Source: Thermoanaerobacterales bacterium 50_218 (GTDB lineage: Bacteria; Bacillota; DSM-12270; Thermacetogeniales; Thermacetogeniaceae). Taken from it: DNA of 64,000 nt. Of this stretch, positions 1 through 64,000 are shown in pieces (position 1 is the first letter of the stretch; the number at the start of each line of letters is the position of its first letter). Location of the stretch: contig LGFL01000001.1 in NCBI GenBank assembly GCA_001508855.1, positions 1 to 64,000 on the forward strand, read 5' to 3'. The notes beneath the pieces were generated by a model. It saw only the letters and a list, made by a program, of their open reading frames with translations, searched no databases and was not told where the DNA came from. The translations under genes were made by a program, and so were the position numbers.

Positions 1-744
1 CACCGATTCCCAGAGGAAGCAGGAGTTAAACAGACTGAGAAGATTGAGGCAGAAGTGGTTCTGTTGAGCAACAGATCTGGAGGAGTAGGAGTCAAGCTGG
101 ATGAGAACGATAGTGGAGAAACTCAAATCAGGCATCGATTCTCTGCGGATCCGGACCGTGTTCTGGAGTACAGGAAACCAGAGGAGGTTCTTACAGAGCC
201 TTTTCTGCGGCATCATGAGGGAATTCAGGTCATGCGCCAAGAAGGTGTTGGTGAAGGCAATGTCCAGGAGATTCAACTGTCTTCCAGTGAGGATGGTTTT
301 GGAAAAGCTCTTGCCGCTGGAATTTTCAAGGAGGTCGTTGCTAGGGTAAACCTGCATCAAGGCGATGGAACCTCAAAAATGGTGCTCAAATTGAAGCCGG
401 AGTTCCTGGGAAAAATGGAAGTGCTGGTCACCGTTGAAAAGGGAGTTCTGCACACCAGGTTTATTGTGGAAAACCCTGCTGTTGCCCATCTCATTGAAAA
501 CCATCTTCCGGAATTGCAGCACTCCCTGCAGGATCATCGCGGTGCTAGCTGGCAACAGGTCACCGTTAATGTTGACTGTCAGGGAAATTCGCAGGGTTTC
601 TCTCAGTCCTTCGCCGATTCCAGGGATGTTTCTCCACCACTGCAGCATTTTGGATACCGTGAAGCAGGAGCGCTTTCCCAAGAGGCAGCAGTTGGGGAAA
701 GAGCACCCCTGGAAGGAGATGGAGTTATCAATTACCTTGTGTAA
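1..744 (+). CDS. fliK: Flagellar hook-length control protein FliK, C-terminal part (5' end outside window)
   Basis: The frame is open from base 1 with no stop before 744, so the gene begins upstream of the window; 247 residues are visible. The region at about visible residues 128-190 matches the FliK C-terminal hook domain: an L-K-P-x-x-L-G core followed by a valine-rich strand and a helix with the pattern L..L..L...L. In the family this domain contacts FlhB and switches export from hook to filament substrates when the hook reaches its length. The upstream part is low in hydrophobics, as expected for the ruler region. The gene lies directly before flgD, the hook cap gene, 14 nt away. The GTG at 55 is only an internal codon. 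Identification rests on the domain pattern and gene order. Confidence 0.85.
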   Translation, partial: HRFPEEAGVKQTEKIEAEVVLLSNRSGGVGVKLDENDSGETQIRHRFSADPDRVLEYRKPEEVLTEPFLRHHEGIQVMRQEGVGEGNVQEIQLSSSEDGFGKALAAGIFKEVVARVNLHQGDGTSKMVLKLKPEFLGKMEVLVTVEKGVLHTRFIVENPAVAHLIENHLPELQHSLQDHRGASWQQVTVNVDCQGNSQGFSQSFADSRDVSPPLQHFGYREAGALSQEAAVGERAPLEGDGVINYLV

Positions 745-758
745 AGGGGGGAGACGGG

Positions 759-1202
759 TTGGCTGTCAATCCTATTGGAGAAAACTCTTCTGTCCAATCG
801 TGGGCGAGCCGGGAGATCCTCAAAAAGGACGATTTTCTGAGACTGCTGATCACCCAGTTGCGCCAGCAGGATCCTCTCGACCCCGTCGACAACACTGAAT
901 TTGTTGCTCAAATGACCCAGTTGACTTCCCTGGAAGAGTTGCAGGACATGAATGAAAATTTGGAGAAACTTGTGGAGATTCAGGAAATCCTCGGCAAGCA
1001 AGAGAGCTTTTTCTCAGCAGCCGCTCTTTTGGGAAAAGGGGTTGAGGCAAAGAATCCGGAAACTGGCGAAGAGTTTGCTGGTCAGGTGCGTGGCTTCTAT
1101 TCGCGGGAAGGAGAGATCACCCTGGTTCTTGATGATTCCGAGATTCCTGCATCCTGGGTTTACAGGGTCGGGATCGCTGAAGAGGGTGAACAGGTTCAAT
1201 GA
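759..1202 (+). CDS. flgD: Flagellar hook capping protein FlgD
   Basis: 147 residues. Residues about 23-62 carry the conserved FlgD N-terminal signature (KDDFLRLLITQL, then QDPLDPVDNTEF and a Q-M-T-Q-L-T-S-L-E block). This signature is needed for export and capping of the growing hook. The protein is short: the N-terminal signature is followed by only one small beta domain, as in many Clostridia. The start is TTG at 759, preceded by a run of G with GGGGAG about 6 nt upstream. Its stop overlaps the next start by 4 nt (ATGA), suggesting translational coupling. It acts outside the cell at the hook tip and is lost when the hook is complete. Confidence 0.9.
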   Translation: MAVNPIGENSSVQSWASREILKKDDFLRLLITQLRQQDPLDPVDNTEFVAQMTQLTSLEELQDMNENLEKLVEIQEILGKQESFFSAAALLGKGVEAKNPETGEEFAGQVRGFYSREGEITLVLDDSEIPASWVYRVGIAEEGEQVQ

Positions 1203-1567
1203 CCGAGAAACTTTTTTTCCCACAACCGATAGTTCCTCCAAAGGGGACGGACTTGCCCCGCACTGATAAACGACAGAAAAAGGGAGCATCTTTTGCCGAA
1301 GTCCTTGAGCAACAGTCTCTCAAGTTTTCCCGCCACGCCACCGAGAGAATCATCAAAAGAGGAATTTCTCTAACTCCCGGCCACCTTCAGCGCCTCCACG
1401 ACGCTGTTGAGAAAGCGGCGGCCAAAGGAGCGCGCGATTCGCTGATTCTCGTCGACAACCTGGCCTTTGTGGTGAGTGTCAAAAACCGCACTGTCGTCAC
1501 TGCTATCGATGATACCAGTCTCCGGGGCAATGTTTTCACCAATATCGACAGTGCCGTGATCATTTAA
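1199..1567 (+). CDS. Flagellar operon protein of the TIGR02530 type
   Basis: 122 residues. The core, from about residue 40 (FSRHATERIIKRGI) through the central LVDNLAFVVSVKNRTVVTAID, fits the small 'flagellar operon protein' family found between flgD and flgE in Firmicutes. The molecular role of that family is not established; export or hook assembly is the usual guess from position. The start ATG overlaps the flgD stop by 4 nt. No signal peptide or membrane segment is visible. It is followed by a 94-nt spacer with two strong hairpins before flgE. Confidence 0.75.
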   Translation: MTEKLFFPQPIVPPKGTDLPRTDKRQKKGASFAEVLEQQSLKFSRHATERIIKRGISLTPGHLQRLHDAVEKAAAKGARDSLILVDNLAFVVSVKNRTVVTAIDDTSLRGNVFTNIDSAVII

Positions 1568-1581
1568 AAAATTAGGGTTAA

Positions 1582-1633
1582 GGGCCGGACCTCTCGGAGG
1601 GGGCCCTGGTTTACTGACTGACGGACGTAAACC
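1582..1633 (+). promoter_or_regulatory. Two abutting hairpins in the flgE leader
   Basis: Hairpin A pairs 1582-1586 with 1602-1606 (GGGCC/GGCCC) and, above a small internal loop, 1590-1593 with 1597-1600. Hairpin B pairs 1608-1614 with 1627-1633 (GGTTTAC/GTAAACC, 7 bp). A competing pairing exists between 1578-1584 and 1635-1641 (TTAAGGG/CCCTTAA), which would close both into a three-way junction. The flgE ribosome binding site AGGAGGT (1644-1650) follows at once. There is no U-tract, so this is not a standard terminator. A role in mRNA processing or in adjusting flgE translation is inference. Confidence 0.5.
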
Positions 1634-1661
1634 ACCCTTAATGAGGAGGTCAAGATTAGCT

Positions 1662-3974
1662 ATGATGCGTTCTCTCTTTTCTGCTGTCTCTGGTTTGAAT
1701 GCTCATCAATTGCGGATGGATGTCATCGGCAACAATATCGCCAACATCAACACCCCGGGCTTTAAAAAGAGCAGGGTTACCTTTCAGGATATGCTTTATC
1801 AGACGATTCGCGGTGCGAGCCGGGGGACGAACCCGGTGCAGGTGGGTCCTGGTGTCACCATTGCCAGCATTGATACCATCTGCACTCCCGGTAATCTCCA
1901 GAACACTGGTAAGACGACTGACCTGGGGATTGACGGAGATGGCTTCTTCGTTCTCAGCGAGGATGGTGGAAGAAGGCTCTACACGAGAGTGGGCAATTTC
2001 GACTTCGACAGTAATGGCTATCTCGTCAGTCTCCTCAACGGAATGAAGGTCCAGGGCTGGCTACCAAAGAACTCCAGTGCTGATATCCGCAATATTCAGG
2101 ATGATGAGAAAAAATTCGGTTCAATCAAGGTTAATTTTCAGGATCCAGAACCAGCAAAGGCAACGAGTGAAATGGTTTTTGCCGGGAACCTCGACTTCAG
2201 GGCGAACAACGGGATTCTCTTATTTTCATCAACCGAGACAACCACTGCTCGCTTTAACGTGGAATATAGTGATGGCACCGAAACAGGAGAAGTGGAAATG
2301 AGGCTTAGCTTTACCCCCACAAGCAAGTTCAACACTTGGAAGTGGGAAATTACTGCCCTCCGCGGAGGAACAATTATTAGGGGTGGCAGTGGAACCGTTA
2401 CTCTGGACTCTGAGGGAAAAGTTGCAGCTATCAGTACTGATGATGGAGCTAATGCTGTTAAGATTAAAGTTGGTGATGGAGAGTTTATCACTGTTGCTTT
2501 GCCTGCAGTAGGTGATGATCCCGGAAATTTCGTGAAGTGTGGTTCGGGAGGGTCGCTCAGCTTTCCTCCGGATTTTGCATTACCTGACGAAATAATCTCC
2601 GATCCTTTTACTCTGACTTACACTGGTAGTGATGGAACGCCGAAGGACTTATATATTGATTTCAGTTCGAATGACCTAGTTAATTGGAACTGGGAAATAA
2701 AGGACAGCAATGGGAACTTGCTTGGTAGTGGAGCCATTGAGTTGGCTTCCGACGGAACAGTTAGTGCGGCTAGTGGTTCTGCTGCGGTAGATGTTAATGG
2801 TGATGGAACCCCAGATGACACGATTCAGCCTCCTACTAAGGGTAATGCTCCCACGGATTTCACATGTACGTCGGGAGGGTCGCTCAGCTTTCCTCCGGAT
2901 TTTGCATTACCTGACGAGGAAAAAATCTCCACTACTTTGAGTGTGACTTACACTGCTAGTGATGGTACAGAGAAGCAGGCGCAGTTAGATATTGATTTCA
3001 GTTCGAAGGATCTAGTTAATTGGAACTGGGAAATAAAGGACAGCAATGGGAACTTGTTTGGTAGTGGAACCATTGAGCTAGATCCGAACACCGGAGATAT
3101 TCTATCCATTACCGGTGACTCTGTTGATGTGGATCTGGATGGTGATGGTGTAAAAGAGTTCAGAATAATTCCTTTCCTTGACCCTTCTTCTGGCGAATTA
3201 TTCTACTTATCACCGGTAAGTGTTTCTTTGATCTACTCCGAATTGGATCCTACTCAATTCACACCACCGGGAATCAAGCTGGAGCAGACCGTTTATGATG
3301 CATCAGGAAACACTTACAATGTGGCGATCAGGTTTATCAAGAGGGATGAGAACGGAAACTGGGACTGGGAGGTTGAGTCGATCACCAATTCCAAGGGTGA
3401 GACACTTGACGCCACTACTAATGAGATAACCGGAAGCGGCAGCCTCAAGTTCGATGGGAGCGGGAAGCTGATTAGTGGCGGTATCGGCACCATCACCTTC
3501 GATCCCGATGGAACTGGGTACCTAAAGAAAGTGGCTATCGATGTGGACTTTTCCAGGTTGACCCAGTACGCTGCTGAGTTTACTGCAGTCGTTGAAAGCC
3601 AGGACGGCTACCCTGCGGGAACCCTCGAAAGCTACACCATTGATCAAACCGGAACGATTATTGGAGTCTACTCCAACGGAGTCAGCAGAGGCCTCGCCCA
3701 GATCGCCCTAGCGCGTTTTACCAACCCGGCGGGGCTGACGAAAGAAGGGAGTTCTCTCTTTTCTGAGTCCAGCAACTCAGGGGACGCGCTATTTAACGTG
3801 CCCGGGGCGAAGGGCTACGGGACGATCAAGCCCGGTTCCATCGAAATGTCTAATGTGGACATCTCCGCCGAATTTGCCGAACTGATCATAACCCAGAGGG
3901 GATTCCAAGCGAACTCGAGGGTGATCACTGCCTCTGATGAGATGCTTCAGGAACTTGTCAATTTGAAGCGTTAA
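1662..3974 (+). CDS. flgE: Flagellar hook protein FlgE, enlarged by internal duplication
   Basis: 770 residues, well above the usual 400-500. The N-terminus (MMRSLFSAVSGL, then the GNNIANINTPGFK block) and the C-terminus (NVDISAEFAELI, QRGFQANSRVI, ending LVNLKR) are the rod/hook D0-D1 helices. ATG 1662 is chosen because AGGAGGT lies at 1644-1650 and family members start MMRS; an upstream in-frame ATG at 1641 overlaps the Shine-Dalgarno site. The middle holds repeated beta modules of about 109 residues, each with a W-x-W-E-(I/V) core. Two of them are nearly identical in DNA (copies begin at 2544 and 2871) and each has one cysteine. DxDxDG-like loops occur at nt 2785-2830 and 3115-3160. The protein polymerises into the external hook. 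Confidence 0.93.
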   Translation: MMRSLFSAVSGLNAHQLRMDVIGNNIANINTPGFKKSRVTFQDMLYQTIRGASRGTNPVQVGPGVTIASIDTICTPGNLQNTGKTTDLGIDGDGFFVLSEDGGRRLYTRVGNFDFDSNGYLVSLLNGMKVQGWLPKNSSADIRNIQDDEKKFGSIKVNFQDPEPAKATSEMVFAGNLDFRANNGILLFSSTETTTARFNVEYSDGTETGEVEMRLSFTPTSKFNTWKWEITALRGGTIIRGGSGTVTLDSEGKVAAISTDDGANAVKIKVGDGEFITVALPAVGDDPGNFVKCGSGGSLSFPPDFALPDEIISDPFTLTYTGSDGTPKDLYIDFSSNDLVNWNWEIKDSNGNLLGSGAIELASDGTVSAASGSAAVDVNGDGTPDDTIQPPTKGNAPTDFTCTSGGSLSFPPDFALPDEEKISTTLSVTYTASDGTEKQAQLDIDFSSKDLVNWNWEIKDSNGNLFGSGTIELDPNTGDILSITGDSVDVDLDGDGVKEFRIIPFLDPSSGELFYLSPVSVSLIYSELDPTQFTPPGIKLEQTVYDASGNTYNVAIRFIKRDENGNWDWEVESITNSKGETLDATTNEITGSGSLKFDGSGKLISGGIGTITFDPDGTGYLKKVAIDVDFSRLTQYAAEFTAVVESQDGYPAGTLESYTIDQTGTIIGVYSNGVSRGLAQIALARFTNPAGLTKEGSSLFSESSNSGDALFNVPGAKGYGTIKPGSIEMSNVDISAEFAELIITQRGFQANSRVITASDEMLQELVNLKR
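2544..3190 (+). repeat. Intragenic tandem duplication in flgE (two 327-nt units)
   Basis: The sequence starting TCGGGAGGGTCG at 2544 recurs at 2871, an offset of 327 nt (109 codons). The first roughly 48 nt of the two units are identical, and a second block (GATTTCAGTTCGAA onward, near 2660 and 2995) is nearly identical over more than 80 nt. The ends of each unit have diverged. This is a recent in-frame duplication of one surface module. More diverged relatives of the same module flank it on both sides in the protein. Confidence 0.9.
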
Positions 3975-4016
3975 GGTGACCTCGATGGATTTGCGTTTGC
4001 TTTGGAGGCGAATCTT

Positions 4017-4086
4017 CGTTCCCACAGGTGAGGATAGAGACGAAGGGCGCCCGCGGCGGCGCGGGCGCCCCCCTCTGGTGGGAACG
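4017..4086 (+). promoter_or_regulatory. Very stable nested hairpin between flgE and flbD
   Basis: The outer stem is 4017-4025 with 4078-4086 (CGTTCCCAC/GTGGGAACG, 9 perfect bp). The inner stem is 4045-4055 with 4060-4070 (GGGCGCCCGCG/CGCGGGCGCCC, 11 perfect bp, loop GCGG). A 4-bp helix (4036-4039 with 4073-4076) can form between them. No U-tract follows, so it is unlikely to terminate transcription by itself. It lies between the heavily translated hook gene and the downstream motor genes. A role as a 3' stabiliser of flgE mRNA or a processing site is inference. Confidence 0.6.
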
Positions 4087-4104
4087 GGAACAGGAGTGAA
4101 AAAG

Positions 4105-4332
4105 GTGATCCGGGTGACTCGCCTCAATGGAGAAGAGTTCTACGTTAATTCTGATTTGATCGAATTCATTGAAAAGACCCCGGATACTGTGCTCACCCTA
4201 ACTACAGGGAGGAAAGTGGTTGTCAAGGAGGATGTTCCCGAGATTATTAAACGTATTGCCGAGTTTCGGCGCTTCTTGAACAGTGTTTCCACTGAAGAAA
4301 TTTCTGGGGAAGAAGACGGGAAAGAAGACTGA
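4105..4332 (+). CDS. flbD: Flagellar protein FlbD family
   Basis: 75 residues. It opens with MIRVTRLNGEEF and continues LIEFIEKTPDTVLTLTTG, the hallmark of the small FlbD/YlzI (swrD-type) family found between flgE and motA or fliL. In Bacillus the homologue SwrD raises motor torque, possibly through the stators. GTG 4105 is chosen because CAGGAG lies 8 nt upstream and the family starts exactly at MIRVTRLNG. A longer reading from 3976 would run through the nested hairpin and give an arginine-rich leader that no family member has. The next gene is motA, which fits a stator-related role. Confidence 0.88.
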   Translation: MIRVTRLNGEEFYVNSDLIEFIEKTPDTVLTLTTGRKVVVKEDVPEIIKRIAEFRRFLNSVSTEEISGEEDGKED

Positions 4333-4351
4333 GTAAACTGGGGTGTAGGAA

Positions 4352-5155
4352 ATGGATTTGGCGACAGCAATCGGCCTTTTGTCGGGCTTGTTCCTTCTCG
4401 TTTGGGCGATCAAACTCGGTGGCCCGTTGGATGCGTTTTTGCATCTGCCTTCTTTGATGATCGTTGTTGGGGGAACCCTTGCGGCTACTCTGATCAGTTA
4501 CCCTTTGAAAAGTGTCATCGGAGTATTTGGTGTCCTCAAGAAAGCATTTTTTAACAAGTTGCAGGACCCTGCGGAAATCATCAATACCCTGGTCAAGTTC
4601 GCCGAGAAGGCGAGGAGGGAAGGCCTCCTTGCCCTCGAGATGGACGCCGAGGAAATTGACGACAAGTTCCTCCAAAAGGGGATCCAGCTCGTTGTCGATG
4701 GAACTGATCCCGAACTTGTTAAGAGCATTTTAGAAACAGATCTCGCTTTTCTCGAAGAGCGGCACAGGGCAGGAAGAGCGATTTTCGAAACGATGGGCCA
4801 GTTGTCTCCTGCTTTCGGGATGATCGGAACCCTGATCGGGCTCATCCAAATGCTCGGCTCACTTAATAATCCTGAGGAGATCGGCCCAGGTATGGCCACG
4901 GCTTTGATTACCACCTTTTACGGGATCTTGATGGCCAACCTTGTTTTTAACCCGATCGCCGGAAAATTAAAGGTACGCACGAGTGAAGAGGTTCTTTTAC
5001 GGGAAGTGATGATCGAGGGAATCCTTTCCATTCAAGCAGGAGAAAACCCCAGGATCGTGGAAGAAAAAATGAAGGTTTTTCTTGCACCACGCCTCCGGGA
5101 AAACATCGCTTATACCCGTGAGCGACAGGCAACAGCCGAGGAGGTCGGGGAATGA
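4352..5155 (+). CDS. motA: Flagellar motor stator protein MotA
   Basis: 267 residues with four hydrophobic segments (about 1-20, 32-50, 150-170 and 180-200) and a large cytoplasmic loop between the second and third, as in MotA/PomA/MotP. The conserved GGTLAATLISYP and SPAFGMIGTLIGLIQML stretches are present. With MotB it forms the ion-conducting stator that drives rotor turning. In Bacillus subtilis motAB lies elsewhere; here it is embedded in the fla operon. The stop overlaps the motB start (ATGA), so the two are translationally coupled. Confidence 0.93.
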   Translation: MDLATAIGLLSGLFLLVWAIKLGGPLDAFLHLPSLMIVVGGTLAATLISYPLKSVIGVFGVLKKAFFNKLQDPAEIINTLVKFAEKARREGLLALEMDAEEIDDKFLQKGIQLVVDGTDPELVKSILETDLAFLEERHRAGRAIFETMGQLSPAFGMIGTLIGLIQMLGSLNNPEEIGPGMATALITTFYGILMANLVFNPIAGKLKVRTSEEVLLREVMIEGILSIQAGENPRIVEEKMKVFLAPRLRENIAYTRERQATAEEVGE

Positions 5156-5874
5156 GACCAAGGCAGAAACGAGAACCTTCTTTCCGCGGGTCACCAGCTT
5201 GGATGACTACTTATGCGGATATGTTCACCTTGCTGCTTTGTTTTTTCGTTGCTCTTTATGCTTTTTCAGTGATTGATGTTGAGCGCTTTCGGATAGCACT
5301 TTTGTCGATCCAGGGCTCACTGGGGTTTTTCGAAGGAAACCCAGCGGTTCTCGAAGAAGAAGCAACCCCACTCGGAGAAGAAGCCACTGATGACCTTCAG
5401 ATGGAGCGTGTTGTTAAAGAGGCCGAGGAATTTTTCAAGGAGCGAGGGCTGTATGGTAAAATAAAGCTGGTCAGGGATGAGAGGGGACTGATTCTCAGGT
5501 TTCAGGAGACTGTTCTTTTTGACCGTGGCAAAGCTGAGCTAAAACCAGAAGCGAAGACAGTTCTTGCCGAGGCAGCAGAGTTCCTCAAAAAAATACCCAA
5601 CCAGGTGCGGGTTGAAGGTCACACCTGTGATCTTCCGATCCATTCTTCCAAATATCCCTCGAATTGGGAATTGTCAACTGCCAGGGCAACCACTGTGATC
5701 CAGTACTTCATTGCTCTGGGGCTGCCTGGTGAGAGGCTTTCAGCAGTGGGTTATGGGGAGTACCGTCCTGTAGTGCCGAACACCTCGGAGGCTAACAGAA
5801 GGCAGAACAGGCGTGTGGATATCCTGATTTTGAAGCAAGAGCTTGGAGCTAAGGAACCTACACCGGCAGAGTAG
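5152..5874 (+). CDS. motB: Flagellar motor stator protein MotB (OmpA-type peptidoglycan-binding C-terminus)
   Basis: 240 residues. There is one transmembrane helix at about residues 20-42, with the ion-binding aspartate at D23 (TYADMF). An OmpA/MotB peptidoglycan-binding domain covers about residues 110-230 (FDRGKAELKPEA, VEGHTCDLPI, NRRQNRRVDI). It anchors the stator to the wall while D23 carries the driving ion. The segment after D23 (LLLCFFVALYAFS) is more like the sodium-type PomB helix than Escherichia coli MotB; see findings. The gene starts inside the motA stop. Confidence 0.93.
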   Translation: MRPRQKREPSFRGSPAWMTTYADMFTLLLCFFVALYAFSVIDVERFRIALLSIQGSLGFFEGNPAVLEEEATPLGEEATDDLQMERVVKEAEEFFKERGLYGKIKLVRDERGLILRFQETVLFDRGKAELKPEAKTVLAEAAEFLKKIPNQVRVEGHTCDLPIHSSKYPSNWELSTARATTVIQYFIALGLPGERLSAVGYGEYRPVVPNTSEANRRQNRRVDILILKQELGAKEPTPAE

Positions 5875-5907
5875 ATGGAATAAGGATCACGAGGGGGGTT
5901 GTCAAGA

Positions 5908-6408
5908 TTGGCTCCGGAAGCTGTAGGTGAACAGCAGGAGATTCAAGAAAAACCAAAAGGGGTGTTCCTAACTCCGAAGCTACTGATTCTGGTTGCCGTA
6001 TTTGTCGTGTGTGTCTCTGCTCTGGTTGCTTTTTTGATCACCACATCTATGGAGAAAACGCCTTCTGATGCGGCCAGTTCGGCAGCGAAGGAAGAGGATA
6101 AACCCAAACCGGGGCCCCTTTTCGAAATAGGGGAATTTACCACTAATCTGGCTCCTGGTAGTGAAAGACGGTTTATCAAGGTCCGAGTCGTTGTAGAGTT
6201 GGATGACTCATCTTTGGAAAATGAGGTAAAAGAAAAGCTCCCGATTCTCAAAGACAGGATCCTCTTGTTTTTCAACAGTAAGACCAGTGACGACTTGAAG
6301 GCGGAGAACCGCTCTCGGCTCAAAAACGAGTTGCAAGCTCAGCTCAACCACTGTCTCCAGACCGGGAAGATCGTTAACATTTATTTCTCCGACCTGGTTC
6401 TTCAATAG
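5908..6408 (+). CDS. fliL: Flagellar basal body-associated protein FliL
   Basis: 166 residues. There is a short cytoplasmic N-terminus and one transmembrane helix at about 26-48. An acidic/proline linker follows, and then a FliL periplasmic-type domain (FEIGEFTTNLA, RRFIKVRVVVEL, ending IVNIYFSDLVLQ). FliL surrounds or assists the stator in known systems. TTG 5908 is preferred because GAGGGGG (5891-5897) lies 10 nt upstream; TTG 5899 would have no spacing. It sits between motB and fliM, fitting its role near stator and switch. Confidence 0.88.
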   Translation: MAPEAVGEQQEIQEKPKGVFLTPKLLILVAVFVVCVSALVAFLITTSMEKTPSDAASSAAKEEDKPKPGPLFEIGEFTTNLAPGSERRFIKVRVVVELDDSSLENEVKEKLPILKDRILLFFNSKTSDDLKAENRSRLKNELQAQLNHCLQTGKIVNIYFSDLVLQ

Positions 6409-6439
6409 GTTTTGACTGGTTCAGTAGGGGGTAGTGCCC

Positions 6440-7441
6440 GTGGCCGAAATCCTCTCCCAGGAAGAGATAGACGCCCTTCTGGCAGCGTTAAGTTCAGGCG
6501 AAATTTCTGCGGAAGAACTTAAAAAAGAAGAGCAAACGAAGAAAGTTCGCATCTATGATTTTCGCAGACCGAATAAGTTTTCTAAAGAGCAGATCAATAC
6601 TTTCCGGGTAATCTATGAAAATTACTCCAGGCTTTTGTCGACTTACCTTTCAGCACAGCTTCGGAGCACTGTCCAGGTTTCGGTGCTTTCTGTGGAGCAG
6701 ATGACTTATGAAGAATTTATTCGGTCACTCTACGATCCTTCAATTATTGTAATTTACGCCATGGATCCTCTCGAAGGTAATGCGATCATGGAAATTCAGC
6801 CGGCGATCGCCTTTGGGATTCTTGACCGCCTTTTGGGAGGACCAGGACGTGCTCCAGGAAAGCCGCGTCCACTCACAGACATTGAGAGAACGATCATCGA
6901 GCAGACGAGCCAGCGGATGCTTGACCTGACCAGAGAAGCGTGGGAAAATGTTGCTAGACTTGAGCCGAAAGTAGAGTTTATCGAATCAAATCCACAGTTT
7001 GCCCAGATCGTCTCGCCAATGGAAATGGTGATTCTCATTTCCTTGGATGTTAAGATGATGAGGAACGAATTAGAAGGTATCATCAACTTCTGTATTCCCT
7101 ACATTGTCCTTGAACCGATCATCGATAGGTTGAGCGTCCACTACTGGTTTTCAAGGACTGCCAAGGAACAAGATCCCGAAAATCTTCGCGTCCTCAAAAG
7201 GCGCATTAAGGAAGCGCAGGTTCAGCTTCGGGTGGTGCTGGGAAGGACATCGCTCACAATCAAAGAGTTGCTTGATCTCCAAAGGGGTGATGTCGTTCCT
7301 TTGGAGCGGAAGGTGGATGAGGACCTTGATGTATACGTTGGAGACTGTCTGAAGTTCCGGGCAAAGCCGGGGACTTTGAACAGGCATCTGGCAGTGCAAA
7401 TTACCAGTATGGTAGAGAAAGGGGGGGAATCCGCTGACTGA
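6440..7441 (+). CDS. fliM: Flagellar motor switch protein FliM
   Basis: 333 residues. The N-terminal peptide MAEILSQEEIDALLAAL is the CheY-phosphate binding motif. The middle domain has the expected GGPGRAPG loop near residue 138. The C-terminal SpoA-type domain (about 250-325) matches the rotor surface family. GTG 6440 is chosen over GTG 6434 because AGGGGG at 6426-6431 gives 8-nt spacing. FliM forms the C-ring with FliG and FliY. Its 3' end overlaps the fliY start by 8 nt. Confidence 0.93.
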   Translation: MAEILSQEEIDALLAALSSGEISAEELKKEEQTKKVRIYDFRRPNKFSKEQINTFRVIYENYSRLLSTYLSAQLRSTVQVSVLSVEQMTYEEFIRSLYDPSIIVIYAMDPLEGNAIMEIQPAIAFGILDRLLGGPGRAPGKPRPLTDIERTIIEQTSQRMLDLTREAWENVARLEPKVEFIESNPQFAQIVSPMEMVILISLDVKMMRNELEGIINFCIPYIVLEPIIDRLSVHYWFSRTAKEQDPENLRVLKRRIKEAQVQLRVVLGRTSLTIKELLDLQRGDVVPLERKVDEDLDVYVGDCLKFRAKPGTLNRHLAVQITSMVEKGGESAD

Positions 7442-8522
7442 ACGCATCCTCTCACAGGAAGAAATTGATAAGTTGTTACGCGGAGAAGACTTATTGCCAG
7501 AAGTTCCAAGTGGTGAACCGCTTTCCGATTTGGAAAAAGACGCTATTGGGGAAATAGCTAACATTTCGATGGGGACGGCAGCAACAACGCTTTCGAATTT
7601 GATCGGAAAGAGAGTAGAAATCACCACTCCGAGGGTTGCGATCACCACAAGAGAAAAACTCCAGACAGAATATCCACTCCCTTATGTAGTTGTCGATGTT
7701 CGCTACACCGAAGGACTTGCTGGAGAAAATCTGCTGATCATCAAGAAGGAAGACGCGGCAATCATCGTCGATTTGATGATGGGTGGTGATGGCAGTAACC
7801 CGCCTGCGGAACTTGAGGAACTTCACCTTAGTGCGATCAGTGAAGCAATGAATCAGATGATGGGGTCTGCTGCTACCTCGATGTCTACGGTTTTTCAGCG
7901 CAAGGTCAATATCTCGCCCCCATCAATCCGTATAGTCAACTTTGCTGAGGAACAGCTTGACCCTGCCATCGAGTACGGCTGTGAGCAGCTTGTCCATGTT
8001 GTTTTCAAAATGACTATCGAGGATCTCGTTGACAGCGAGATGATGCAGGTCATTCCCCTCAACTTCGCCAAGGAGATGGCTCGCGGGCTTTTGGGTGGGT
8101 TTGAAGAACCTGCTTCTCCACCTGGTGCTTCTGGTGCCGTTTCTTCGGGACCGTCAAGGTCTTCAGCCCAGGTGGCTGAGACTGCGAAAACAGCCGATAA
8201 TGTGGTGACTGTGCAGCCAGCGCAGTTTGCTCCGTTTACGGCACCTTCCAAGCCTAGTGAAATTGCCAACCTCGACCTGATCCTCGATGTTCACCTGGAA
8301 TTCACTGTAGAACTTGGAAAAACCAAAAAGACCATCAAAGAAATTTTGGAATTGGGACCAGGGTCTATTGTTGAGCTTGATAAACTGGCAGGTGAGCCTG
8401 TGGATATCCTCGTTAATGGGAAACAGATCGCCAGGGGGGAAGTGGTGGTTATCGATGAGAACTATGGAGTGAGGATCACCGAAATCTTGAGTTCTGCGGA
8501 AAGGATCAAAAGTATTCAGTAA
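7434..8522 (+). CDS. fliY: Flagellar motor switch phosphatase FliY, with apparent CTG start
   Basis: 362 residues from CTG 7434. Parts in order: an N-terminal LSQEEIDKLL peptide (CheY-P docking, as in FliM); a CheC-like phosphatase domain with two E-x-x-N type helices (GEIANISMGTAATTL near residue 39, ISEAMNQMMGSAATS near 130); a proline/serine-rich linker near 220-265; and a C-terminal SpoA/FliN domain (about 280-360). It removes phosphate from CheY-P at the switch. The frame has a stop at 7413 and no ATG, GTG or TTG until TTG 7473, which would delete the docking peptide. CTG 7434 has GGGGGGA (7421-7427) at good spacing. Confidence 0.9.
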   Translation: MTERILSQEEIDKLLRGEDLLPEVPSGEPLSDLEKDAIGEIANISMGTAATTLSNLIGKRVEITTPRVAITTREKLQTEYPLPYVVVDVRYTEGLAGENLLIIKKEDAAIIVDLMMGGDGSNPPAELEELHLSAISEAMNQMMGSAATSMSTVFQRKVNISPPSIRIVNFAEEQLDPAIEYGCEQLVHVVFKMTIEDLVDSEMMQVIPLNFAKEMARGLLGGFEEPASPPGASGAVSSGPSRSSAQVAETAKTADNVVTVQPAQFAPFTAPSKPSEIANLDLILDVHLEFTVELGKTKKTIKEILELGPGSIVELDKLAGEPVDILVNGKQIARGEVVVIDENYGVRITEILSSAERIKSIQ

Positions 8523-8545
8523 CTCCAAATCAGGAGGGAGAGCTT

Positions 8546-8908
8546 TTGAGCAAGAGAATTTTGATAGTTGATGATGCGGCCTTCATGCGGATGATGCTCA
8601 AGGACATTCTCACGAAAAACGGGTATACCGTGGTCGGGGAAGCAGAAAACGGCCTTGTGGCCGTTGAGATGTATAAGGAACTGAAACCCGATCTGGTGAC
8701 CATGGACATCACCATGCCGGAAATGGATGGAATCACGGCGGTAAAAGAGATCAAGAAGATCGACCCCGGTGCCAAGATCATCATGTGCAGTGCTATGGGA
8801 CAGCAGGCGATGGTGATCGATTCCATTCAAGCTGGAGCGCAGGACTTTATTGTCAAACCTTTCCAGCCTGAGCGTGTTCTCGAAGCTGTGGAAAAGGTGC
8901 TTGGTTAG
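8546..8908 (+). CDS. cheY: Chemotaxis response regulator CheY
   Basis: 120 residues, a single receiver domain. The acidic pair is D9/D10, the phospho-acceptor is D54 (TMDITMPEMDG) and the conserved lysine is K104 (FIVKPF), with the switch serine in MCSAMGQ. Phosphorylated by CheA, it binds the FliM/FliY N-terminal peptides and sets rotation bias. The start is TTG 8546 after GGAGGGAG. It lies between fliY and fliO, as in Bacillus. Confidence 0.94.
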   Translation: MSKRILIVDDAAFMRMMLKDILTKNGYTVVGEAENGLVAVEMYKELKPDLVTMDITMPEMDGITAVKEIKKIDPGAKIIMCSAMGQQAMVIDSIQAGAQDFIVKPFQPERVLEAVEKVLG

Positions 8909-8926
8909 CGTTTGGGAGGCCAAAGC

Positions 8927-9451
8927 GTGAGAGATGTGATTCGAAGGTTTTTGGCCTTGCTGGGCCCGCTGGTGAGCTGTTGCTTTTGGGCGGCAATTGC
9001 ATGGGCGGAGTCATTGCCTGAGCTCAACTACCAGCAGCCAGAGGCCTACCCTCTTCCGGGCATTGGATCGTTGCTGTTGCGCTTTGTGATTAGTCTTGCC
9101 GCGGTGATCGTCCTTGCTTTCCTAGTTATCAAGTTTTTTCAGCGGAAGCTCTTTGTCTTCAGGTCTGGGTCGTGGATCAGGGTACTTGACCAGGTTGCCG
9201 TGGGACCTAATAAAGGTCTCCTTCTTGTGGAGATAGCTGGTAAAGTTTATGTTTTGGGGGTTACCGAACACAACATCACCAGGCTTTTGGAAATCAACGA
9301 TCCGGAAGAGGTTGCTGCTTTGCTTGCAGAAGAGAGTTCTTCGGTAATGGGTTCCTTTCCCAGGAAACACTGGCTTTCCTTTTGGGAGAAAAATTTTCAA
9401 CAGGTCCTCTTGAAGAAGGAACGGAGTTTCGATTCGAAAGAAGGGACCTAA
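8927..9451 (+). CDS. fliO: Flagellar biosynthetic protein FliO (FliZ-type)
   Basis: 174 residues. There is a signal-like hydrophobic N-terminus (about 5-27) and a second membrane helix (about 48-72). A small cytoplasmic beta domain then carries the FliO pattern (RVLDQVAVGPNKGLLLVEI, YVLGVTEHNI). FliO helps assemble the FliP ring of the export gate. GTG 8927 is preferred because GGAGG (8915-8919) is 7 nt upstream. It lies directly before fliP. Confidence 0.85.
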   Translation: MRDVIRRFLALLGPLVSCCFWAAIAWAESLPELNYQQPEAYPLPGIGSLLLRFVISLAAVIVLAFLVIKFFQRKLFVFRSGSWIRVLDQVAVGPNKGLLLVEIAGKVYVLGVTEHNITRLLEINDPEEVAALLAEESSSVMGSFPRKHWLSFWEKNFQQVLLKKERSFDSKEGT

Positions 9452-9454
9452 AGG

Positions 9455-10228
9455 GTGCGAGCATGGAGAGGGAATCTGCTAATAGTCTTAGCCGTCCTTT
9501 TCATTATCGGAGCTGCTTTGTGGGCGGCTTCAGTTGCTTATGCTCAGCCGGTTCCTCTTCCCCGACTCAATTTAGAGATCGGAACTGCCGAGAGCCCTCA
9601 AGAAGTTTCCCAGAGTCTCCAAATACTTCTGATCATCACTCTACTTTCTCTCGCACCGGCAATTCTGATCATGATGACATCGTTCACCCGGGTGATCGTT
9701 GTTCTTTCGTTTATGCGCAGTGCCCTGGCGACCCAACAGATGCCGCCCAACCAGGTTCTTATTGGACTCGCTCTTTTTCTAACCTTCTTCATTATGCAGC
9801 CTACCTGGCAGGAAGTTAACAGTAATGCTTTACAGCCTTACCTGAAAGGGGAGATAACCCAGCAAGAAGCTCTCGATCGGGGAATGAAGCCAATTCGTGA
9901 ATTTATGTTCAGACAGACGCGGGAAAAAGACCTCGCACTCTTCGTCCATTTTGCCAAACTTCCCAGGCCACGCAATTATGAGGATATACCCAATTATGTT
10001 TTGATACCTGCTTTCGCCATCAGCGAACTCAAGACCGCTTTTCAGATTGGGTTTGTGCTCTTCGTTCCTTTTCTGGTGATCGACATGATCGTTGCCAGCA
10101 CTCTAATGTCGATGGGGATGTTGATGCTGCCTCCGATGATGATTTCACTTCCGTTTAAGATTCTTCTTTTCGTGATGGTTGATGGTTGGAATCTGCTTGT
10201 GCACTCACTGATCATCAGCTTTAGGTGA
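9455..10228 (+). CDS. fliP: Flagellar export gate protein FliP
   Basis: 257 residues. A cleavable signal peptide (about 1-30, ending SVAYAQP) is followed by the FliP core: ILIMMTSFTRVIVVLSFMRSA, then a periplasmic loop, then FAISELKTAFQIGF and the MGMLMLPPMMISLPFK block. FliP forms the FliPQR export gate with FliQ and FliR. The start is GTG 9455, 3 nt after fliO. The signal peptide is typical for FliP. Confidence 0.95.
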   Translation: MRAWRGNLLIVLAVLFIIGAALWAASVAYAQPVPLPRLNLEIGTAESPQEVSQSLQILLIITLLSLAPAILIMMTSFTRVIVVLSFMRSALATQQMPPNQVLIGLALFLTFFIMQPTWQEVNSNALQPYLKGEITQQEALDRGMKPIREFMFRQTREKDLALFVHFAKLPRPRNYEDIPNYVLIPAFAISELKTAFQIGFVLFVPFLVIDMIVASTLMSMGMLMLPPMMISLPFKILLFVMVDGWNLLVHSLIISFR

Positions 10229-10239
10229 GGAGAAAAAAG

Positions 10240-10512
10240 ATGACTGAGGAGTTCATCATCACTCTTGGTAGAGAAGCCTTATATGCTGTGCTTTTAGTAT
10301 CTGCACCTCTCCTTGGTGCCAGTTTGCTTGTCGGGCTACTTGTGAGCATTTTCCAGGCAACGACTCAGATCCAGGAACAAACTCTTACTTTTGTTCCTAA
10401 AATTGTTGCTGTTTTGGTGGTGGCAGTTTTGACTGCTCCCTGGATGCTCCAGATCTTAACCACATTTACCCAGAACCTTTATCTGAGCCTTCCCCGATTT
10501 GCTGGTGGTTGA
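10240..10512 (+). CDS. fliQ: Flagellar export gate protein FliQ
   Basis: 90 residues with two transmembrane helices (about 15-40 and 50-72) and the family motif SIFQATTQIQEQTLTFVPK between them. It is part of the FliPQR gate. ATG 10240 is preferred over GTG 10225 because AGGAG (10228-10232) lies 7 nt upstream and the family starts M-T-E/D-x-x. Confidence 0.94.
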   Translation: MTEEFIITLGREALYAVLLVSAPLLGASLLVGLLVSIFQATTQIQEQTLTFVPKIVAVLVVAVLTAPWMLQILTTFTQNLYLSLPRFAGG

Positions 10513-10514
10513 TC

Positions 10515-11297
10515 ATGGAGTTTTTGGTATCTCTTTTTCAAAAAGTAGACCTTTATATTCTTATCTTTGGGAGAATTTCGGGTTTTTTTCTTACCGCAGT
10601 TCCTTTTAGTGGCAGAAACATTCCCGTCCAAGTTAAGGTAGGTTTTGCAAGTTTCGTAGCGTTTCTGATTTTCACGGTTTTGCTTCCTGAAAAAGTCGTG
10701 ATCTCAGGAGAAGTTTTCGGCTATTTTCTCCAGTTTCTGGGCGAGGTTTTGGTTGGGTTTATCATTGGGTTTCTTACCCAGCTTGTTTTCGGTGCTTTCC
10801 AACTGGCGGGACAGATAATGGACATGCAGATGGGTTTCGGTATTGTCAACGTTGTTGATCCCCAGTACGGAATTCAAATACCTGTGCTTGGTAATTTCAA
10901 GTATATCCTGGCTTTGCTCTTTTTTTTGACGATCGATGGCCATCATTTGTTATTAGAGGGACTGGTGCGCAGTTACGAGTTGATTCCTCTCGGGACAATG
11001 AGTATTTCTGGAAGCATTTATAAGTATATTTTCGAACTCGCCGGTGGGATGTTCGTTACTGCCTTGAAGGTGTCTCTTCCCGTGGTGGCAGCGCTCTTCA
11101 TCACCGATCTTGCGCTAGGGGTTGTTGCCCGCACAGTTCCTCAGATGAATGTCTTCATTGTGGGACTTCCTTTGAAGATCGGAGTGGGCCTGGTTTTGTT
11201 AATGGTGGTGTTACCTCTTTACATCTGGCTTTTTGGTATGGTGTTCGAACGACTCTTTGAGGATCTGGAGAGACTTCTCCTGCTGCTGAGTAGGTGA
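10515..11297 (+). CDS. fliR: Flagellar export gate protein FliR
   Basis: 260 residues with about six hydrophobic segments. The family blocks GRISGFFLTAVPF near residue 20 and QLAGQIMDMQMGFGIVNVVDP near residue 100 are clear. FliR completes the export gate. The start is either ATG 10515 or TTG 10509; the GGTGGT upstream favours 10515. It is only 2 nt from the fliQ stop and 4 nt before flhB. Confidence 0.93.
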   Translation: MEFLVSLFQKVDLYILIFGRISGFFLTAVPFSGRNIPVQVKVGFASFVAFLIFTVLLPEKVVISGEVFGYFLQFLGEVLVGFIIGFLTQLVFGAFQLAGQIMDMQMGFGIVNVVDPQYGIQIPVLGNFKYILALLFFLTIDGHHLLLEGLVRSYELIPLGTMSISGSIYKYIFELAGGMFVTALKVSLPVVAALFITDLALGVVARTVPQMNVFIVGLPLKIGVGLVLLMVVLPLYIWLFGMVFERLFEDLERLLLLLSR

Positions 11298-11301
11298 AAC
11301 C

Positions 11302-12414
11302 TTGGATCGGCTTGTGAAGGCTTTTGATCTCCAGCTTTTTGCTGAAGAACGCAGAGAAAGACCGACACCCCGGAGACGTCAGGAGGCGCGCAAAAGGGGT
11401 CAGGTTGCCAGGAGTGTTGAAGTAAATTCGGCGCTGATTCTTCTTTCTACCTTCTTTTTTCTCAAGTACTTCAGCTCCTGGGCTGGTCTCAAATTGATAT
11501 CTTTTACCAGTAATTGCTTTTCCCAACCCTTGTTCGAAGATTGGACTGATGCTACGATCGACCAGATGATTTCTCTGGTAGTCCCAGTGCTGTTTCAACT
11601 TTGCCTTCCAGTGATGGGGGTTGCCATGTTTGCTGGGGTTTTCGCCAATTACCTCCAGGTGGGGGCTCTTTTTACAACTTATCCTCTCCAGCCAAGGCTT
11701 GACCGACTAAACCCTGTAGAAGGGTTCAAACGGATTTTTTCCAGACGGGCCATTGTTGAGTTGCTGAAATCGGCGATCAAGGTAATCATTGTCGGTTATC
11801 TTGCCTACGCGACGATCAGGGCAAACTTGGAGCTTTTTCCCCGTCTCCTGGATATGAGCCTCGCCGATGCTTTGAGGAGCGTTGGAGAGCTTTGCAGCAC
11901 GATCGTTTTGCGGATCGGGTTACTTTTACTTCTTCTCGCCCTATTCGACTATGCTTTCCAGTACTGGGAACATGAGAAATCGTTGATGATGACCAGACAG
12001 GAGTTAAAAGAAGAGTATCGCCAGTATGAAGGTGACCCTCAGGTGCGGGCGCGTATCCGCCAGCGCCAGCGCCAGATTGCGCTGCACCGGATGATGCAGG
12101 AAGTGCCCAAAGCCGATGTGGTGATAACCAACCCTATCCACTACGCTGTTGCCCTTCGCTATGTGCCTGAGGAGATGTCTGCTCCTGTCGTTGTGGCGAA
12201 AGGTATTGATTACTTGGCTCTGCGGATCAAAACCATAGCCCAGGAACACGGAATCCTCATCTATGAGGACCCTCCATTGGCTCAAACCCTTTATTGGAAT
12301 GTTGAGGTTGGGGAAATGATCCCGGTTGAGCTCTACGAAGCGGTAGCAAGAGTTTTGGCATTTGTTTACCGACTTCGTCCTGGCTATTTCCGGAGAATGA
12401 GGGGAGGGAGGTAG
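11302..12414 (+). CDS. flhB: Flagellar export switch protein FlhB with NPIH in place of NPTH
   Basis: 370 residues. There is a basic, charged N-terminus (PTPRRRQEARKRGQVARS), four membrane segments to about residue 220, and a cytoplasmic substrate-switch domain. FlhB normally cleaves itself between N and P of an N-P-T-H motif; here residues 277-280 read N-P-I-H (ATC at 12136-12138), with the flanking VVIT and YAVALRY conserved. The catalytic N and P are retained, so cleavage may persist with altered rate. The start is TTG 11302, 4 nt after fliR. Confidence 0.94.
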   Translation: MDRLVKAFDLQLFAEERRERPTPRRRQEARKRGQVARSVEVNSALILLSTFFFLKYFSSWAGLKLISFTSNCFSQPLFEDWTDATIDQMISLVVPVLFQLCLPVMGVAMFAGVFANYLQVGALFTTYPLQPRLDRLNPVEGFKRIFSRRAIVELLKSAIKVIIVGYLAYATIRANLELFPRLLDMSLADALRSVGELCSTIVLRIGLLLLLLALFDYAFQYWEHEKSLMMTRQELKEEYRQYEGDPQVRARIRQRQRQIALHRMMQEVPKADVVITNPIHYAVALRYVPEEMSAPVVVAKGIDYLALRIKTIAQEHGILIYEDPPLAQTLYWNVEVGEMIPVELYEAVARVLAFVYRLRPGYFRRMRGGR

Positions 12415-14481
12415 TTGTCCGTTTTTCCGCTGAGCGGGACGCGCTTTTTTAAGTACAGCGATGTTGCCGTAGCCGTTGCCGTGGTTATGACTGTGATCAT
12501 GATGATCGTTCCAGTTCGTCCAGAAATCTTAAGTTTTTTTCTTATTTTGAATATCACTTTTTCCCTGTTAATTCTCTTGGTTTCTCTGTTTACCCAAGAT
12601 CCGCTGGATTTTTCTGTGTTTCCCACCTTACTCTTGATCATGACTCTCTTCAGACTTTGTCTCAATGTATCTTCGACTCGTTTGATTCTTCTCTACGCCT
12701 ATGCCGGGGAAGTGATTCAGAAGTTTGGAGGCTTTGTTATCGGAGGAAATCCTATCGTTGGGTTTATCATATTTTTGATTCTGATCATCATTCAGTTTAT
12801 TGTAATCACGAGGGGGGCAGAACGGGTTTCTGAAGTTGCCGCCAGGTTTGTGCTTGATGCCATGCCTGGAAAACAGATGAGTATCGATGCTGACCTCAAC
12901 GCTGGACTGATCACCGAGAGCGAAGCCCGAGCAAGGCGCCAGAAGATTCAACAAGAAGCCGATTTTTACGGAGCGATGGATGGTGCGAGCAAGTTTGTCC
13001 GTGGTGACGCCATTGCTGGTCTGGTGATCGTCGTGATTAACATTCTGGGAGGCTTCTTGATCGGGCTTGTTCAGAAAGGGATGTCGTTCCAGCAGGCCCT
13101 GCAGACTTACACCGTGTTGACTGTAGGTGATGGTTTGGTCACCCAAATTCCTGCTCTTCTGATCTCGACATCAGCCGGGATCATCGTGACCCGGGCTGCT
13201 GCTGAGGCCAGTTTCGGTATCGATGTTTCCAAACAATTGTTTGGTTATCCGAAAGCCCTGGGTATTGCTGGCGGCATCCTTGTACTCCTTGCTCTTCTTG
13301 GTCTTCCTTCTCTCCCTCTGCTGTTCGTGGCTGGAATTCTCGGGAGTCTTGCCTATACTCTCGACCGCTCTCTCAAAGAAGCCAAGCGCCGCGAAGAAGA
13401 AAAAAGCCGTGCCGAAGAAGTCGAAGAAGCCAAAAAACCGGAGCACGTTTTATCTCTTGTTCAGGTTGATCCCCTCGAGGTCGAACTTGGGTATAACCTG
13501 ATTCCCCTCGTGGATTCCAAGCAAGGAGGAGACCTTCTCGACCGCATCGTGATGATCAGGCGTCAGTGTGCCTTGGAACTGGGTTTTGTGCTTCCGCCGG
13601 TGCGACTTCGCGACAACATTCAGCTTCCACCAAGTAGTTATGTGATCAAAGTTAAAGGAGTTGAGGTCGGGCGGGGAGAACTCGTTTTGGACCATTACCT
13701 TGTTTTGGGGCCTGATGTTCAGGAAAAAGTGGAAGGAATCAAAACACGTGACCCTGCTTTTGGCTTACCTGCTGTGTGGGTTCCTGCTGCCCGCAAGGAG
13801 GAAGCTGAACTCGCTGGATATACGGTAGTGGAGCCCAGTGCCGTCCTTGCTACTCACCTTACAGAAGTGGTCAAAAATCATGCTCACGAGTTGCTCAGCA
13901 GACAGGATGTCCAGAACCTTCTCGATCACGTGAAGAAGGACTATGCCGCAGTAGTCAATGAACTCTACCCCGAACTTCTCAGCCTTGGTGAAATCCAAAA
14001 GGTTCTATCCAATCTCCTCCGTGAGAAAGTGTCCATCCGCGACCTGGTGACGATACTCGAAACCCTTGCAGATTACGCTCGTGTCACCAAGGATACTGAT
14101 GTTCTGACTGAATATGTGCGTCAGGCTCTGGGGAGACAAATTGTGGAGCAGTACCTAGAGGGAAATAAGCTTTACGTTTTGACACTTGACCCCCAGGTTG
14201 AAAAGACCGTTAGGGAAGGGATTCAGAAGACAGAACAGGGTTCTTACCTCGCTCTTGAACCCGGAAAAACCCAGTTGCTCTTGAATGCCCTGCGCGCCCA
14301 GGTTCAGAGAATGATTGAAGCAGGCCACCAACCCGTTGTCCTCTGCCCGCCGATTGTCAGGCTGTATTTCAGGAGACTTGTAGAGCGATTTTTGCCCAAT
14401 GTGGCAGTCCTTTCTTTCAATGAATTGCAGCCTAATATTCAGGTTGAAGCTGTAGGGATGGTGAGTTTCAGTGAAAGTTAG
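12415..14481 (+). CDS. flhA: Flagellar export apparatus protein FlhA
   Basis: 688 residues. The N-terminal half has about eight membrane helices and the FHIPEP-type cytoplasmic loop (GAMDGASKFVRGDAIAGL near residue 185-205). A charged linker (about 320-345, K/E/R rich) leads to the cytoplasmic export-docking domain. FlhA couples the ion gradient to export and binds chaperone-substrate complexes. TTG 12415 directly follows the flhB stop with no spacer; GGGAGGGAGG precedes it. Confidence 0.95.
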   Translation: MSVFPLSGTRFFKYSDVAVAVAVVMTVIMMIVPVRPEILSFFLILNITFSLLILLVSLFTQDPLDFSVFPTLLLIMTLFRLCLNVSSTRLILLYAYAGEVIQKFGGFVIGGNPIVGFIIFLILIIIQFIVITRGAERVSEVAARFVLDAMPGKQMSIDADLNAGLITESEARARRQKIQQEADFYGAMDGASKFVRGDAIAGLVIVVINILGGFLIGLVQKGMSFQQALQTYTVLTVGDGLVTQIPALLISTSAGIIVTRAAAEASFGIDVSKQLFGYPKALGIAGGILVLLALLGLPSLPLLFVAGILGSLAYTLDRSLKEAKRREEEKSRAEEVEEAKKPEHVLSLVQVDPLEVELGYNLIPLVDSKQGGDLLDRIVMIRRQCALELGFVLPPVRLRDNIQLPPSSYVIKVKGVEVGRGELVLDHYLVLGPDVQEKVEGIKTRDPAFGLPAVWVPAARKEEAELAGYTVVEPSAVLATHLTEVVKNHAHELLSRQDVQNLLDHVKKDYAAVVNELYPELLSLGEIQKVLSNLLREKVSIRDLVTILETLADYARVTKDTDVLTEYVRQALGRQIVEQYLEGNKLYVLTLDPQVEKTVREGIQKTEQGSYLALEPGKTQLLLNALRAQVQRMIEAGHQPVVLCPPIVRLYFRRLVERFLPNVAVLSFNELQPNIQVEAVGMVSFSES

Positions 14482-15622
14482 GCGCTTTGTGGCAAACGAC
14501 ATGCAAGAAGCAATGATGAAGGTGAAGACATTTCTGGGGAAGGATGCGGTGATTCTGCATACCCGGAAGTTCCGCGAGGGAGGAATTTTTGGCCTCTTCG
14601 GTAAAGACCTGGTAGAGGTGACGGCTGCAGTAGAGGATGATCGTTTTTCCACAAAGCCTCAGGAACCACCTCCTTCCTCAGAGGTGTCTAGTTCATCTGA
14701 AAATCTAAAGCAAAGCTCTGCTTCTTCAGATATAAATATAAGGAAAGAGCTCAATGAAGTGAAAAACCTGCTCAATCACATGGTCAACAGGCTGGAAGAA
14801 ACCAGCGGTGTCCAGGAAAACCGGTATCCCAAAAGTTTTCAGAAGGTTTTTCGGGTATTGCGGGCTAATGAGGTCGAAGAAAGGCTTGCCCACAAATTAA
14901 TCCAAGACTCCCTTGAGCAGCTTCAACCTTCTGCCTGGCAAGACGAGGAAGTTGTTGCCCAAACCGTTGAGAATTTGATCGCCAAAAGACTTCTCCGTCC
15001 CAAGCCGATAAAATTTAGAAAATCAGGTGAGAAAAAGAGGATTGCACTGGTTGGACCTACGGGTGTCGGGAAGACAACAACGATTGCCAAACTTGCAGCG
15101 ATCTTTGCGATCCTGGAAAAAAGAAGCGTAGCCCTGGCAACAGTAGATACTTATCGGGTTGCTGCTGTTGAGCAACTGAAGACTTATGCGGAAATCATCG
15201 ATGTTCCCCTTGAGGTTGCTTACACTCCGAAGGAACTTCGAGTTGCTCTTGAGAAACATGATGATAAGGAACTCATTCTTATCGATACAGCAGGAAGGAG
15301 TCCGCTCAATGAACAGCAGATGAGGGAGTTGAAGGCTTTTCTCGAGTCTCCGCAAGATGTTATTGAGGTCTTTCTTGTGCTTGGCGCCACTACCAAACAG
15401 TCTGATCTTTGGGAAACGATTGCCCGTTTCAGCCAGGTTCCCGTTAACAACTTGGTCTTCACCAAGCTTGACGAAACGCGCAGTTATGGAGTTATTCTCA
15501 ATGTGGTCAACCGTCTTCGTAAGTCTCTTGCTTACGTGACTACAGGTCAGAGTGTTCCCGATGATATTGAGGTCCCCGACCCGCAAAAAATTGCCAGATT
15601 GATTCTTCAGGGGAGAGGTTGA
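14471..15622 (+). CDS. flhF: Signal-recognition-type GTPase FlhF
   Basis: 383 residues. The N-terminal B domain (MKVRRFVANDMQEAM, then DAVILHTRKFREGGIFGLFG), a serine/glutamate-rich linker, an N-like helical domain and a G domain follow in order. The G domain has GPTGVGKTTTIAKLA (about 196-210), DTYRVAAVEQLKTYA, DTAGR and TKLDE. FlhF marks the site of flagellar assembly at the membrane. The GTG start lies 11 nt inside flhA. The next gene encodes its partner FlhG. Confidence 0.94.
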   Translation: MKVRRFVANDMQEAMMKVKTFLGKDAVILHTRKFREGGIFGLFGKDLVEVTAAVEDDRFSTKPQEPPPSSEVSSSSENLKQSSASSDINIRKELNEVKNLLNHMVNRLEETSGVQENRYPKSFQKVFRVLRANEVEERLAHKLIQDSLEQLQPSAWQDEEVVAQTVENLIAKRLLRPKPIKFRKSGEKKRIALVGPTGVGKTTTIAKLAAIFAILEKRSVALATVDTYRVAAVEQLKTYAEIIDVPLEVAYTPKELRVALEKHDDKELILIDTAGRSPLNEQQMRELKAFLESPQDVIEVFLVLGATTKQSDLWETIARFSQVPVNNLVFTKLDETRSYGVILNVVNRLRKSLAYVTTGQSVPDDIEVPDPQKIARLILQGRG

Positions 15623-16551
15623 TGAGGCAAGACCAGGCTGAGAGATTAAGGTTGCTGGCAAGAGGTTTGAAACAACAGATCAAGGCCCAGGTTTGCGGAG
15701 TAGCCAAGAATTGTCGCGTTATTGTAATTACCAGTGGCAAGGGTGGGGTAGGCAAAACCAACCTTGCGTTGGGGTTATCACTTGCCCTTGCCAGGAACGG
15801 TTACAAGGTAATGCTTCTGGATGCAGATATGGGTCTTGCTAATGTTGATGTAGTTCTTGGTCTCGTTCCGAAATACAATTTGTCGCATGTTTTTTCTGGG
15901 GAAAAGCGCCTCGACGAGATTTTGCAAAACGGGCCTGGAGGGCTCCAGATTATTCCTGGTGCTTCAGGGATCGAGGAAATGGTAAACCTCGATACTCTTA
16001 CTTTGTCAAGATTTGTTGGAGAAGTCATCAAGTTGACAAAGGATCTGGATTTCCTTTTTGTGGATACAAGTGCTGGAATTTCGAGACAGGTGCTCTCTTT
16101 TGCCTTGTCAGCAGATGAGGTTCTCGTAGTTTCCACACCTGAGCCAACAGCACTCACAGATGCCTACGGGTTGATTAAGGTGTTCAAGCAAAATCAAGGC
16201 TCAGGTAAACTGAAGTTGATCATCAATATGGCAAGAAACAGGGATGAAGGTAGGGAGGCAGCCCAGAAACTGATCAGTGTAGTTCGCCAATTCCTTGGTT
16301 TGGAGATCGAATTTATCGGGATTATTCCCAGTGACACTGCGGTTCCAGAGGCTGTTCGCAGGCATCAATCTTATCTTCTTGCTTATCCTCACTCACCCGC
16401 TTCTCTCAGTACGATGAGGATCGCCCTGAATTTAGGAAACTTTTTACCTGAAAAAACGCGTGGTGTCCGGGGATTTTTCGAAAGCCTGTTTACTTATTTT
16501 CGGGGCAGAGATGTTAGAGAAGTGGCTTCTAAGGAGGAGAAAAGGAGTTGA
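15622..16551 (+). CDS. flhG: MinD-type ATPase FlhG (FleN/YlxH)
   Basis: 309 residues. The N-terminal DQAERLR matches the DQAxxLR motif that stimulates FlhF GTPase in known systems. A deviant Walker A (SGKGGVGKTNLA, about residue 39-50) and LLDADMGLANVD follow. It controls flagellar number and position. ATG 15622 shares one base with the flhF stop; TTG 15619 is an alternative. The C-terminus carries a short amphipathic stretch (FFESLFTYF) that could serve as a membrane anchor. Confidence 0.93.
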   Translation: MRQDQAERLRLLARGLKQQIKAQVCGVAKNCRVIVITSGKGGVGKTNLALGLSLALARNGYKVMLLDADMGLANVDVVLGLVPKYNLSHVFSGEKRLDEILQNGPGGLQIIPGASGIEEMVNLDTLTLSRFVGEVIKLTKDLDFLFVDTSAGISRQVLSFALSADEVLVVSTPEPTALTDAYGLIKVFKQNQGSGKLKLIINMARNRDEGREAAQKLISVVRQFLGLEIEFIGIIPSDTAVPEAVRRHQSYLLAYPHSPASLSTMRIALNLGNFLPEKTRGVRGFFESLFTYFRGRDVREVASKEEKRS

Positions 16552-17210
16552 TAAAAAAGGAAGAACTAAAGATAAATCAAAAGGTCGAGGTTCAGATACC
16601 TGATGGTTCCTATAAGGGGAACTATTCCAGCCGAGTAGAAGAAATCCATCCAGATGGCAGCATTGTTCTTGCTGCTCCCTTCAAGCGGGGAGTGCTTATT
16701 CCTTTGCGAAAGGGAGATACTGTTATTGTTAATTTTTGGGGACAAACCGCGGGTTACAGTTTTACGACGGCGGTACTAGAAACAAATTATCAGGATGTTC
16801 CGATGATCAGAGTTGCTGCACCTTCTACTGTCAGAAGAATCCAGAGGAGGAACTTTGTGAGAGTCCCGGCATGGATTCCTCTAGTTTTTAGTGTTTCTAG
16901 TGATTCAGATGATCCCTCCGAAAAAAAGATTTACAGAACAGAAACAGTAAACGTCAGCGGTGGGGGGTTGTTGATAAAGTCTCCCTTTAAACTCTCCGAG
17001 GGAGTTTGTTTAGAAATGGAAATTCACTTGCCGAAAAGGGGTCCTGTTAATGCTCGTGGGCAGGTGGTTCGGGTAGAGGAAAAAAGAGAGCAGTCTCCAA
17101 TGTATCTCATCGGGGTGGCTTTTACCGAAATTGCTGAGACCGACCGCACCAAGATCATCAACTTCGTCTTTGAGAAGCAGCGGGAGATGCGGCAGAAAGG
17201 TCTCATCTGA
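16548..17210 (+). CDS. ycgR: PilZ-domain flagellar brake protein of the YcgR/YpfB type
   Basis: 220 residues. The N-terminal YcgR-like beta domain (about 1-90) is followed by a PilZ domain. The c-di-GMP motifs are visible: an arginine cluster RRIQRR at 96-101 and NVSGGG at 135-140. Proteins of this type bind cyclic di-GMP and slow the motor by contacting MotA or FliG. It starts TTG 16548, overlapping flhG by 4 nt, and shares one base with cheB. Its place in the operon suggests it is always made along with the motor. Confidence 0.88.
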   Translation: MIKKEELKINQKVEVQIPDGSYKGNYSSRVEEIHPDGSIVLAAPFKRGVLIPLRKGDTVIVNFWGQTAGYSFTTAVLETNYQDVPMIRVAAPSTVRRIQRRNFVRVPAWIPLVFSVSSDSDDPSEKKIYRTETVNVSGGGLLIKSPFKLSEGVCLEMEIHLPKRGPVNARGQVVRVEEKREQSPMYLIGVAFTEIAETDRTKIINFVFEKQREMRQKGLI

Positions 17211-18280
17211 TGGGGGTGCTCTTTGACTTGGCGCGAATCAAAGTTTTGGTTGTTGATGATTCGGCTTTGATGCGCAGGATTATCTCTGACCTACTGAATT
17301 CCGATCCCGAGCTTGAGGTTATTGCCACGGCTCGAAATGGGAAAGAAGCTATTGAAAAGGTTTCTCAACTTTGTCCTGATGTTGTTACTCTCGATGTTGA
17401 GATGCCGGTTATGGACGGTCTGACAGCCTTGAAAGAGATTATGAAGGTTTGCCCAACTCCGGTGGTAATGCTCAGCAGTCTCACTCAAGAAGGAGCTGAA
17501 ATTACAGTAAAGGCTTTGCAACTGGGCGCTGTTGATTTTGTTCCTAAACCCTCAGGATCAATTTCACTCGATCTTCAAAAGGTCAAAGACGAACTGAACC
17601 GAAAAGTAAAAGTTGCCGCCAGGGTTAGACCTTCCCGCTTATATCTTACTCAACTAGCATTGCCTCTCTTAAAAAGAAAGGAAAAAGACCTGGAGAAACC
17701 ACCACCGAAAAAGCTCGTCTTAATCGGGACTTCGACAGGGGGACCGAAGGCCCTCAGTGAAGTGCTCTCTAAGTTGCCCGGCAACATTCCTGCTGCCCTG
17801 TTGATTGTGCAGCATATGCCTCCAGGTTTCACCAGGTCACTTGCAGAACGACTCGATCATCTCTCCGAACTCCGGGTAAAAGAAGCTGAGGACGGGGAAA
17901 AGGTTGTCTCTGGCACAGCGTATATTGCTCCTGGTGATTATCATCTGAAGGTTGAGGCGGTGCCTCCAGGTAAGCAACCCCGGCTGCGCCTCACCAAAGA
18001 ACCGCCATTGAATGGTCACCGTCCTTCGGTCGATGTTTTGATGAAGTCGGCAGTGCAAGCTGGATGCTGGGAATTGATTGGTGTGGTTTTGACTGGGATG
18101 GGTTCCGATGGTTGCGAAGGAATGAAGGAAATCAAGGCTCATCATGGAAAAACGATTGCTGAAGATGAGTCAACAGCCATTGTTTTTGGGATGCCCAGAG
18201 CGGCGATTGAGGCTGGTGTGGTTGACCGTGTTGTTCCTCTTCCTTTGATATCTAGAGAGATTGTCAAGATGTTGGAGTAG
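17210..18280 (+). CDS. cheB: Chemotaxis methylesterase/deamidase CheB
   Basis: 356 residues. The receiver domain has D62 as phospho-acceptor (LDVEMPVMDG). A linker then leads to the methylesterase domain with catalytic S175 (GTSTGGPK), H202 (VQHMPPGF) and D300 (GMGSDG). It removes methyl groups from, or deamidates, receptor glutamyl sites for adaptation. ATG 17210 overlaps the previous stop by one base. No cheR is visible in the window, so the methyltransferase must lie elsewhere. Confidence 0.95.
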   Translation: MGVLFDLARIKVLVVDDSALMRRIISDLLNSDPELEVIATARNGKEAIEKVSQLCPDVVTLDVEMPVMDGLTALKEIMKVCPTPVVMLSSLTQEGAEITVKALQLGAVDFVPKPSGSISLDLQKVKDELNRKVKVAARVRPSRLYLTQLALPLLKRKEKDLEKPPPKKLVLIGTSTGGPKALSEVLSKLPGNIPAALLIVQHMPPGFTRSLAERLDHLSELRVKEAEDGEKVVSGTAYIAPGDYHLKVEAVPPGKQPRLRLTKEPPLNGHRPSVDVLMKSAVQAGCWELIGVVLTGMGSDGCEGMKEIKAHHGKTIAEDESTAIVFGMPRAAIEAGVVDRVVPLPLISREIVKMLE

Positions 18281-18314
18281 TTTTAGAGGAGAGAAAAAAC
18301 AGGGGGGTTGACTT

Positions 18315-20282
18315 GTGGACCTAACTCAGTATCTGGATCTTTTTCTTGCCGAAGCAAGGGAACATTTGGAATCACTCAGTGAACATCTTTTGCGACTGGA
18401 GAAGGAACCGGAAAATAAGGAGATTATTAACGAGATCTTCAGGTCGGCCCATACATTGAAAGGTATGGCCGCAACGATGGGGTTTGAGCAGATCACTGAA
18501 CTGACGCATGAAATGGAAAATGCTTTGAGCCTTTTAAAAGAAGAAAAGGTTCGAGTAACTCCTGAAGTTATCGACGTGCTCCTGAGGTGCGTCGATCTTC
18601 TGGAAGTGATGGTGCGGGATCTCAAGGAGGGCAAATCAGAATCCCGTTTTTTCCAGGACCTTTTGGAGGAACTGCAACAATTGAGTTCTTTTGCTGTTGA
18701 ATCTCCTCAAGAAGTTTCTTCTACTGCTACTCCTTCTGGTCTCGAATTTAATGAATATGACATTTCGGTAATCCAGGCAGCAGAAGAAAACGGTTACAAG
18801 GCTTTTTACCTTAAGGTCGGTCTGGCACCAGGGACGGTGATGAAGTCTGTTCGAGCTTTTATGGTCTTTCGTAATCTGGAAGATATCGGACAGATTATCA
18901 AGTGTTATCCACCAGCTCAGGACCTCGAAGAGGAGCGCTTCGAAGACGAATTCGAGGTTGTTCTGCTTACCCAGGTCTCCCGGGAAAAGGTTTCTGAAGT
19001 ACTCGAAAAAATTTCCGAGGTCAGGGTCCTCGCCCTTAAAGAGCTTAAAACAAGTGAACTTATTTCCAAGCCCGAACCGAAAAAGGAGGTTTCTCAGGAG
19101 CAAGCCAGAGAGTCTCTCCGTGATTTTTCTGCACCCCGGACATTGCGCACAGTCAGGGTGGATATTGAGCGGCTTGATAATTTGATGAATTTAGTTGGAG
19201 AACTAGTGATCAACAAGACAAGGCTTGAGCAGATTGGTGTCACCCACAGGATCAGCGAACTATTGGAAGCTGTCGAGCAGATGGGGCGGCTTACTTCTGA
19301 CCTCCAGTCCCTTGTTATGAAAGTGCGTATGGTTCCTGTAGAACACGTTTTTAACCGTTTTCCTCGCATGGTGAGGGACCTTGCCCGCGAAATGGGCAAG
19401 GAAGTGGAATTTGTCGTTGAAGGGAAAGAAACAGAACTTGATCGAACCGTTATCGATGAGATTGGGGAGCCACTTGTTCACCTTCTCCGAAATGCTCTTG
19501 ACCATGGGATCGAAGCTCCAGAAGAGAGGATCAAAAAAGGCAAACCGCGAGTGGGACTCCTGCGTCTTGAAGCTCGTCATGAAGGAAATAACGTGATTAT
19601 TGAGGTTGAGGACGACGGTCGAGGAATTGATTTGGAGAAGGTCCGGGAAAAGGCAATTGCTATGGGTTTGTTGAGCGAGAAAGAAGAAAGTTATCTCGAT
19701 GAAAAAGCTCTTTTAAACCTGATTTTTCAACCAGGCTTCAGTACTGCAGACGAGGTTACTGATGTCTCCGGGCGCGGGGTGGGGATGGATGTTGTCAAAT
19801 CTAAAATAGAGTCTTTGAACGGAACGATTGAGGTCGAAACCAAAAAAGATCTGGGGACAAAGGTCAAAATAAGTCTGCCTCTTACACTGGCGATCATCCA
19901 GGCTTTGCTCGTCAATGTAGGAAATGAACAATACGCAATTCCTCTCAGCTCCATCGATGAGACCACTTGCGTTACTTCTGACCAGATTAAAACCATGCAG
20001 AACAGGGAAGTAATGTTTCTCCGGGGAATGGTACTGCCACTGGTGCGACTACACGATCTTTTGGGGACAGAAAGAGTTTCTGAGAATGGGGAAATGTATG
20101 TTGTGGTCGCCAGAAAAGGAGAGCGCCAAGTGGGGTTGGTCGTTGACTCCCTTGCTGGGCAGCAGGATATTGTAATCAAGTCTCTTGGGAAGTTCCTTGA
20201 GGGCATTCCTGGAATTGCTGGAGCGACCATTCTGGGAAATGGCCAGGTTGCTTTGATTATTGATGTAAATTCTCTCTTTTGA
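18315..20282 (+). CDS. cheA: Chemotaxis histidine kinase CheA
   Basis: 655 residues. P1 histidine phosphotransfer domain with H46 (FRSAHTLKGMAATMGF). A P2-like middle domain lies at about 150-245. The P3 dimer helices begin near 275 (RVDIERLDNLMNLVGELVIN). The P4 kinase has the N box (HLLRNALDHG), G1 (VEDDGRGID) and G2 (GRGVGMDVV). P5, a CheW-like regulatory domain, runs from about 535 to the end. It phosphorylates CheY and CheB in response to receptors. The start is GTG 18315 after GGGGGG. Confidence 0.96.
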   Translation: MDLTQYLDLFLAEAREHLESLSEHLLRLEKEPENKEIINEIFRSAHTLKGMAATMGFEQITELTHEMENALSLLKEEKVRVTPEVIDVLLRCVDLLEVMVRDLKEGKSESRFFQDLLEELQQLSSFAVESPQEVSSTATPSGLEFNEYDISVIQAAEENGYKAFYLKVGLAPGTVMKSVRAFMVFRNLEDIGQIIKCYPPAQDLEEERFEDEFEVVLLTQVSREKVSEVLEKISEVRVLALKELKTSELISKPEPKKEVSQEQARESLRDFSAPRTLRTVRVDIERLDNLMNLVGELVINKTRLEQIGVTHRISELLEAVEQMGRLTSDLQSLVMKVRMVPVEHVFNRFPRMVRDLAREMGKEVEFVVEGKETELDRTVIDEIGEPLVHLLRNALDHGIEAPEERIKKGKPRVGLLRLEARHEGNNVIIEVEDDGRGIDLEKVREKAIAMGLLSEKEESYLDEKALLNLIFQPGFSTADEVTDVSGRGVGMDVVKSKIESLNGTIEVETKKDLGTKVKISLPLTLAIIQALLVNVGNEQYAIPLSSIDETTCVTSDQIKTMQNREVMFLRGMVLPLVRLHDLLGTERVSENGEMYVVVARKGERQVGLVVDSLAGQQDIVIKSLGKFLEGIPGIAGATILGNGQVALIIDVNSLF

Positions 20283-20303
20283 GGTATAGGAGGAAATGGA
20301 ACG

Positions 20304-20774
20304 ATGGAAGAAGTTAAAACCAGGATCGAAGAAGAGGTTCAACTGGTTGTGTTTTCTGTTGGTGAAGAAGAATATGCTCTGGAAATCGAACAAGTCCAAG
20401 AAATTAACCGTCTATTACCAATTACCAGGGTTCCTCGGGCACCTTCGTTTATTGAAGGGGTCATTAACCTGCGGGGTAATGTGATTCCTGTTGTCAATTT
20501 GCACTACCGCCTGGGAGTTGGCACAAGGGTCAATACTAATGACACCCGTATTATCATTGCTCTTGTTTATGATAACCCTGTTGGGCTGGTTGTTGATCGA
20601 GTTAGCGAGGTTCTTTATCTTCCCAAGAATAGGATCGAGTCACCTGATTCCGTGGGAGGAATTGCCAGGGTGGAGTATCTACGGGGTATTGGAAAGGTTG
20701 ATGGCCGACTTATTTTGCTTCTTAATCTTGATGCTCTTCTCGAAGTCGATCGATTGCTGAAACAGGTATCGTAG
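20304..20774 (+). CDS. cheW: Chemotaxis coupling protein CheW
   Basis: 156 residues, a single CheW domain (about 14-150) with the standard QLVVFSVGEEEYALEI, then the core VPRAPSFIEGVINLRGNVIPV. It links receptors to CheA. ATG 20304 has AGGAGGAAATGG upstream. It sits between cheA and cheC, as expected. Confidence 0.95.
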   Translation: MEEVKTRIEEEVQLVVFSVGEEEYALEIEQVQEINRLLPITRVPRAPSFIEGVINLRGNVIPVVNLHYRLGVGTRVNTNDTRIIIALVYDNPVGLVVDRVSEVLYLPKNRIESPDSVGGIARVEYLRGIGKVDGRLILLLNLDALLEVDRLLKQVS

Positions 20775-20806
20775 CCGAGATTTTGATAAAGAATGGAGGG
20801 TAATCT

Positions 20807-21424
20807 TTGGGTAATACATTCGAATCTTTGAGCAATTTTCAAAAAGACGCTCTAAAAGAAGTGGGAAATATTGGTGCCGGGAACGCTGCCACTGCTCTCT
20901 CGAAGCTCGTGGGAGAACGCATTGAGATGAGTGTTCCCCAGGTGAGAGTCCTCCCTTTTTCTCAAATTCCAGAAATAGTAGGGGGTCCTGAGGCTGTTGT
21001 TTCCGGAGTGTATATAAGGATTACAGGTTCTGCTCCTGGTGGGATTTTGTTTCTTCTACCTTTTTCAGACAGCAAACGCCTGCTTGCTGTTTTGCTGAAG
21101 AGGGAGATATCTGACAAAGGCTGGGGTGAACTCGAGAACTCTACCTTAATGGAAGTAGGAAACATTCTTTGCGGGGCGTTTTTGAATGCTCTCGCGATGT
21201 TTACTTCACTTTCGTTTTACCCTTCTGTTCCCAGCCTCTGTATTGATATGGCTGGGGCGATCCTGGGAACAGCTTTCCACAGCTTGGGTGAAGTTGGGGA
21301 TGAAGCTCTTTTTATCGAGACAGAGTTCAGTTGTCAGGCACAACACATTGTGGGATACTTTTTCTTTTTACCCGAGGCTGAGTCTCTTACCACCATCTTG
21401 AGTTCCCTTGGGGTGAATCGTTAG
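20807..21424 (+). CDS. cheC: CheY-P phosphatase CheC
   Basis: 205 residues. There are two active-site helices with the E-x-x-N pattern: LKEVGNIGAGNAATAL near residue 17 and LMEVGNILCGAFLNAL near 110. CheC dephosphorylates CheY-P and, with CheD, tunes receptor adaptation. TTG 20807 follows GGAGGG with good spacing. Its stop shares one base with the cheD start. Together with FliY this gives two CheY-P phosphatases in one operon. Confidence 0.94.
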   Translation: MGNTFESLSNFQKDALKEVGNIGAGNAATALSKLVGERIEMSVPQVRVLPFSQIPEIVGGPEAVVSGVYIRITGSAPGGILFLLPFSDSKRLLAVLLKREISDKGWGELENSTLMEVGNILCGAFLNALAMFTSLSFYPSVPSLCIDMAGAILGTAFHSLGEVGDEALFIETEFSCQAQHIVGYFFFLPEAESLTTILSSLGVNR

Positions 21425-21909
21425 TGGAAGATATATTAAAAGTAGGGATTGCTGAGCTGAAAGTGGCAACACCTCCAAAAAAGCTGGCCAGCGCAGGGTT
21501 AGGGTCTTGTGTGGGTGTCTGCCTTTACGATCCTGTAGCTAAAGTTGCGGGGCTCGCTCATGTAATGCTCCCTGACAGCAAGCAGGCTAAGAGCGCTGAT
21601 AATAAAGCAAAATTTGCAGATACCGCAGTTGGCGCTCTGCTGGCGGAAATGTCCAAATTGGGTGCAGAAAAAAAGCGCATTGTTGCCAAGATTGCCGGTG
21701 GAGCCCAGATGTTTGCTTTGGGTTCTGCTCCTGATTTTATGCGTATTGGGGAAAGAAACGTCGAAGCCACCAAGAAGGCTCTGGAAAAAGAAGGCATCCC
21801 TTTGATTGCCGCAGATGTTGGGGGTAATTACGGGAGAAGCATCGAATTTTGCCCATCCACCGGAAAACTGTACATCAGAGCGATTGGGCTTGGAGAGAAG
21901 GTGATCTGA
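21424..21909 (+). CDS. cheD: Receptor glutamine deamidase CheD
   Basis: 161 residues. The catalytic cysteine is in GLGSCVGVCLYDP (about residue 29) and the histidine in GLAHVMLPDS (about 44). It deamidates receptor glutamines and binds CheC. GTG 21424 overlaps the cheC stop by one base. Length and motifs are typical. Confidence 0.94.
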   Translation: MEDILKVGIAELKVATPPKKLASAGLGSCVGVCLYDPVAKVAGLAHVMLPDSKQAKSADNKAKFADTAVGALLAEMSKLGAEKKRIVAKIAGGAQMFALGSAPDFMRIGERNVEATKKALEKEGIPLIAADVGGNYGRSIEFCPSTGKLYIRAIGLGEKVI

Positions 21910-22221
21910 ATTTATGTACTGATCTTCACCCTTGGAGTCGTCTTTCTGGTTATTCTTCTCGGTTTGCTGAAACAGGTTTCTTGTGTGGTTTTGCTGAAAA
22001 GAGCCCTGCTTTCAGGCTTGGTCATTTATCTCGTAGTTGCCCTTTTCGACTTGGTATGGCAGCAACTGCTGAAGAAGTCACCTCAAGGAGAAAGAGCCGA
22101 GGCAAGAAAATCAAGAAATCAACAAGTAGAACCCGATTTGGTTTCTCGCTTGACTGAGGATCCCGCACGTGGTGCTGAATTGCTTCAGAAGATGGGACTG
22201 ACCAGAGAGGAAGACAACTAA
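21910..22221 (+). CDS. Small membrane protein of unknown function, start uncertain
   Basis: I do not recognise this protein. The frame is open from just after the cheD stop to 22221. The first half encodes two hydrophobic stretches (IYVLIFTLGVVFLVILLGLL, and SGLVIYLVVALFDLVW), then a basic linker and a short acidic tail ending KMGLTREEDN. No ATG or GTG start exists in the first half. Options are ATT 21910 (GGAGAG 11 nt upstream), CTG 21919, or TTG 21964, which would lose the first helix. It is in the position of a flagellar accessory gene between cheD and sigD. Length is 103 residues from 21910 or 85 from 21964. Confidence 0.5.
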   Translation: MYVLIFTLGVVFLVILLGLLKQVSCVVLLKRALLSGLVIYLVVALFDLVWQQLLKKSPQGERAEARKSRNQQVEPDLVSRLTEDPARGAELLQKMGLTREEDN

Positions 22222-22238
22222 AATTGGAGGAGCTTTAG

Positions 22239-23027
22239 ATGGAGGAGCTTGGCTCTAATGAGACTAACTTACTCTGGAAGAAATACAAGAAAGAAAATGA
22301 CCTCCGGGCTCGGGAAAAACTGATTCTCCACTACATTCCTCTTGTCAAAAATGTGGCCGGTCAACTGATCATTGGCCTGCGAGGGTATTTTGAGCTTGAT
22401 GACCTCATCAGTGCTGGTGTTTATGGGTTAATCTGCGCTGTTGATAGATTTGATCCTGACAAGGGTTTCAAGTTCGAAACCTTTGCTCTTGCCCGGATTA
22501 AAGGGGCAATTTTTGACTGGCTGCGCTCGATGAACTGGATGCCTCATTCAATCCGTAACAAGGCGCGGGAACTGGAGAGGGCGTTGATGGAGTTGGAGCA
22601 GAGTTTGGGACGACCTCCAGATGACCACGAACTTGCTGATTATTTGGGCTTAACGGTAGAGAGGCTCCAAAAGTTACTGCACGAGGTGACCCCAGTAACT
22701 TTGGTTTCTCTTGAAGAGTGCTTGTTTTCTGAAGAGGGAAAAAATAACTCAGTTTCTTTGGCAGAAACGGTTGCTGATCCCCGCGCCGAGGATCCCTTGA
22801 AGTGTGCGGAACTTGGTGAAATCAAACAGGTCCTTGCAAAAGCGATAGCGAGGTTGCCGGAAAAGGAAAGGCTCGTGGTTACTTTATACTACTACGAGGA
22901 TTTGACTCTGAAAGAGATAGGAAAAGTTATTGGGGTTTCTGAATCCCGGGTTTGCCAACTCCATACCAAGGCGATTCTCCGTCTGCGGGGGTATCTGAGT
23001 AAAAAGAAGGAGATGTTGACGACTTGA
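22239..23027 (+). CDS. sigD: Flagellar sigma factor SigD/FliA
   Basis: 262 residues. Region 2 (YFELDDLISAGVYGLICAVDRFDP, then KFETFALARIKGAIFDWLR), region 3 (about 105-170) and a region 4 helix-turn-helix (LTLKEIGKVIGVSESRVCQLHTKA) are all clear. It directs transcription of late flagellar and chemotaxis genes. ATG 22239 has GGAGGAGC upstream. It lies near the operon end, as in Bacillus, so sigma-D dosage should depend on readthrough from the distant operon promoter. Confidence 0.95.
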   Translation: MEELGSNETNLLWKKYKKENDLRAREKLILHYIPLVKNVAGQLIIGLRGYFELDDLISAGVYGLICAVDRFDPDKGFKFETFALARIKGAIFDWLRSMNWMPHSIRNKARELERALMELEQSLGRPPDDHELADYLGLTVERLQKLLHEVTPVTLVSLEECLFSEEGKNNSVSLAETVADPRAEDPLKCAELGEIKQVLAKAIARLPEKERLVVTLYYYEDLTLKEIGKVIGVSESRVCQLHTKAILRLRGYLSKKKEMLTT

Positions 23028-23043
23028 GTGGGAGGTAATCCTT

Positions 23044-24687
23044 TTGGTTGTCGGAGAGGAGAACTTTGAAAAGAAAAGAGAAGAAAGAGAGCAATGCTTG
23101 AAAGTGCTGCAACTTCTCAGGTTTGCAGATGATGGGGTTTATCTCCGGGCTCCCAGAAATGGAGAAGAAGGCGTGACCCTTGCGGAAATTGAGCAGGCCC
23201 TGCAGGTCCTGGGAGTTACGAATGTCGACTGGGAAGGTTTGAAAAACGCCCTTGAACAGAAGTTCGAAGAAATCAAGATTGCTCCTCCCCAACCAGGGCC
23301 GCAGATAGATGGAGAGGTTCTGGTGCAAGTTAGTGGAGATGAGATGGAAGCAGCAGTTGCTGTTTATCCTCCTTTGGGAGGAAAGCCTGTCGACTCCGAC
23401 CTGCTTAAGGAAGAGTTGAAAAAAGCCGGGGTGGTTTTTGGAATCGACCATGAAAAAATTAAGGAAGCAGTTGAGCCAGATAACCTGGGCCGACCTGTGG
23501 TGGTCGCTCGAGGTAAGCCACCAGTTGATGGGAAGGATGCCGAGATTACTTATCACTTTCCTGTCGAAGGGCCATCCCTGAAACCTGTGGAAAGAGAAAA
23601 TGGAAAAGTCGATTACTACAATTTGCGGCTTGTCTTCAATGTGGAAAAGGGGCAGATCCTGGCTACGAAAGTTCCGGCAACACCTGGAGAACCAGGGGTC
23701 ACGGTTACGGGAAAACAGTTACCCCCGCGTCCTGGGAGAGATAAGCCGTTGCGTCCTGGAAGGAATACCGAGCTGACGGATGAGGGAGGAGTTCTGATAG
23801 CCACGTCTCCTGGTCATGTAGTAATGGAGGAAAACAAGATTAGTGTTCACTCTGTTTATTTTGTCGCTGGTGATGTGGATTTCTCTACTGGCAATGTTGA
23901 TTTTGTGGGAAGTGTGCAGATTCGTGGTGGCATCAAGTTTGGGTTTACTGTGCGGGCTGAGGGAGACGTGGAGGTGGGGGAAACTGTTGAAGGTGGCTCG
24001 ATCATTGCCGGCGGAAATGTTGTTGTCCGGGGGGGAATCCGCGGGCAGGGAAAAGGAAAGGTGGTTGCCGGAGGGAGTGTCTTCGCCAGGTTTCTGGAGA
24101 AGGCTGATGTTCAAGCTGGTGGCGATGTTGTTGTTGGGGAAGCGATCATGCACAGTACGGTTCAGGCTGGTGGAAAAATTTCTGTCAGTGGTAAAAAGGG
24201 GTTGATCGTAGGGGGGCTCTGTCGTGCTGGCGGTGACATTGAAGCCAGGATCATCGGGTCCAATCTGGCTACTGTGACCCAGCTTGAAGTCGGAGTCAAG
24301 CCCGAACTTCGGGAATCTCATGAAAGGGTGGAAAAAGAAATTGAGAAACTCGAAAAGCAGTTAGATCAGGTAGAAAAAACGTTGAGTTTTATAAACAAAC
24401 TGCTCAAGGCAGGGAGAGAGTTGCCGCAGGAGAAGAGAGACCTTTTGCAGAAGTTAGTCCAGGCCCGGAAGCAGATCCTCGCCAGGATTGAAGAACTGAA
24501 ACTTGAGGAGGAAGAGTTACAGGAGAAGTTGAATACACTTGAAAAGGGGAGAGTGAAGGTCAGGGATGTGGTCTTTCCTGGTGTGGTTGTCAAGATCGGC
24601 CAAAATGTCTACTATGTGCGGGATCAACTTCATTACGTGACCTTTCATCTAGAGGAGGGTGAGATCAAACTTTCCTCTTACTCGTGA
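23044..24687 (+). CDS. FapA-family protein (DUF342), polymer-forming beta-helix
   Basis: 547 residues. A helical N-terminus (about 1-75) precedes the DUF342/FapA core (about 90-420). The core is a glycine- and valine-rich array of short repeated strands (VRAEGDVEVGETVEGGSIIAGG and related turns) typical of a right-handed beta-helix. A long coiled coil follows (about 425-510, K/E/L/Q rich), then a small beta tail. The family is common near motility and sensory genes in Firmicutes and its biochemical role is unclear. TTG 23044 follows GGGAGGTAA. Confidence 0.85.
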   Translation: MVVGEENFEKKREEREQCLKVLQLLRFADDGVYLRAPRNGEEGVTLAEIEQALQVLGVTNVDWEGLKNALEQKFEEIKIAPPQPGPQIDGEVLVQVSGDEMEAAVAVYPPLGGKPVDSDLLKEELKKAGVVFGIDHEKIKEAVEPDNLGRPVVVARGKPPVDGKDAEITYHFPVEGPSLKPVERENGKVDYYNLRLVFNVEKGQILATKVPATPGEPGVTVTGKQLPPRPGRDKPLRPGRNTELTDEGGVLIATSPGHVVMEENKISVHSVYFVAGDVDFSTGNVDFVGSVQIRGGIKFGFTVRAEGDVEVGETVEGGSIIAGGNVVVRGGIRGQGKGKVVAGGSVFARFLEKADVQAGGDVVVGEAIMHSTVQAGGKISVSGKKGLIVGGLCRAGGDIEARIIGSNLATVTQLEVGVKPELRESHERVEKEIEKLEKQLDQVEKTLSFINKLLKAGRELPQEKRDLLQKLVQARKQILARIEELKLEEEELQEKLNTLEKGRVKVRDVVFPGVVVKIGQNVYYVRDQLHYVTFHLEEGEIKLSSYS

Positions 24688-24802
24688 AACTCGTTCTTGA
24701 TGTGGCAGTTTTCCTGAGGGGGGAGGTGGAAAGGGGAAGAGTGAGGAGTTGGTTCTGTGGTTTTGAGGGCCGAAGCTTCTCGGTTGGGGGAGGGGATTGT
24801 GC

Positions 24803-25132
24803 GTGACCTTGAGGTCGGTTGATCTTCAAGTATTGTTGCCAAGGGTTCAGGAAGCAGGAAGGATTCAACAGATCCATCAGGCGAATGAGCAGACTCAGCA
24901 ACAGAGTTTTGCTGCTCATTTGCTCCGGGAAGCTGAGGTGGCTCAAAGAAGTGTACAAAATCTTCCGCAAGCAAGAGAAGGAATGATCAAGGAAAGGGAA
25001 AGACGGGAAGGTCGGTCTTCCCAGTCAGGTCAAAGGGAAAAGAAAAGTCCCAAAAAAGAAAAAGAAGGTTTCGGAAACTCCGGTGATTTTGACAATTGCC
25101 AGTTGGGTCAGAACATCGATTTCAAAATCTGA
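24803..25132 (+). CDS. Unknown small protein in the flagellar operon
   Basis: 109 residues from GTG 24803, chosen because GGGGAGGGG ends 7 nt upstream. The N-terminal half is predicted helical (LPRVQEAGRIQQIHQANEQ, then LLREAEVAQRSV). The C-terminal half is strongly basic and charged (K, E, R and S rich) and looks disordered. There is no membrane segment or signal. I do not recognise a named family. It lies between the fapA-type gene and a swrB-like gene, and many Clostridia carry a small Q-rich protein here. A 115-nt spacer with purine-rich tracts precedes it. Confidence 0.6.
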   Translation: MTLRSVDLQVLLPRVQEAGRIQQIHQANEQTQQQSFAAHLLREAEVAQRSVQNLPQAREGMIKERERREGRSSQSGQREKKSPKKEKEGFGNSGDFDNCQLGQNIDFKI

Positions 25133-25152
25133 GTTTGGGGTGTAAGTGATAA

Positions 25153-25704
25153 ATGACTTCCCTGGTGGTAGTTCTTGCTGTTCTTACTTTAGCGGTGTGT
25201 GCATTGGTATTCCTTGTAGTCTGGCGTGACCGAAGGGAATTGAAGTTGAATGAAATCGAAACCAGGCTTGCCAGAGTAGAGGAACTTATTAGTGAGGCTC
25301 AAAAGTTGAAAGATGAAATGGAAAAGATGCTCACTGCTGCCAGAAAACAGACTGACCTTGTGGTCTCCCAGGTAGAGGGTCAGGTTAAACAGGTAAAAAA
25401 TTCTGTTGCCAGCCTCGAGCAGCGACTTCATCTTGTGGGACAAAGCGGTGAGAAACGCGGGAAAAATCAGAGTTCGCGAAGTAAAAGCAAGTCTAAAGGA
25501 AGTAAGGAGCCCAAACAGAAGGCGCAAGGTAGCAGCAAGGGATCTAGAGAAGAGCCAATAAAAATCAATGATGGTGAAAGGTATGCAAAGTTGTATGAAC
25601 TGGCTGAGCAGGGTTTGAGCACTCAAGAGATTGCCAGACAGTTGAATATGGGTCATGATGAAGTTGAGCTTGTCTTGGAATTGAAGCGAAAGCGACTTTC
25701 CTGA
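25153..25704 (+). CDS. SwrB-like membrane protein (DUF6115 type)
   Basis: 183 residues. One N-terminal membrane helix (about 3-24) is followed by a coiled coil (about 30-95), a lysine/serine-rich linker (about 97-135) and a C-terminal helix-turn-helix-like segment (YELAEQGLSTQEIARQLNMGHDEVEL). This layout matches the YlxL/SwrB group that follows sigD in Firmicutes. SwrB of Bacillus promotes assembly of the export apparatus. It is the last gene before the operon terminator. Confidence 0.75.
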   Translation: MTSLVVVLAVLTLAVCALVFLVVWRDRRELKLNEIETRLARVEELISEAQKLKDEMEKMLTAARKQTDLVVSQVEGQVKQVKNSVASLEQRLHLVGQSGEKRGKNQSSRSKSKSKGSKEPKQKAQGSSKGSREEPIKINDGERYAKLYELAEQGLSTQEIARQLNMGHDEVELVLELKRKRLS

Positions 25705-25713
25705 GAAAGAAAT

Positions 25714-25750
25714 GGGCACCTGTATATAATAGCGCGCAGGTGCCCTTTTT
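25714..25750 (+). terminator. Terminator of the fla/che operon
   Basis: A perfect 9-bp stem GGGCACCTG (25714-25722) and CAGGTGCCC (25737-25745), with a 14-nt loop, is followed at once by TTTTT. It lies 10 nt after the last flagellar gene. Confidence 0.93.
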
Positions 25751-25751
25751 A

Positions 25752-25781
25752 TTGTCACCATGAGCAGTTTTGTGTTATACT
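25752..25781 (+). promoter_or_regulatory. Sigma-A promoter of rpsB-tsf
   Basis: TTGTCA (25752-25757), an 18-nt spacer, and TATACT (25776-25781). It starts immediately after the fla terminator and about 110 nt before rpsB. Confidence 0.8.
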
Positions 25782-25801
25782 ATCCGTTGGCGTAAAACGC
25801 A

Positions 25802-25859
25802 CGTTGCTGAATACGGCCAGAGGTCCCTCATCAGGGTCTGGTTGGAGATGAAAGCAACG
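25802..25859 (+). promoter_or_regulatory. Structured rpsB leader, probable ribosomal protein S2 binding site
   Basis: The closing helix is 25802-25808 with 25853-25859 (CGTTGCT/AGCAACG). The inner arm pairs 25817-25821 with 25837-25841 (CCAGA/TCTGG) and, above a GGT bulge, 25825-25828 with 25833-25836. Ribosomal protein operons are often autoregulated through such leaders. S2 as the ligand is inference from position. Confidence 0.55.
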
Positions 25860-25897
25860 GAGGATAAACCATTAATAATGAGGAGGAGATTCTACTA

Positions 25898-26644
25898 ATG
25901 CCTGTCGTTACCATGAAACAACTTTTGGAAGCAGGAGTCCATTTTGGTCACCAGACGCGGCGCTGGAATCCGAAAATGGCTCCTTACATTTTTACGGAGA
26001 GAAATGGGATCTACATCATTGATCTCCAGAAGACCGTAAAAAAAGTCGATGAAGCCTACAATTTTGTTAAAGAAGTGGTTAAGCAAGGAAAAAGCATCCT
26101 TTTTGTAGGGACGAAAAAACAGGCACAGGAGACGATTAAGGAAGAAGCTGAAAGATGTGGTATGTTTTATGTTAATGTCCGCTGGCTTGGAGGAATGCTC
26201 ACAAATTTTGCCACTATTAGGAAAAGGGTTGAGCGACTTAAGGAATTGGAGAAGATGGAGGAGCAAGGCTACTTTGAGGTTCTCCCAAAGAAGGAAGTAA
26301 TGAAATTGAAAGCAGAGAAGGAAAAGTTGCAGCGGTTTCTGGGCGGGATCAAGAACATGGATGAGCTTCCTGGTGCCGTTTTTATTGTTGACCCCAGGAA
26401 GGAGAAAATTGCTGTTGCTGAAGCCCGCAAGCTAGGAATACCGATAGTGGCAATTGTGGATACTAATTGCGATCCTGATGAAATAGATTACGTGATTCCC
26501 GGTAATGACGATGCTATTAGAGCTGTGCGCTTGCTGACATCGAAGATTGCTGATGCTGTCCTCGAGGCCAAGCAAGGGGAGCAGGTCGAAGAGGAGACTT
26601 CATCTCCAGAACAGCCCAGTGTTGAAGAACAAATACAATCATAA
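25898..26644 (+). CDS. rpsB: 30S ribosomal protein S2
   Basis: 248 residues. It opens [29 protein letters not shown], the standard S2 start, with IFVD-type and [17 protein letters not shown] blocks later. An acidic glutamate/glutamine tail ends it. ATG 25898 follows GAGGAGGAG. The gene heads the rpsB-tsf-pyrH-frr group. Confidence 0.97.
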
Positions 26645-26664
26645 GAGGATTGGGAGGGATCTTT

Positions 26665-28554
<1,890 letters not shown>

Positions 28555-28568
28555 GGAAGTAAAGAGAG

Positions 28569-28802
28569 ATGAAATCTCAGGTCCTAGATGTTGTCTGTTT
28601 GCCTGTAGATGTGGCCAAAAAGGTTCTTGAAGAAGCGGGTTATCAGGTAGTAGTTCGGACTACTGGTACCTCATGGGAGGGTGGAAAGAGGAAGAGGGTT
28701 TTGCGTCAGCGTCTGCTTGCCGAGAGACAGGTTGAGGTGGTTGTTGCTGCAGAGTATTACGATGACCCTGCCCTCGAGATTGGAAAAGGAGAGGATCTGT
28801 AA
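28569..28802 (+). CDS. Small PASTA-like protein of unknown function
   Basis: 77 residues. The pattern V-V-x-L-P-x-x-x-A-K-K-V-L-E-E-A-G-Y-x-V-x-V, then R-V-L-R-Q-x-L and a terminal V-x-V-V-V strand, resembles a single PASTA repeat (alpha helix followed by three strands). PASTA domains usually sit in arrays outside the cell on kinases or penicillin-binding proteins. Here there is neither a signal peptide nor a membrane helix, so a cytoplasmic lone domain is implied. It lies between frr and uppS and is followed at once by a hairpin with a T-run. Confidence 0.6.
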   Translation: MKSQVLDVVCLPVDVAKKVLEEAGYQVVVRTTGTSWEGGKRKRVLRQRLLAERQVEVVVAAEYYDDPALEIGKGEDL

Positions 28803-28807
28803 CAGGT

Positions 28808-28830
28808 TCCCCCAAAAAGGGGGAGTTTTT
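28808..28830 (+). terminator. Terminator or attenuator before uppS
   Basis: TCCCCC/GGGGGA (stem 28808-28813 with 28819-28824, loop AAAAA) is followed by GTTTTT. The stem is short but GC-only. It could end part of the rpsB operon transcripts or only reduce readthrough. Confidence 0.7.
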
Positions 28831-28882
28831 CTTAAGAAGTCCAGGTAGAGCCAGCTTTTGGTAAATGGAGGTTGGGGAACAC

Positions 28883-29653
28883 TTGAGCAGGAGTAGAATC
28901 CAGGAACTTTTGGATGCATACAAGGTGCGGAAGTTGCGCAAACTGATTGATCCCGCAAAACTTCCTACTCACGTAGCGATCATCATGGACGGTAATGGGC
29001 GCTGGGCGAAGGCGCGGGGTTTACCACGGTTTGCCGGACATCGGGCTGGTGTGGAAACACTTCGCGTCATTGTCAGGGCTTGTCTGGAGCTGGGCATCAA
29101 GGTTTTAACTGTATACGCTTTTTCTACGGAAAACTGGAAAAGGCCTGAGGAAGAAGTAAGGGAATTGATGAATCTTCTTTGCGAGTATATTCGTAAAGAA
29201 GTAGCCGAGCTTCACCGGCATGGGGTTCAGATGCGCACCATAGGATGTATTGAGGAACTCCCTCTCCCTGCTCAAGAAGCACTCAAACAGGCTCTTGAAC
29301 TCACTGCTGGAAACAAGAACTTGATTTTGAACATTGCCCTCAACTACGGTGGAAGGAGAGAAATAGTTGAAGTCACCCGGAAGATTGCCCAAAAGGTCAA
29401 AAGAGGAGAAATCACTCCTGAGATGATCGATGAGGAACTTTTTAGCAGTTATCTCGATACAGCAGGTTTACCTGATCCCGATCTCCTAATCAGACCGGCG
29501 GGCGAGTTACGGATCAGCAACTTTTTGCTCTGGCAGGTAGCTTACACGGAATTCTGGAATACTTCTGTTTTCTGGCCCGATTTTCGCGAAGTTCATTTCC
29601 TCCAGGCACTTGTTGATTACCAGAAAAGGGAGCGCCGTTTTGGGGGTCTTTAA
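28883..29653 (+). CDS. uppS: Undecaprenyl diphosphate synthase
   Basis: 256 residues. The catalytic N-terminal block HVAIIMDGNGRWAKARGLPR, then GHRAG, and FSTENWKRP are present. The substrate loop reads IRPAGELRISNFLLWQ, with P-A where T-S or T-G is usual, but the key arginines and serine are kept. It makes the C55 lipid carrier for wall synthesis. TTG 28883 is preferred since GGAGG (28867-28871) lies upstream and would be inside a longer ATG 28865 reading. Confidence 0.95.
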   Translation: MSRSRIQELLDAYKVRKLRKLIDPAKLPTHVAIIMDGNGRWAKARGLPRFAGHRAGVETLRVIVRACLELGIKVLTVYAFSTENWKRPEEEVRELMNLLCEYIRKEVAELHRHGVQMRTIGCIEELPLPAQEALKQALELTAGNKNLILNIALNYGGRREIVEVTRKIAQKVKRGEITPEMIDEELFSSYLDTAGLPDPDLLIRPAGELRISNFLLWQVAYTEFWNTSVFWPDFREVHFLQALVDYQKRERRFGGL

Positions 29654-29667
29654 GGAGGTCTCTCGTT

Positions 29668-30468
29668 TTGCTCTGGAAGCGAGTATTAACTGCGGTTGTG
29701 GGAATTCCCTTGTTTGTTTCGCTTCTCTATGAAGGAAGATACTTGTTTCTCGTGGGAATGGTAGTGTTGACCACGGTTTTGTTGTCAGAGTTGCGGCAGA
29801 TGCTTTGCAGGGCGGATCTTGTTCCCCCGTCCTTGTTTTTTTACGGAGGCGGTCTAGCCTATCTGCTCATTTCCTACTTCGCCCCGTCGGGAAAAGAAGG
29901 AGAACTGTTGTGGATTGGTTTAACTTTGATCTTGCTGCTGCACCTTTTGCTTTTTTTAGTTCTTTTTCCCAAGACGGATCTTGCCCAATTAAGCGCATCC
30001 TTTTTGGGGAGTTGCTATGTAGGGCTTTTGTTAAGTTTCTTTATTCTGCTTAGAAAGTCAGAACCTCTTGGGTTTCAAGAGGCTCTTTTAGTCTTGGTAG
30101 CTACTTGGGCCTACGATACTGGTGCCTATTTTGCAGGCTGCTTTTGCGGTCGGCACTTTCTTCTACCTCATGTGAGCCCCAACAAAACTGTAGAAGGAGT
30201 CCTCGGCGGCCTGGTCTCAACTTGCCTGGTGACTCTTGTTTTTTCAGCGTTTTTTTTGCCTCGTTCAGGTATTTGGGCAGTAGTTTTTGGTGTCCTTGTG
30301 GGGATTTCTGTCCAGCTCGGTGACCTGGTTGAATCTGCTTTGAAGAGAGTGAGTAAGGTTAAGGATTCCGGGAGTCTGCTTCCAGGGCACGGTGGTTTTT
30401 TTGACCGTTTTGACGGCTTTCTTTGGAGTTGCCCAACAGCGTACTTTTTCTTCAAGTTTTTCGGCTAA
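29668..30468 (+). CDS. cdsA: Phosphatidate cytidylyltransferase
   Basis: 266 residues with multiple membrane helices and the C-terminal signature SALKRVSKVKDSGSLLPGHGG followed by DRFDG. It makes CDP-diacylglycerol from phosphatidic acid and CTP. TTG 29668 has AAGGAGGTC about 8 nt upstream. It sits in the usual uppS-cdsA-dxr order. Confidence 0.95.
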   Translation: MLWKRVLTAVVGIPLFVSLLYEGRYLFLVGMVVLTTVLLSELRQMLCRADLVPPSLFFYGGGLAYLLISYFAPSGKEGELLWIGLTLILLLHLLLFLVLFPKTDLAQLSASFLGSCYVGLLLSFFILLRKSEPLGFQEALLVLVATWAYDTGAYFAGCFCGRHFLLPHVSPNKTVEGVLGGLVSTCLVTLVFSAFFLPRSGIWAVVFGVLVGISVQLGDLVESALKRVSKVKDSGSLLPGHGGFFDRFDGFLWSCPTAYFFFKFFG

Positions 30469-30483
30469 CCGAGGGGTGATCAG

Positions 30484-31584
30484 GTGTCTTCTGACCTCGA
30501 AAAATGCCTCCTGATTTTCTTAAAAATGCTCACCGTTCTTCTCCTTGGTGCCGGAATTTACTTTTTCCTCACCGTTTTCTGGCCAATGTGTGCGAGTTTG
30601 TTGCGTGCCGGCATCAGTGCTTTTCTTCCTTTCCTGGTTGCTTTTTGTATTGCTTCGATTCTTGACCCTATGATTACCTTTCTCCAAACGAAGATTGGAC
30701 TTTCTCGAGGTTGGGGAACTTTTCTTGCCCTGATTATTTTCCTGATAACTGTTGGGGGTTTGCTCTTTCTACTTGTCTCCAACCTGATTGAAGAACTTGT
30801 TAAATTGTCTCAAGAGTTGGCCAGTTACTCTGAGGAAATTAGGAACTGGAATCTGGATTTGTTCATCGAAGAGTTCCGCCTCTTTTTGCTTAATCTTCAG
30901 GTGCCACCAGATTTCGTCCAGGAAGCTGTAGGCAACGTCTGGAAGATTTTTGACTTTCTCAAAGGGGCCATTGGTGTCATTCTCACTCGTGTCTTCTACT
31001 TTACCACTTACCTTCCTCGCTACTTCGTCCTGATCGTGATTACATTTGTGGCTACCTTCTTCTGGGCGCGGGATTACCACCTCATCAATGCCAGCATTCT
31101 CAAGTTTATTCCGGAACAGTGGCGGGAATCGTTCCTCAGGGTGGTGGGTAGGCTGATGAGTACCTTATGGGGTTTTCTGCGGGCTGAATTTTTCCTGGTC
31201 ACCCTTACGGGGTTTCAGAGTCTCATCGGGCTAATGATCCTCCAGGTGGGTTATGCCCACTTGCTCGCTCTCCTTGTTGCTTTACTTGATGTGCTGCCTG
31301 TTGTCGGGCCAGGATTGCTTTACCTTCCCTGGGGTGTGTGGGCTTTCATATCTGGCAAGCCTGGCTTTGGGCTTGGTTTGCTTCTCCTTTATGGTATAAT
31401 CGTATTGGTGCGCCAGTTTCTAGAACCGAAAGTAATTGGACAGTCCATCGGACTGCACCCATTGACTGCCTTAGCGGCTATCTATTTTGGTCTTTCCATT
31501 TTGGGAGTCTGGGGAGTTGTCCTCGGCCCCGCTGCAGTGATCGTATACAAAGCGTTTTTCGAAGGTGAAAAAAAGGAAAAATGA
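30484..31584 (+). CDS. AI-2E/YtvI-family membrane protein
   Basis: 366 residues with about eight hydrophobic segments. The family pattern includes the N-terminal helical hairpin, a soluble amphipathic region (about 100-165) and a C-terminal LDVLPVVGPGLLYLPW block followed by LEPKVIGQSIGLHP. The length and layout fit the sporulation protein YtvI subgroup rather than a general permease. Substrate is unknown; assignment as YtvI is moderate. It is inserted between cdsA and dxr. Its stop overlaps the dxr start by 4 nt. Confidence 0.75.
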   Translation: MSSDLEKCLLIFLKMLTVLLLGAGIYFFLTVFWPMCASLLRAGISAFLPFLVAFCIASILDPMITFLQTKIGLSRGWGTFLALIIFLITVGGLLFLLVSNLIEELVKLSQELASYSEEIRNWNLDLFIEEFRLFLLNLQVPPDFVQEAVGNVWKIFDFLKGAIGVILTRVFYFTTYLPRYFVLIVITFVATFFWARDYHLINASILKFIPEQWRESFLRVVGRLMSTLWGFLRAEFFLVTLTGFQSLIGLMILQVGYAHLLALLVALLDVLPVVGPGLLYLPWGVWAFISGKPGFGLGLLLLYGIIVLVRQFLEPKVIGQSIGLHPLTALAAIYFGLSILGVWGVVLGPAAVIVYKAFFEGEKKEK

Positions 31585-32741
31585 AAGACAGAAGAAAGGT
31601 CGTAATTTTAGGTTCTACTGGTTCGATTGGAAGACAGGCCCTCGAGGTGATCAGTTGGTTCCCTGATCTTTTCCAGGTCATCGGCCTGGCCGCCCACAGG
31701 AATATTAGTTTGCTTGAAGAACAAGTTCGCGCCTTCCGGCCAGCTTATGTGGGTGTCGTTGATCCTGAAGCCGGCTCCCTTCTCGAAGCGCGTTTGCAGG
31801 GTAGTGGGATTACCTGTTTTCGGGGTGTGGAGGGTTTGCTTGAACTTGTTCAAGTTCCTACTTGTGATCTTGTTCTCGTCGCGGTAACAGGAGTTGCCGG
31901 TCTTCGCCCGACACTGGCAGCAATAGAGGCCGGCAAGACCGTCGCCCTTGCAAACAAAGAGACTCTCGTCGTGGGGGGAGATCTGGTAATTGAGGCTACC
32001 AGGCGAAGATCAACCCAGATCATCCCCGTGGATAGCGAACATTCGGCGATCTTTCAGTGTCTCCAGGGCTCTTCAGGTGTAGCCAAGGTAATCCTCACCG
32101 GTTCAGGGGGACCTTTTCGGGGGTATTCGAGAAAGCAACTGGAAGAAGTGACTCCAGAAATGGCGCTCAGGCATCCTACTTGGAAAATGGGACCTAAAAT
32201 TACCATTGATTCGGCAACATTGATGAATAAAGGGTTGGAAGTAATTGAGGCAAAATGGTTATTCGGCCTCGAATACGAGCAGATCGAGGTTCTGATTCAT
32301 CCCCAGAGCATCGTCCACGGTCTCGTTGTTTTTCAAGACGGTGCTGTCCTTGCCCAACTGGGACAGCCAGACATGAGGATTCCCATCCAGTATGCTTTAT
32401 TATTCCCGGAAAGAAGAAAGAATCGGCTCCAACCTCTCGATCTTGCTGCTGTGGGTGCACTTACGTTCGAGAAGCCCGACCTTGACAATTTTCCCTGTCT
32501 CCGGCTTGCTTGGGAAGCAGGGAAAACTGGGGGGACGATGCCGGCAGTCCTCAATGCTGCCAATGAAGTGGCTGTTTCTGCCTTTTTGGAAAAAAGGATC
32601 CCTTTTCTGGCAATACCGGAGGTCGTCGCCAGGGTCATGGAACAACATTCTCCAGAACCTGTTTCCGACTTGTCGACTCTCCTTGAGGCTGATCAGTGGG
32701 CGCGCCGCTTAGCTCACTATTTGATCACCACAAATTATTAA
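31581..32741 (+). CDS. dxr: 1-deoxy-D-xylulose 5-phosphate reductoisomerase
   Basis: 386 residues. The NADPH site is LGSTGSIGRQALEV, followed by ALANKETLVVGG and IPVDSEHSAIFQCL. The metal/active region ILTGSGGPFRG and HPTWKMGPKITIDSATLMNKGLE are intact. It catalyses the first committed step of the MEP isoprenoid pathway; ispG two genes downstream acts later in the same pathway. ATG 31581 overlaps the previous stop. Confidence 0.97.
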   Translation: MKDRRKVVILGSTGSIGRQALEVISWFPDLFQVIGLAAHRNISLLEEQVRAFRPAYVGVVDPEAGSLLEARLQGSGITCFRGVEGLLELVQVPTCDLVLVAVTGVAGLRPTLAAIEAGKTVALANKETLVVGGDLVIEATRRRSTQIIPVDSEHSAIFQCLQGSSGVAKVILTGSGGPFRGYSRKQLEEVTPEMALRHPTWKMGPKITIDSATLMNKGLEVIEAKWLFGLEYEQIEVLIHPQSIVHGLVVFQDGAVLAQLGQPDMRIPIQYALLFPERRKNRLQPLDLAAVGALTFEKPDLDNFPCLRLAWEAGKTGGTMPAVLNAANEVAVSAFLEKRIPFLAIPEVVARVMEQHSPEPVSDLSTLLEADQWARRLAHYLITTNY

Positions 32742-32759
32742 GTTTGCGGGAGGTTTACT

Positions 32760-33800
32760 GTGTTCCTAAGTGTTGCTGTTCCTATTCTCGTCCTTGCTTT
32801 ACTAATTATTGTTCATGAGTTCGGTCATTTTCTGCTGGCAAGGACTGTAGGCATTCATGTGGAGGAGTTTAGTGTAGGCTTCGGTCCTACGTTGTTTAAG
32901 TTTTGTCCTGAAGGAAGAGGAACGACTTATTCCCTCCGTCTTGTTCCCTTAGGTGGCTTTGTGAGAATGGCAGGTATGGAGAGGGGAGACGACCATCCTC
33001 AGGGTTTCAATAAAAAACCTTTGAGAGACCGGATCGCCGTAATTTCGGCGGGTCCCCTGATGAATTTTCTGCTGGCAGTGGTCTTGTTTGTGTTCACTTT
33101 CAGCTTTATCGGTATTCCTGTGCTTTCAGATCTGCCGGTTGTCGGTGATGTGATCCCGGGAAGTCCTGCAGAGCACGCTGGGATCCGTCCTGGAGACCGG
33201 ATCGTCCAGGTAGGAGACGTCAAGATCGAGAAGTGGGAAGAGATCGCCGCAAATGTTCAGAACAGGGTTAATCAGAAAACACTTTTCCTGATCGAGCGCA
33301 ACGGCAAGATTTATCGATTCTCGATCACGCCCCAGCCAAACCCGGAAACTGGTGTCGGCTTCATCGGGATCAGGCAGGGTGTGGTCTGGGAGAAACAGGG
33401 TTTTCTCCAGGCGGTAAAGCTCGGTTTGGTCAGGTCTTTGGAGTTTGCTTCGATGATCCTCCATGGTCTCCTAGGGATGGTGACCGGTTCAGTGTCTCCC
33501 GAGGAAATTGCCGGACCAGTAGGAATCACCAAAATGATCGGTGAAGCAGCTCAAGTAGGTGTGGGCTATTTACTGACCTTTACGGCGATATTGAGCATTA
33601 ATTTCGCTCTCATTAATCTCCTCCCGATTCCTGCACTAGATGGCAGCAGATTAGTATTTTTGCTCATTGAAGGGATTCGGGGGAAGCCGGTTGATCCTGA
33701 TAAAGAGAACTTTATTCACCTCGTTGGTTTTGCCCTTCTGATGTTTTTGATTATCCTGATAACCTACAACGATCTTTTGCGGATTCTCACTGGAGATTAG
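32760..33800 (+). CDS. rseP: Site-2 membrane metalloprotease RseP
   Basis: 346 residues. The zinc motif HEFGH (IIVHEFGHFLLAR) lies in the first membrane helix. One PDZ domain covers about 125-200 (GSPAEHAGIRPGDRIVQVGD). The second metal-site motif NLLPIPALDGSR is near residue 288. It cleaves membrane-bound anti-sigma factors or signal peptides. GTG 32760 follows GGGAGG. Confidence 0.95.
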   Translation: MFLSVAVPILVLALLIIVHEFGHFLLARTVGIHVEEFSVGFGPTLFKFCPEGRGTTYSLRLVPLGGFVRMAGMERGDDHPQGFNKKPLRDRIAVISAGPLMNFLLAVVLFVFTFSFIGIPVLSDLPVVGDVIPGSPAEHAGIRPGDRIVQVGDVKIEKWEEIAANVQNRVNQKTLFLIERNGKIYRFSITPQPNPETGVGFIGIRQGVVWEKQGFLQAVKLGLVRSLEFASMILHGLLGMVTGSVSPEEIAGPVGITKMIGEAAQVGVGYLLTFTAILSINFALINLLPIPALDGSRLVFLLIEGIRGKPVDPDKENFIHLVGFALLMFLIILITYNDLLRILTGD

Positions 33801-34958
33801 GTGATCGCTTTGAAAAGGCAGATGACCAGGAAAATCTACCTTGGAAAGGTTCCTGTTGGCGGTGGTTCCCCTGTTACTGTCCAGTCGATGACCAAGACAG
33901 ATACGAGGGATGTTAGAGCAACCATTAACCAGATTCGGGAACTGGAAGCACTTGGTTGTGATATTGTGCGGGTTGCTGTTCCCGATGATGAAGCTGCGAA
34001 GGCTCTGGCTGAAATTAAGAAAGAGATTCAGATTCCTCTTGTTGCCGATGTTCACTTTGACTACAGACTGGCAATTCTGGCGATCGAGAGCGGTGCTGAC
34101 GGGATCAGGATTAACCCCGGGAACATCAGGAAACAGGAGCATGTTCGGGAGGTTGTCAGAGCCGCTTCTGAGCGGCAAGTACCGATCCGAGTTGGAGTTA
34201 ACGCCGGTTCCCTCCACCGTCAGTATCTCGAAAAGTATGGGCGAACACCTCGGGCCTTGGTGGAGAGTGCGCTATCGCACGTTGCTTTGCTGGAAAAAGA
34301 AGGTTACTTTAACCTCAAGATTTCGGTTAAAGCATCGAGCGTGATGATGACAATCGAAGCCTACAGGCTCTTGGCCGAGCGTGTTGAGTATCCTCTCCAT
34401 TTGGGGGTAACCGAGGCAGGTGGTCCTTGGGCAGGAACGATCAAGTCAGCGATAGGAATTGGAACCCTACTTGCAGAAGGTATTGGGGATACTATTCGCG
34501 TTTCGTTGACTGCTCCTCCTCATGAAGAAGTCAAAGTAGGGATCGCCATTCTCCGTTCTTTGGGCCTGCGGAAGCAGGGGATTGAGCTTATTTCCTGCCC
34601 TACCTGTGGCAGGTGCCAGTTTGATTTGTTTGCGGTTGCGAGGGCTGTTGAGGAGAGATTACCTAATGTAGAGAAGCCGCTTAAAGTAGCGATTATGGGC
34701 TGCACGGTGAACGGCCCCGGGGAAGCGAGAGAGGCCGATGTCGGAATAGCTGGAGGAAAGGGATGTGGTTTGCTTTTCAAGAAGGGTAAACCGATTAGGA
34801 AAGTCGCTGAAGCTCAACTAGTCGATGTCCTCCTCGCTGAGATAGAAGAAATGTTGGGAACTGGGGTCGGTGAACAAGAAATTCTTAGTGGGAGGCTCGA
34901 TGATAGGGATGCGGGTAACTCAGACCTTGATTCCGACACTCCGAGAGGTTCCTGCTGA
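33801..34958 (+). CDS. ispG: 4-hydroxy-3-methylbut-2-enyl diphosphate synthase
   Basis: 385 residues. The TIM-barrel N-terminus ([14 protein letters not shown]) is followed by the C-terminal iron-sulfur region with [10 protein letters not shown] and [16 protein letters not shown]. It carries out the penultimate step of the MEP pathway using a 4Fe-4S cluster. GTG 33801 directly follows the rseP stop; TTG 33810 is an alternative. The last 30 or so residues are acidic and lie beyond the usual family end. They run 59 nt into proS. Confidence 0.95.
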
Positions 34959-36639
34959 GGCTGACACAGTCAGTCATCAGCTTCTTTTGAGAGCCGGGAT
35001 GTTGCGGAAGGTGGCTTCTGGTATCTACACACTTCTTCCCCTCGGCTACAGGGTAGTGATGAAGATCGAACAGATTATCAGGGAAGAAATGAACCGGGCA
35101 GGAGGAGTGGAACTCCTTATGCCGATTATCCAGCCTGCAGAGATATGGCATGAGACGGGACGCTGGGATGTTTATGGGCCGGAGATGTTCCGTCTCCGCG
35201 ATCGGCATGGCCGTGATTTTTGTTTGGGTCCGACGCATGAAGAACTGATCACAGATATTATCAGAAATGAAGTAAAGTCGTATCGCCAGTTGCCTCTCTT
35301 GCTATATCAGATTCAGAACAAGTATCGGGACGAAAAGAGACCGCGTTTTGGTCTTATGCGTGCCCGCGAGTTTATTATGAAAGACCTCTACTCGTTCGAC
35401 AAAGATGAAGCAGGGTTAGAGGTCAGCTACCAGAAGATGTACGAAGCCTACTGCCGCGTCTTCAAAAGGTGTGGGCTCGACTTCCGGGTGGTTGAGGCAG
35501 ATCCTGGGGCTATTGGTGGAGGGGAAACCCACGAGTTCATGGTTTTGGCGGATACCGGGGAATCAAAAGTAGTTTTCTGCACCTCTTGTGATTATGCAGC
35601 CAATGTGGAAAAGGCTCCATGTGATCCCCAGATCATTCCGTCCGAGGAAAATCCCCGACCCCTGGAAATGGTAGCAACACCCGACATGCGGACGGTCAAG
35701 GAGGTTGCCGATTATCTTGGAGTTCCTAGTCATCAGTTGATTAAAACAATGTTCTATAAGGTCGACGGAGAATACGTGGCTGTGCTTGTTCGTGGTGACC
35801 GGGTTGTTAATGAAACTAAAGTAAAGAATTTCCTGGGAGCCACTAGTGTGGAGATCGCTTCCGAAGATGAAGTCATGGAAGCGTTTGGTGTTCCTCTCGG
35901 CTATGCAGGCCCTGTCGGCTTGCAGGAAAAGGACAAGATTAAGGTCATTGGTGACCATGAAGTCAGGTACCTGGTGAATGCTGTTACAGGTGCCAATAAG
36001 GAAGGTTACCATTATAGGAATGTAAACACCGGCCGCGACTATCAGGTTGATGCCTGGGCCGACCTCAGGGTTGCTGGTGCCGGAGATCTCTGTCCACGCT
36101 GCAAGGCCCCTTTTCAGGCAAAACGCGGGATTGAAGTTGGGCAGATCTTCAAGCTGGGGGTAAAATATAGTAAGGCACTCGGGGCAACGGTTCTAAACGA
36201 AAATGGGAAAGAGGTTCCCATTGTCATGGGGTGCTATGGAATCGGGGTCACCCGAACGATGGCTGCAGCCGTGGAACAGAACCATGATGAGGATGGGATC
36301 ATCTGGCCGCCTTCCATTGCTCCTTATGAGGTCGTGGTCATTCCCGTCAGCCACAGGGATATGCTCCAGGTGAGGATGGCTGAGGAAGTTTACCAGAGCC
36401 TTGCTGCTGCTGGGATTGATGTCATTTATGATGACCGTCCCGAACGCCCTGGAGTAAAGTTTAAAGATGCCGACTTGATCGGTTATCCGGTGCGGATCGT
36501 TATTGGGAGCCGTGCCGTGGAGGACGGCTTGGTTGAGATCAAGTGGCGGGCTTCTAAAGAGATCCTCTATAAGAGCAAAGAGGAACTTGTTCCCTATTTG
36601 CGCAGTTCTTTGGAAAGATCGAAAAACAATTGCATTTGA
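34900..36639 (+). CDS. proS: Prolyl-tRNA synthetase, bacterial type with editing domain
   Basis: 579 residues. Class II motifs 1-3 are seen ([42 protein letters not shown]; the [15 protein letters not shown] block). The INS cis-editing domain lies at about 220-375 ([20 protein letters not shown]). The anticodon-binding domain ends the protein. ATG 34900 has GGAGG at 34891-34895; ATG 34909 also fits family starts. The gene begins inside the ispG 3' end. Confidence 0.96.
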
Positions 36640-36659
36640 GGCACTTGTGCTAAAAAAAG

Positions 36660-36688
36660 TTGCAGAGAAAGGAACAGTTTGTTATAAT
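36660..36688 (+). promoter_or_regulatory. Sigma-A promoter of the rimP-nusA-infB operon
   Basis: TTGCAG (36660-36665), a 17-nt spacer and a perfect TATAAT (36683-36688). It lies just after proS and 106 nt before rimP. Confidence 0.88.
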
Positions 36689-36729
36689 TCTCTTAGCGTG
36701 TGGAGAATTGGACGTTTTCGTGAAGGAGT

Positions 36730-36757
36730 GAAAGAGTGGGTTGGAGCCCACTCTTTC
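36730..36757 (+). promoter_or_regulatory. Leader hairpin upstream of rimP
   Basis: A perfect 11-bp stem GAAAGAGTGGG (36730-36740) and CCCACTCTTTC (36747-36757), with a 6-nt loop. Only a weak T-rich stretch follows. It resembles the AGAGTGGG-type hairpin found before rimP (ylxS) in many Firmicutes. It may attenuate or stabilise the nusA operon transcript. Confidence 0.65.
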
Positions 36758-36793
36758 AAATTTGTGAGTTCGTTTTGTTTGGGGGGTTACTTA

Positions 36794-37255
36794 TTGAAAG
36801 CAAGTCACATTTGCGAAACTGTTGCCAAGGTGCTGCAACCATTTCTGCAGGACCACGAACTGGAACTCGTCGATATCGAGTATAAAAAGGAAGGTCGGAA
36901 GTGGTTTCTCCGGGTGTTCATTGATAAACCAGGTGGTGTTCAGATCAGTGATTGCGAAGTGGTAAGTGAATTCTTGAGCCTGAGGCTTGATGCCCTTGAC
37001 CTCATACCTCATCACTACATTCTTGAGGTTTCATCACCTGGTGTCGAGAGACCCCTCAAAAAACCTCAGGATTTTGTCAGGTTTAAGGGTTCTCGGGTTT
37101 TTGTGAAGACATTCGCGCCTGTTGAAGGCCAGAAACAATTTGAGGGCACTTTGGTCGACTTTATCGATAACCAGGTAGTTTTGGAAACAGAGACAGGAAA
37201 AATAAATCTCCCGTATGAACTCGTTGCCCAGGCACGGCTGAAAGTGTTTTCTTAA
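36794..37255 (+). CDS. rimP: Ribosome maturation factor RimP
   Basis: 153 residues. The family patterns LELVDIEYKKEGRKWFLRVFID and LEVSSPGVERPLKK are present, with a C-terminal SH3-like barrel. It helps mature the 30S subunit. TTG 36794 is chosen since GGGGGG (36781-36786) is about 7 nt upstream and the family starts here. A much longer in-frame reading would run back through the promoter and hairpin. Confidence 0.93.
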   Translation: MKASHICETVAKVLQPFLQDHELELVDIEYKKEGRKWFLRVFIDKPGGVQISDCEVVSEFLSLRLDALDLIPHHYILEVSSPGVERPLKKPQDFVRFKGSRVFVKTFAPVEGQKQFEGTLVDFIDNQVVLETETGKINLPYELVAQARLKVFS

Positions 37256-37309
37256 GTAGACCTTCATGCTGCTCATGCGGCACCATCAAAAGTACGAAAA
37301 TAAAGGGTT

Positions 37310-37505
37310 ATCCTTGCAGGCGAAGCGACCTTATGGAGGTTGTTACCTCGCCCTTGACGAGGAGCAGCTAACGGCAGCCGAATCGAAACAGGAAGTTAAG
37401 ATAGGCGACTATGCGCCACGGATGGCGTCATAGGAGCCGGTCGGCTGCCGTCTGCGACAAGTCTTAGGGCGAGTTCAACCGCAGTACGAGAGCGAGCGCA
37501 AGGAT
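37310..37505 (+). ncRNA. Unassigned multi-helix structured RNA between rimP and nusA
   Basis: The rimP-nusA spacer is 302 nt and holds no convincing gene. It folds into a closed domain. P1 is 37310-37317 with 37498-37505 (ATCCTTGC/GCAAGGAT). P2 is 37347-37354 with 37466-37473 (CTCGCCCT/AGGGCGAG). P3 is 37371-37381 with 37441-37451 (11 bp), continued by 37364-37367 with 37453-37456. P4 is the hairpin 37409-37433 with loop CGGA. Competing pairings (37336-37340 with 37345-37349; 37346-37350 with 37358-37362) suggest a switch or pseudoknot. It does not match T-box, lysine, cobalamin, c-di-GMP or glmS cores as I know them. A HEARO/omega-RNA-like relic or a nusA leader element are both possible. 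Confidence 0.6.
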
Positions 37506-37557
37506 GGACTGGATCAATTTTTCAGGGCAGGATTTCAGGAAAGGGGTGAAAAAGAAC

Positions 37558-38640
37558 TTGAATTCAGAGTTTATCAGTGCCTTAAGGGAAATTGAGAAAG
37601 AAAAGGGAATTGGGATGGATACTCTTATAGAGGCAATTGAAGCAGCACTCCTTTCTGCATACAGGAAGAACTTTGGAAGTGCTCAGAATGCTCACATAGA
37701 AATCAACCGAGAAACCGGAGAAATCAGGGTATTCGCCAGGAAAACGGTTGTCGAGGAAGAAAAGGACCCGAGAAATGAAATTTCGCTGGAAAACGCCCGT
37801 GCGATTAATCCTCAGGTGAATCTTGGAGATAAGATTGAGGTTGAGGTTACACCTAGAGATTTTGGAAGGATTGCAGCTCAAACTGCCAAACAAGTCGTCG
37901 TCCAGAGGATTAGGGAGGCAGAAAGAGGGGTTATCTACGAAGAGTTCGTGAACAAAGAAGGAGACATCGTTACTGGTATCGTTCGGCGTCAGGAAGGGAA
38001 AATTGTTTTTATCGATCTCGGTCGTACAGAGGCAATCCTGGCACCTTCGGAACAAGTTCCCACCGAAAAATACGTCCGTGGTGATAGGCTCAAGACGTAT
38101 GTCGTTGAGGTCAGGAAGACGACGAAAGGTCCCTTGATCCTCGTTTCCAGAACTCACCCTGGGCTGCTCAAGCGGCTGTTGGAGCTTGAGGTTCCGGAAA
38201 TTTATGAGGGGGTTGTTGAATTAAAGGCTATTGCCCGCGAGCCAGGAGTGCGTTCCAAGATTGCCGTGCACTCACGGGACGAGAACGTCGATCCTGTTGG
38301 TGCCTGTGTTGGTCCCAAGGGGATGCGTATTCAGGCTATTGTCAACGAACTCCGCGGCGAAAAGATAGATGTGATCAAGTGGGATAGTGACCCTCAAGTT
38401 TTCATTGCCAATGCTCTTAGTCCGGCAAAGGTAATCTCTGTAAAGATTGATGAGAACGAAAAAGCGGCGAGGGTCATTGTTCCTGATTATCAGTTGTCGC
38501 TGGCAATAGGTAAAGAAGGACAGAATGCTCGGTTGGCAGCAAAACTCACTGGCTGGAAGATCGATATCAAGAGTGAGTCCCAAGTTGCTGGTGAAGAGAC
38601 CAGTGGCTCTCAAGATGAGGTGAAAATTTCTGATGGCTAG
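37558..38640 (+). CDS. nusA: Transcription termination/antitermination factor NusA
   Basis: 360 residues, the shorter Firmicute form without C-terminal acidic repeats. The N-terminal RNA polymerase-binding domain ([27 protein letters not shown]), S1 domain (about 135-200), and KH1/KH2 ([36 protein letters not shown]) are present in order. TTG 37558 is chosen because the family begins M-N-x-E-F and AGGAAAGGGG lies upstream; GTG 37546 and ATG 37504 are longer options. It lies downstream of the structured spacer. Confidence 0.95.
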
Positions 38641-38914
38641 GGTAAAAAAAATTCCGCAACGGATTTGTGTTGGATGCAGGCAAACGCGGGAAAAAAGGGA
38701 AATGCTCCGGATCGTCCGCACCCCTGATTACCAGGTAGTTATTGATCCCACGGGAAAACGATCAGGGAGAGGTGCGTATATCTGCAAGGATCCCAAGTGT
38801 CTAGAGGCCGCCCTGAAGCAGGGACAACTTCAGCGTGCCTTGAAGGTAGAGATTCCTGAGGAGCTTGTTGAGGAACTGCGCAGGAAAATTGCTCAAGAAT
38901 CTAAAGATTTCTGA
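38633..38914 (+). CDS. rnpM: RnpM/YlxR family RNA-binding protein
   Basis: 93 residues. The YlxR (DUF448) signature RICVGCRQTREKREMLRIVR, then GKRSGRGAYICKDPKCLEAALK, is clear. Recent work names the Bacillus protein RnpM because it binds RNase P RNA. ATG 38633 overlaps the nusA stop by 8 nt. The L7Ae-like ylxQ gene that usually follows is absent. Confidence 0.93.
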   Translation: MARVKKIPQRICVGCRQTREKREMLRIVRTPDYQVVIDPTGKRSGRGAYICKDPKCLEAALKQGQLQRALKVEIPEELVEELRRKIAQESKDF

Positions 38915-38929
38915 AATGGGGGTGAGCAA

Positions 38930-41128
38930 ATGGCCAAAACTCGTGTTTATGAGCTGGCACGAGAGCTAGAAATAAACAGTAAGGATCTCTTGGTCACACT
39001 CCACCAGATGGGTTTGATGGCCAAAAACCATATGAGCACCCTGGATGATGAGGAAGTGAGGAAAGTCAAGGAGGTCTTTGCCAACAAGCGAAAGAAAGAG
39101 AAGCCAAAGTTTCGACATAAAGAACATGAAGAAGTAAGAAAAGGGGCTAAGAAAGAAAGGAGGGAGAGAACGAGGAAATCGCCCGTCTCTCATGATGAGC
39201 ACACAGAAGATGAGGACTACATCCAGCGTCTTCAGGCCCGAAGAGAAGAAATCCGCCGCTCACAGGAAGAAGCCCAGAGAAAGCTCTTTTCTAAAGTTGT
39301 AGAGATCTCAGCGAAAGGCCGCCGCAAAAAGCGTAAGCACTCCAGTCGTGCTACCAGGGAAGTGACTGTTCCTGAGAAAATCACGATCGGCGAAAAAATC
39401 ATTGTCCAGGAACTGGCAGAACTTTTAAATGTTGATGCGAGTGAGGTCATTAAGAAACTGATCGAGCTAGGGGTAATGGCTTCTTTGAATCAAGAAATCG
39501 ACGGGGAGACTGCGGCCCTTGTTGCTGCCGAATTTGGGGCCGAGGCAGTGATTAAGTCGGAAACTGAGGAGCTTGAAGCGTTGATTGCCGATACACCAGA
39601 CGCTCCTGAAGACCTTGAGCCTAGACCCCCAGTGATCACGGTGATGGGTCATGTTGACCATGGGAAAACCTCGCTTCTTGATGCTATTAGGAAGACTAAT
39701 GTTGCTGCCACTGAGGCTGGGGGCATTACGCAGCACATTGGTGCCTATCAGGTAGAGGTCAAGGGCAAGAAGATCACTTTTCTGGATACACCTGGACACG
39801 AAGCCTTTACAGCGATGCGTGCTCGGGGTGCCCAGGTGACCGATATTGCTGTTCTGGTAGTGGCTGCAGACGATGGAGTGATGCCTCAGACCGTGGAGGC
39901 AATAAACCACGCTCGTGCTGCTGGGGTCCCCATTGTTGTGGCGATTAACAAGATTGACAAGCCACAGGCAAATCCTACTCGGGTGATGCAGCAACTGACA
40001 GAACACGGACTTGTCCCCGAAGAGTGGGGAGGAGACACGGTCTGTGTCCCGGTTTCTGCTGTTACCGGAGAGGGACTGGAACAGCTTTTGGAAATGCTGC
40101 TTTTGGTTGCCGAGATGGAGGAGTTGAAGGCAAACCCCCATCGTCCGGCACGGGGCACGGTAATTGAGGCCAAGCTGGATAAAGGAAGGGGTCCTGTAGC
40201 TACAGTCCTCGTTCAAAAGGGAACACTCCGTGTGGGAGATTATGTAATCGCGGGAACAACTCACGGACGCGTCAGGGCGATGATGGACTTTCGAGGTCAG
40301 AGAGTCAAGGAAGCTACCCCATCAACTCCTGTGGAAATTTTGGGTCTTTCTGACGTTCCCAATGCTGGTGATGCTTTTTGTGTTGTGGAAGACGAGAAAC
40401 TCGCCAGAGAAATCGTTGAAAAGAGAATTGAGGAACAGCGTCAGCGCAAAATTGCTGCTCCGGGCACTACTCTCGAAGACCTCTTCAAGAAGATTCAAGA
40501 AGGTGAAGTAAAAGAGCTAAACCTGATCATCAAGGCTGATGTTCAAGGAACCGTCGAGGCCTTAATTCAGGCTTTGAATAAATTGAGCACTCCAGAGGTC
40601 CGGGTCAATATCATCCATTCGGGTGTTGGTGCCATCACTGAGACCGATGTTATGCTCGCCAGTGCCTCCAAGGGGCTCATCATCGGGTTTAACGTGCGGC
40701 CTGATGCTAATGCTCGAAAGGCTGCCGAGGCTCAGAAGGTAGAAATCCGGCTCTATCGGGTTATCTATGATGTGGTTAAGGAAATCAAAGCCGCTCTTGA
40801 AGGCCTCCTCGAACCAGAGTATAAGGAGGTCGTCTTGGGAAGGGCTGAGGTTCGGGAAACTTTCCGGATTCCCAAGGTTGGAGTTGTGGCAGGTTGCTAT
40901 GTCACCGAGGGGAAGATCGTTCGTAGTGGCAAAGTTCGGGTAATCAGGGATGGTGTTGTCATTTATGAAGGAGCAATTGCTTCTCTCAAGCGTTTTAAGG
41001 ATGATGTCCGGGAAGTAGTTCAAGGTCATGAGTGTGGTGTGGGACTTGATAAGTTCCAGGATATCAAAAAGGGAGATGTGTTCGAGGTCTATACTGTTGA
41101 GGAAGTCAAGAAGGAACTGCCGACATGA
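38930..41128 (+). CDS. infB: Translation initiation factor IF-2
   Basis: 732 residues. The N-terminal IF2N domain ([21 protein letters not shown]) leads to a highly charged K/R/E region (about 55-150), a second IF2N, and the G domain from about residue 238 ([24 protein letters not shown]). Domains II-IV follow. It brings fMet-tRNA to the 30S subunit. The N-terminal part is short compared with Escherichia coli. Confidence 0.97.
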
Positions 41129-41143
41129 AGGTGGGGAAGTAAA

Positions 41144-41506
41144 GTGGGTTTTCGAAAAAATCGCCTCGAAGAGGAACTTAAAAGGGAAATAACCGATATT
41201 CTGCAGATGGAGATCAAGGACCCGCGGATTAGTAAACTGACCAGTGTCACCGATGTTGAGCTTTCGGGAGACCTGCGCTATGCCAAGGTTTACGTGAGTG
41301 TAATGGGGAGTGAAGAGGAACGCAGAAACACCCTTGAAGGGCTCAAAAAGGCGACAGGTTTCATTAGGTCAGAGATTGGAAAAAGGATTAAGCTTCGCTA
41401 CACTCCGGAAATTACTTTCCATCTCGATCTCTCCATCCAGAGAGGGATTGAGATCACCCAACTCCTGAAGAAGGTTCAGAGTGATGAAGGGGTTGGGGAA
41501 GAGTGA
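41144..41506 (+). CDS. rbfA: Ribosome-binding factor A
   Basis: 120 residues with the RbfA KH-like fold signature (DPRISKLTSVTDVELSGDLRYAKVYVS, ending RYTPEITFHLD). It is needed for 30S maturation at the 16S rRNA 5' helix. GTG 41144 is used. Its stop overlaps the nrnA start by 4 nt. Confidence 0.95.
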   Translation: MGFRKNRLEEELKREITDILQMEIKDPRISKLTSVTDVELSGDLRYAKVYVSVMGSEEERRNTLEGLKKATGFIRSEIGKRIKLRYTPEITFHLDLSIQRGIEITQLLKKVQSDEGVGEE

Positions 41507-42492
41507 GCGATTTTACTCCTGTGATCGAGCTGCTTTCGAAAAAAAACGATTTTTTGATTACTGCCCACGTAAATCCAGACGGAGATGCTGTTGGTTCGTT
41601 GCTGGGCCTAGGTTTGTTGTTGAGAAGTATCGGAAAAGAGGTTGTTCTGGCCTTGGCCCAACCCGTTCCCTCTACTTACCTTTTTCTGCCTGGAAGTAAT
41701 CAGGTCTGTCTTCCGCAGGATCTTCCTCGAGAAGCCTATGAAGTCGGTGTGGTTCTTGATTGTTCGGAGTTAGAAAGAGCGGGTGAAGCACTTCAGAAAA
41801 CCTTAAAAAACTGCCGGTTCCTGGTTAATATCGATCATCATTTGAGCAACAAACAATTTGGAGATCTGAATCTCGTTGATTCCGAGGCTGCGGCAACAGG
41901 TGAAATTATCTGCGAACTTGCTGAGAAAATGGGAGTCAAGATCTCGCCTGAGGTGGCTACCAATCTTTATACAGCTCTGGTAACGGATACAGGTTCCTTT
42001 CAATTTGCTAACACTACTCCCAGGTGTCATTATACTGCAGCTCGGCTTTTGGAGTATGGGGCTAAGCGTCAACAAATCAGAGAGTTTCTTTATGAACAGC
42101 GTTCTCTCCGGAGCCTCCGGTTGCTAGAGAAAGCTTTGGGAACTCTTTGTTTGAACTCTAGTGGCAGAATTGCCTGGATGAAGGTCAGAAAAGAGTTTTT
42201 TCTGGAGACGGGAGCCGGACTCGAGGATTGTGAGGGTTTTATTGAGTATCCAAAATCCCTGGCAGGAGTTGAGCTGGGAGTCCTCTTTAAAGAAATTGAA
42301 CATGGTGAAGTAAAGGTGGGGTTTCGCTCAAAAAATCTGCTCGACGTAAGCAAGCTTGCTGCGCTTTTCGGCGGCGGTGGCCATGAGCGTGCCGCTGGGT
42401 GTGTTCTAAAGGGTGAACTCGATAAGGTTGAGAAACTTGTGATTGCCGCTGCAGAGGAGTTCCTTGCCCGGTTTGAAGGGAGAAATCAGTAG
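41503..42492 (+). CDS. nrnA: DHH-family oligoribonuclease/pAp phosphatase NrnA
   Basis: 329 residues. DHH-DHHA1 motifs: AHVNPDGDAVGS, VVLDCSE, NIDHHLSN, VTDTGSF, and GGGGHERAAG in the C-terminal domain. It degrades short RNA oligonucleotides (and pAp). It lies between rbfA and truB, the common position in Firmicutes. Confidence 0.93.
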   Translation: MSDFTPVIELLSKKNDFLITAHVNPDGDAVGSLLGLGLLLRSIGKEVVLALAQPVPSTYLFLPGSNQVCLPQDLPREAYEVGVVLDCSELERAGEALQKTLKNCRFLVNIDHHLSNKQFGDLNLVDSEAAATGEIICELAEKMGVKISPEVATNLYTALVTDTGSFQFANTTPRCHYTAARLLEYGAKRQQIREFLYEQRSLRSLRLLEKALGTLCLNSSGRIAWMKVRKEFFLETGAGLEDCEGFIEYPKSLAGVELGVLFKEIEHGEVKVGFRSKNLLDVSKLAALFGGGGHERAAGCVLKGELDKVEKLVIAAAEEFLARFEGRNQ

Positions 42493-42493
42493 A

Positions 42494-43447
42494 ATGGATG
42501 GTTTGATCAATGTTTTGAAACCCCCTGGAATGACTTCTCACGATGTCATTTTGCACCTGCGGAGGCTTTTTGGGATTCAAAGAATAGGACATACCGGAAC
42601 TCTCGACCCCGGTGCCGCTGGTGTCCTTCCTGTCTGTGTTGGCCAAGGAACGAAAGTTGCTGAGTTTCTCATGGGTCACCACAAGAGGTACCGGGGTGAG
42701 ATGGTCTTAGGGATTCGCACAGATACTTATGATGCTGGTGGAAAGGTCCTCCAAAGGGAGGAGCCGGTAAGTGTTGACCATGGGCAATTGGAGAAGGTCT
42801 TCCGAAGCTTTGTAGGTGAGATCAGGCAGGTTCCCCCGATGATTTCCGCACTTCATTACCGAGGCAAAAGGTTGTATCAACTTGCTCGAGAAGGGAAAAC
42901 AGTAAAAAGAGAGGCGCGTCGGGTAAATGTCTATTCCCTGGAGATCCTCAAGGTTGAGGAGGATCTTTCTTACCCCCGGATTTTGTTCGAGATTTTTTGC
43001 TCTAAAGGAACTTATGTCCGGAGCATCTGTGCTGAGATCGGGGAAAAGCTTGGTTGTGGTGCTTACCTTTCTTTTCTCGTTCGCACCGCAAGTGGACCTT
43101 TCAAGATCGAAGACGCCCTGACCTTGGAAGAAATTGAAGAACTTTGGAAGAAAGGTGACCACTCCTTTTTCCTCCCTGTTGATTACGGCCTTCAAGAGAT
43201 TCCGGCCCTGACAGTGAAAGAACGGGCAGTCAAAAATGTCGTTAATGGCACTCTTCTTGCCCCCTCGGGGATTAAGGGGGTTTTGGGCAACAACAACCCA
43301 CCACATCTCGTTCGTCTTTATTCTCCCGAAGGCATTTTCCTGGCGATCGGCGAGTATAAGGTTCTTGCAGGAGGGAGATGGTTTTACAAACCAAAGAAGG
43401 TATTTCACTTCTGGAAAAAATACGGCAACCAGTGGAGGAGTCGGTAA
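42494..43447 (+). CDS. truB: tRNA pseudouridine-55 synthase TruB
   Basis: 317 residues. It opens GLINVLKPPGMTSHDVI and has the catalytic aspartate in HTGTLDPGAAGVLPV. A C-terminal PUA-like part follows. ATG 42494 lies 1 nt after the nrnA stop and matches the family start. The stop shares one base with the ribF start. Confidence 0.95.
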   Translation: MDGLINVLKPPGMTSHDVILHLRRLFGIQRIGHTGTLDPGAAGVLPVCVGQGTKVAEFLMGHHKRYRGEMVLGIRTDTYDAGGKVLQREEPVSVDHGQLEKVFRSFVGEIRQVPPMISALHYRGKRLYQLAREGKTVKREARRVNVYSLEILKVEEDLSYPRILFEIFCSKGTYVRSICAEIGEKLGCGAYLSFLVRTASGPFKIEDALTLEEIEELWKKGDHSFFLPVDYGLQEIPALTVKERAVKNVVNGTLLAPSGIKGVLGNNNPPHLVRLYSPEGIFLAIGEYKVLAGGRWFYKPKKVFHFWKKYGNQWRSR

Positions 43448-44397
43448 TGAGGGTCTTCAAAACGCTAGAGGGAATATCTCTGCCTGAGAAGCTTGTTGTA
43501 GCTCTGGGAAACTTTGACGGTGTTCACCTCGGTCACAGGCGGCTTTTGAGGGAAATGGTTGTGTCCTGCCGCGGGGAGGGAAATGTTCCTTCGGTTTTTT
43601 TATTTAACCCCCACCCTCAGAAGGTATTAAGCCCTGAGAGAGCACCACGAATGCTGCTTGACCTCGAAAAAAAGCTTGATTTGCTGGAATCTCTCGGTGT
43701 GGAAGTGGTTTTTGTTGTCCCTTTCAACGAAGCAGTGGCTTCGCTGACCCCTTACCAGTTTGTCAAGGAAATTCTCGTGAACAGGCTTAAGGTTTTAGGG
43801 GTTTATGTTGGCTTCAACTACAGATTCGGCAAAAGTGCCTCAGGAACTCCAGAAGAACTAACTAATTATGGTAAGAAGTACGGCTTTTTTGTGAAAGTCT
43901 TATCTCCGGTTGTGGTTGATGGAGTTGTTGTCAGTAGCAGCAACATCAGGAGGGCTCTTGAGAGGGGAGACATCCTCCAAGCCAAGAAGCTTTTAGGTTA
44001 CTGGCCTTTGATTAGGGGCCGTGTGGTCAGAGGTGATGGTCGGGGCAGGTTACTCGGATTTCCCACAACCAATATCTGTGTCGATCCCGATCTCTTGCTT
44101 CCTCTTTCTGGGGTTTACGCTGGGTGTGCCTACCTCGAGGGAAGGAGTTATCCTGCTGTTTTGAATATCGGTAAATGCCCAACTTTCAGGGAGACAGGAG
44201 AGATTACTGTGGAGGCTCATTTGCTGGAATATGAGGGTTGTGCTTATGGGAAAACGATTGAGGTGGAGTTGTATCAGCGTTTGCGTGGGGAAAGAAAATT
44301 CTCTGATTCTAGTGGGCTTGTGGAGCAGATTCGTAAGGATATTGACGAAGCCTTAGCGATTTGCAAACCTGTAATTTACACAGAACACAAACTGTGA
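43447..44397 (+). CDS. ribF: Bifunctional riboflavin kinase/FAD synthetase
   Basis: 316 residues. The N-terminal FAD synthetase half has ALGNFDGVHLGHRRLL and NYRFGKSASG; the C-terminal riboflavin kinase half has GRGRLLGFPTTNI and EAHLLEYEG. It converts riboflavin to FMN and FAD. ATG 43447 is chosen since GGAGGAG lies upstream; a longer ATG 43378 lies inside truB. Confidence 0.95.
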   Translation: MRVFKTLEGISLPEKLVVALGNFDGVHLGHRRLLREMVVSCRGEGNVPSVFLFNPHPQKVLSPERAPRMLLDLEKKLDLLESLGVEVVFVVPFNEAVASLTPYQFVKEILVNRLKVLGVYVGFNYRFGKSASGTPEELTNYGKKYGFFVKVLSPVVVDGVVVSSSNIRRALERGDILQAKKLLGYWPLIRGRVVRGDGRGRLLGFPTTNICVDPDLLLPLSGVYAGCAYLEGRSYPAVLNIGKCPTFRETGEITVEAHLLEYEGCAYGKTIEVELYQRLRGERKFSDSSGLVEQIRKDIDEALAICKPVIYTEHKL

Positions 44398-44480
44398 TAA
44401 GATTTAATAAAAATTAAGAAATTAAAAAATTGAAGAGGTTTTAAGCGAGATTTTTAGGAGTCTTGAAGGAGGTATCATTT

Positions 44481-44750
44481 GTGGTTTTTAGCTCAACAAC
44501 AAAGAAGGAAATAATTCAGAAATACCAGATTCACGAAAATGATACTGGTTCTCCCGAGGTTCAGATTGCGCTGCTTACTGAGAGGATCAAGCACCTCACA
44601 GAGCATCTCAAGATTCACCGAAAGGATTACCACTCAAGGAGAGGACTTCTAAAGATGGTAGGTCAGCGCCGCGCCCTTTTGAATTACTTGAAGAGGAAGT
44701 ATCCTGAAAGGTACCGGGCGATTATTGAAAAACTAGGTTTGCGCCGGTAA
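44481..44750 (+). CDS. rpsO: 30S ribosomal protein S15
   Basis: 89 residues, the standard length. It carries [16 protein letters not shown] and the [19 protein letters not shown] block. GTG 44481 follows AAGGAGGT (44466-44473). It precedes pnp as in many bacteria. The 83-nt upstream spacer is AT-rich, with no strong hairpin seen. Confidence 0.96.
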
Positions 44751-44799
44751 GTGAATATTGTGAGAGCAAGCTGGCGAAAAGGAGGTTAGCAGGCCGAAC

Positions 44800-46917
44800 A
44801 TGCACAAAACATACCAGATGATCGTTGGTGGCCGTATCTTGAGCATGGAAGTAGGAAAATACGCCAAACAGGCCAATGGAGCAGTTCTGGCTCGCTACGG
44901 AGATACTGTTGTCCTGGTAACAGCAACAGTTTCGAAAGAACCTCGAGAAGGAATCGACTTTTTCCCACTACTGGTGGATTACGAAGAACGCCTTTATGCA
45001 GTAGGTAAGATACCGGGTGGGTTTATTAAGAGAGAAGGCCGACCAAGTGAAAAAGCCATCTTGTCGGCGAGGCTGATTGATCGCCCCATTCGCCCGCTTT
45101 TTCCTGAGGGGTTCCGCAATGATGTCCAGGTTGTAGCCACGGTTATGTCTGTTGACCAGGATTGCTCACCTGATATCACGGCGATGATTGGTGCTTCAAC
45201 GGCCCTCTCAATTTCTGATATTCCTTTTGCGGGACCAATTGGTGGGGTAATCGTTGGGAGAGTTGACGGCAAGTTTGTGATCAACCCTACCCTCGAAGAG
45301 GCAGAAAAAAGTGAAATGCACCTCGTAGTTGCTGGCACCAAGGACGCGGTTCTCATGGTGGAAGCAGGAGCCAAGGAGGTGCCCGAGGAGATCATCCTCG
45401 AAGCCATTGATTTTGGCCATCAGGTGATTAAGGATATCGTCAGGTTCCAGGAAGAAATTGTTAGTGAGGTAGGGAAGGAAAAACTGGAGATCCCTGTGTT
45501 CGAGATCAATCCAGAGATCGAACAAGCGGTTCGTGCTTATGTCACTGACAAGATTTCAGCAGCAGTAAGAAATCCTGATAAACTGGCAAGGCAAGATGCC
45601 ATCGATCAGCTGGAAAAGGAAACCGTGGCTTATTTTGCTGAGATTTATCCTGAGGAAGAAAAGGCAGTCAAAGAGGTTTTCACAAAGGTGTTGAAGGAAA
45701 CTGTTCGCAAGATGATTCTTGAAGAGAGAACACGTCCTGATGGCCGGGCACTTGATGAAATCAGGCCCATTTCCTGTGAGGTAGGGATTCTTCCTCGGGC
45801 TCACGGGAGTGGACTGTTTACGAGGGGCCAAACCCAGGTGCTCACAGCAGCCACGCTTGGTGCCGTCAGTGAGGAGCAAATTCTTGATGGCCTTGAAGCT
45901 GAAGAATCAAAGAGGTTTATGCACCACTACAACTTCCCGCCGTACAGTGTTGGAGAGACAAGGCCGATACGCGGTCCTGGAAGAAGAGAGATCGGCCATG
46001 GGGCACTTGCCGAAAGGGCACTGGAACCGGTGATTCCTGATGAGGACACTTTCCCCTACACAATCCGCCTCGTTTCTGAAGTCTTGGAGTCTAATGGTTC
46101 GACTTCAATGGCCAGTGTTTGCGGAAGCACCCTCGCCCTTATGGATGCTGGTGTTCCGATCTCAGCACCGGTAGCGGGTGTGGCCATGGGGCTGGTTACA
46201 GAAGGGAAAAAATACGCTATTCTTACTGACATTCAGGGTATTGAGGATGCTCTTGGAGATATGGACTTCAAGGTTGCAGGTACGACGAAAGGAATAACCG
46301 CCCTGCAAATGGATATTAAGGTCAAAGGGATTTCCCAAAAAATCCTTGCAGATGCCCTTGCTCAGGCCCGTGAGGGAAGGCTCTTTATCCTCAAAAAGAT
46401 GTTGGAGGTAATTTCTGAACCGCGACCTCAACTTTCTCCATATGCTCCTCGCATCATAACCCTGACTGTGGATCCAGAGAAGATCAGGGACATCATCGGA
46501 CCTGCAGGTAAGACGATCAGGAAGATCATCAACGAAACCGGAGTACAGATCGACATCGAAGATGACGGGAGAATCTTTATTGCTGCTACTGATGAAGAAG
46601 CAGGAAAAAGAGCTGTCCACATTATCGAGTGCCTGACCCAGGATGTCGAAGTAGGTAAGATTTACATGGGCAAGGTGGTGCGTCTCACTGACTTCGGGGC
46701 TTTCGTTGAAATTATTCCTGGTGTTCTTGGCTTGCCAGGTAAAGAAGGACTTGTCCATATTTCCCAACTGGATGAGCGGAGGGTAAGCAGGGTCCGCGAT
46801 GTGCTCAAAGAAGGAGATGAGATCCTGGTCAAAGTAGTCGAGATTGACAAACAAGGCCGAATCAATCTCTCCAGAAAAGAAGCCCTGCGGAGCCTACGCC
46901 GCAAATCGGAAAAATAG
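44800..46917 (+). CDS. pnp: Polyribonucleotide nucleotidyltransferase
   Basis: 705 residues. Two RNase PH-type domains ([25 protein letters not shown] near the start; [29 protein letters not shown] mid-protein), then KH ([17 protein letters not shown]) and S1 domains. It degrades RNA 3' to 5' with phosphate. ATG 44800 fits family N-termini, although GGAGG lies rather far upstream (14 nt). Confidence 0.96.
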
Positions 46918-46960
46918 CCAGAAAATAAACCGAAACTTCGGTTTATTTTTTTGGCTATTT
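46912..46960 (+). terminator. Terminator after pnp
   Basis: The inner stem AAACCGA/TCGGTTT (within 46922-46946) is followed by a T-run. An outer pairing AAATAGCCA (46912-46920) with TGGCTATTT (46952-46960) extends it around the T-run and overlaps the pnp stop. Confidence 0.85.
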
Positions 46961-47012
46961 TTAATATCTTCCTGTCCCTCTGAATATATATGCTCGTGAG
47001 GAGGGCAGGAGT

Positions 47013-47735
47013 TTGGTCAGAAAAATTTTTATGCTCGTGTTTTTCTTGATTTCTGGTTTTCTGGTGTATCAACTGGTGGGATCAAACATGGAAACATCTA
47101 AGGTTCTTTCTCCGATATATCAAGGTGATCCTGCCAGGAAGTATGTTGCCTTCACAGTCAATGTTGACTGGGGAGGGGAATATCTGCCCCAGATGCTTTC
47201 CCTCTTTGAGGAACACGAGATCAAAGGCGCCTTTTTTCTGACTGGTCGCTGGGTGAGTGAGAATCCCGAGCTTACCAAAAAAATTGCCGAATCGGGACAT
47301 GAAATAGGAAACCACGGGTATTCCCACCCCCATGTAAACAATTTAAGTCTGGAAGAGAATATTGAAGAAATCAAAAAAACCTCTGAAATTATTTACCAGC
47401 TTACAGGAGAGAAAACGAGGTTTTTCGCACCCCCTTATGGGGAATATAATGAGGTGGTTTTAAAAGCAGCAGAAAAAACGGGCCACCAGACTGTAATGTG
47501 GACTGTGGATACCCTCGACTGGAAGAACCCACCCCATGAGTGGATCGTTTCTCGGGTTTTGGCTCGTCTCCACAACGGGGCAATTATCCTGATGCACCCG
47601 ACTGCTCCTACTCTGAAGGCGCTTCCAGGGATTATCGCTGGGATCAGGGACCAGGGTTATCAGGTAAAACCACTGGAGATACTAGTTTCAGAAGCAAGCC
47701 CACCAGGGGGGAGATGGCCTTTATCCGGGGATTAA
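47013..47735 (+). CDS. Polysaccharide deacetylase-like protein of the YlxY type
   Basis: 240 residues. An N-terminal membrane or signal helix (about 4-22) is followed by a NodB-like domain. Zinc histidines are H101 and H105 (NHGYSH). The APPYGE and LMHPTA motifs are present. The first catalytic aspartate position (FDISWG in PdaB) reads VNVDWGG here, with N50 in place of D. The same change is known in YlxY of Bacillus, which also follows pnp. Activity is therefore doubtful. It may act at the cell or spore wall. TTG 47013 follows GAGGAGGG. Confidence 0.82.
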
Positions 47736-48829
47736 CCAGGTTAGGTGTGATCGCTTTTTTTATTTTGGAGATGGCCGTTTTTCCGAAAGCAGCTATTGCT
47801 GTTGGTAGAGCTTTTCCGAAGATAACGGCAGATGCGGCTGTTCTCATTGATGCCAGCACAGGTGTGACTTTGTTCGCTCACAATGCCACTCAGCGGCGTC
47901 CACCTGCAAGCACGACAAAGATCCTTACATCTTTGCTTGCCCTTGAGCTGGGGGATGGGGAAGAGACCGTAACGGTTAGCGAAAAGGCTTCTGCTGTTCA
48001 GGGCGCCAAGGTTTACCTCCAATCTGGTGACCTGTTTTACCTTAATGACCTCGTTAAAGCCGCTTTGATCAGATCCGGCAATGATGCCGCAGCGGCAATT
48101 GCTGAGCACTTTGGGGGTTGTCCTGAAAATTTTGTGCAACTGATGAATTCTAAGGCGGAAATACTCGGTGCCTGGAGGAGCTGCTTTTGTAACCCCCATG
48201 GTCTTCCTGATGACAACCATCTGTCTACCGCTTATGACCTTGCTCTCATTGCGCGCTACGCTTTGAAAAATCGACTTTTTGCGCAAATCGTGGCCACCAA
48301 GTCGGAGGTTATCCGCGAAATAAGAAGAGGCCGTTCTGTTTACCTGAAGAACACCAACCGTCTGCTTTGGGATCAACCCGAAGACATCAAAATTTGCGGA
48401 GTAAAGACAGGGACGACATCTTCTGCTGGCCAGTGTCTGGTTGCTGCCGGAAAGAGAAAGGACAACCTCTTAATCAGTGTTGTCCTCCACAGTACTGACA
48501 GGTATCAAGACACTCTCCACCTTTTTGATTATGGTTTCAACAGGTGCATCTGGTTCGAGGTTGCCCGAGGAGGAGAGCCGTTGCTGATTTTGCCGGTGTG
48601 GGGAAAAAGTTTTGGTTACGTTACCATTGGCAGTGAGCGTGACCTCGTGTTTGCCGTTTCTCCTGAGCAATTACCTTTCCTTGAAAAAAGGTTCCTCTTT
48701 AGGCGCTTTCTAGAAACTCCATCAAAACCCGGTGACAGGGTTGGTTGTATCGAAGTCTACCTGAAAGGTCATCTGATCGCCTCTGAGAGCTTGGTGGTTT
48801 TAGACTCTTGCTTTCCCACGATTGATTGA
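47714..48829 (+). CDS. dacF: D-alanyl-D-alanine carboxypeptidase, DacF type
   Basis: 371 residues. A signal peptide (about 1-30, ending KAAIAVG) is followed by a peptidase S11 domain with S66-x-x-K69 (ASTTK), S121-G-N and K231-T-G. A C-terminal beta domain ends it. It trims peptidoglycan stem peptides. DacF homologues act in spore cortex synthesis, which fits the sporulation genes nearby. ATG 47714 overlaps the previous gene by 22 nt and has AGGGGGG just upstream. Confidence 0.9.
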   Translation: MAFIRGLTRLGVIAFFILEMAVFPKAAIAVGRAFPKITADAAVLIDASTGVTLFAHNATQRRPPASTTKILTSLLALELGDGEETVTVSEKASAVQGAKVYLQSGDLFYLNDLVKAALIRSGNDAAAAIAEHFGGCPENFVQLMNSKAEILGAWRSCFCNPHGLPDDNHLSTAYDLALIARYALKNRLFAQIVATKSEVIREIRRGRSVYLKNTNRLLWDQPEDIKICGVKTGTTSSAGQCLVAAGKRKDNLLISVVLHSTDRYQDTLHLFDYGFNRCIWFEVARGGEPLLILPVWGKSFGYVTIGSERDLVFAVSPEQLPFLEKRFLFRRFLETPSKPGDRVGCIEVYLKGHLIASESLVVLDSCFPTID

Positions 48830-48874
48830 GGCCTTGTGTCCCTTTAAAAAGTCTGGTTCTAGGGAGAGGATACG

Positions 48875-50149
48875 GTGGTCAGGAAGACAATTCTCGAAAA
48901 TGGAGTGCGCATCGTCAGTGAGAAGGTGCCAGGAGTCAGATCGGTTGCCGTCGGAGTGTGGGTTTGTGCAGGATCCCGCTATGAGGCTGATGAAGATGCT
49001 GGAGTTTCGCACCTCATTGAACACCTGCTTTTTAAGGGTACTGAGAAGCGGACAGCGCGAGAAATCACCGAGGCCATAGAATCTGTCGGTGGTCAACTCA
49101 ACGCCTTCACGAGTAAGGAATACACCTGCTATTACGCGAGGGTTCTCGATGAACACCTTCCTCTGGCGATTGATGTCCTGTCAGACATGCTTTTTTCTTC
49201 TCTTTTTGCTCCGGAAGACATTGAAAAGGAGAAACAGGTGATTGAAGAGGAAATCCGGATGTACGAGGACACTCCAGATGAGATCATCCACGACCTTTTC
49301 ACGCAAACGATCTGGGATGGGCATCCCCTTGGTCGGCCAGTGATCGGGACTCTGGAATCTGTGCACAACCTTACCAGGGAAAAGATCCTCGATTACTACG
49401 GGAAATACTACTCTCCTCCTCGTATTGTTCTTGCTGTTGCTGGTAACGTAGATCACGAAAAGGTTGTTGATCTCCTGGGACCAATCTTTTCAAAGGTGCC
49501 CCAAAAAGCAGACAAGGACCAGGTTACTCCCCCTAAACCTCAGCCAGGTTTTAGGGTTTTTTACAAAGACCTTGAACAGGTGCAGGTTTGCATCGGGGTC
49601 CCTGGTCCTGATCAGTACGATGAGCGGATTTATGCTCTCCAGATTTTGAACAATGTGCTTGGTGGGGATGCAGGGTCGAGACTGTTCCAGAAAATCCGGG
49701 AGGAGAGGGGACTTGTATACTCGGTCTACAGTTATTACAGCGTTTTTCAGGACGCTGGTTTGATCACCGTTTATGCCGGAACGAGTCCTTCAAAGCTTCA
49801 GGAAGTTCTGGAACTGATCCAGAAAGAGCTAAAGAGTATTGCCAGAGAGGGGATTTCTCAAGATGAGCTTGACAAAACTAAGGAGCAAATCAAGGGGAGC
49901 CTTTTGCTGGCCCTTGAAAATGTCAACACCAGGATGCAGAGACTCGGTAAGTACGAGATCATGTACCAACGCTATCTCACTCCTGAGGAGATCATTGACA
50001 AAATTCTCAAGGTAACCAGAGATGATGTTCTTGACCTTGCCCGGAGTTGTTTCGATCAATCGAAACTGGCTATCACTGTCTTGGGAAAATGTCCGAGTAA
50101 CAGTTTTGGAAACGAGCAGAAGGGGGGTGTTGGGAATACGCCTCAGTGA
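48875..50149 (+). CDS. M16-family zinc peptidase (YmxG/MlpA type)
   Basis: 424 residues. The inverted zinc motif HxxEH is H46-L-I-E49-H50, with the distal glutamate in the VIEEEIRMYEDTPDE stretch. The second, inactive half-domain has the expected GGDAGSRLFQKIREERGLVYSV block. It is a cytoplasmic processing-type protease whose substrates are not known. It follows pnp and deacetylase genes in Bacillus too. GTG 48875 is the start. Confidence 0.9.
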   Translation: MVRKTILENGVRIVSEKVPGVRSVAVGVWVCAGSRYEADEDAGVSHLIEHLLFKGTEKRTAREITEAIESVGGQLNAFTSKEYTCYYARVLDEHLPLAIDVLSDMLFSSLFAPEDIEKEKQVIEEEIRMYEDTPDEIIHDLFTQTIWDGHPLGRPVIGTLESVHNLTREKILDYYGKYYSPPRIVLAVAGNVDHEKVVDLLGPIFSKVPQKADKDQVTPPKPQPGFRVFYKDLEQVQVCIGVPGPDQYDERIYALQILNNVLGGDAGSRLFQKIREERGLVYSVYSYYSVFQDAGLITVYAGTSPSKLQEVLELIQKELKSIAREGISQDELDKTKEQIKGSLLLALENVNTRMQRLGKYEIMYQRYLTPEEIIDKILKVTRDDVLDLARSCFDQSKLAITVLGKCPSNSFGNEQKGGVGNTPQ

Positions 50150-50402
50150 ACTTGCTGGCAAAGAGATGATCAACATCTCCGATGGAGTTCGCCTTGGTGC
50201 TGTCGGAGACTCTGACCTGATCATCGACCCGGAAACTGGAGAGATTGAGTCAATAGTTCTCCCCAGGCGGACTAATTTCCTAAGCTTTTGGCTCGAACCC
50301 AAAGAACTTATTGTTCCCTGGAAAACGGTGAAGAAGATCGGCAGTGAAGTTATCATCGTAGAGCTTGACCAGAGTTACTCCCATTTTAAAAGCTTTTCTT
50401 GA
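50130..50402 (+). CDS. YlmC/YmxH family sporulation protein (PRC-barrel)
   Basis: 90 residues with a PRC-barrel-like beta pattern (RLSELAGKEMINISDGVRLGAVGDSDLIID, then IVLPRR and the IVPWKTVKKIGSEVIIV block). The family is conserved in spore formers and of unknown function. TTG 50130 is chosen because AAGGGGGG lies just upstream. It overlaps the peptidase 3' end by 20 nt. Confidence 0.85.
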   Translation: MGIRLSELAGKEMINISDGVRLGAVGDSDLIIDPETGEIESIVLPRRTNFLSFWLEPKELIVPWKTVKKIGSEVIIVELDQSYSHFKSFS

Positions 50403-50412
50403 TGTCCTCTAA

Positions 50413-50448
50413 GCGGCAGCCACCAGACGGCTGCTTTTATTTTTTATT
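50413..50448 (+). terminator. Terminator after ymxH
   Basis: Stem GCAGCC (50416-50421) and GGCTGC (50429-50434), with a 7-nt loop, is followed by TTTTATTTTTTATT. Confidence 0.85.
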
Positions 50449-50475
50449 GACACTGAGTTGCATTTGTATGAGAAT
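50447..50475 (+). promoter_or_regulatory. Probable sigma-A promoter of dapB
   Basis: A perfect TTGACA (50447-50452) is followed 17 nt later by GAGAAT (50470-50475), or 19 nt later by GAATAT. It lies about 45 nt before dapB and directly after the terminator. Confidence 0.55.
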
Positions 50476-50519
50476 ATACGCAAAGCGGTGATAATCAGTT
50501 CCGGGGTGAGGGATCGAAG

Positions 50520-51323
50520 ATGTCAGATGAGAAAATTGGTGTTGTGGTTACAGGAGCAGCAGGGAGGATGGGAAGAGAGGTCGTCAAAGCTGTCCTTCGG
50601 GAAGAAGACTTGTGTCTCGTAGGGGCAGTTGATCTTCGGGAACTCGGAGTTGATGCAGGCGATCTTGTGGGTTTTCCGCCAACAGGAGTTACCATCTGTT
50701 CTGATTTACAGCAAGTGATCACTGAAAATAAAGCAGACGTTTTGGTCGATTTCACCAACCCGGAAGCTGTCCTTCGCAATGCTCGAATCGCTCTCAATCA
50801 CGGTGTTTCCCTCGTAATCGGGACAACAGGGCTTGATGACGTTGATATCGAGGAGTTGCGCCGGCTTTCGGAAAAAGCCGGTACAGGTGTCCTCATAGCT
50901 CCCAATTTTGCTCTTGGTGCTGTCTTGATGATGAGCTTCGCGCGCCAAGCAGCTCGCTATTTTAAGCATGTGGAAATTATCGAAATGCATCATGACCAGA
51001 AGATTGATGCCCCCTCAGGGACAGCAATTAGGACCGCCAGAATGATCGCTGAAGAAAGGGGTGCTTTCCGTCAAGGGCACCCCCAGGAATACGAAAAGAT
51101 TGAGGGTGTGCGGGGAGGTGACTGGGAAGGGATCAAGATTCACAGTGTCAGGCTTCCAGGGCTTGTTGCTCATCAAGAAGTGGTTTTTGGAGGATTAGGG
51201 CAGGTTTTGACGATCAGGCATGATTCCATTAACAGGGAGTCATTTATGCCTGGAGTAATTCTAGCGATTCGGAAAGTCCGGGAACTTAAAGGTGTGGTTG
51301 TCGGTCTCGAAAACGTTCTATAA
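50520..51323 (+). CDS. dapB: 4-hydroxy-tetrahydrodipicolinate reductase
   Basis: 267 residues. The nucleotide-binding motif VVTGAAGRMGREVVKAV opens the protein, and EMHHDQKIDAPSGTA is the substrate region. It reduces HTPA in the lysine and diaminopimelate pathway. ATG 50520 follows GGGGTGAGGGATCGAAG. It heads the dapB-dpaA-dpaB-asd-dapA group. Confidence 0.96.
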   Translation: MSDEKIGVVVTGAAGRMGREVVKAVLREEDLCLVGAVDLRELGVDAGDLVGFPPTGVTICSDLQQVITENKADVLVDFTNPEAVLRNARIALNHGVSLVIGTTGLDDVDIEELRRLSEKAGTGVLIAPNFALGAVLMMSFARQAARYFKHVEIIEMHHDQKIDAPSGTAIRTARMIAEERGAFRQGHPQEYEKIEGVRGGDWEGIKIHSVRLPGLVAHQEVVFGGLGQVLTIRHDSINRESFMPGVILAIRKVRELKGVVVGLENVL

Positions 51324-51326
51324 CTG

Positions 51327-51354
51327 CACCATTACCACCCCTCCCACATATACT
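51327..51354 (+). promoter_or_regulatory. Candidate sigma-K-type promoter of dpaA
   Basis: CACC (51327-51330), a 16-nt gap and CATATACT (51347-51354) resemble the mACm and CATAnnnTA elements of sigma-K promoters. In Bacillus the dipicolinate synthase operon is made in the mother cell by sigma-K. The match is partial, so this is a candidate only. Confidence 0.35.
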
Positions 51355-51390
51355 GTTAGCAACAGATCAGCAGAGGTGGGAGAAGGGGGT
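51337..51390 (+). promoter_or_regulatory. Hairpin masking the dpaA ribosome binding site
   Basis: CTCCCAC (51341-51347) pairs with GTGGGAG (51376-51382), and ACCC (51337-51340) can pair with GGGT (51387-51390). A small hairpin CTGTT/AACAG (51353-51357 with 51361-51365) fills the loop. The pairing covers the purine-rich site just before ATG 51393. Confidence 0.5.
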
Positions 51391-51392
51391 CA

Positions 51393-52286
51393 ATGGGCTT
51401 GGATCTGCAGGGAGTCAGGATCGCTGTTTTAGGGGGAGATCGAAGGCACCTTTTTTTGATTCCCGAACTTGTCCGTCTGGGTGCCAGTGTTACTGTTGTT
51501 GGCTTTCCTCCATCTTTGGGGCTTGAAGGTGTCTGCTTTCTGGAAAAAGTCGAGGTTGCCGTGGAAAACGCTCAGGTTGTCATTCTTCCGATACCCGGTC
51601 CAGATCCGCAAGGAAAGGTGAAAACACTTGAGGAGCCTGGAGAACTAACTTTTACCATTGAAGTTGCCAAGATCATTCCTCCGGGAACACTTGTGCTTGT
51701 TGGTGTTGCTCAAGAATTCCTTCACAGATGGGCACTCCAGATGAAGTGGAAGCTCGTCGAAGTAGCCAAAATGGATGAATACGCTATTTTAAATTCTATT
51801 CCCACGGCCGAGGGTGCTCTCAAGATCGCTATCGAAGAGCTTCCGATTACTGTTCACCATAGCAAGTCTTTTGTCCTTGGTTTCGGAAGGTTAGGAAGAA
51901 CCCTTGCCAGAATGCTCCAGGCATTAGGCGCTCAGACGACGGTTGTCGCCAGGAGGGAAGCCCACCTGGCTCGCATTTTCGAGATGGGCTGTCGGGCTGT
52001 TCCCTTTTCGGAACTTTCGCAGGTGATTCCCGAGGCAGAGATCATCTTCAATACAGTTCCGGCTCTTGTTCTCACTCGAGATATCCTTTCTCTGGTGCAG
52101 AAGGGAGTCTTGATTATCGACCTTGCTTCAGTTCCTGGCGGAACAGATTTCCAGGCAGCCGAAGAGTTGGGTTTAAAGGCAATTTTGGCACCTGGTCTTC
52201 CGGGCAAAGTGGCACCTGCGACCAGTGGAAGGATCCTAGCCCAGATTGTGCCCCGACTGATTCTCCGCGAGTTGTCTGCGAGTTAA
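51393..52286 (+). CDS. dpaA: Dipicolinate synthase subunit A
   Basis: 297 residues. A Rossmann-type second half has VLGFGRLGRTLARML and IIDLASVPGGTDF. The family pairs with DpaB to make dipicolinic acid from the HTPA formed by DapA. Dipicolinate accumulates in the spore core, so the gene marks a spore-former. ATG 51393 lies after a G-rich site in a hairpin. Confidence 0.94.
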   Translation: MGLDLQGVRIAVLGGDRRHLFLIPELVRLGASVTVVGFPPSLGLEGVCFLEKVEVAVENAQVVILPIPGPDPQGKVKTLEEPGELTFTIEVAKIIPPGTLVLVGVAQEFLHRWALQMKWKLVEVAKMDEYAILNSIPTAEGALKIAIEELPITVHHSKSFVLGFGRLGRTLARMLQALGAQTTVVARREAHLARIFEMGCRAVPFSELSQVIPEAEIIFNTVPALVLTRDILSLVQKGVLIIDLASVPGGTDFQAAEELGLKAILAPGLPGKVAPATSGRILAQIVPRLILRELSAS

Positions 52287-52295
52287 GGAGGGGCT

Positions 52296-52898
52296 TTGGT
52301 GGTGCGTCTTCAAGGTGTGCGGATTGGGTTCGTCCTCACAGGGTCGCACTGTACACTTAACAAAATTTTTGGCGAAATAGAAAGGTTTGTTGCCGAGGGA
52401 GCAGAGGTCTATCCTGTTGTCTCTTATTCTGTGGCTTCAACTGATACCAGGTTTGGGGCTGCTTCTTATTGGTGCCAGAAGCTCCACGAAATCACGCGCA
52501 GGCCGATCATTAAAACAATCGTTGACGCTGAACCGATAGGTCCCCAAAAGTTGCTCGATCTTTTGGTGGTTGCTCCCTGTACTGGTAATACTATTGCTAA
52601 GCTAGCCAATGGGATCACTGATACTCCTGCTTTGATGGCTGTGAAGGCTCATTTGCGCAATCAGCGTCCCGTGGTTATCGCCATTTCTACTAATGATGGT
52701 CTTGGGTTAAATGCCCGGAATATTGCCACACTCCTCACTACCAAAAACATTTTCTTGGTTCCTTTTGGGCAGGACAATCCCTTCGAAAAGCCAAATTCCC
52801 TTGTTGCCCATGTTGACAAAATCCTGGACACTGTCTGTTTTGCTTTGGAAGGCAAACAGATCCAGCCTCTTCTTGTTGAATATAAACTGACGAAATGA
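52296..52898 (+). CDS. dpaB: Dipicolinate synthase subunit B
   Basis: 200 residues, a flavoprotein-fold protein (VRIGFVLTGSHCTL, then LLVVAPCTGNTIAKLANGITDTPALMAVKAHLRN). It is the partner of DpaA. TTG 52296 follows AAGGAGGGG. It lies 9 nt after dpaA. Confidence 0.94.
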   Translation: MVVRLQGVRIGFVLTGSHCTLNKIFGEIERFVAEGAEVYPVVSYSVASTDTRFGAASYWCQKLHEITRRPIIKTIVDAEPIGPQKLLDLLVVAPCTGNTIAKLANGITDTPALMAVKAHLRNQRPVVIAISTNDGLGLNARNIATLLTTKNIFLVPFGQDNPFEKPNSLVAHVDKILDTVCFALEGKQIQPLLVEYKLTK

Positions 52899-52966
52899 AG
52901 AAGGAGCTTTTCTTTTCGATGTCAAATTTGAAGATCAGAAAAAGGAGAACTGTAGGAGGGTATTAG

Positions 52967-53980
52967 ATGGCAGGTAACTATAAAGTAGCTGTGGTCGGTG
53001 CTACGGGTGCAGTAGGTCAGGAAATCCTGAAAGTTCTTGAGGAGCGCAAGTTTCCTGTAGATGAACTCAGAGTGTTGGCAAGTGCCAGGTCTGAAGGGCG
53101 AAAGATCAAGTTTCAGGATCAAGAACTTACCGTCAGGGCGGCAAAGCCAGAAGCTTTTAAGGGAGTAGAGATCGCCTTCTTTGCAGGGGGTGCCATAAGT
53201 AAGGAACTGGTTCCAGAAGCGGTGAAGCGAGGAGCTGTGGCTATCGATAACAGCAGTGTTTTTCGTCTGGAACCCGAGGTACCGCTTGTTGTTCCCGAGG
53301 TCAATCCTGATGATGTCGCCAATCATAAAGGGATTATCGCTAACCCGAACTGTTCCACGATTATTCTGGTCGTTCCTTTGAAACCTCTTCACGATGTTGC
53401 CAGGATTAAGCGAGTGATCGTTTCTACTTACCAGGCTGTGTCCGGTGCTGGGAGGGACGCTATTGAGGAACTTCTTCAGCAAACGAAACAGGTGCTGGCT
53501 GGAGAAGAAGTCGAGCCTCGCGTGTTTCCTTACCAGATTGCTTTTAATTTGATCCCACACATTGATACATTCTGGGACAATGGCTATTCTCGGGAAGAGA
53601 TGAAACTCCTCCTGGAAAGCAGGAAGATTCTTCATGACCCAGAGATCAAGATCAGTGCAACAACAGTTCGGGTTCCTGTAATTCGCTCACACTCGGAGTC
53701 TGTTAATATTGAGACTGAGAAGAAGCTGACACCTGATGAGGCTCGTCAGATTCTGAGCAGGGCACCTGGTGTGATTGTTCAGGATGATCCGAAAAATCTC
53801 CAGTATCCAATGCCTCTGTTGGCCTCTCACTGTGACGAGGTTTTTGTTGGCAGGATCAGGGAAGACTACACCCATGAGCGTGCCCTCAATTTCTGGATTG
53901 TGGCCGACCAGTTGCGGAAGGGGGCAGCAACCAATGCTGTCCAGATTGCCGAAATCCTGGTGCAACGAGGTCTAGTTTAA
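52967..53980 (+). CDS. asd: Aspartate-semialdehyde dehydrogenase
   Basis: 337 residues. The NADP site [18 protein letters not shown] and the catalytic cysteine in IANPNCSTI are present. It makes aspartate semialdehyde, the substrate of DapA encoded by the next gene. ATG 52967 follows GGAGGGTATTAG. Confidence 0.96.
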
Positions 53981-53997
53981 GCGAAGGGGTGGGTGGA

Positions 53998-54882
53998 TTG
54001 AAGGGTTTTGGCAGGGTTTTAACAGCTATGGTTACCCCGTTTACCGAGGGGGGAGAAGTGGCTTACGAAAAGGCTGCTTCTTTGGCTCGCTTTCTCGTAG
54101 AGAACGGCTCTGACGGTGTAGTGGTTGCCGGGACTACGGGAGAATCGCCGGTCCTGACGAAAGAAGAAAAAGAGCGTCTTTTTGCTGTGGTTAAAGAAGC
54201 GATAACTGGTAGAGGCACAGTAATTGCTGGGACAGGCTCCAACAACACTGCAGCCACCATTGAATTGACCAGAATTGCTGAAAAAGTTGGTGTTGATGGA
54301 GTAATGCTGGTGACCCCTTATTACAACAAACCAAGCCAGGAAGGGTTGTACCAACATTTCAAAGCTGTTGCCCAAGAGACGTCTCTCCCGATTATCCTCT
54401 ACAATGTTCCGGGTCGCACCTCGGTCAATATGCTCCCGGAAACTGTTGCTAGGCTGGCAGAATTAAACAATATCGTGGCTGTTAAAGAAGCGAGCAAAAA
54501 CCTTGACCAAGTGGCAGAAATCAGAAAAAATACCCCACCGGATTTCCTGATTTATAGTGGTGACGACTCCTTGACTCTCCCGATGCTTGCTGTTGGTGGT
54601 GACGGAGTCATCAGTGTGGCTTCACATGTGGCTGGGAAACTTATCAAGGAGATGATCGACTCTTACCTTGCTGGAAAGACAGAAAAGGCGAAAGAAATTC
54701 ACCTTAGGCTTTATCCTCTTTTCAAGGTTCTCTTCATAACGACCAACCCTGTGCCAGTGAAGGCGGCAGTTAAGCTTTTGGGGATTGATGTGGGTCCTCC
54801 GCGTTTGCCCCTGGTTGCTGCTTCCAGTCATGAGGTTGAAGCAGTGCGCCGGGTGATGGAGCAACTCCATCTTCTCAGCTGA
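53998..54882 (+). CDS. dapA: 4-hydroxy-tetrahydrodipicolinate synthase
   Basis: 294 residues. Class I aldolase features: [14 protein letters not shown], the [14 protein letters not shown] block, and the Schiff-base lysine in VAVKEASKN. It condenses pyruvate with aspartate semialdehyde. TTG 53998 is preferred because AAGGGGTGG precedes it; GTG 53989 is an alternative. Confidence 0.95.
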
Positions 54883-54892
54883 TTTGTTTGGC

Positions 54893-54921
54893 TTGTAATT
54901 GCAAAAATTTTGCAGTATAAT
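54893..54921 (+). promoter_or_regulatory. Promoter with palindromic operator-like spacer
   Basis: TTGTAA (54893-54898), a 17-nt spacer and a perfect TATAAT (54916-54921). The spacer contains TGCAAAA-A-TTTTGCA (54900-54914), a 15-nt palindrome placed between the two promoter elements. Transcription would start near 54928. Confidence 0.75.
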
Positions 54922-54967
54922 GAAACGGGCGATGGGAACGGTTTTTAATCATTGATTTAATCATTGA

Positions 54968-55008
54968 GAGAAACCTACCTTCTTCCGGGCGTGGTGAGGT
55001 AGGTTTTT
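54968..55008 (+). terminator. Terminator upstream of the RNase J gene
   Basis: AAACCTACC (54971-54979) pairs with GGTAGGTTT (54998-55006), extended by GAG/CTC, and the 3' strand ends in TTTTT. It lies about 45 nt after the predicted start of the promoter at 54893-54921, so transcripts from that promoter would be only about 80 nt long unless they read through. Confidence 0.85.
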
Positions 55009-55125
55009 CTCATTTATCTGGTGATTCATTTCACTTTTTTCTTCCCATCTTTGCTTGGAGTGACCTGTTGGGCCTCGACCGGACTACCTGTTGGTGGAAA
55101 GTAGCTGAAAGAAATGGAGGTGAAA

Positions 55126-56790
55126 ATGATGGCTCAAGATTCTGTAGCAATTATTCCCCTTGGTGGACTCGGCGAAATCGGAAAGAACATTACGGCCATC
55201 CGCTATCGCAATGACATTATTGTGATCGATGCTGGACTTATGTTTCCCGAAGATGAGATGCTGGGCATCGATCTTGTGATCCCGGACATCAGCTTTCTCC
55301 TGGAAAACAAGAATTACGTTAGAGCAATCATCCTTACCCATGGTCATGAGGACCACATCGGTGCTCTTCCTTATATCTTGAAGGAGCTCAATGTTCCTGT
55401 ATATGGGACAAAGCTTACCCTAGGCCTCGTCAAAGCGAAGCTCGAAGAAAGCAATTACCCCAATTCTTTGAGAAGTCGCTCTGTCCGTCCTGGTGATGTT
55501 GTGAAGATAGGTGCCTTTACAGTCGAGTTTATCCGGGTAAGTCACAGTATCCCTGATGCTGTTGGTTTGGGCATTACTACTCCCGTAGGAACGATTGTGC
55601 ATACTGGTGACTTCAAACTTGACCAGACCCCTGTGGATGGGCAGATTATTGACTACTACCGCTTTGCCGAGCTCGGTAGAAAAGGGGTTTTGGTGATGCT
55701 TTCTGACAGCACTAATGCTGATCGGCCCGGGTACACACTTTCGGAAAGTGTAGTTGGGGAAACCTTTGAAGAAATCTTCCGGTATGCCAGGAAGAGGATC
55801 ATCGTTGCTACTTTTGCTTCCAATGTTCACCGAATTCAGCAGGCGATAACCACAGCGCGCAAGTATGGCCGCAAGGTGGCAGTTGTTGGGAGAAGTATGG
55901 TAAATGTGGTGGCAATTGCTAAAGAGTTGGGGTATCTCCGCGTTCCTCCGGGCACGATGATTGACCTCGACGAGGTTCACAATTTCCCCGAGGACAAGAT
56001 CGTCCTCCTGACCACGGGGAGCCAGGGGGAACCGATGTCGGCACTTACCAGGATGGCGATGTGTGACCATCGAAGGATTGAGATCCTTCCGGGAGATCTG
56101 GTTATCATTTCGGCAACACCAATACCTGGTAATGAAAAACTTGTTCACCGAACGATTGACCACCTTTTCCGGCAGGGGGCGGAAGTAGTTTACGAGCCTT
56201 TTTCCGGAGTTCACGTTTCCGGGCACGCTAGCCAGGAGGAATTGAAGTTGATGTTGAATCTAGTGCGGCCCAGATTTTTTATTCCGGTGCATGGAGAGTA
56301 CCGCCACCTGATTAAGCATGCCCAGCTTGCCCATGAGGTCGGGATCCCAGCAGAAAACATTTTTGTGGCTGAAAACGGACAGGTGCTGGAGTTCAGCCGA
56401 GAAAGAGGAGCTGTTACCGGAAGAGTGACCGCAGGGAGAGTTCTTGTTGACGGTTTGGGAGTGGGTGATGTCGGCAACATTGTATTGCGTGACCGCAGAC
56501 AACTTTCACAGGACGGGATCTTTATTGTCGTGGTTACCATAGACAAGGATACTGGAGCAGTTGTTGCAGGCCCTGATGTTGTGTCTCGGGGCTTCGTTTA
56601 CGTCCGCGAATCTGAAGAACTCCTGGAAGAGGCGAAGGAAAAGGTGCGCCAGGTTCTTAGGGAGTGTGAAGAGAGGCAGACCACCGAATGGGGCGCGATC
56701 AAGTCGTACGTTCGGGAATCCCTGGGGAAATTCTTGTTTGAAAGGACGAGGAGAAGGCCGATGATCTTGCCCATCATCATGGAAGTCTGA
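55126..56790 (+). CDS. rnj: Ribonuclease J
   Basis: 554 residues. Beta-lactamase fold with the HxHxDH zinc motif H72-G-H74-E-D76-H77, then SHSIPDAVGL and HTGDFKLD. Beta-CASP motifs follow (SDSTNADRPG, VATFASNVHR, VHVSGHA, PVHGEYRHL), and a C-terminal domain. It is an endo- and 5' exonuclease for mRNA decay and rRNA maturation. ATG 55126 or 55129 fits the GGAGGTG site. It lies after dapA, as in several Clostridia. Confidence 0.95.
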   Translation: MMAQDSVAIIPLGGLGEIGKNITAIRYRNDIIVIDAGLMFPEDEMLGIDLVIPDISFLLENKNYVRAIILTHGHEDHIGALPYILKELNVPVYGTKLTLGLVKAKLEESNYPNSLRSRSVRPGDVVKIGAFTVEFIRVSHSIPDAVGLGITTPVGTIVHTGDFKLDQTPVDGQIIDYYRFAELGRKGVLVMLSDSTNADRPGYTLSESVVGETFEEIFRYARKRIIVATFASNVHRIQQAITTARKYGRKVAVVGRSMVNVVAIAKELGYLRVPPGTMIDLDEVHNFPEDKIVLLTTGSQGEPMSALTRMAMCDHRRIEILPGDLVIISATPIPGNEKLVHRTIDHLFRQGAEVVYEPFSGVHVSGHASQEELKLMLNLVRPRFFIPVHGEYRHLIKHAQLAHEVGIPAENIFVAENGQVLEFSRERGAVTGRVTAGRVLVDGLGVGDVGNIVLRDRRQLSQDGIFIVVVTIDKDTGAVVAGPDVVSRGFVYVRESEELLEEAKEKVRQVLRECEERQTTEWGAIKSYVRESLGKFLFERTRRRPMILPIIMEV

Positions 56791-56806
56791 CCTTAGTGGT
56801 GCACTC

Positions 56807-56835
56807 TTGACAGTTAACTACAGGCATGATATTCT
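56807..56835 (+). promoter_or_regulatory. Promoter of tRNA-Leu
   Basis: A perfect TTGACA (56807-56812), a 17-nt spacer and TATTCT (56830-56835), with the tRNA 5' end 18 nt after the -10 element. Confidence 0.8.
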
Positions 56836-56852
56836 ATGCTTAGCCTGAAAAC

Positions 56853-56940
56853 GCGGCTGTGGCGGAACTGGCAGACGCGCTAGACTCAGGATCTAGTGGG
56901 GAAAAACCCCGTGGGAGTTCAAATCTCCCCAGCCGCACCA
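56853..56940 (+). tRNA. tRNA-Leu (anticodon CAG)
   Basis: The acceptor stem is GCGGCTG (56853-56859) with CAGCCGC (56930-56936), with encoded CCA at the end. The anticodon stem CTAGA/TCTAG holds the loop CTCAGGA, giving anticodon CAG for CTG codons. A long variable arm (GGGGAAAAACCCC-type) marks a class II tRNA. The T loop GTTCAAATC is standard. Confidence 0.97.
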
Positions 56941-56948
56941 GAAGAATC

Positions 56949-56982
56949 AAGGCCTCCGGAAGTTCAACCGGAAGCCTTTTTT
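56949..56982 (+). terminator. Terminator after tRNA-Leu
   Basis: AAGGCCTCCGG pairs with CCGGAAGCCTT with one mismatch and an 8-nt loop, ending in a run of T (to 56982). Confidence 0.85.
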
Positions 56983-57292
56983 GTCGCCTCTCTTCATTTT
57001 GTTGCCTAATAGCCGCCAAAATTTTTACTTCTCCTCAAAAGAATTCTGCATAAGATAAGGAAGGTGAATTATCGGTGCCCTGCTGTGGAAGCAGGGTTTT
57101 GTTGTTTTTGCTACTGGCAAGAAGTAAGACAGCTTTTTTCTGTGATCATACTCGTAAAAATGAAAACTTTCAGTAGGTTGAAAACAGGAACAGGGAGGAA
57201 TGTCAAGAAATGTTCTAATAGGATGGACTCTAGTGGTTCAGCCTTTATAGAGAGAAAACTTTGAAGGAATGCTCTAATAGAGGTGACTCCAT
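56983..57292 (+). other. 310-nt gene-free gap with a terminator-like hairpin and an imperfect repeat
   Basis: No convincing gene is present. At about 57080-57108, CCCTGCT/AGCAGGG forms a 7-bp hairpin followed by a T-rich stretch, like a terminator. An imperfect 24-nt direct repeat occurs at 57209-57232 and 57268-57291, the second copy ending at the ATG of the next gene and including its GAGGTGAC ribosome binding site. Confidence 0.6.
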
Positions 57293-58972
57293 ATGAATAA
57301 AGGATTGCTTTACCGTTATCGCCACTGGCGCAGATATCAGGAAATCCTCAATGTTCTTGTCAAGCACGGCTTCAGTTTTCTCATTGAGAAGTTGGAACTA
57401 CCTGGCCTACCGTTCCACAGGCGTTTGCAAGGCGGGATAAAACTCCAGAGAAAAGAAGAGTCAACTCAGTTGCCAAGACAGGTCGTCCAGGTGCTTGAGG
57501 AACTGGGGCCTGCCTTTATAAAGTTGGGTCAGTTATTAAGCACTCGTGTGGACCTTTTACCTGAACCATTCCTGAAGGAACTGCAATTATTGCAGGATAG
57601 GGTTCCACCGATTCCTTATTCTGAAGTAGAGATGGTTTTCAAAAAGGAAAATGGAGTGGGGATTGAGACTGTTTTTTCGTCTTTTGATGAGGAACCTCTA
57701 GCATCTGCTTCTATAGGTCAGGTCCACAGGGCGGTTTTCAAGGATGGGCGTGAAGTTGTGGTAAAAGTCCAGCGACCCGACATTGAGCGGATCATCAGAA
57801 CTGATTTTGAGATCATGCTTGAGTTAGCGAACCTGATCGAGAAGAGGACACGGGTTGGCCAGGTTTATCGGATTACCGAAATGCTGGATGAACTGTCAAC
57901 TTATGTTTTCGAGGAGCTTGACTTCACTCTCGAAGGAAGGAATGCGGAAATATTTCGGAAAAACTTCGCCGATGACCCCTATGTGTACATTCCCAAAGTT
58001 TACTGGGATTACACTACACCCAGGATCTTGGTTATGGAATACGTTAAGGGGCATAAAATAACTACAAGAGAGGATATGGAAGAAGCAGGAATTGATCCCG
58101 TTTTCGTTGCCCGCAAACTAACTGATGCGATGATCAGACAGATTTATGTGTTTGGGATTTTTCACAGTGACCCTCATCCAGGTAATCTGGCGGTCCTTCC
58201 AGGCAACAAAATCGTTTTTATGGATTTTGGTCAGGTTGGTCAGTTGAGTGAGGAACTGCGTGAGGAAGCTGCTGATCTCGTGCTGGCAATGGTCCGGCAC
58301 GATGTTGATGCCATAGTTAGCTGTCTTCTCAGTATTGGAGTAGTCAGTGATAAGGTTAATTTTCGGAAGCTGAAACACGACCTCAGCAGGCTGGAGCGCA
58401 AATATTACGGACTCCCTCTTTCGAAGATCGAGATAGGTAGGTCGATTCAGGAACTCATGGGGATTCTCTATCATTACCAGATTCGGGTACCTTCTGATTT
58501 TACGATGGCTTTGAAGGCTCTCGTAACTCTTGAGGGTGTGATTAGGGAAATCGCTCCGGAAATGAGTCTCGCCGAAATTGCGGAATCATTTGCCAGGAAG
58601 GCGTATTACCAGCGCTTCGCTCCCCGGCGTTGGCAAAAGCGGTTGTGGCGTGAGATTGCAGAAACAGTAGGGAGCATATGTCGAATCCCCCGCTTTGCTG
58701 AGGATGTCGTCAACAAGCTCAACAGAGGAGAAGTTTCTTTGGTTGTTGAACATAAAGAGTTAATCTCCATCCTTGACAAGCTTCACAAAGCCATGAATCG
58801 TCTTGCTCTGAGTATCATTTTTGCGAGCATCCTTATTGTTTCGGCTTTTTTGGTGAGATCAGTGTTGTCTCCGGTCTTCTTCAATCTCCACATTCCGGAG
58901 TTATTGTTTGCGTTTACATTGGTTTTTTCGTTTGTCCTGGTGCTTGCCTGCTTTTTTGCAAATCGTTCGTGA
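57293..58972 (+). CDS. ABC1/UbiB-family kinase-like protein
   Basis: 559 residues. The ABC1 pattern is complete: GPAFIKLGQLLSTRVDLLP, SASIGQVHRAVFKDGREVVVKVQRP, FHSDPHPGNL and FMDFGQVG. The C-terminus has two membrane helices (about 505-527 and 535-556). Relatives are atypical kinases or ATPases linked to prenyl-quinone or lipid metabolism. In an anaerobic acetogen the lipid substrate is not obvious. ATG 57293 follows GAGGTGAC. Confidence 0.92.
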   Translation: MNKGLLYRYRHWRRYQEILNVLVKHGFSFLIEKLELPGLPFHRRLQGGIKLQRKEESTQLPRQVVQVLEELGPAFIKLGQLLSTRVDLLPEPFLKELQLLQDRVPPIPYSEVEMVFKKENGVGIETVFSSFDEEPLASASIGQVHRAVFKDGREVVVKVQRPDIERIIRTDFEIMLELANLIEKRTRVGQVYRITEMLDELSTYVFEELDFTLEGRNAEIFRKNFADDPYVYIPKVYWDYTTPRILVMEYVKGHKITTREDMEEAGIDPVFVARKLTDAMIRQIYVFGIFHSDPHPGNLAVLPGNKIVFMDFGQVGQLSEELREEAADLVLAMVRHDVDAIVSCLLSIGVVSDKVNFRKLKHDLSRLERKYYGLPLSKIEIGRSIQELMGILYHYQIRVPSDFTMALKALVTLEGVIREIAPEMSLAEIAESFARKAYYQRFAPRRWQKRLWREIAETVGSICRIPRFAEDVVNKLNRGEVSLVVEHKELISILDKLHKAMNRLALSIIFASILIVSAFLVRSVLSPVFFNLHIPELLFAFTLVFSFVLVLACFFANRS

Positions 58973-59359
58973 TGGGTTTGTTGTAAAAAATTTTATAAAA
59001 AAGCAGGAGTTTTTTTGATTACGTAGAATATGTAATATCGAATAGTATTTGGAGTTGGGTCGATGAAATTTCCGTCCAGAAGAGGATTTTAAATGAGTGT
59101 GTAGAAATATAATATCGCTAGGGTGGAATTTAGCTTCGTTCCTGGAGTTCCCTCTAGGCATGGCAGCCCTCCTCAGAGTCAGATTTGTTCTGCTCATCGC
59201 CCGGGTAAACCTTCTACTCAACCTACTCAAATTGAAGCACGTCTAAAGTGTTCCCACTTGGTATCGAACCGAAGAGTGGTTTGAAAAAGTTAGGAAGGGA
59301 AAATGCGCTTCTCGAAGTTAGGAGGGGAAACCCGGACTTTAGAATAAGGGAGTGTTTAT
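58973..59359 (+). other. 387-nt gene-free gap with degenerate repeats, before cooC
   Basis: No gene with a recognisable product is present on either strand. Two related motifs, GTAGAATATGTAATATCGAATAG (59023-59045, here in two parts) and GTAGAAATATAATATCGCTAG (59101-59120, with one extra base), are 78 nt apart. Two further copies of AAGTTAGGARGGGAAA lie at 59287-59302 and 59315-59330. The middle (59120-59260) is unstructured to my eye. It could be a decayed insertion or a long leader for the CO dehydrogenase genes. Confidence 0.5.
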
Positions 59360-60142
59360 GTGAAAATCGCTATTTCAGGTAAAGGCGGAGTTGGTAAAAC
59401 CACCCTTGCTGCCGGATTGGCTAAGCTGTTTGCGGAAAGCGGGTACCAGGTTTATGCAGTTGATGCTGACCCAGATATCAGTCTGGGGACGACTCTCGGG
59501 GTGCCGGAAGAGAAGCTTGAGGCACAACCTCCACTTGTGGAGATGAAGCAATTGATTGCCGAGAGAACAAAGGCAAGTCCAGGTGGAGGGATGTTCATTC
59601 TCAACCCTCAGGTTGATGATATCCTTGATGATTATGCGATAAAACTCGGGAGGATCAAGCTCCTCCGTATGGGGGCCGTCAAAAGAGCAGGAACCTCCTG
59701 CTACTGCCCGGAAAACGCCTTCCTCAACGCCATCATAAATACACTTCTCCTGGGAAAACGTGACGTGGTGATTATTGATTTTGGCGCAGGTATTGAGCAC
59801 CTGACCCGCGGCACGGCGCGGGGGGTGGATATCATGCTTGTTGTGACTGAGCCCACAAGAGTGAGTGTAGAGACCGCAAAAGTGATCAAGAAGCTTTCTT
59901 CGGAAATGGGAGTACCCAAGATCAAAGTAGTTGGGAACAAGATTCGCTCCGAAAGGGAAAAAGATTTTCTCCTGCAGCAGTTTACCCAGGATGAGGTCTT
60001 GGGATTCCTCGAATTCAATGAAACTTTGTGGGAAAGTTCGCTGCTGGGGCATTCTCAAGAAAACGATGATGTTCTTCTGAGTTCTGTCAAGGGAGTTTAT
60101 GACAAGATTATCGAAGAGGTAGGTGATGCCAGAAAAGAATAG
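59360..60142 (+). CDS. cooC: CooC-type nickel-insertion ATPase for CO dehydrogenase
   Basis: 260 residues. The deviant Walker A ISGKGGVGKTTLAAG opens the protein, followed by VYAVDADPDISLG. The CooC-type cysteine pair is in GTSCYCPENA (about residue 112-116), where a metal is bound at the dimer interface, and DFGAGIEHLTRG follows. It matures the nickel-containing C-cluster. GTG 59360 follows AAGGGAGTG. It lies directly before the CO dehydrogenase gene, as in Moorella. Confidence 0.94.
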   Translation: MKIAISGKGGVGKTTLAAGLAKLFAESGYQVYAVDADPDISLGTTLGVPEEKLEAQPPLVEMKQLIAERTKASPGGGMFILNPQVDDILDDYAIKLGRIKLLRMGAVKRAGTSCYCPENAFLNAIINTLLLGKRDVVIIDFGAGIEHLTRGTARGVDIMLVVTEPTRVSVETAKVIKKLSSEMGVPKIKVVGNKIRSEREKDFLLQQFTQDEVLGFLEFNETLWESSLLGHSQENDDVLLSSVKGVYDKIIEEVGDARKE

Positions 60143-60230
60143 TTTAAGAGAATGTGAGGAAAACTTGGAGGAGGTTTAGTTTTTAACTCGGGAGAAGGAT
60201 TCAATTTTATTTAAAAGGGAGGTTAAATGT

Positions 60231-62267
60231 ATGCCAAGATTTAGGGACACTTCGCTTTTGAACTCAAAGCCGTCTGTGCCCCGGAAAGACAGAAAGAAAA
60301 ACCCCAAAGACATCAAACGCACAATCGATCCGGCTGCACTAGAAATGCTTGATCACACTCAGGAATGTAATATCATAACTGCTTTTGACCGCTGGTCTGC
60401 TCAGCAGCCGCAGTGTGCTTTCGGTTACCAGGGAATCTGTTGCCGGATTTGCTTCGCAGGTCCTTGCCGGATTAAGTCTGATGAAGGACCAGGAAGCATG
60501 GGAATTTGTGGTGCCAGGGATTACACCATTGTTGCCAGAAATGCCATCAGGATGATGGCTGGTGGTTGTTCTGCCCACTCTGACCATGCCCGCGAGGTTG
60601 TCAACGTTGTCCTCCACATGTGTGAGGGCCACGCACCTGACTACAAGATTACAGATCCGCAGAAGCTTTATCGGCTTGCTGATAAACTGGGTGTTAGCAG
60701 AGAAGGCAAATCTGATATGGAACTTCTCAAAGAAGTTGCGGAAATTGCGCTTGCTGACTTTGGGAAGCAGGATGAGAAGCCGCTATCCTTCTTGTGGGCG
60801 AACCTCTGTGAAGGCCGGAAGCAGAAGTACATGGATTGCGACATTGTGCCGCGGGCTATCGACAGAGAAGTTGTTGAAGTCATGCACAGAACCCACGTAG
60901 GTGTTGACGCAGATCCGATCAACCTGATTTTCGGTGGTCTCAAGTGTTCCCTTGCTGATGTCACTGGTGAGCAGATTGCTACTGATTTTTCGGACATCCT
61001 GTTTGGGACACCCAAGCCGGTGATGAGCGAAGCCAACCTGGGTGTTATTGATCCCGAGAAGGTAAACGTTGTTGTTCACGGCCACAACCCGATCTTGAGT
61101 GACATGGTTGTTGCTGCTGCCAAGGAGATGGAAGAAGAAGCCAAAGCTGCAGGCGCTGCGGGCATCCAGATTTCTGGAATTTGCTGCACGGGTAACGAAG
61201 TCTTGATGAGGCACGGAATTCCACTTGCCACCAGCTACATGGCTCAGGAACTTGCCCTGGCTACTGGTGCCGTTGATGTGATGGTTGTTGACGTTCAGTG
61301 TATCATGCCTGGTATCCGCAATGTGGCTGAGTGCTTCAACACCAAGATCGTGACAACCATTCCGATTTCCAAGATCCCCGGTTCCTACCACATTCCCTTT
61401 GATGAGTCCCGGGCAATGGACTGTGCAAAAGAGATCATTCGGTTAGGAATAGAAACATTTAAGGTCCGCAAGGAGAGTGGCCGCCCAGTTAAGGTCCCGC
61501 AGATCAAGAGCAAGTGCATGGCAGGTTTCAGCCTGGAGGCCTTGCTTGACCTGTTTGCCGCCATCAACCCAGAGCGCCCATTACGTGTTCTCACAGACGC
61601 CATCATCAATGGAGAGCTTTTGGGTGTGTGTTTGCTTGCAGGATGCAACAACCTGGAGGCCATCTACGAGAAGAGCCACACTGAAATCATTAAAGGACTG
61701 GCCCAGAATAACGTCTTCCTGGTTGGTACTGGCTGCGTCATGCAGGCAGCAGCAAAACATGGCTTACTGACCTATGAAGGTGTGGAAAAATATGCAGGAC
61801 CAGGGTTGAAGGCATTTATTGACAGGCTCTACGAAGCCAACAAAGACAAACTTCCGGATAAGCTACCACTTGCCTTCCATATGGGGTCATGTGTTGATAA
61901 CTCGAGGGTGTTTAACCTGTGGAACCTGATGGCCGAGGAAATGGGAGTTGATGTTCCGAAGGTTCCATTTGTTGCTAGCGCGCCTGAAGCGATGAGTGAA
62001 AAGGCTGTTGCCATCGGTTCCTGGGTGCTGGTCAACGGAATCCCAACTCATGTAGGAACAATGCCACCACTCGAAGGAAGCAACCTTGTGTGGAGTGTAG
62101 TTACCTGTATTGCTCACGATGTGTTTGGCGGCTACTTCATACTGGAAACGGATCCCGAAGTGGCAGTGAAGAAGCTCGTGGCTGCACTTGAGTATCGTGC
62201 CTGGAAACTCAGAATCCACAAGAAGGCTGCCGAGGAGTACGGTACTGAACTATGCCAGGCCTTTTAA
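60231..62267 (+). CDS. acsA: Anaerobic carbon monoxide dehydrogenase catalytic subunit
   Basis: 678 residues. The B/D cluster cysteine region reads CAFGYQGICCRICFAGPCR (about residues 63-81), then GSMGICGARD. C-cluster cysteines and the histidine lie further on (GGLKCS, GICCTGNE, VQCIMPG, GTGCVMQAA, HMGSCVDNSR). It reduces CO2 to CO for acetyl-CoA synthesis, working as part of the CODH/ACS complex. The length matches the acetogen AcsA. ATG 60231 follows GGGAGG. acsB starts 30 nt after its stop. Confidence 0.97.
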   Translation: MPRFRDTSLLNSKPSVPRKDRKKNPKDIKRTIDPAALEMLDHTQECNIITAFDRWSAQQPQCAFGYQGICCRICFAGPCRIKSDEGPGSMGICGARDYTIVARNAIRMMAGGCSAHSDHAREVVNVVLHMCEGHAPDYKITDPQKLYRLADKLGVSREGKSDMELLKEVAEIALADFGKQDEKPLSFLWANLCEGRKQKYMDCDIVPRAIDREVVEVMHRTHVGVDADPINLIFGGLKCSLADVTGEQIATDFSDILFGTPKPVMSEANLGVIDPEKVNVVVHGHNPILSDMVVAAAKEMEEEAKAAGAAGIQISGICCTGNEVLMRHGIPLATSYMAQELALATGAVDVMVVDVQCIMPGIRNVAECFNTKIVTTIPISKIPGSYHIPFDESRAMDCAKEIIRLGIETFKVRKESGRPVKVPQIKSKCMAGFSLEALLDLFAAINPERPLRVLTDAIINGELLGVCLLAGCNNLEAIYEKSHTEIIKGLAQNNVFLVGTGCVMQAAAKHGLLTYEGVEKYAGPGLKAFIDRLYEANKDKLPDKLPLAFHMGSCVDNSRVFNLWNLMAEEMGVDVPKVPFVASAPEAMSEKAVAIGSWVLVNGIPTHVGTMPPLEGSNLVWSVVTCIAHDVFGGYFILETDPEVAVKKLVAALEYRAWKLRIHKKAAEEYGTELCQAF

Positions 62268-62297
62268 GATGAATTAAGGGAAAGGGGGCTAAAAAGC

Positions 62298-64000
62298 ATG
62301 TCTTCTACTGCGTGGCGTGTAGAAAGAGAACGATTTGAGGAAATTTATGAGGGCAGCATTGAGCCTGGTAAAGAACCAAAGAAGTTGTTTAGGCAAGCCT
62401 ATGAAGGCACAATTGTTGCTCTTTCCTACGCTGAAATTTTGTTAAACAAGGCAATCAAAGATTTTGGGCCTGACCACCCGGTGGGGTATGGAAAAGATAC
62501 TGCCTATTTCCTCCCTGCCATTCGGGCTCTCAGTGGTGAAGAAGTGACCAAGCTGGGTGACTTAGTCCCCATACTGAACAGAATGCGGGATCAGGTTCAT
62601 CCTGAAATTTCACTGGAGAATGGATTGCTCTGGGGAGAAGCAACAATTTACGCTGCAGAGATCATTGAAGCTGTGAGGTATGCTACAGGTCGGCATGAGT
62701 TCCTCCCCAAGCCGTGGACCGGGTTTATTCCTGACCCCCTGGTGAGGAAGTGGGGAATCAAGCACGTCGACTGGACGATCCCAGGCGAAGTACTTATCGT
62801 TGGGCGTTTCCGCACCTCTGAAGATGCCATCAGGATCGTCAACAAGCTCGTCCAGAAGAGCTTCATGATCTTCCTCTGTGACGAAGTGATTGAGCAGTTG
62901 CTGGAGCAGGGATTCAAATTTGATGTCGAAGCCTGGCCGGTTTACCCACTGGGCAACTTTACCCAGGTCATTCATGCTGTGAACTATTCATTGCGGGCAT
63001 CGAGCATGTTCCCGGGGATTCCTCCTGGCGACCGCTTCATGCACAGGAACTACCTGCGTGACCGCATCCTGGTATTCGTAATGGCACTTGGTGAGCGGGA
63101 CATTGTTAAGGTTGCTGCTTCATTCGCGGCGATCTTCCTTGGCTTCCCGGTGATTGTCGACCAGCCGCTGGAAGAAGACGAGATCTGGCCAGAATGGTAC
63201 TTCTCGATTCAAGACTACGACGAAATGGTTCAGGTTGGAATCGAAGTCCGCGGCATTAAGATCACAGCTATTGAAATTGACATTCCTGTTGCTCACGGTC
63301 CTGCTTTTGAGGGTGAGGCCATCCGGAAGGCCGACATGTATTGCGAGTTCGGCGGCGGTCGCTCGATGGCTTTCGAACTTGTGAAGATGGCTTCTGCTGA
63401 CGAAGTTCAGGATGGAAGGTTCCAGCTTATCGGACCTGACCTCGACCAGCTTGAACCTGGAAAGGCTCATCCTCTGGGAATCGTGATTGAGGTCTACGGC
63501 AGGAAGTTCCAGGAAGACTTCGAACCTGTCCTTGAACGTCGGATCCACTACTTCTGCAATTATGGTGAAGGAGTCTGGCATACCGCCCAGCGTGACCTGA
63601 TGTGGTTCCGGATCAGCAAGGCTGCATTTGAGAAAGGTTTCCGCTTCGAGCACCTGGCGAAACTGCTCTACGGTTACTTCAAGAAAGAGTACGCGGCGAT
63701 CATTGACAGACTTCAGGTTACCATTATCACTGATCCTGCCGAGGTCGAAAAACGGATTGAGGAAGCACGCGAAAAGTACAGAGCAAGAGATGCACGGCTC
63801 GAAGGTCTGCGCGACGAAGCAGTCGAGGAGTTCTACACCTGCACTTTGTGCCAGTCTTTCGCACCGACCCACATCTGCTTCGTGTCTCCGGAGCGGACGG
63901 GTTTATGTGGTGCCGTCAGTTGGCTTGACGCCAAGGCAACCTATGAAATCGACCCGACTGGCGTCTGCCAGCCTGTAAAGGTTACGAAGGAATACCTGAT
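62298..64000 (+). CDS. acsB: CO dehydrogenase/acetyl-CoA synthase beta subunit AcsB (3' end outside window)
   Basis: 567 residues are visible and the frame is open to the window edge; the Moorella protein has 729. It opens MSSTAWRVERERFEEIYEGS. Cluster A cysteines are C515, C518, C527 and C537 (TCTLCQ, then ICF and LCGA), the same spacing as Moorella C506, C509, C518 and C528. The last cluster A ligands lie beyond the edge. It joins CO, a methyl group from the corrinoid protein and CoA to make acetyl-CoA. ATG 62298 follows AAAGGGGG. Confidence 0.96.
   Translation, partial: MSSTAWRVERERFEEIYEGSIEPGKEPKKLFRQAYEGTIVALSYAEILLNKAIKDFGPDHPVGYGKDTAYFLPAIRALSGEEVTKLGDLVPILNRMRDQVHPEISLENGLLWGEATIYAAEIIEAVRYATGRHEFLPKPWTGFIPDPLVRKWGIKHVDWTIPGEVLIVGRFRTSEDAIRIVNKLVQKSFMIFLCDEVIEQLLEQGFKFDVEAWPVYPLGNFTQVIHAVNYSLRASSMFPGIPPGDRFMHRNYLRDRILVFVMALGERDIVKVAASFAAIFLGFPVIVDQPLEEDEIWPEWYFSIQDYDEMVQVGIEVRGIKITAIEIDIPVAHGPAFEGEAIRKADMYCEFGGGRSMAFELVKMASADEVQDGRFQLIGPDLDQLEPGKAHPLGIVIEVYGRKFQEDFEPVLERRIHYFCNYGEGVWHTAQRDLMWFRISKAAFEKGFRFEHLAKLLYGYFKKEYAAIIDRLQVTIITDPAEVEKRIEEAREKYRARDARLEGLRDEAVEEFYTCTLCQSFAPTHICFVSPERTGLCGAVSWLDAKATYEIDPTGVCQPVKVTKEYL

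Follow-up and report, generated by a model that had tools for sequence, protein, structure and literature searches.

We have analyzed a stretch of 64,000 nucleotides (the window) from Thermoanaerobacterales bacterium 50_218, positions 1 to 64,000 of contig LGFL01000001.1, and in particular the gap that follows the gene of the flagellar hook protein. This gene, flgE, lies on the forward strand at 1641..3974 and codes for a protein of 777 aa with Pfam matches to Flg_bbr_C, FlgE_D2 and Flg_bb_rod. It is followed on the same strand by flbD (SwrD-type), whose proper frame at 4105..4332 matches the Pfam family FlbD PF06289 (E 9.3e-27), and by the stator genes motA (4352..5155, MotA_ExbB) and motB (5152..5874, MotB_plug and OmpA), also on the forward strand. 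FlgD, FliL, FliM and a CheC/FliN-type protein (labelled fliY) were confirmed by Pfam as well. Judging from strand and spacing, flgE and flbD would be the upstream and downstream cistrons of one transcript. A tandem duplication was found inside flgE at 2544-3077: segments with lengths of 47, 60 and 93 nt come back at a distance of 327-336 nt downstream with 78-100% identity, so that the middle of the hook protein contains a portion that was doubled recently.

Between the flgE stop codon (TAA, 3972-3974) and the GTG of FlbD at 4105 there is a gap of 130 nt. Here a preliminary description had noticed an all-GC stem of 11 bp nested within a stem of 9 bp, and both arms were indeed located in the sequence. 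The outer stem (4017-4025/4078-4086, forward strand) pairs CGTTCCCAC with GTGGGAACG through nine Watson-Crick pairs, with one further U-G pair beyond them, and the inner hairpin (4045-4055/4060-4070, same strand) pairs GGGCGCCCGCG with CGCGGGCGCCC through 11 G-C pairs closing a GCGG loop. The RNAfold energy of 3960-4110 was -63.7 kcal/mol, against a mean of -51.8 (sd 3.9) in shuffled sequences (z -3.04), and none of the 200 shuffles was as stable. The core hairpin of the gap, at -27.2 kcal/mol, ranked 26 among the 88 flgE-flbD junctions described below. No T-run follows the stem, again as first described, and a terminator scan of 3500-4700 gave nothing at 4017-4086 and three weak sites, all within 4371-4447. 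An intrinsic (Rho-independent) terminator at this site was rejected, since no U run stands behind the GC-rich stem. Searches against Rfam 15 gave no family at gathering score at the hairpin site and no match at that score in 16 relative loci; the three matches found at the site with relaxed thresholds were far under the gathering scores and were taken as chance. The sole Rfam match at gathering score in the window was a tRNA gene at 56853-56937. With a rough gene call, no gap of 30-500 nt in the interval from 55 to 33,800, other than that of flgE-flbD, gave z<-2. Farther along the window, two gaps without Rfam match also gave low values by the same rough gene call and 60 shuffles: a divergent one at 37277-37503 (z -5.25) and a co-directional one at 54883-55113 (z -3.52).

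We have looked for similar examples at the same junction in other genomes of the phylum, Bacillota. A search for FlbD gave a match in 35 of 61 genomes and, in the order, in 11 of 20, and a search of 398 phylum genomes with PF06289 gave a match in 248; loci were picked among the about 165 matches listed. The first set had 60 stretches from 54 families, hand-picked from the listed FlbD places, and the second 40 more from other species, three of them repeats, with families that overlap those of the first. In total there were 98 loci including the window, a sample spread by choice and not random. Two genomes from beyond the phylum had no FlbD match; Thermotoga, of another phylum, does have FlbD according to a control of the PF06289 search. 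Genes were placed by tblastn with the proteins of the window, and the gap from the flgE stop to the FlbD start was folded, and it was counted as having a hairpin if one unbranched hairpin reached -12 kcal/mol or better. For gaps of 25-400 nt (86 of the flgE-flbD gaps) z scores were calculated against dinucleotide shuffles, and the junctions flbD-motA, flbD-fliL, motA-motB, motB-fliL, fliL-fliM and fliM-fliY of the same regions were used as controls, many of them being too short to score; flgD-flgE was excluded because a further gene lies in between.

The flgE-flbD junction was present in 88 of the 98 loci, covering 51 families, and 81 of these junctions had the hairpin (54 of the 58 junctions of the first set and 27 of the 30 of the second). 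In 47 of the 51 families it was found in at least one member and in 45 in every member examined; four families were entirely without it (f6, f66, f128 and f139) and in two others (f65 and f49) one member lacked it. A z<-2 was reached by 60 of the 86 scored gaps and, at the control junctions, by 10 of 121; when only gaps of 35-120 nt were compared the figures were 49 of 69 and 4 of 62. The median z was practically the same in both sets (-2.99 in the first, -3.03 in the second). The typical hairpin consists of some 14 pairs with a 4-nt loop, and over the 81 hairpins the stem starts at a median of 9 nt past the flgE stop and ends at a median of 24 nt before flbD. Two families, f49 (L144, L146, L147, L148, L062) and f21 (L107, L149, L150), have longer gaps of 127-269 nt with several stable stems. 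Since 26 of 86 gaps fall short of z<-2 and 7 of 88 junctions have no hairpin, the structure is dispensable. The hairpin sequences differ between families, with no evident common sequence, while the position stays constant. Conservation of a hairpin at a single junction in 47 of 51 families, in spite of its changing sequence, suggests that place and stability are what is selected.

The stretch in front of FlbD can also be read as protein. From GTG 3976 an open frame of 118 aa extends across FlbD (it contains EGRPRRRGRP, and the Pfam match is at residues 45-99), and in the same frame ATG 3985 is a better start, with AAGGTGA ahead of it. This Shine-Dalgarno-like motif (3973..3979, forward strand) overlaps the flgE stop, forms a duplex of -6.9 kcal/mol with the 16S tail and lies 5 nt before the ATG, so that a candidate N-terminally extended FlbD of 115 aa would be coded at 3985..4332 of the forward strand. 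The four members of the clade (the window, G004, G010 and G015) all have a gapless frame of 38 codons between this ATG and the GTG that precedes FlbD, each with a similar Shine-Dalgarno, and the frame of the extension had the lowest pN/pS of the three frames in five of the six pairs (0.49-0.76), the sixth, G004-G015, giving 1.72. These data make it conceivable, and we hold it as a minority reading, that in the clade of the window FlbD has an arginine-rich extension at its N terminus, coded by 3985-4104, and that the palindrome comes in part from the RPRRR codons, something that would be compatible with a role of the RNA. Against it, the pN/pS values of the extension (0.49-1.72) were well over those of FlbD (0.10-0.17) and of the flgE end (0.05-0.21). 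Besides, FlbD has a ribosome site of its own (CAGGAGTGA at 4091..4099, forward strand, duplex -7.5 kcal/mol) 5 nt before GTG 4105, the Pfam match begins only at residue 45, and just 6 of 86 junctions, three of them in the clade of the window, have a frame that is open from a point at most 30 nt away from the flgE stop. The synonymous divergence of the pair G004-G015 was 0.05 in the extension, while FlbD gave 0.51 and the end of flgE 0.42, which suggests a constraint on the nucleic acid itself, although one close pair is thin evidence. The preliminary description had set the protein reading aside in favor of an RNA structure. As the general feature the RNA structure stands, but in the clade of the window frame, length, ATG and Shine-Dalgarno are kept together with a weak coding signal, and here the stretch may be translated as well. 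If 3985-4104 is translated in the window, ribosomes would open the hairpin, which would count against a role of it as RNA barrier.

Another reading is that of a partial transcription terminator or pause site, with only part of the polymerases reaching flbD and beyond. The same ratio of hook to downstream products would be expected from it, and a few cases look suitable: 3 of the 81 hairpins have at least five T among the 8 nt behind the stem, and in G001, which has no FlbD match, the flgE 3' hairpin precedes a long T-run with no flagellar match behind, and may end the transcript. Nevertheless, most hairpins, that of the window included, are without a T-run (at most two T in those 8 nt in 59 of the 81), and we regard this explanation as rather unlikely for the junction at large.

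The hairpin could also belong to the gene behind it, as a translational insulator or leader, either by controlling the access of ribosomes to flbD or by shielding a processed flbD transcript at its 5' end, and its location just before the ribosome site, at a median of 24 nt from the start, would fit such a role. We have examined this by looking at each gene without the other. In the 10 loci without the flgE-flbD junction, the preceding gene ends at most 25 nt before flbD and in four cases overlaps it; this gene is FliJ by Pfam in L050 and looks alike in the other nine. None of the 10 loci with flbD behind fliJ had the hairpin. The flgE gene was examined in 13 genomes of these families, one of which (G022) gave another gene and was dropped, and a hairpin of -23 kcal/mol or better was found after flgE in 3 of the remaining 12, all with flbD elsewhere (G327, G362 and G394). 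The hairpin predicted at the 3' end of the hook gene is thus present in another gene order too. These three loci (L172, L174 and L170, respectively) share a hairpin of similar core, AGGACTTGGG...AAGTCC, after flgE and before another rod/hook-type gene. Among 17 genomes without FlbD match, flgE was found in 11 and motA was the next gene in eight. Three of these eight flgE-motA junctions had a hairpin of -12 kcal/mol or better (G025, G035 and G056), G040 had one of -11.7, and G021, G031, G037 and G043 had none. In G001, G005 and G062, also without FlbD match, a hairpin of -23 kcal/mol or better was located within 120 nt after flgE. As 5 of 8 flgE-motA junctions and 9 of 12 other flgE junctions are below the cut-off, flgE alone does not require the hairpin. 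Still, the hairpin is tied to flgE more than to flbD: it can follow flgE where flbD is not the next gene, and in no case was it seen ahead of flbD unless flgE came first. This, and a flbD ribosome site that (judged by eye) is usually outside the stems, makes an insulator or leader rather unlikely.

Changes within the hairpin itself were also considered. In a consensus of the four clade members, 6 of 35 pairs were kept by two-sided change and the covariation term was slightly unfavorable; many pairs of this consensus structure are broken in the window, whose register differs. In near relatives elsewhere (12 sets, ordered pairs) two-sided changes numbered 92 and changes to G-U 139, whereas 108 pairs changed to A-C and 183 were broken in other ways. 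The picture is mixed, and we have not taken the counts of pair changes as support for the hairpin; what is kept seems to be the presence of a hairpin at that position and not a fixed set of pairs. The sense strand was the more stable one in 68 of 86 gaps, with 273 G-U pairs against 117, but dinucleotide shuffles gave the same difference of -3.8 kcal/mol, so the asymmetry is an effect of composition, provides no evidence for an RNA role and was rejected as such. The possibility that the palindrome belongs to a repeat family was not borne out: at up to 3 mismatches it was found in one place of the 1.77-Mb draft genome (121 contigs, 94% complete, so that an unsequenced copy is possible), and a REP-like dispersed repeat was discarded as BLAST matched only the hairpin itself. 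A DNA palindrome bound by protein, or a remnant of recombination or of a mobile element, would agree with perfect inverted repeats that are symmetric in DNA and with sense and antisense stabilities that are equal beyond composition, but the single copy in the genome, the lack of an evident common sequence between families and the fixed place just after a stop codon inside an operon make it very improbable.

The explanation that we favor, and consider on balance probable, is that the intercistronic hairpin at the 3' end of flgE acts as a barrier that stabilizes the hook mRNA after cleavage, the upstream piece outliving the downstream one and more hook being made. From a single transcript, a long flagellar operon has to provide its products in unequal amounts, the hook needing many copies of FlgE and the motor parts fewer. 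The RNA polymerase would pass through the hairpin within the long flagellar transcript, because there is no U-tract behind it; an endonuclease would cleave further downstream; the hairpin would halt 3'-to-5' exonucleases; and the piece bearing flgE would outlive that of flbD-motAB (or flbD-fliL), with more hook protein made than downstream products. The sequences show the structure and where it sits, that it recurs across the phylum, mostly with no U-tract, and that it goes with flgE more than with flbD; the cleavage, the arrest of exonucleases and the resulting mRNA ratio at the hook junction are inferred. The hairpin of the window has several traits of a 3' stabilizer, being intercistronic, behind the upstream stop, more stable than expected by chance and without U-tract. 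The preliminary description had proposed such protection of the flgE 3' end, together with unequal levels of hook and stator mRNA. The comparative evidence (47 of 51 families, mostly with no T-run) suggests the first part as the leading idea; the stator is not the specific partner, because hairpins are also found where flbD is followed by fliL instead of motA (e.g., L040, L092 and L096). Hairpins of unrelated sequence at the same spot in most of the relatives examined suggest a common way of keeping the hook mRNA intact and of setting the level of hook against that of the following genes, and they single out a small segment in which hook dosage may be set post-transcriptionally in many bacteria. 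More speculatively, and with little probability as a whole, hook stoichiometry might be encoded in RNA throughout the phylum by fast-evolving hairpins, one for each of most operons with the order flgE-flbD, which would protect the hook mRNA while the remainder decays, and in the clade of the window the hairpin might have been drawn into a translated FlbD extension, ribosomes starting at ATG 3985 melting it and coupling the lifetime of the hook mRNA to the translation of FlbD.

In the open-access literature we found no report of a hairpin behind flgE, and the element appears to be a device of known kind, the 3' protective hairpin, at a site, the hook junction, that we did not find described. 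A hairpin in the cggR-gapA operon of Bacillus subtilis sets the stoichiometry of the operon by stabilizing a cleavage product (PMC11780869). Unlike at flgE-flbD, where the upstream gene is the presumed beneficiary, that stem-loop comes after the cleavage site, and it is the downstream piece that it protects (PMC11780869). In Escherichia coli a stable hairpin stood immediately before the 3' end of the stabilized part in 26 of 34 gene pairs; in 17 of these 26 it was inside the downstream reading frame (PMC5927463). The hook junction resembles this malE-malF type of differential operon decay, in which 3' protective hairpins stabilize the upstream segment, in having a stable hairpin with no uridine tract that here is possibly within the downstream frame, while the operons and RNases there are others; the terms flagell-, motility and flg have 0 occurrences in PMC5927463. 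For Clostridium cellulolyticum, the accessible sections of PMC4423207 make no mention of flagella and describe stem-loops at processing sites, 27 of 33 at 3' sites and 28 of 33 without U-run; intergenic stem-loops of the cellulosome operon were tied there to higher mRNA of the upstream gene, and orthologous stem-loops were found in related species. Processed ends and transcript levels were mapped in that system (PMC4423207), while the hook junction was followed here by sequence in 51 families. Like in that selective RNA processing and stabilization (PMC4423207), the flgE-flbD hairpins are intergenic, located 3' of the upstream gene and mostly without U-run.

What the first reader, a model, noticed from the sequence alone, without database searches (positions are those of the whole stretch)
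37256..37557. Closed multi-helix RNA domain of unknown class between rimP and nusA
The spacer is about 300 nt inside an otherwise tightly packed operon. It folds into nested long-range helices: P1 (37310-37317 with 37498-37505), P2 (37347-37354 with 37466-37473), an 11-bp P3 (37371-37381 with 37441-37451) and P4 (37409-37433). P1 to P3 are perfect complements, which is unlikely by chance. Competing hairpins around 37336-37362 overlap P2, as in a switch or pseudoknot. It does not contain the conserved cores of the riboswitches I know. Possibilities are a new cis-regulator of nusA, a mobile-element guide RNA relic (HEARO/omega-RNA size, but no IscB gene nearby), or an intron fragment. I cannot choose between them from one sequence.
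Basis: partly seen in the sequence, partly recalled or inferred. Interest (0 to 1): 0.85.

Follow-up and report, generated by a model that had tools for sequence, protein, structure and literature searches.

The report
Mobile TwoAYGGAY RNA between rimP and nusA
The folded RNA between rimP and nusA is one copy of a small jumping DNA element that carries a known but unexplained RNA (TwoAYGGAY, thought to bind the regulator CsrA); it matters because it suggests that such RNAs are spread around genomes by IS110-type transposons instead of being local switches of nusA.

Summary
It is not an unknown class, and comparison gives no support for a nusA regulator. It matches Rfam RF01731 TwoAYGGAY (38.4 bits here, just under the 43-bit gathering score; sister copies pass it). 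It lies in a 271-bp dispersed element (37260-37530) inserted after rimP; in 17 relatives the spacer is 17-83 nt (31 nt here without the element). Related genomes carry many copies in random orientation. The element's ends match those of IS110 transposons in a related complete genome, where an IS110 and a sister mini-element occupy the same position in CRISPR repeats. The RNA lacks the donor guide found in those IS110 RNAs, so it is probably moved in trans. Both hairpin loops keep the GGA of CsrA sites, and 49 of 51 TwoAYGGAY genomes have csrA versus 236 of 348 others. CsrA binding was proposed in 2015 and is unproven. New here: the mobile, IS110-ended, multi-copy context and the csrA association.

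The parts
37260..37530 (+). Whole inserted element (271 bp, IS110-like ends around a TwoAYGGAY RNA); AG core dinucleotide at both edges (37258-37259 and 37529-37530)
   Evidence: 80-91% identical copies of this unit in relatives end here; removal leaves a 31-nt spacer like that of relatives
37260..37297 (+). IS110-type left end with 5' hairpin (CATGCTGCTCATGCGGC) followed by CACCATCAAAAG..GAAAA
   Evidence: same layout as the left end of the G003 IS110 elements L142 and L162 (TAGAC..CATG-hairpin-CACCAACAGAGGATGAAAAT)
37515..37530 (+). IS110-type right end CAATTTTTCAGGGCAG
   Evidence: TTTTCAGGGCAG is also the right end of the G003 IS110; the only match in the window without mismatch
37305..37505 (+). 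TwoAYGGAY-type RNA domain including its outer stem P1
   Evidence: Rfam RF01731 match 37331-37487, 38.4 bits, E 0.0017; covariation in 45 copies
37310..37317 (+). P1 5' arm (pairs with 37498-37505)
   Evidence: helix 1, 4 of 5 pairs with double changes
37498..37505 (+). P1 3' arm
37347..37354 (+). P2 5' arm (pairs with 37466-37473)
37466..37473 (+). P2 3' arm
37371..37381 (+). P3 5' arm (pairs with 37441-37451)
   Evidence: helix 6, 5 of 8 pairs with double changes
37441..37451 (+). P3 3' arm
37382..37402 (+).
   Evidence: helix 7, 5 of 6 pairs with double changes; GGA kept in 42 of 45 copies
37409..37433 (+).
   Evidence: GGA kept in 43 of 45 copies; helix 8
37247..37259 (+). Left side of the insertion site, TTTTCTTAAGTAG, ending in the AG core; overlaps the last codons of rimP, whose stop is intact
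   Evidence: copies share a T-rich left flank then G-Y-A-G, with no preference on the right

Best explanation
The spacer holds one insertion of a 271-bp non-autonomous mobile element with IS110-type ends around a TwoAYGGAY RNA. Shown: the RNA family, the dispersed repeat nature, the clean insertion, the conserved structure with GGA loops, and the shared ends with IS110. Inferred: an IS110 recombinase loaded with a bridge RNA encoded elsewhere recognises the RE-AG-LE junction of a circular copy and inserts it at a T-rich site ending in AG. Inferred, weaker: the transcribed RNA offers two GGA hairpins to a CsrA dimer and so titrates CsrA, the whole family of copies acting as a dispersed decoy. 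Any effect on nusA here would be incidental, from being co-transcribed with the operon.
For: RF01731 match E 0.0017 here; the same family in 14 of 61 relatives with up to 20 copies, 11 genomes over the gathering score, 0 of 14 control genomes. Whole element in 80-91% identical dispersed copies. Relatives lack it between rimP and nusA: 17-83 nt spacers versus 31 nt here after removal. Covariation 0/500 shuffles. Same ends on IS110 elements of G003; IS110 twice and a mini-element once in the same CRISPR-repeat position. Target logo T-rich..GYAG. GGA loops 42/45 and 43/45; csrA in 49/51 versus 236/348 genomes, Fisher 2.7e-6. CsrA binding proposed for this family by PMC4333381.
Against: The densest carriers (G002, G009, G014) have no detectable IS110 now, so their mobiliser is lost or different. 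The core also occurs in the reverse orientation between IS110 ends, and in other genomes without such ends. The test of RNA versus DNA constraint (G-U 33 versus A-C 20 cells) is inconclusive. No promoter-like site was found around the element. The csrA association could follow motility or genome size. The left donor guide matches in only one of two IS110 elements.
Confidence: 0.75

Rival explanations
1. A cis-acting regulator of nusA, for example an attenuator or switch that senses a ligand, NusA or CsrA, selected at this site.
For: It lies in the 5' leader of nusA in sense orientation; it is the only intact copy found in this genome, the others being truncated.
Against: Absent at this site in all 17 relatives in which both genes could be read; copies elsewhere lie next to unrelated genes in random orientation, 14/11/10/8; no terminator-like site on this strand in the spacer. 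The assembly has 121 contigs and may have lost other copies.
Confidence: 0.06
2. The RNA is itself an IS110 bridge RNA whose recombinase gene has been lost, carrying its own donor and target guides.
For: IS110-type ends and 5' hairpin; internal loops in the fold.
Against: No stretch matching the element's own ends beyond chance (longest 5 nt of the right end, p about 0.8), whereas two IS110 left-end RNAs carry an exact 8-nt copy of their right end that varies with it (CAGGGCAG or CAGGGTAG; p about 0.02 each); the core is found in both orientations relative to the ends.
Confidence: 0.1
3. A purely selfish fold-back element in which the structure serves single-stranded DNA or transposition, with no host RNA-binding protein involved.
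For: Dispersed copies, random orientation, G-U versus A-C test inconclusive, no promoter-like site found, other genomes show long locus-specific inverted arms.
Against: GGA loops conserved across copies while stems vary; csrA association.
Confidence: 0.35
4. HEARO/omega RNA or group I/II intron relic.
For: Size and mobile nature only.
Against: No Rfam match to any of these at E up to 5 over 34000-41000; IS110-type ends instead.
Confidence: 0.01

Closest known systems
Rfam RF01731 TwoAYGGAY RNA
   Same: Full-length covariance-model match; nested outer helices enclosing two hairpins with GGA-containing loops.
   Different: Window copy 4.6 bits under the gathering score; first loop is CAGGAAG instead of AYGGAY. 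Rfam types the family as cis-regulatory; here it is a dispersed mobile cargo.
IS110-family insertion sequences and their miniature derivatives
   Same: Left-end hairpin and motif, right end TTTTCAGGGCAG, AG core, shared target position in G003.
   Different: No recombinase gene and no donor guide in the element.
CsrB/CsrC/RsmX/Y/Z-type CsrA-sequestering RNAs
   Same: GGA hairpin loops, here two, enough for one CsrA dimer.
   Different: Carried on mobile repeats in Firmicutes-like genomes; no binding or titration shown. The CsrA idea is from PMC4333381.
Bridge RNA / seekRNA of IS110
   Same: Comes with IS110-type ends and a 5' stem-loop.
   Different: No guide complementarity to its own ends; core orientation not fixed.

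Membership tests
Rfam TwoAYGGAY (RF01731) | Covariance-model score at or above the gathering cut-off (43 bits) | tested here: inconclusive
   38.4 bits, E 0.0017 for the window copy; sister copies in G003, 80-87% identical to it, reach 45-49 bits
Rfam TwoAYGGAY (RF01731) | Two adjacent hairpins with AYGGAY-like loops inside nested outer helices | tested here: met
   Loops CAGGAAG and CACGGATG; GGA in 42/45 and 43/45 copies; helices covary
CsrA-binding RNA | Two GGA hairpin loops | tested here: met
CsrA-binding RNA | csrA present in the genomes that carry it | tested here: met
   49 of 51 positives, also the window genome
CsrA-binding RNA | Physical binding and titration of CsrA | not testable with these tools
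   needs gel shift or CLIP
IS110-derived miniature element | Ends shared with an autonomous IS110 element | tested here: met
   G003 IS110 L142 and L162; Pfam PF01548 and PF02371 on the L142 ORF
IS110-derived miniature element | Dinucleotide core, no longer target duplication | tested here: met
   AG at both edges; no longer direct repeat at the window site
IS110-derived miniature element | Intact matching IS110 in the same genome | tested here: not met
   Window genome has only IS110 fragments without matching ends in the stretches read; assembly in 121 contigs
Bridge RNA | Loop sequence matching own donor ends | tested here: not met
HEARO / omega RNA | Rfam HEARO match | tested here: not met
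   none at E up to 5
nusA leader regulator | Conserved at rimP-nusA in relatives | tested here: not met
   0 of 17 spacers

The most novel reading that the evidence does not exclude
TwoAYGGAY RNAs form a mobile, dispersed CsrA-decoy system: IS110-type recombinases spread tens of RNA copies per genome, each with a pair of CsrA sites, so that transposon copy number tunes a global regulator; copies such as this one add a CsrA-binding leader to the gene where they land.
Probability: 0.25. Interest if true: 0.85.

Novelty: new variant of a known kind. Interest (0 to 1): 0.55.

Why it matters
TwoAYGGAY has been a family of unknown function since 2010, with an untested CsrA proposal. Showing that it travels on multi-copy elements with IS110-type ends, in genomes that nearly always have csrA, would explain its scattered distribution, argues that its 'cis-regulatory' label is misleading, and makes the CsrA-decoy idea directly testable. 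It also shows miniature IS110 elements that seem to depend on a bridge RNA supplied in trans.

Tried and rejected
IS200/IS605 (Y1 transposase) and RAYT as mobiliser: suspected from the end hairpins and absence of target duplication, but the Y1 loci of 12 genomes do not carry the ends. HEARO, introns, riboswitches: no Rfam match. Plasmid collection: only weak partial matches. G-U versus A-C asymmetry as proof of RNA-level selection: inconclusive. Orientation bias towards sense transcription: none. Own-bridge-RNA idea: no guide match. A first attempt to find rimP in the relatives used a wrong reading frame and was redone.

Full report
Observation. The rimP-nusA spacer runs from 37256 to 37557 (rimP stop TAA 37253-37255, nusA start TTG 37558).

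Class. Scanning 34000-41000 against all of Rfam gave one significant match: RF01731 TwoAYGGAY, 37331-37487 +, 38.4 bits, E 0.0017, full length but under the 43-bit gathering score; at gathering thresholds the window therefore shows only a tRNA. In 61 relatives, 14 genomes match RF01731 and 11 exceed the cut-off, with up to 20 copies each; none of 14 control genomes match. Sister copies 80-91% identical to the window element include ones above the cut-off, so membership follows by homology.

Dispersed element. A 275-base query (37257-37531) finds at least ten matches in each of several relatives (G002, G003, G009, G014) and, in the window's own genome, the one intact copy plus partial ones that keep one or both ends. 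Similarity stops abruptly at the same two points in many copies. In the 17 other genomes where rimP and nusA could both be read, the rimP-to-nusA spacer is 17-83 nt; removing 37260-37530 leaves 31 nt. Across 43 copies the orientation relative to flanking ORFs is random (14/11/10/8). This speaks against a conserved nusA leader.

Ends and mobiliser. In G003 (a complete 2,939,057-bp genome, Thermacetogenium phaeum by my memory of its length) the same ends (TAGAC..CATG-hairpin-CACCAACAGAGGATGAAAAT and TTTTCAGGGCAG) bound a 1.6-kb element with a 405-aa ORF, which is an IS110 recombinase (PF01548 E 1.3e-38, PF02371 E 8e-23). Two copies of it, and one mini-element of a sister type, sit at the same position of CRISPR repeats GTTTCAATTCCTCATAG^GTACGCTGAAAAC, which defines a 2-nt AG core. 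A second IS110 (L162) has the same left-end layout. Insertion sites of 23 copies show a T-rich left flank, then G-Y-A-G, resembling the right end, with no preference on the right. The left-end RNAs of the two IS110 elements contain an exact 8-nt copy of their own right end, and the copies vary together (CAGGGCAG and CAGGGTAG); the TwoAYGGAY elements have no such guide. Bridge RNA architecture is taken from PMC11208160. So the element is best read as a non-autonomous IS110 derivative moved in trans. Open points: G002, G009 and G014 have many copies but no IS110 now; the core occurs in reverse between IS110 ends, and without them in other genera, so the core is separable from this vehicle.

Structure and loops. 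On 45 copies, the RNAalifold structure has 97.7% of cells paired, 20 of 41 pairs with changes on both sides, covariation score 0.222 versus 0.117 in shuffles (0/500), and slid versions far lower. The structure was derived from the same alignment and the copies are related, so the controls flatter it, but the counts of double changes are large. The GGA of hairpin loop 1 is kept in 42 of 45 copies and of loop 2 in 43 of 45, while the stems change.

CsrA. PMC4333381 proposed in 2015 that TwoAYGGAY binds CsrA, from its GGA loops. Here, among 399 genomes of the phylum, 49 of 51 with TwoAYGGAY have csrA versus 236 of 348 without (Fisher p 2.7e-6); the positives span 25 families. The two exceptions are G197 and G249 (the latter 75% complete). 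Motility or genome size could confound this, and genomes of one family are not independent. No binding data exist here, no promoter-like site was found, and the G-U versus A-C test does not separate RNA from DNA constraint.

Verdict. A real, conserved RNA structure, correctly seen; an already catalogued family; not a nusA regulator as far as comparison can tell. The new part is its mobile, IS110-ended, multi-copy context and the strong csrA association. No paper found in the held library connects TwoAYGGAY with IS110 or with mobile elements.

Noticed in passing
L142 (G003:C1:2439500-2450500) and L154: An IS110 element (two copies) and a miniature sister element are inserted at the identical position inside CRISPR-DR2 type repeats of a long array.
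   Followed up: partly
L148, L150, L154, L155, L156, L073 (G003): A second, longer structured RNA (called type B here) with the same IS110-type ends; shares outer motifs with TwoAYGGAY (GCGAGCGACCTATGGAAGG and GGGAGTCGAGCG) but has one very long hairpin; no Rfam match.
   Followed up: partly
L238-L242 (G136), L085, L086, L251 (G049): In these genomes most TwoAYGGAY copies lie between two copies of a short terminator-like hairpin that differs from locus to locus (direct repeats of 15-29 nt, one pair inverted in L240), as if the target hairpin were duplicated on insertion.
   Followed up: partly
L232, L233, L236, L237 (G259): TwoAYGGAY copies have outer inverted arms of 33-40 bp that are 97-100% complementary within a copy but differ between copies.
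   Followed up: no
L203 (G014:C19:14400-14671): One TwoAYGGAY element lies about 370 bp from csrA itself.
   Followed up: no
L142 and L162 (G003): Left-end RNAs of two IS110 elements carry an exact copy of their right end, with a matching C/T change, as expected of a bridge RNA donor loop.
   Followed up: yes
L081 4439-4536 (G022): Guanidine-I riboswitch-like match, 47.4 bits, below the gathering score.
   Followed up: no
window 56853-56937: tRNA gene, the only match at Rfam gathering thresholds in the window.
   Followed up: no
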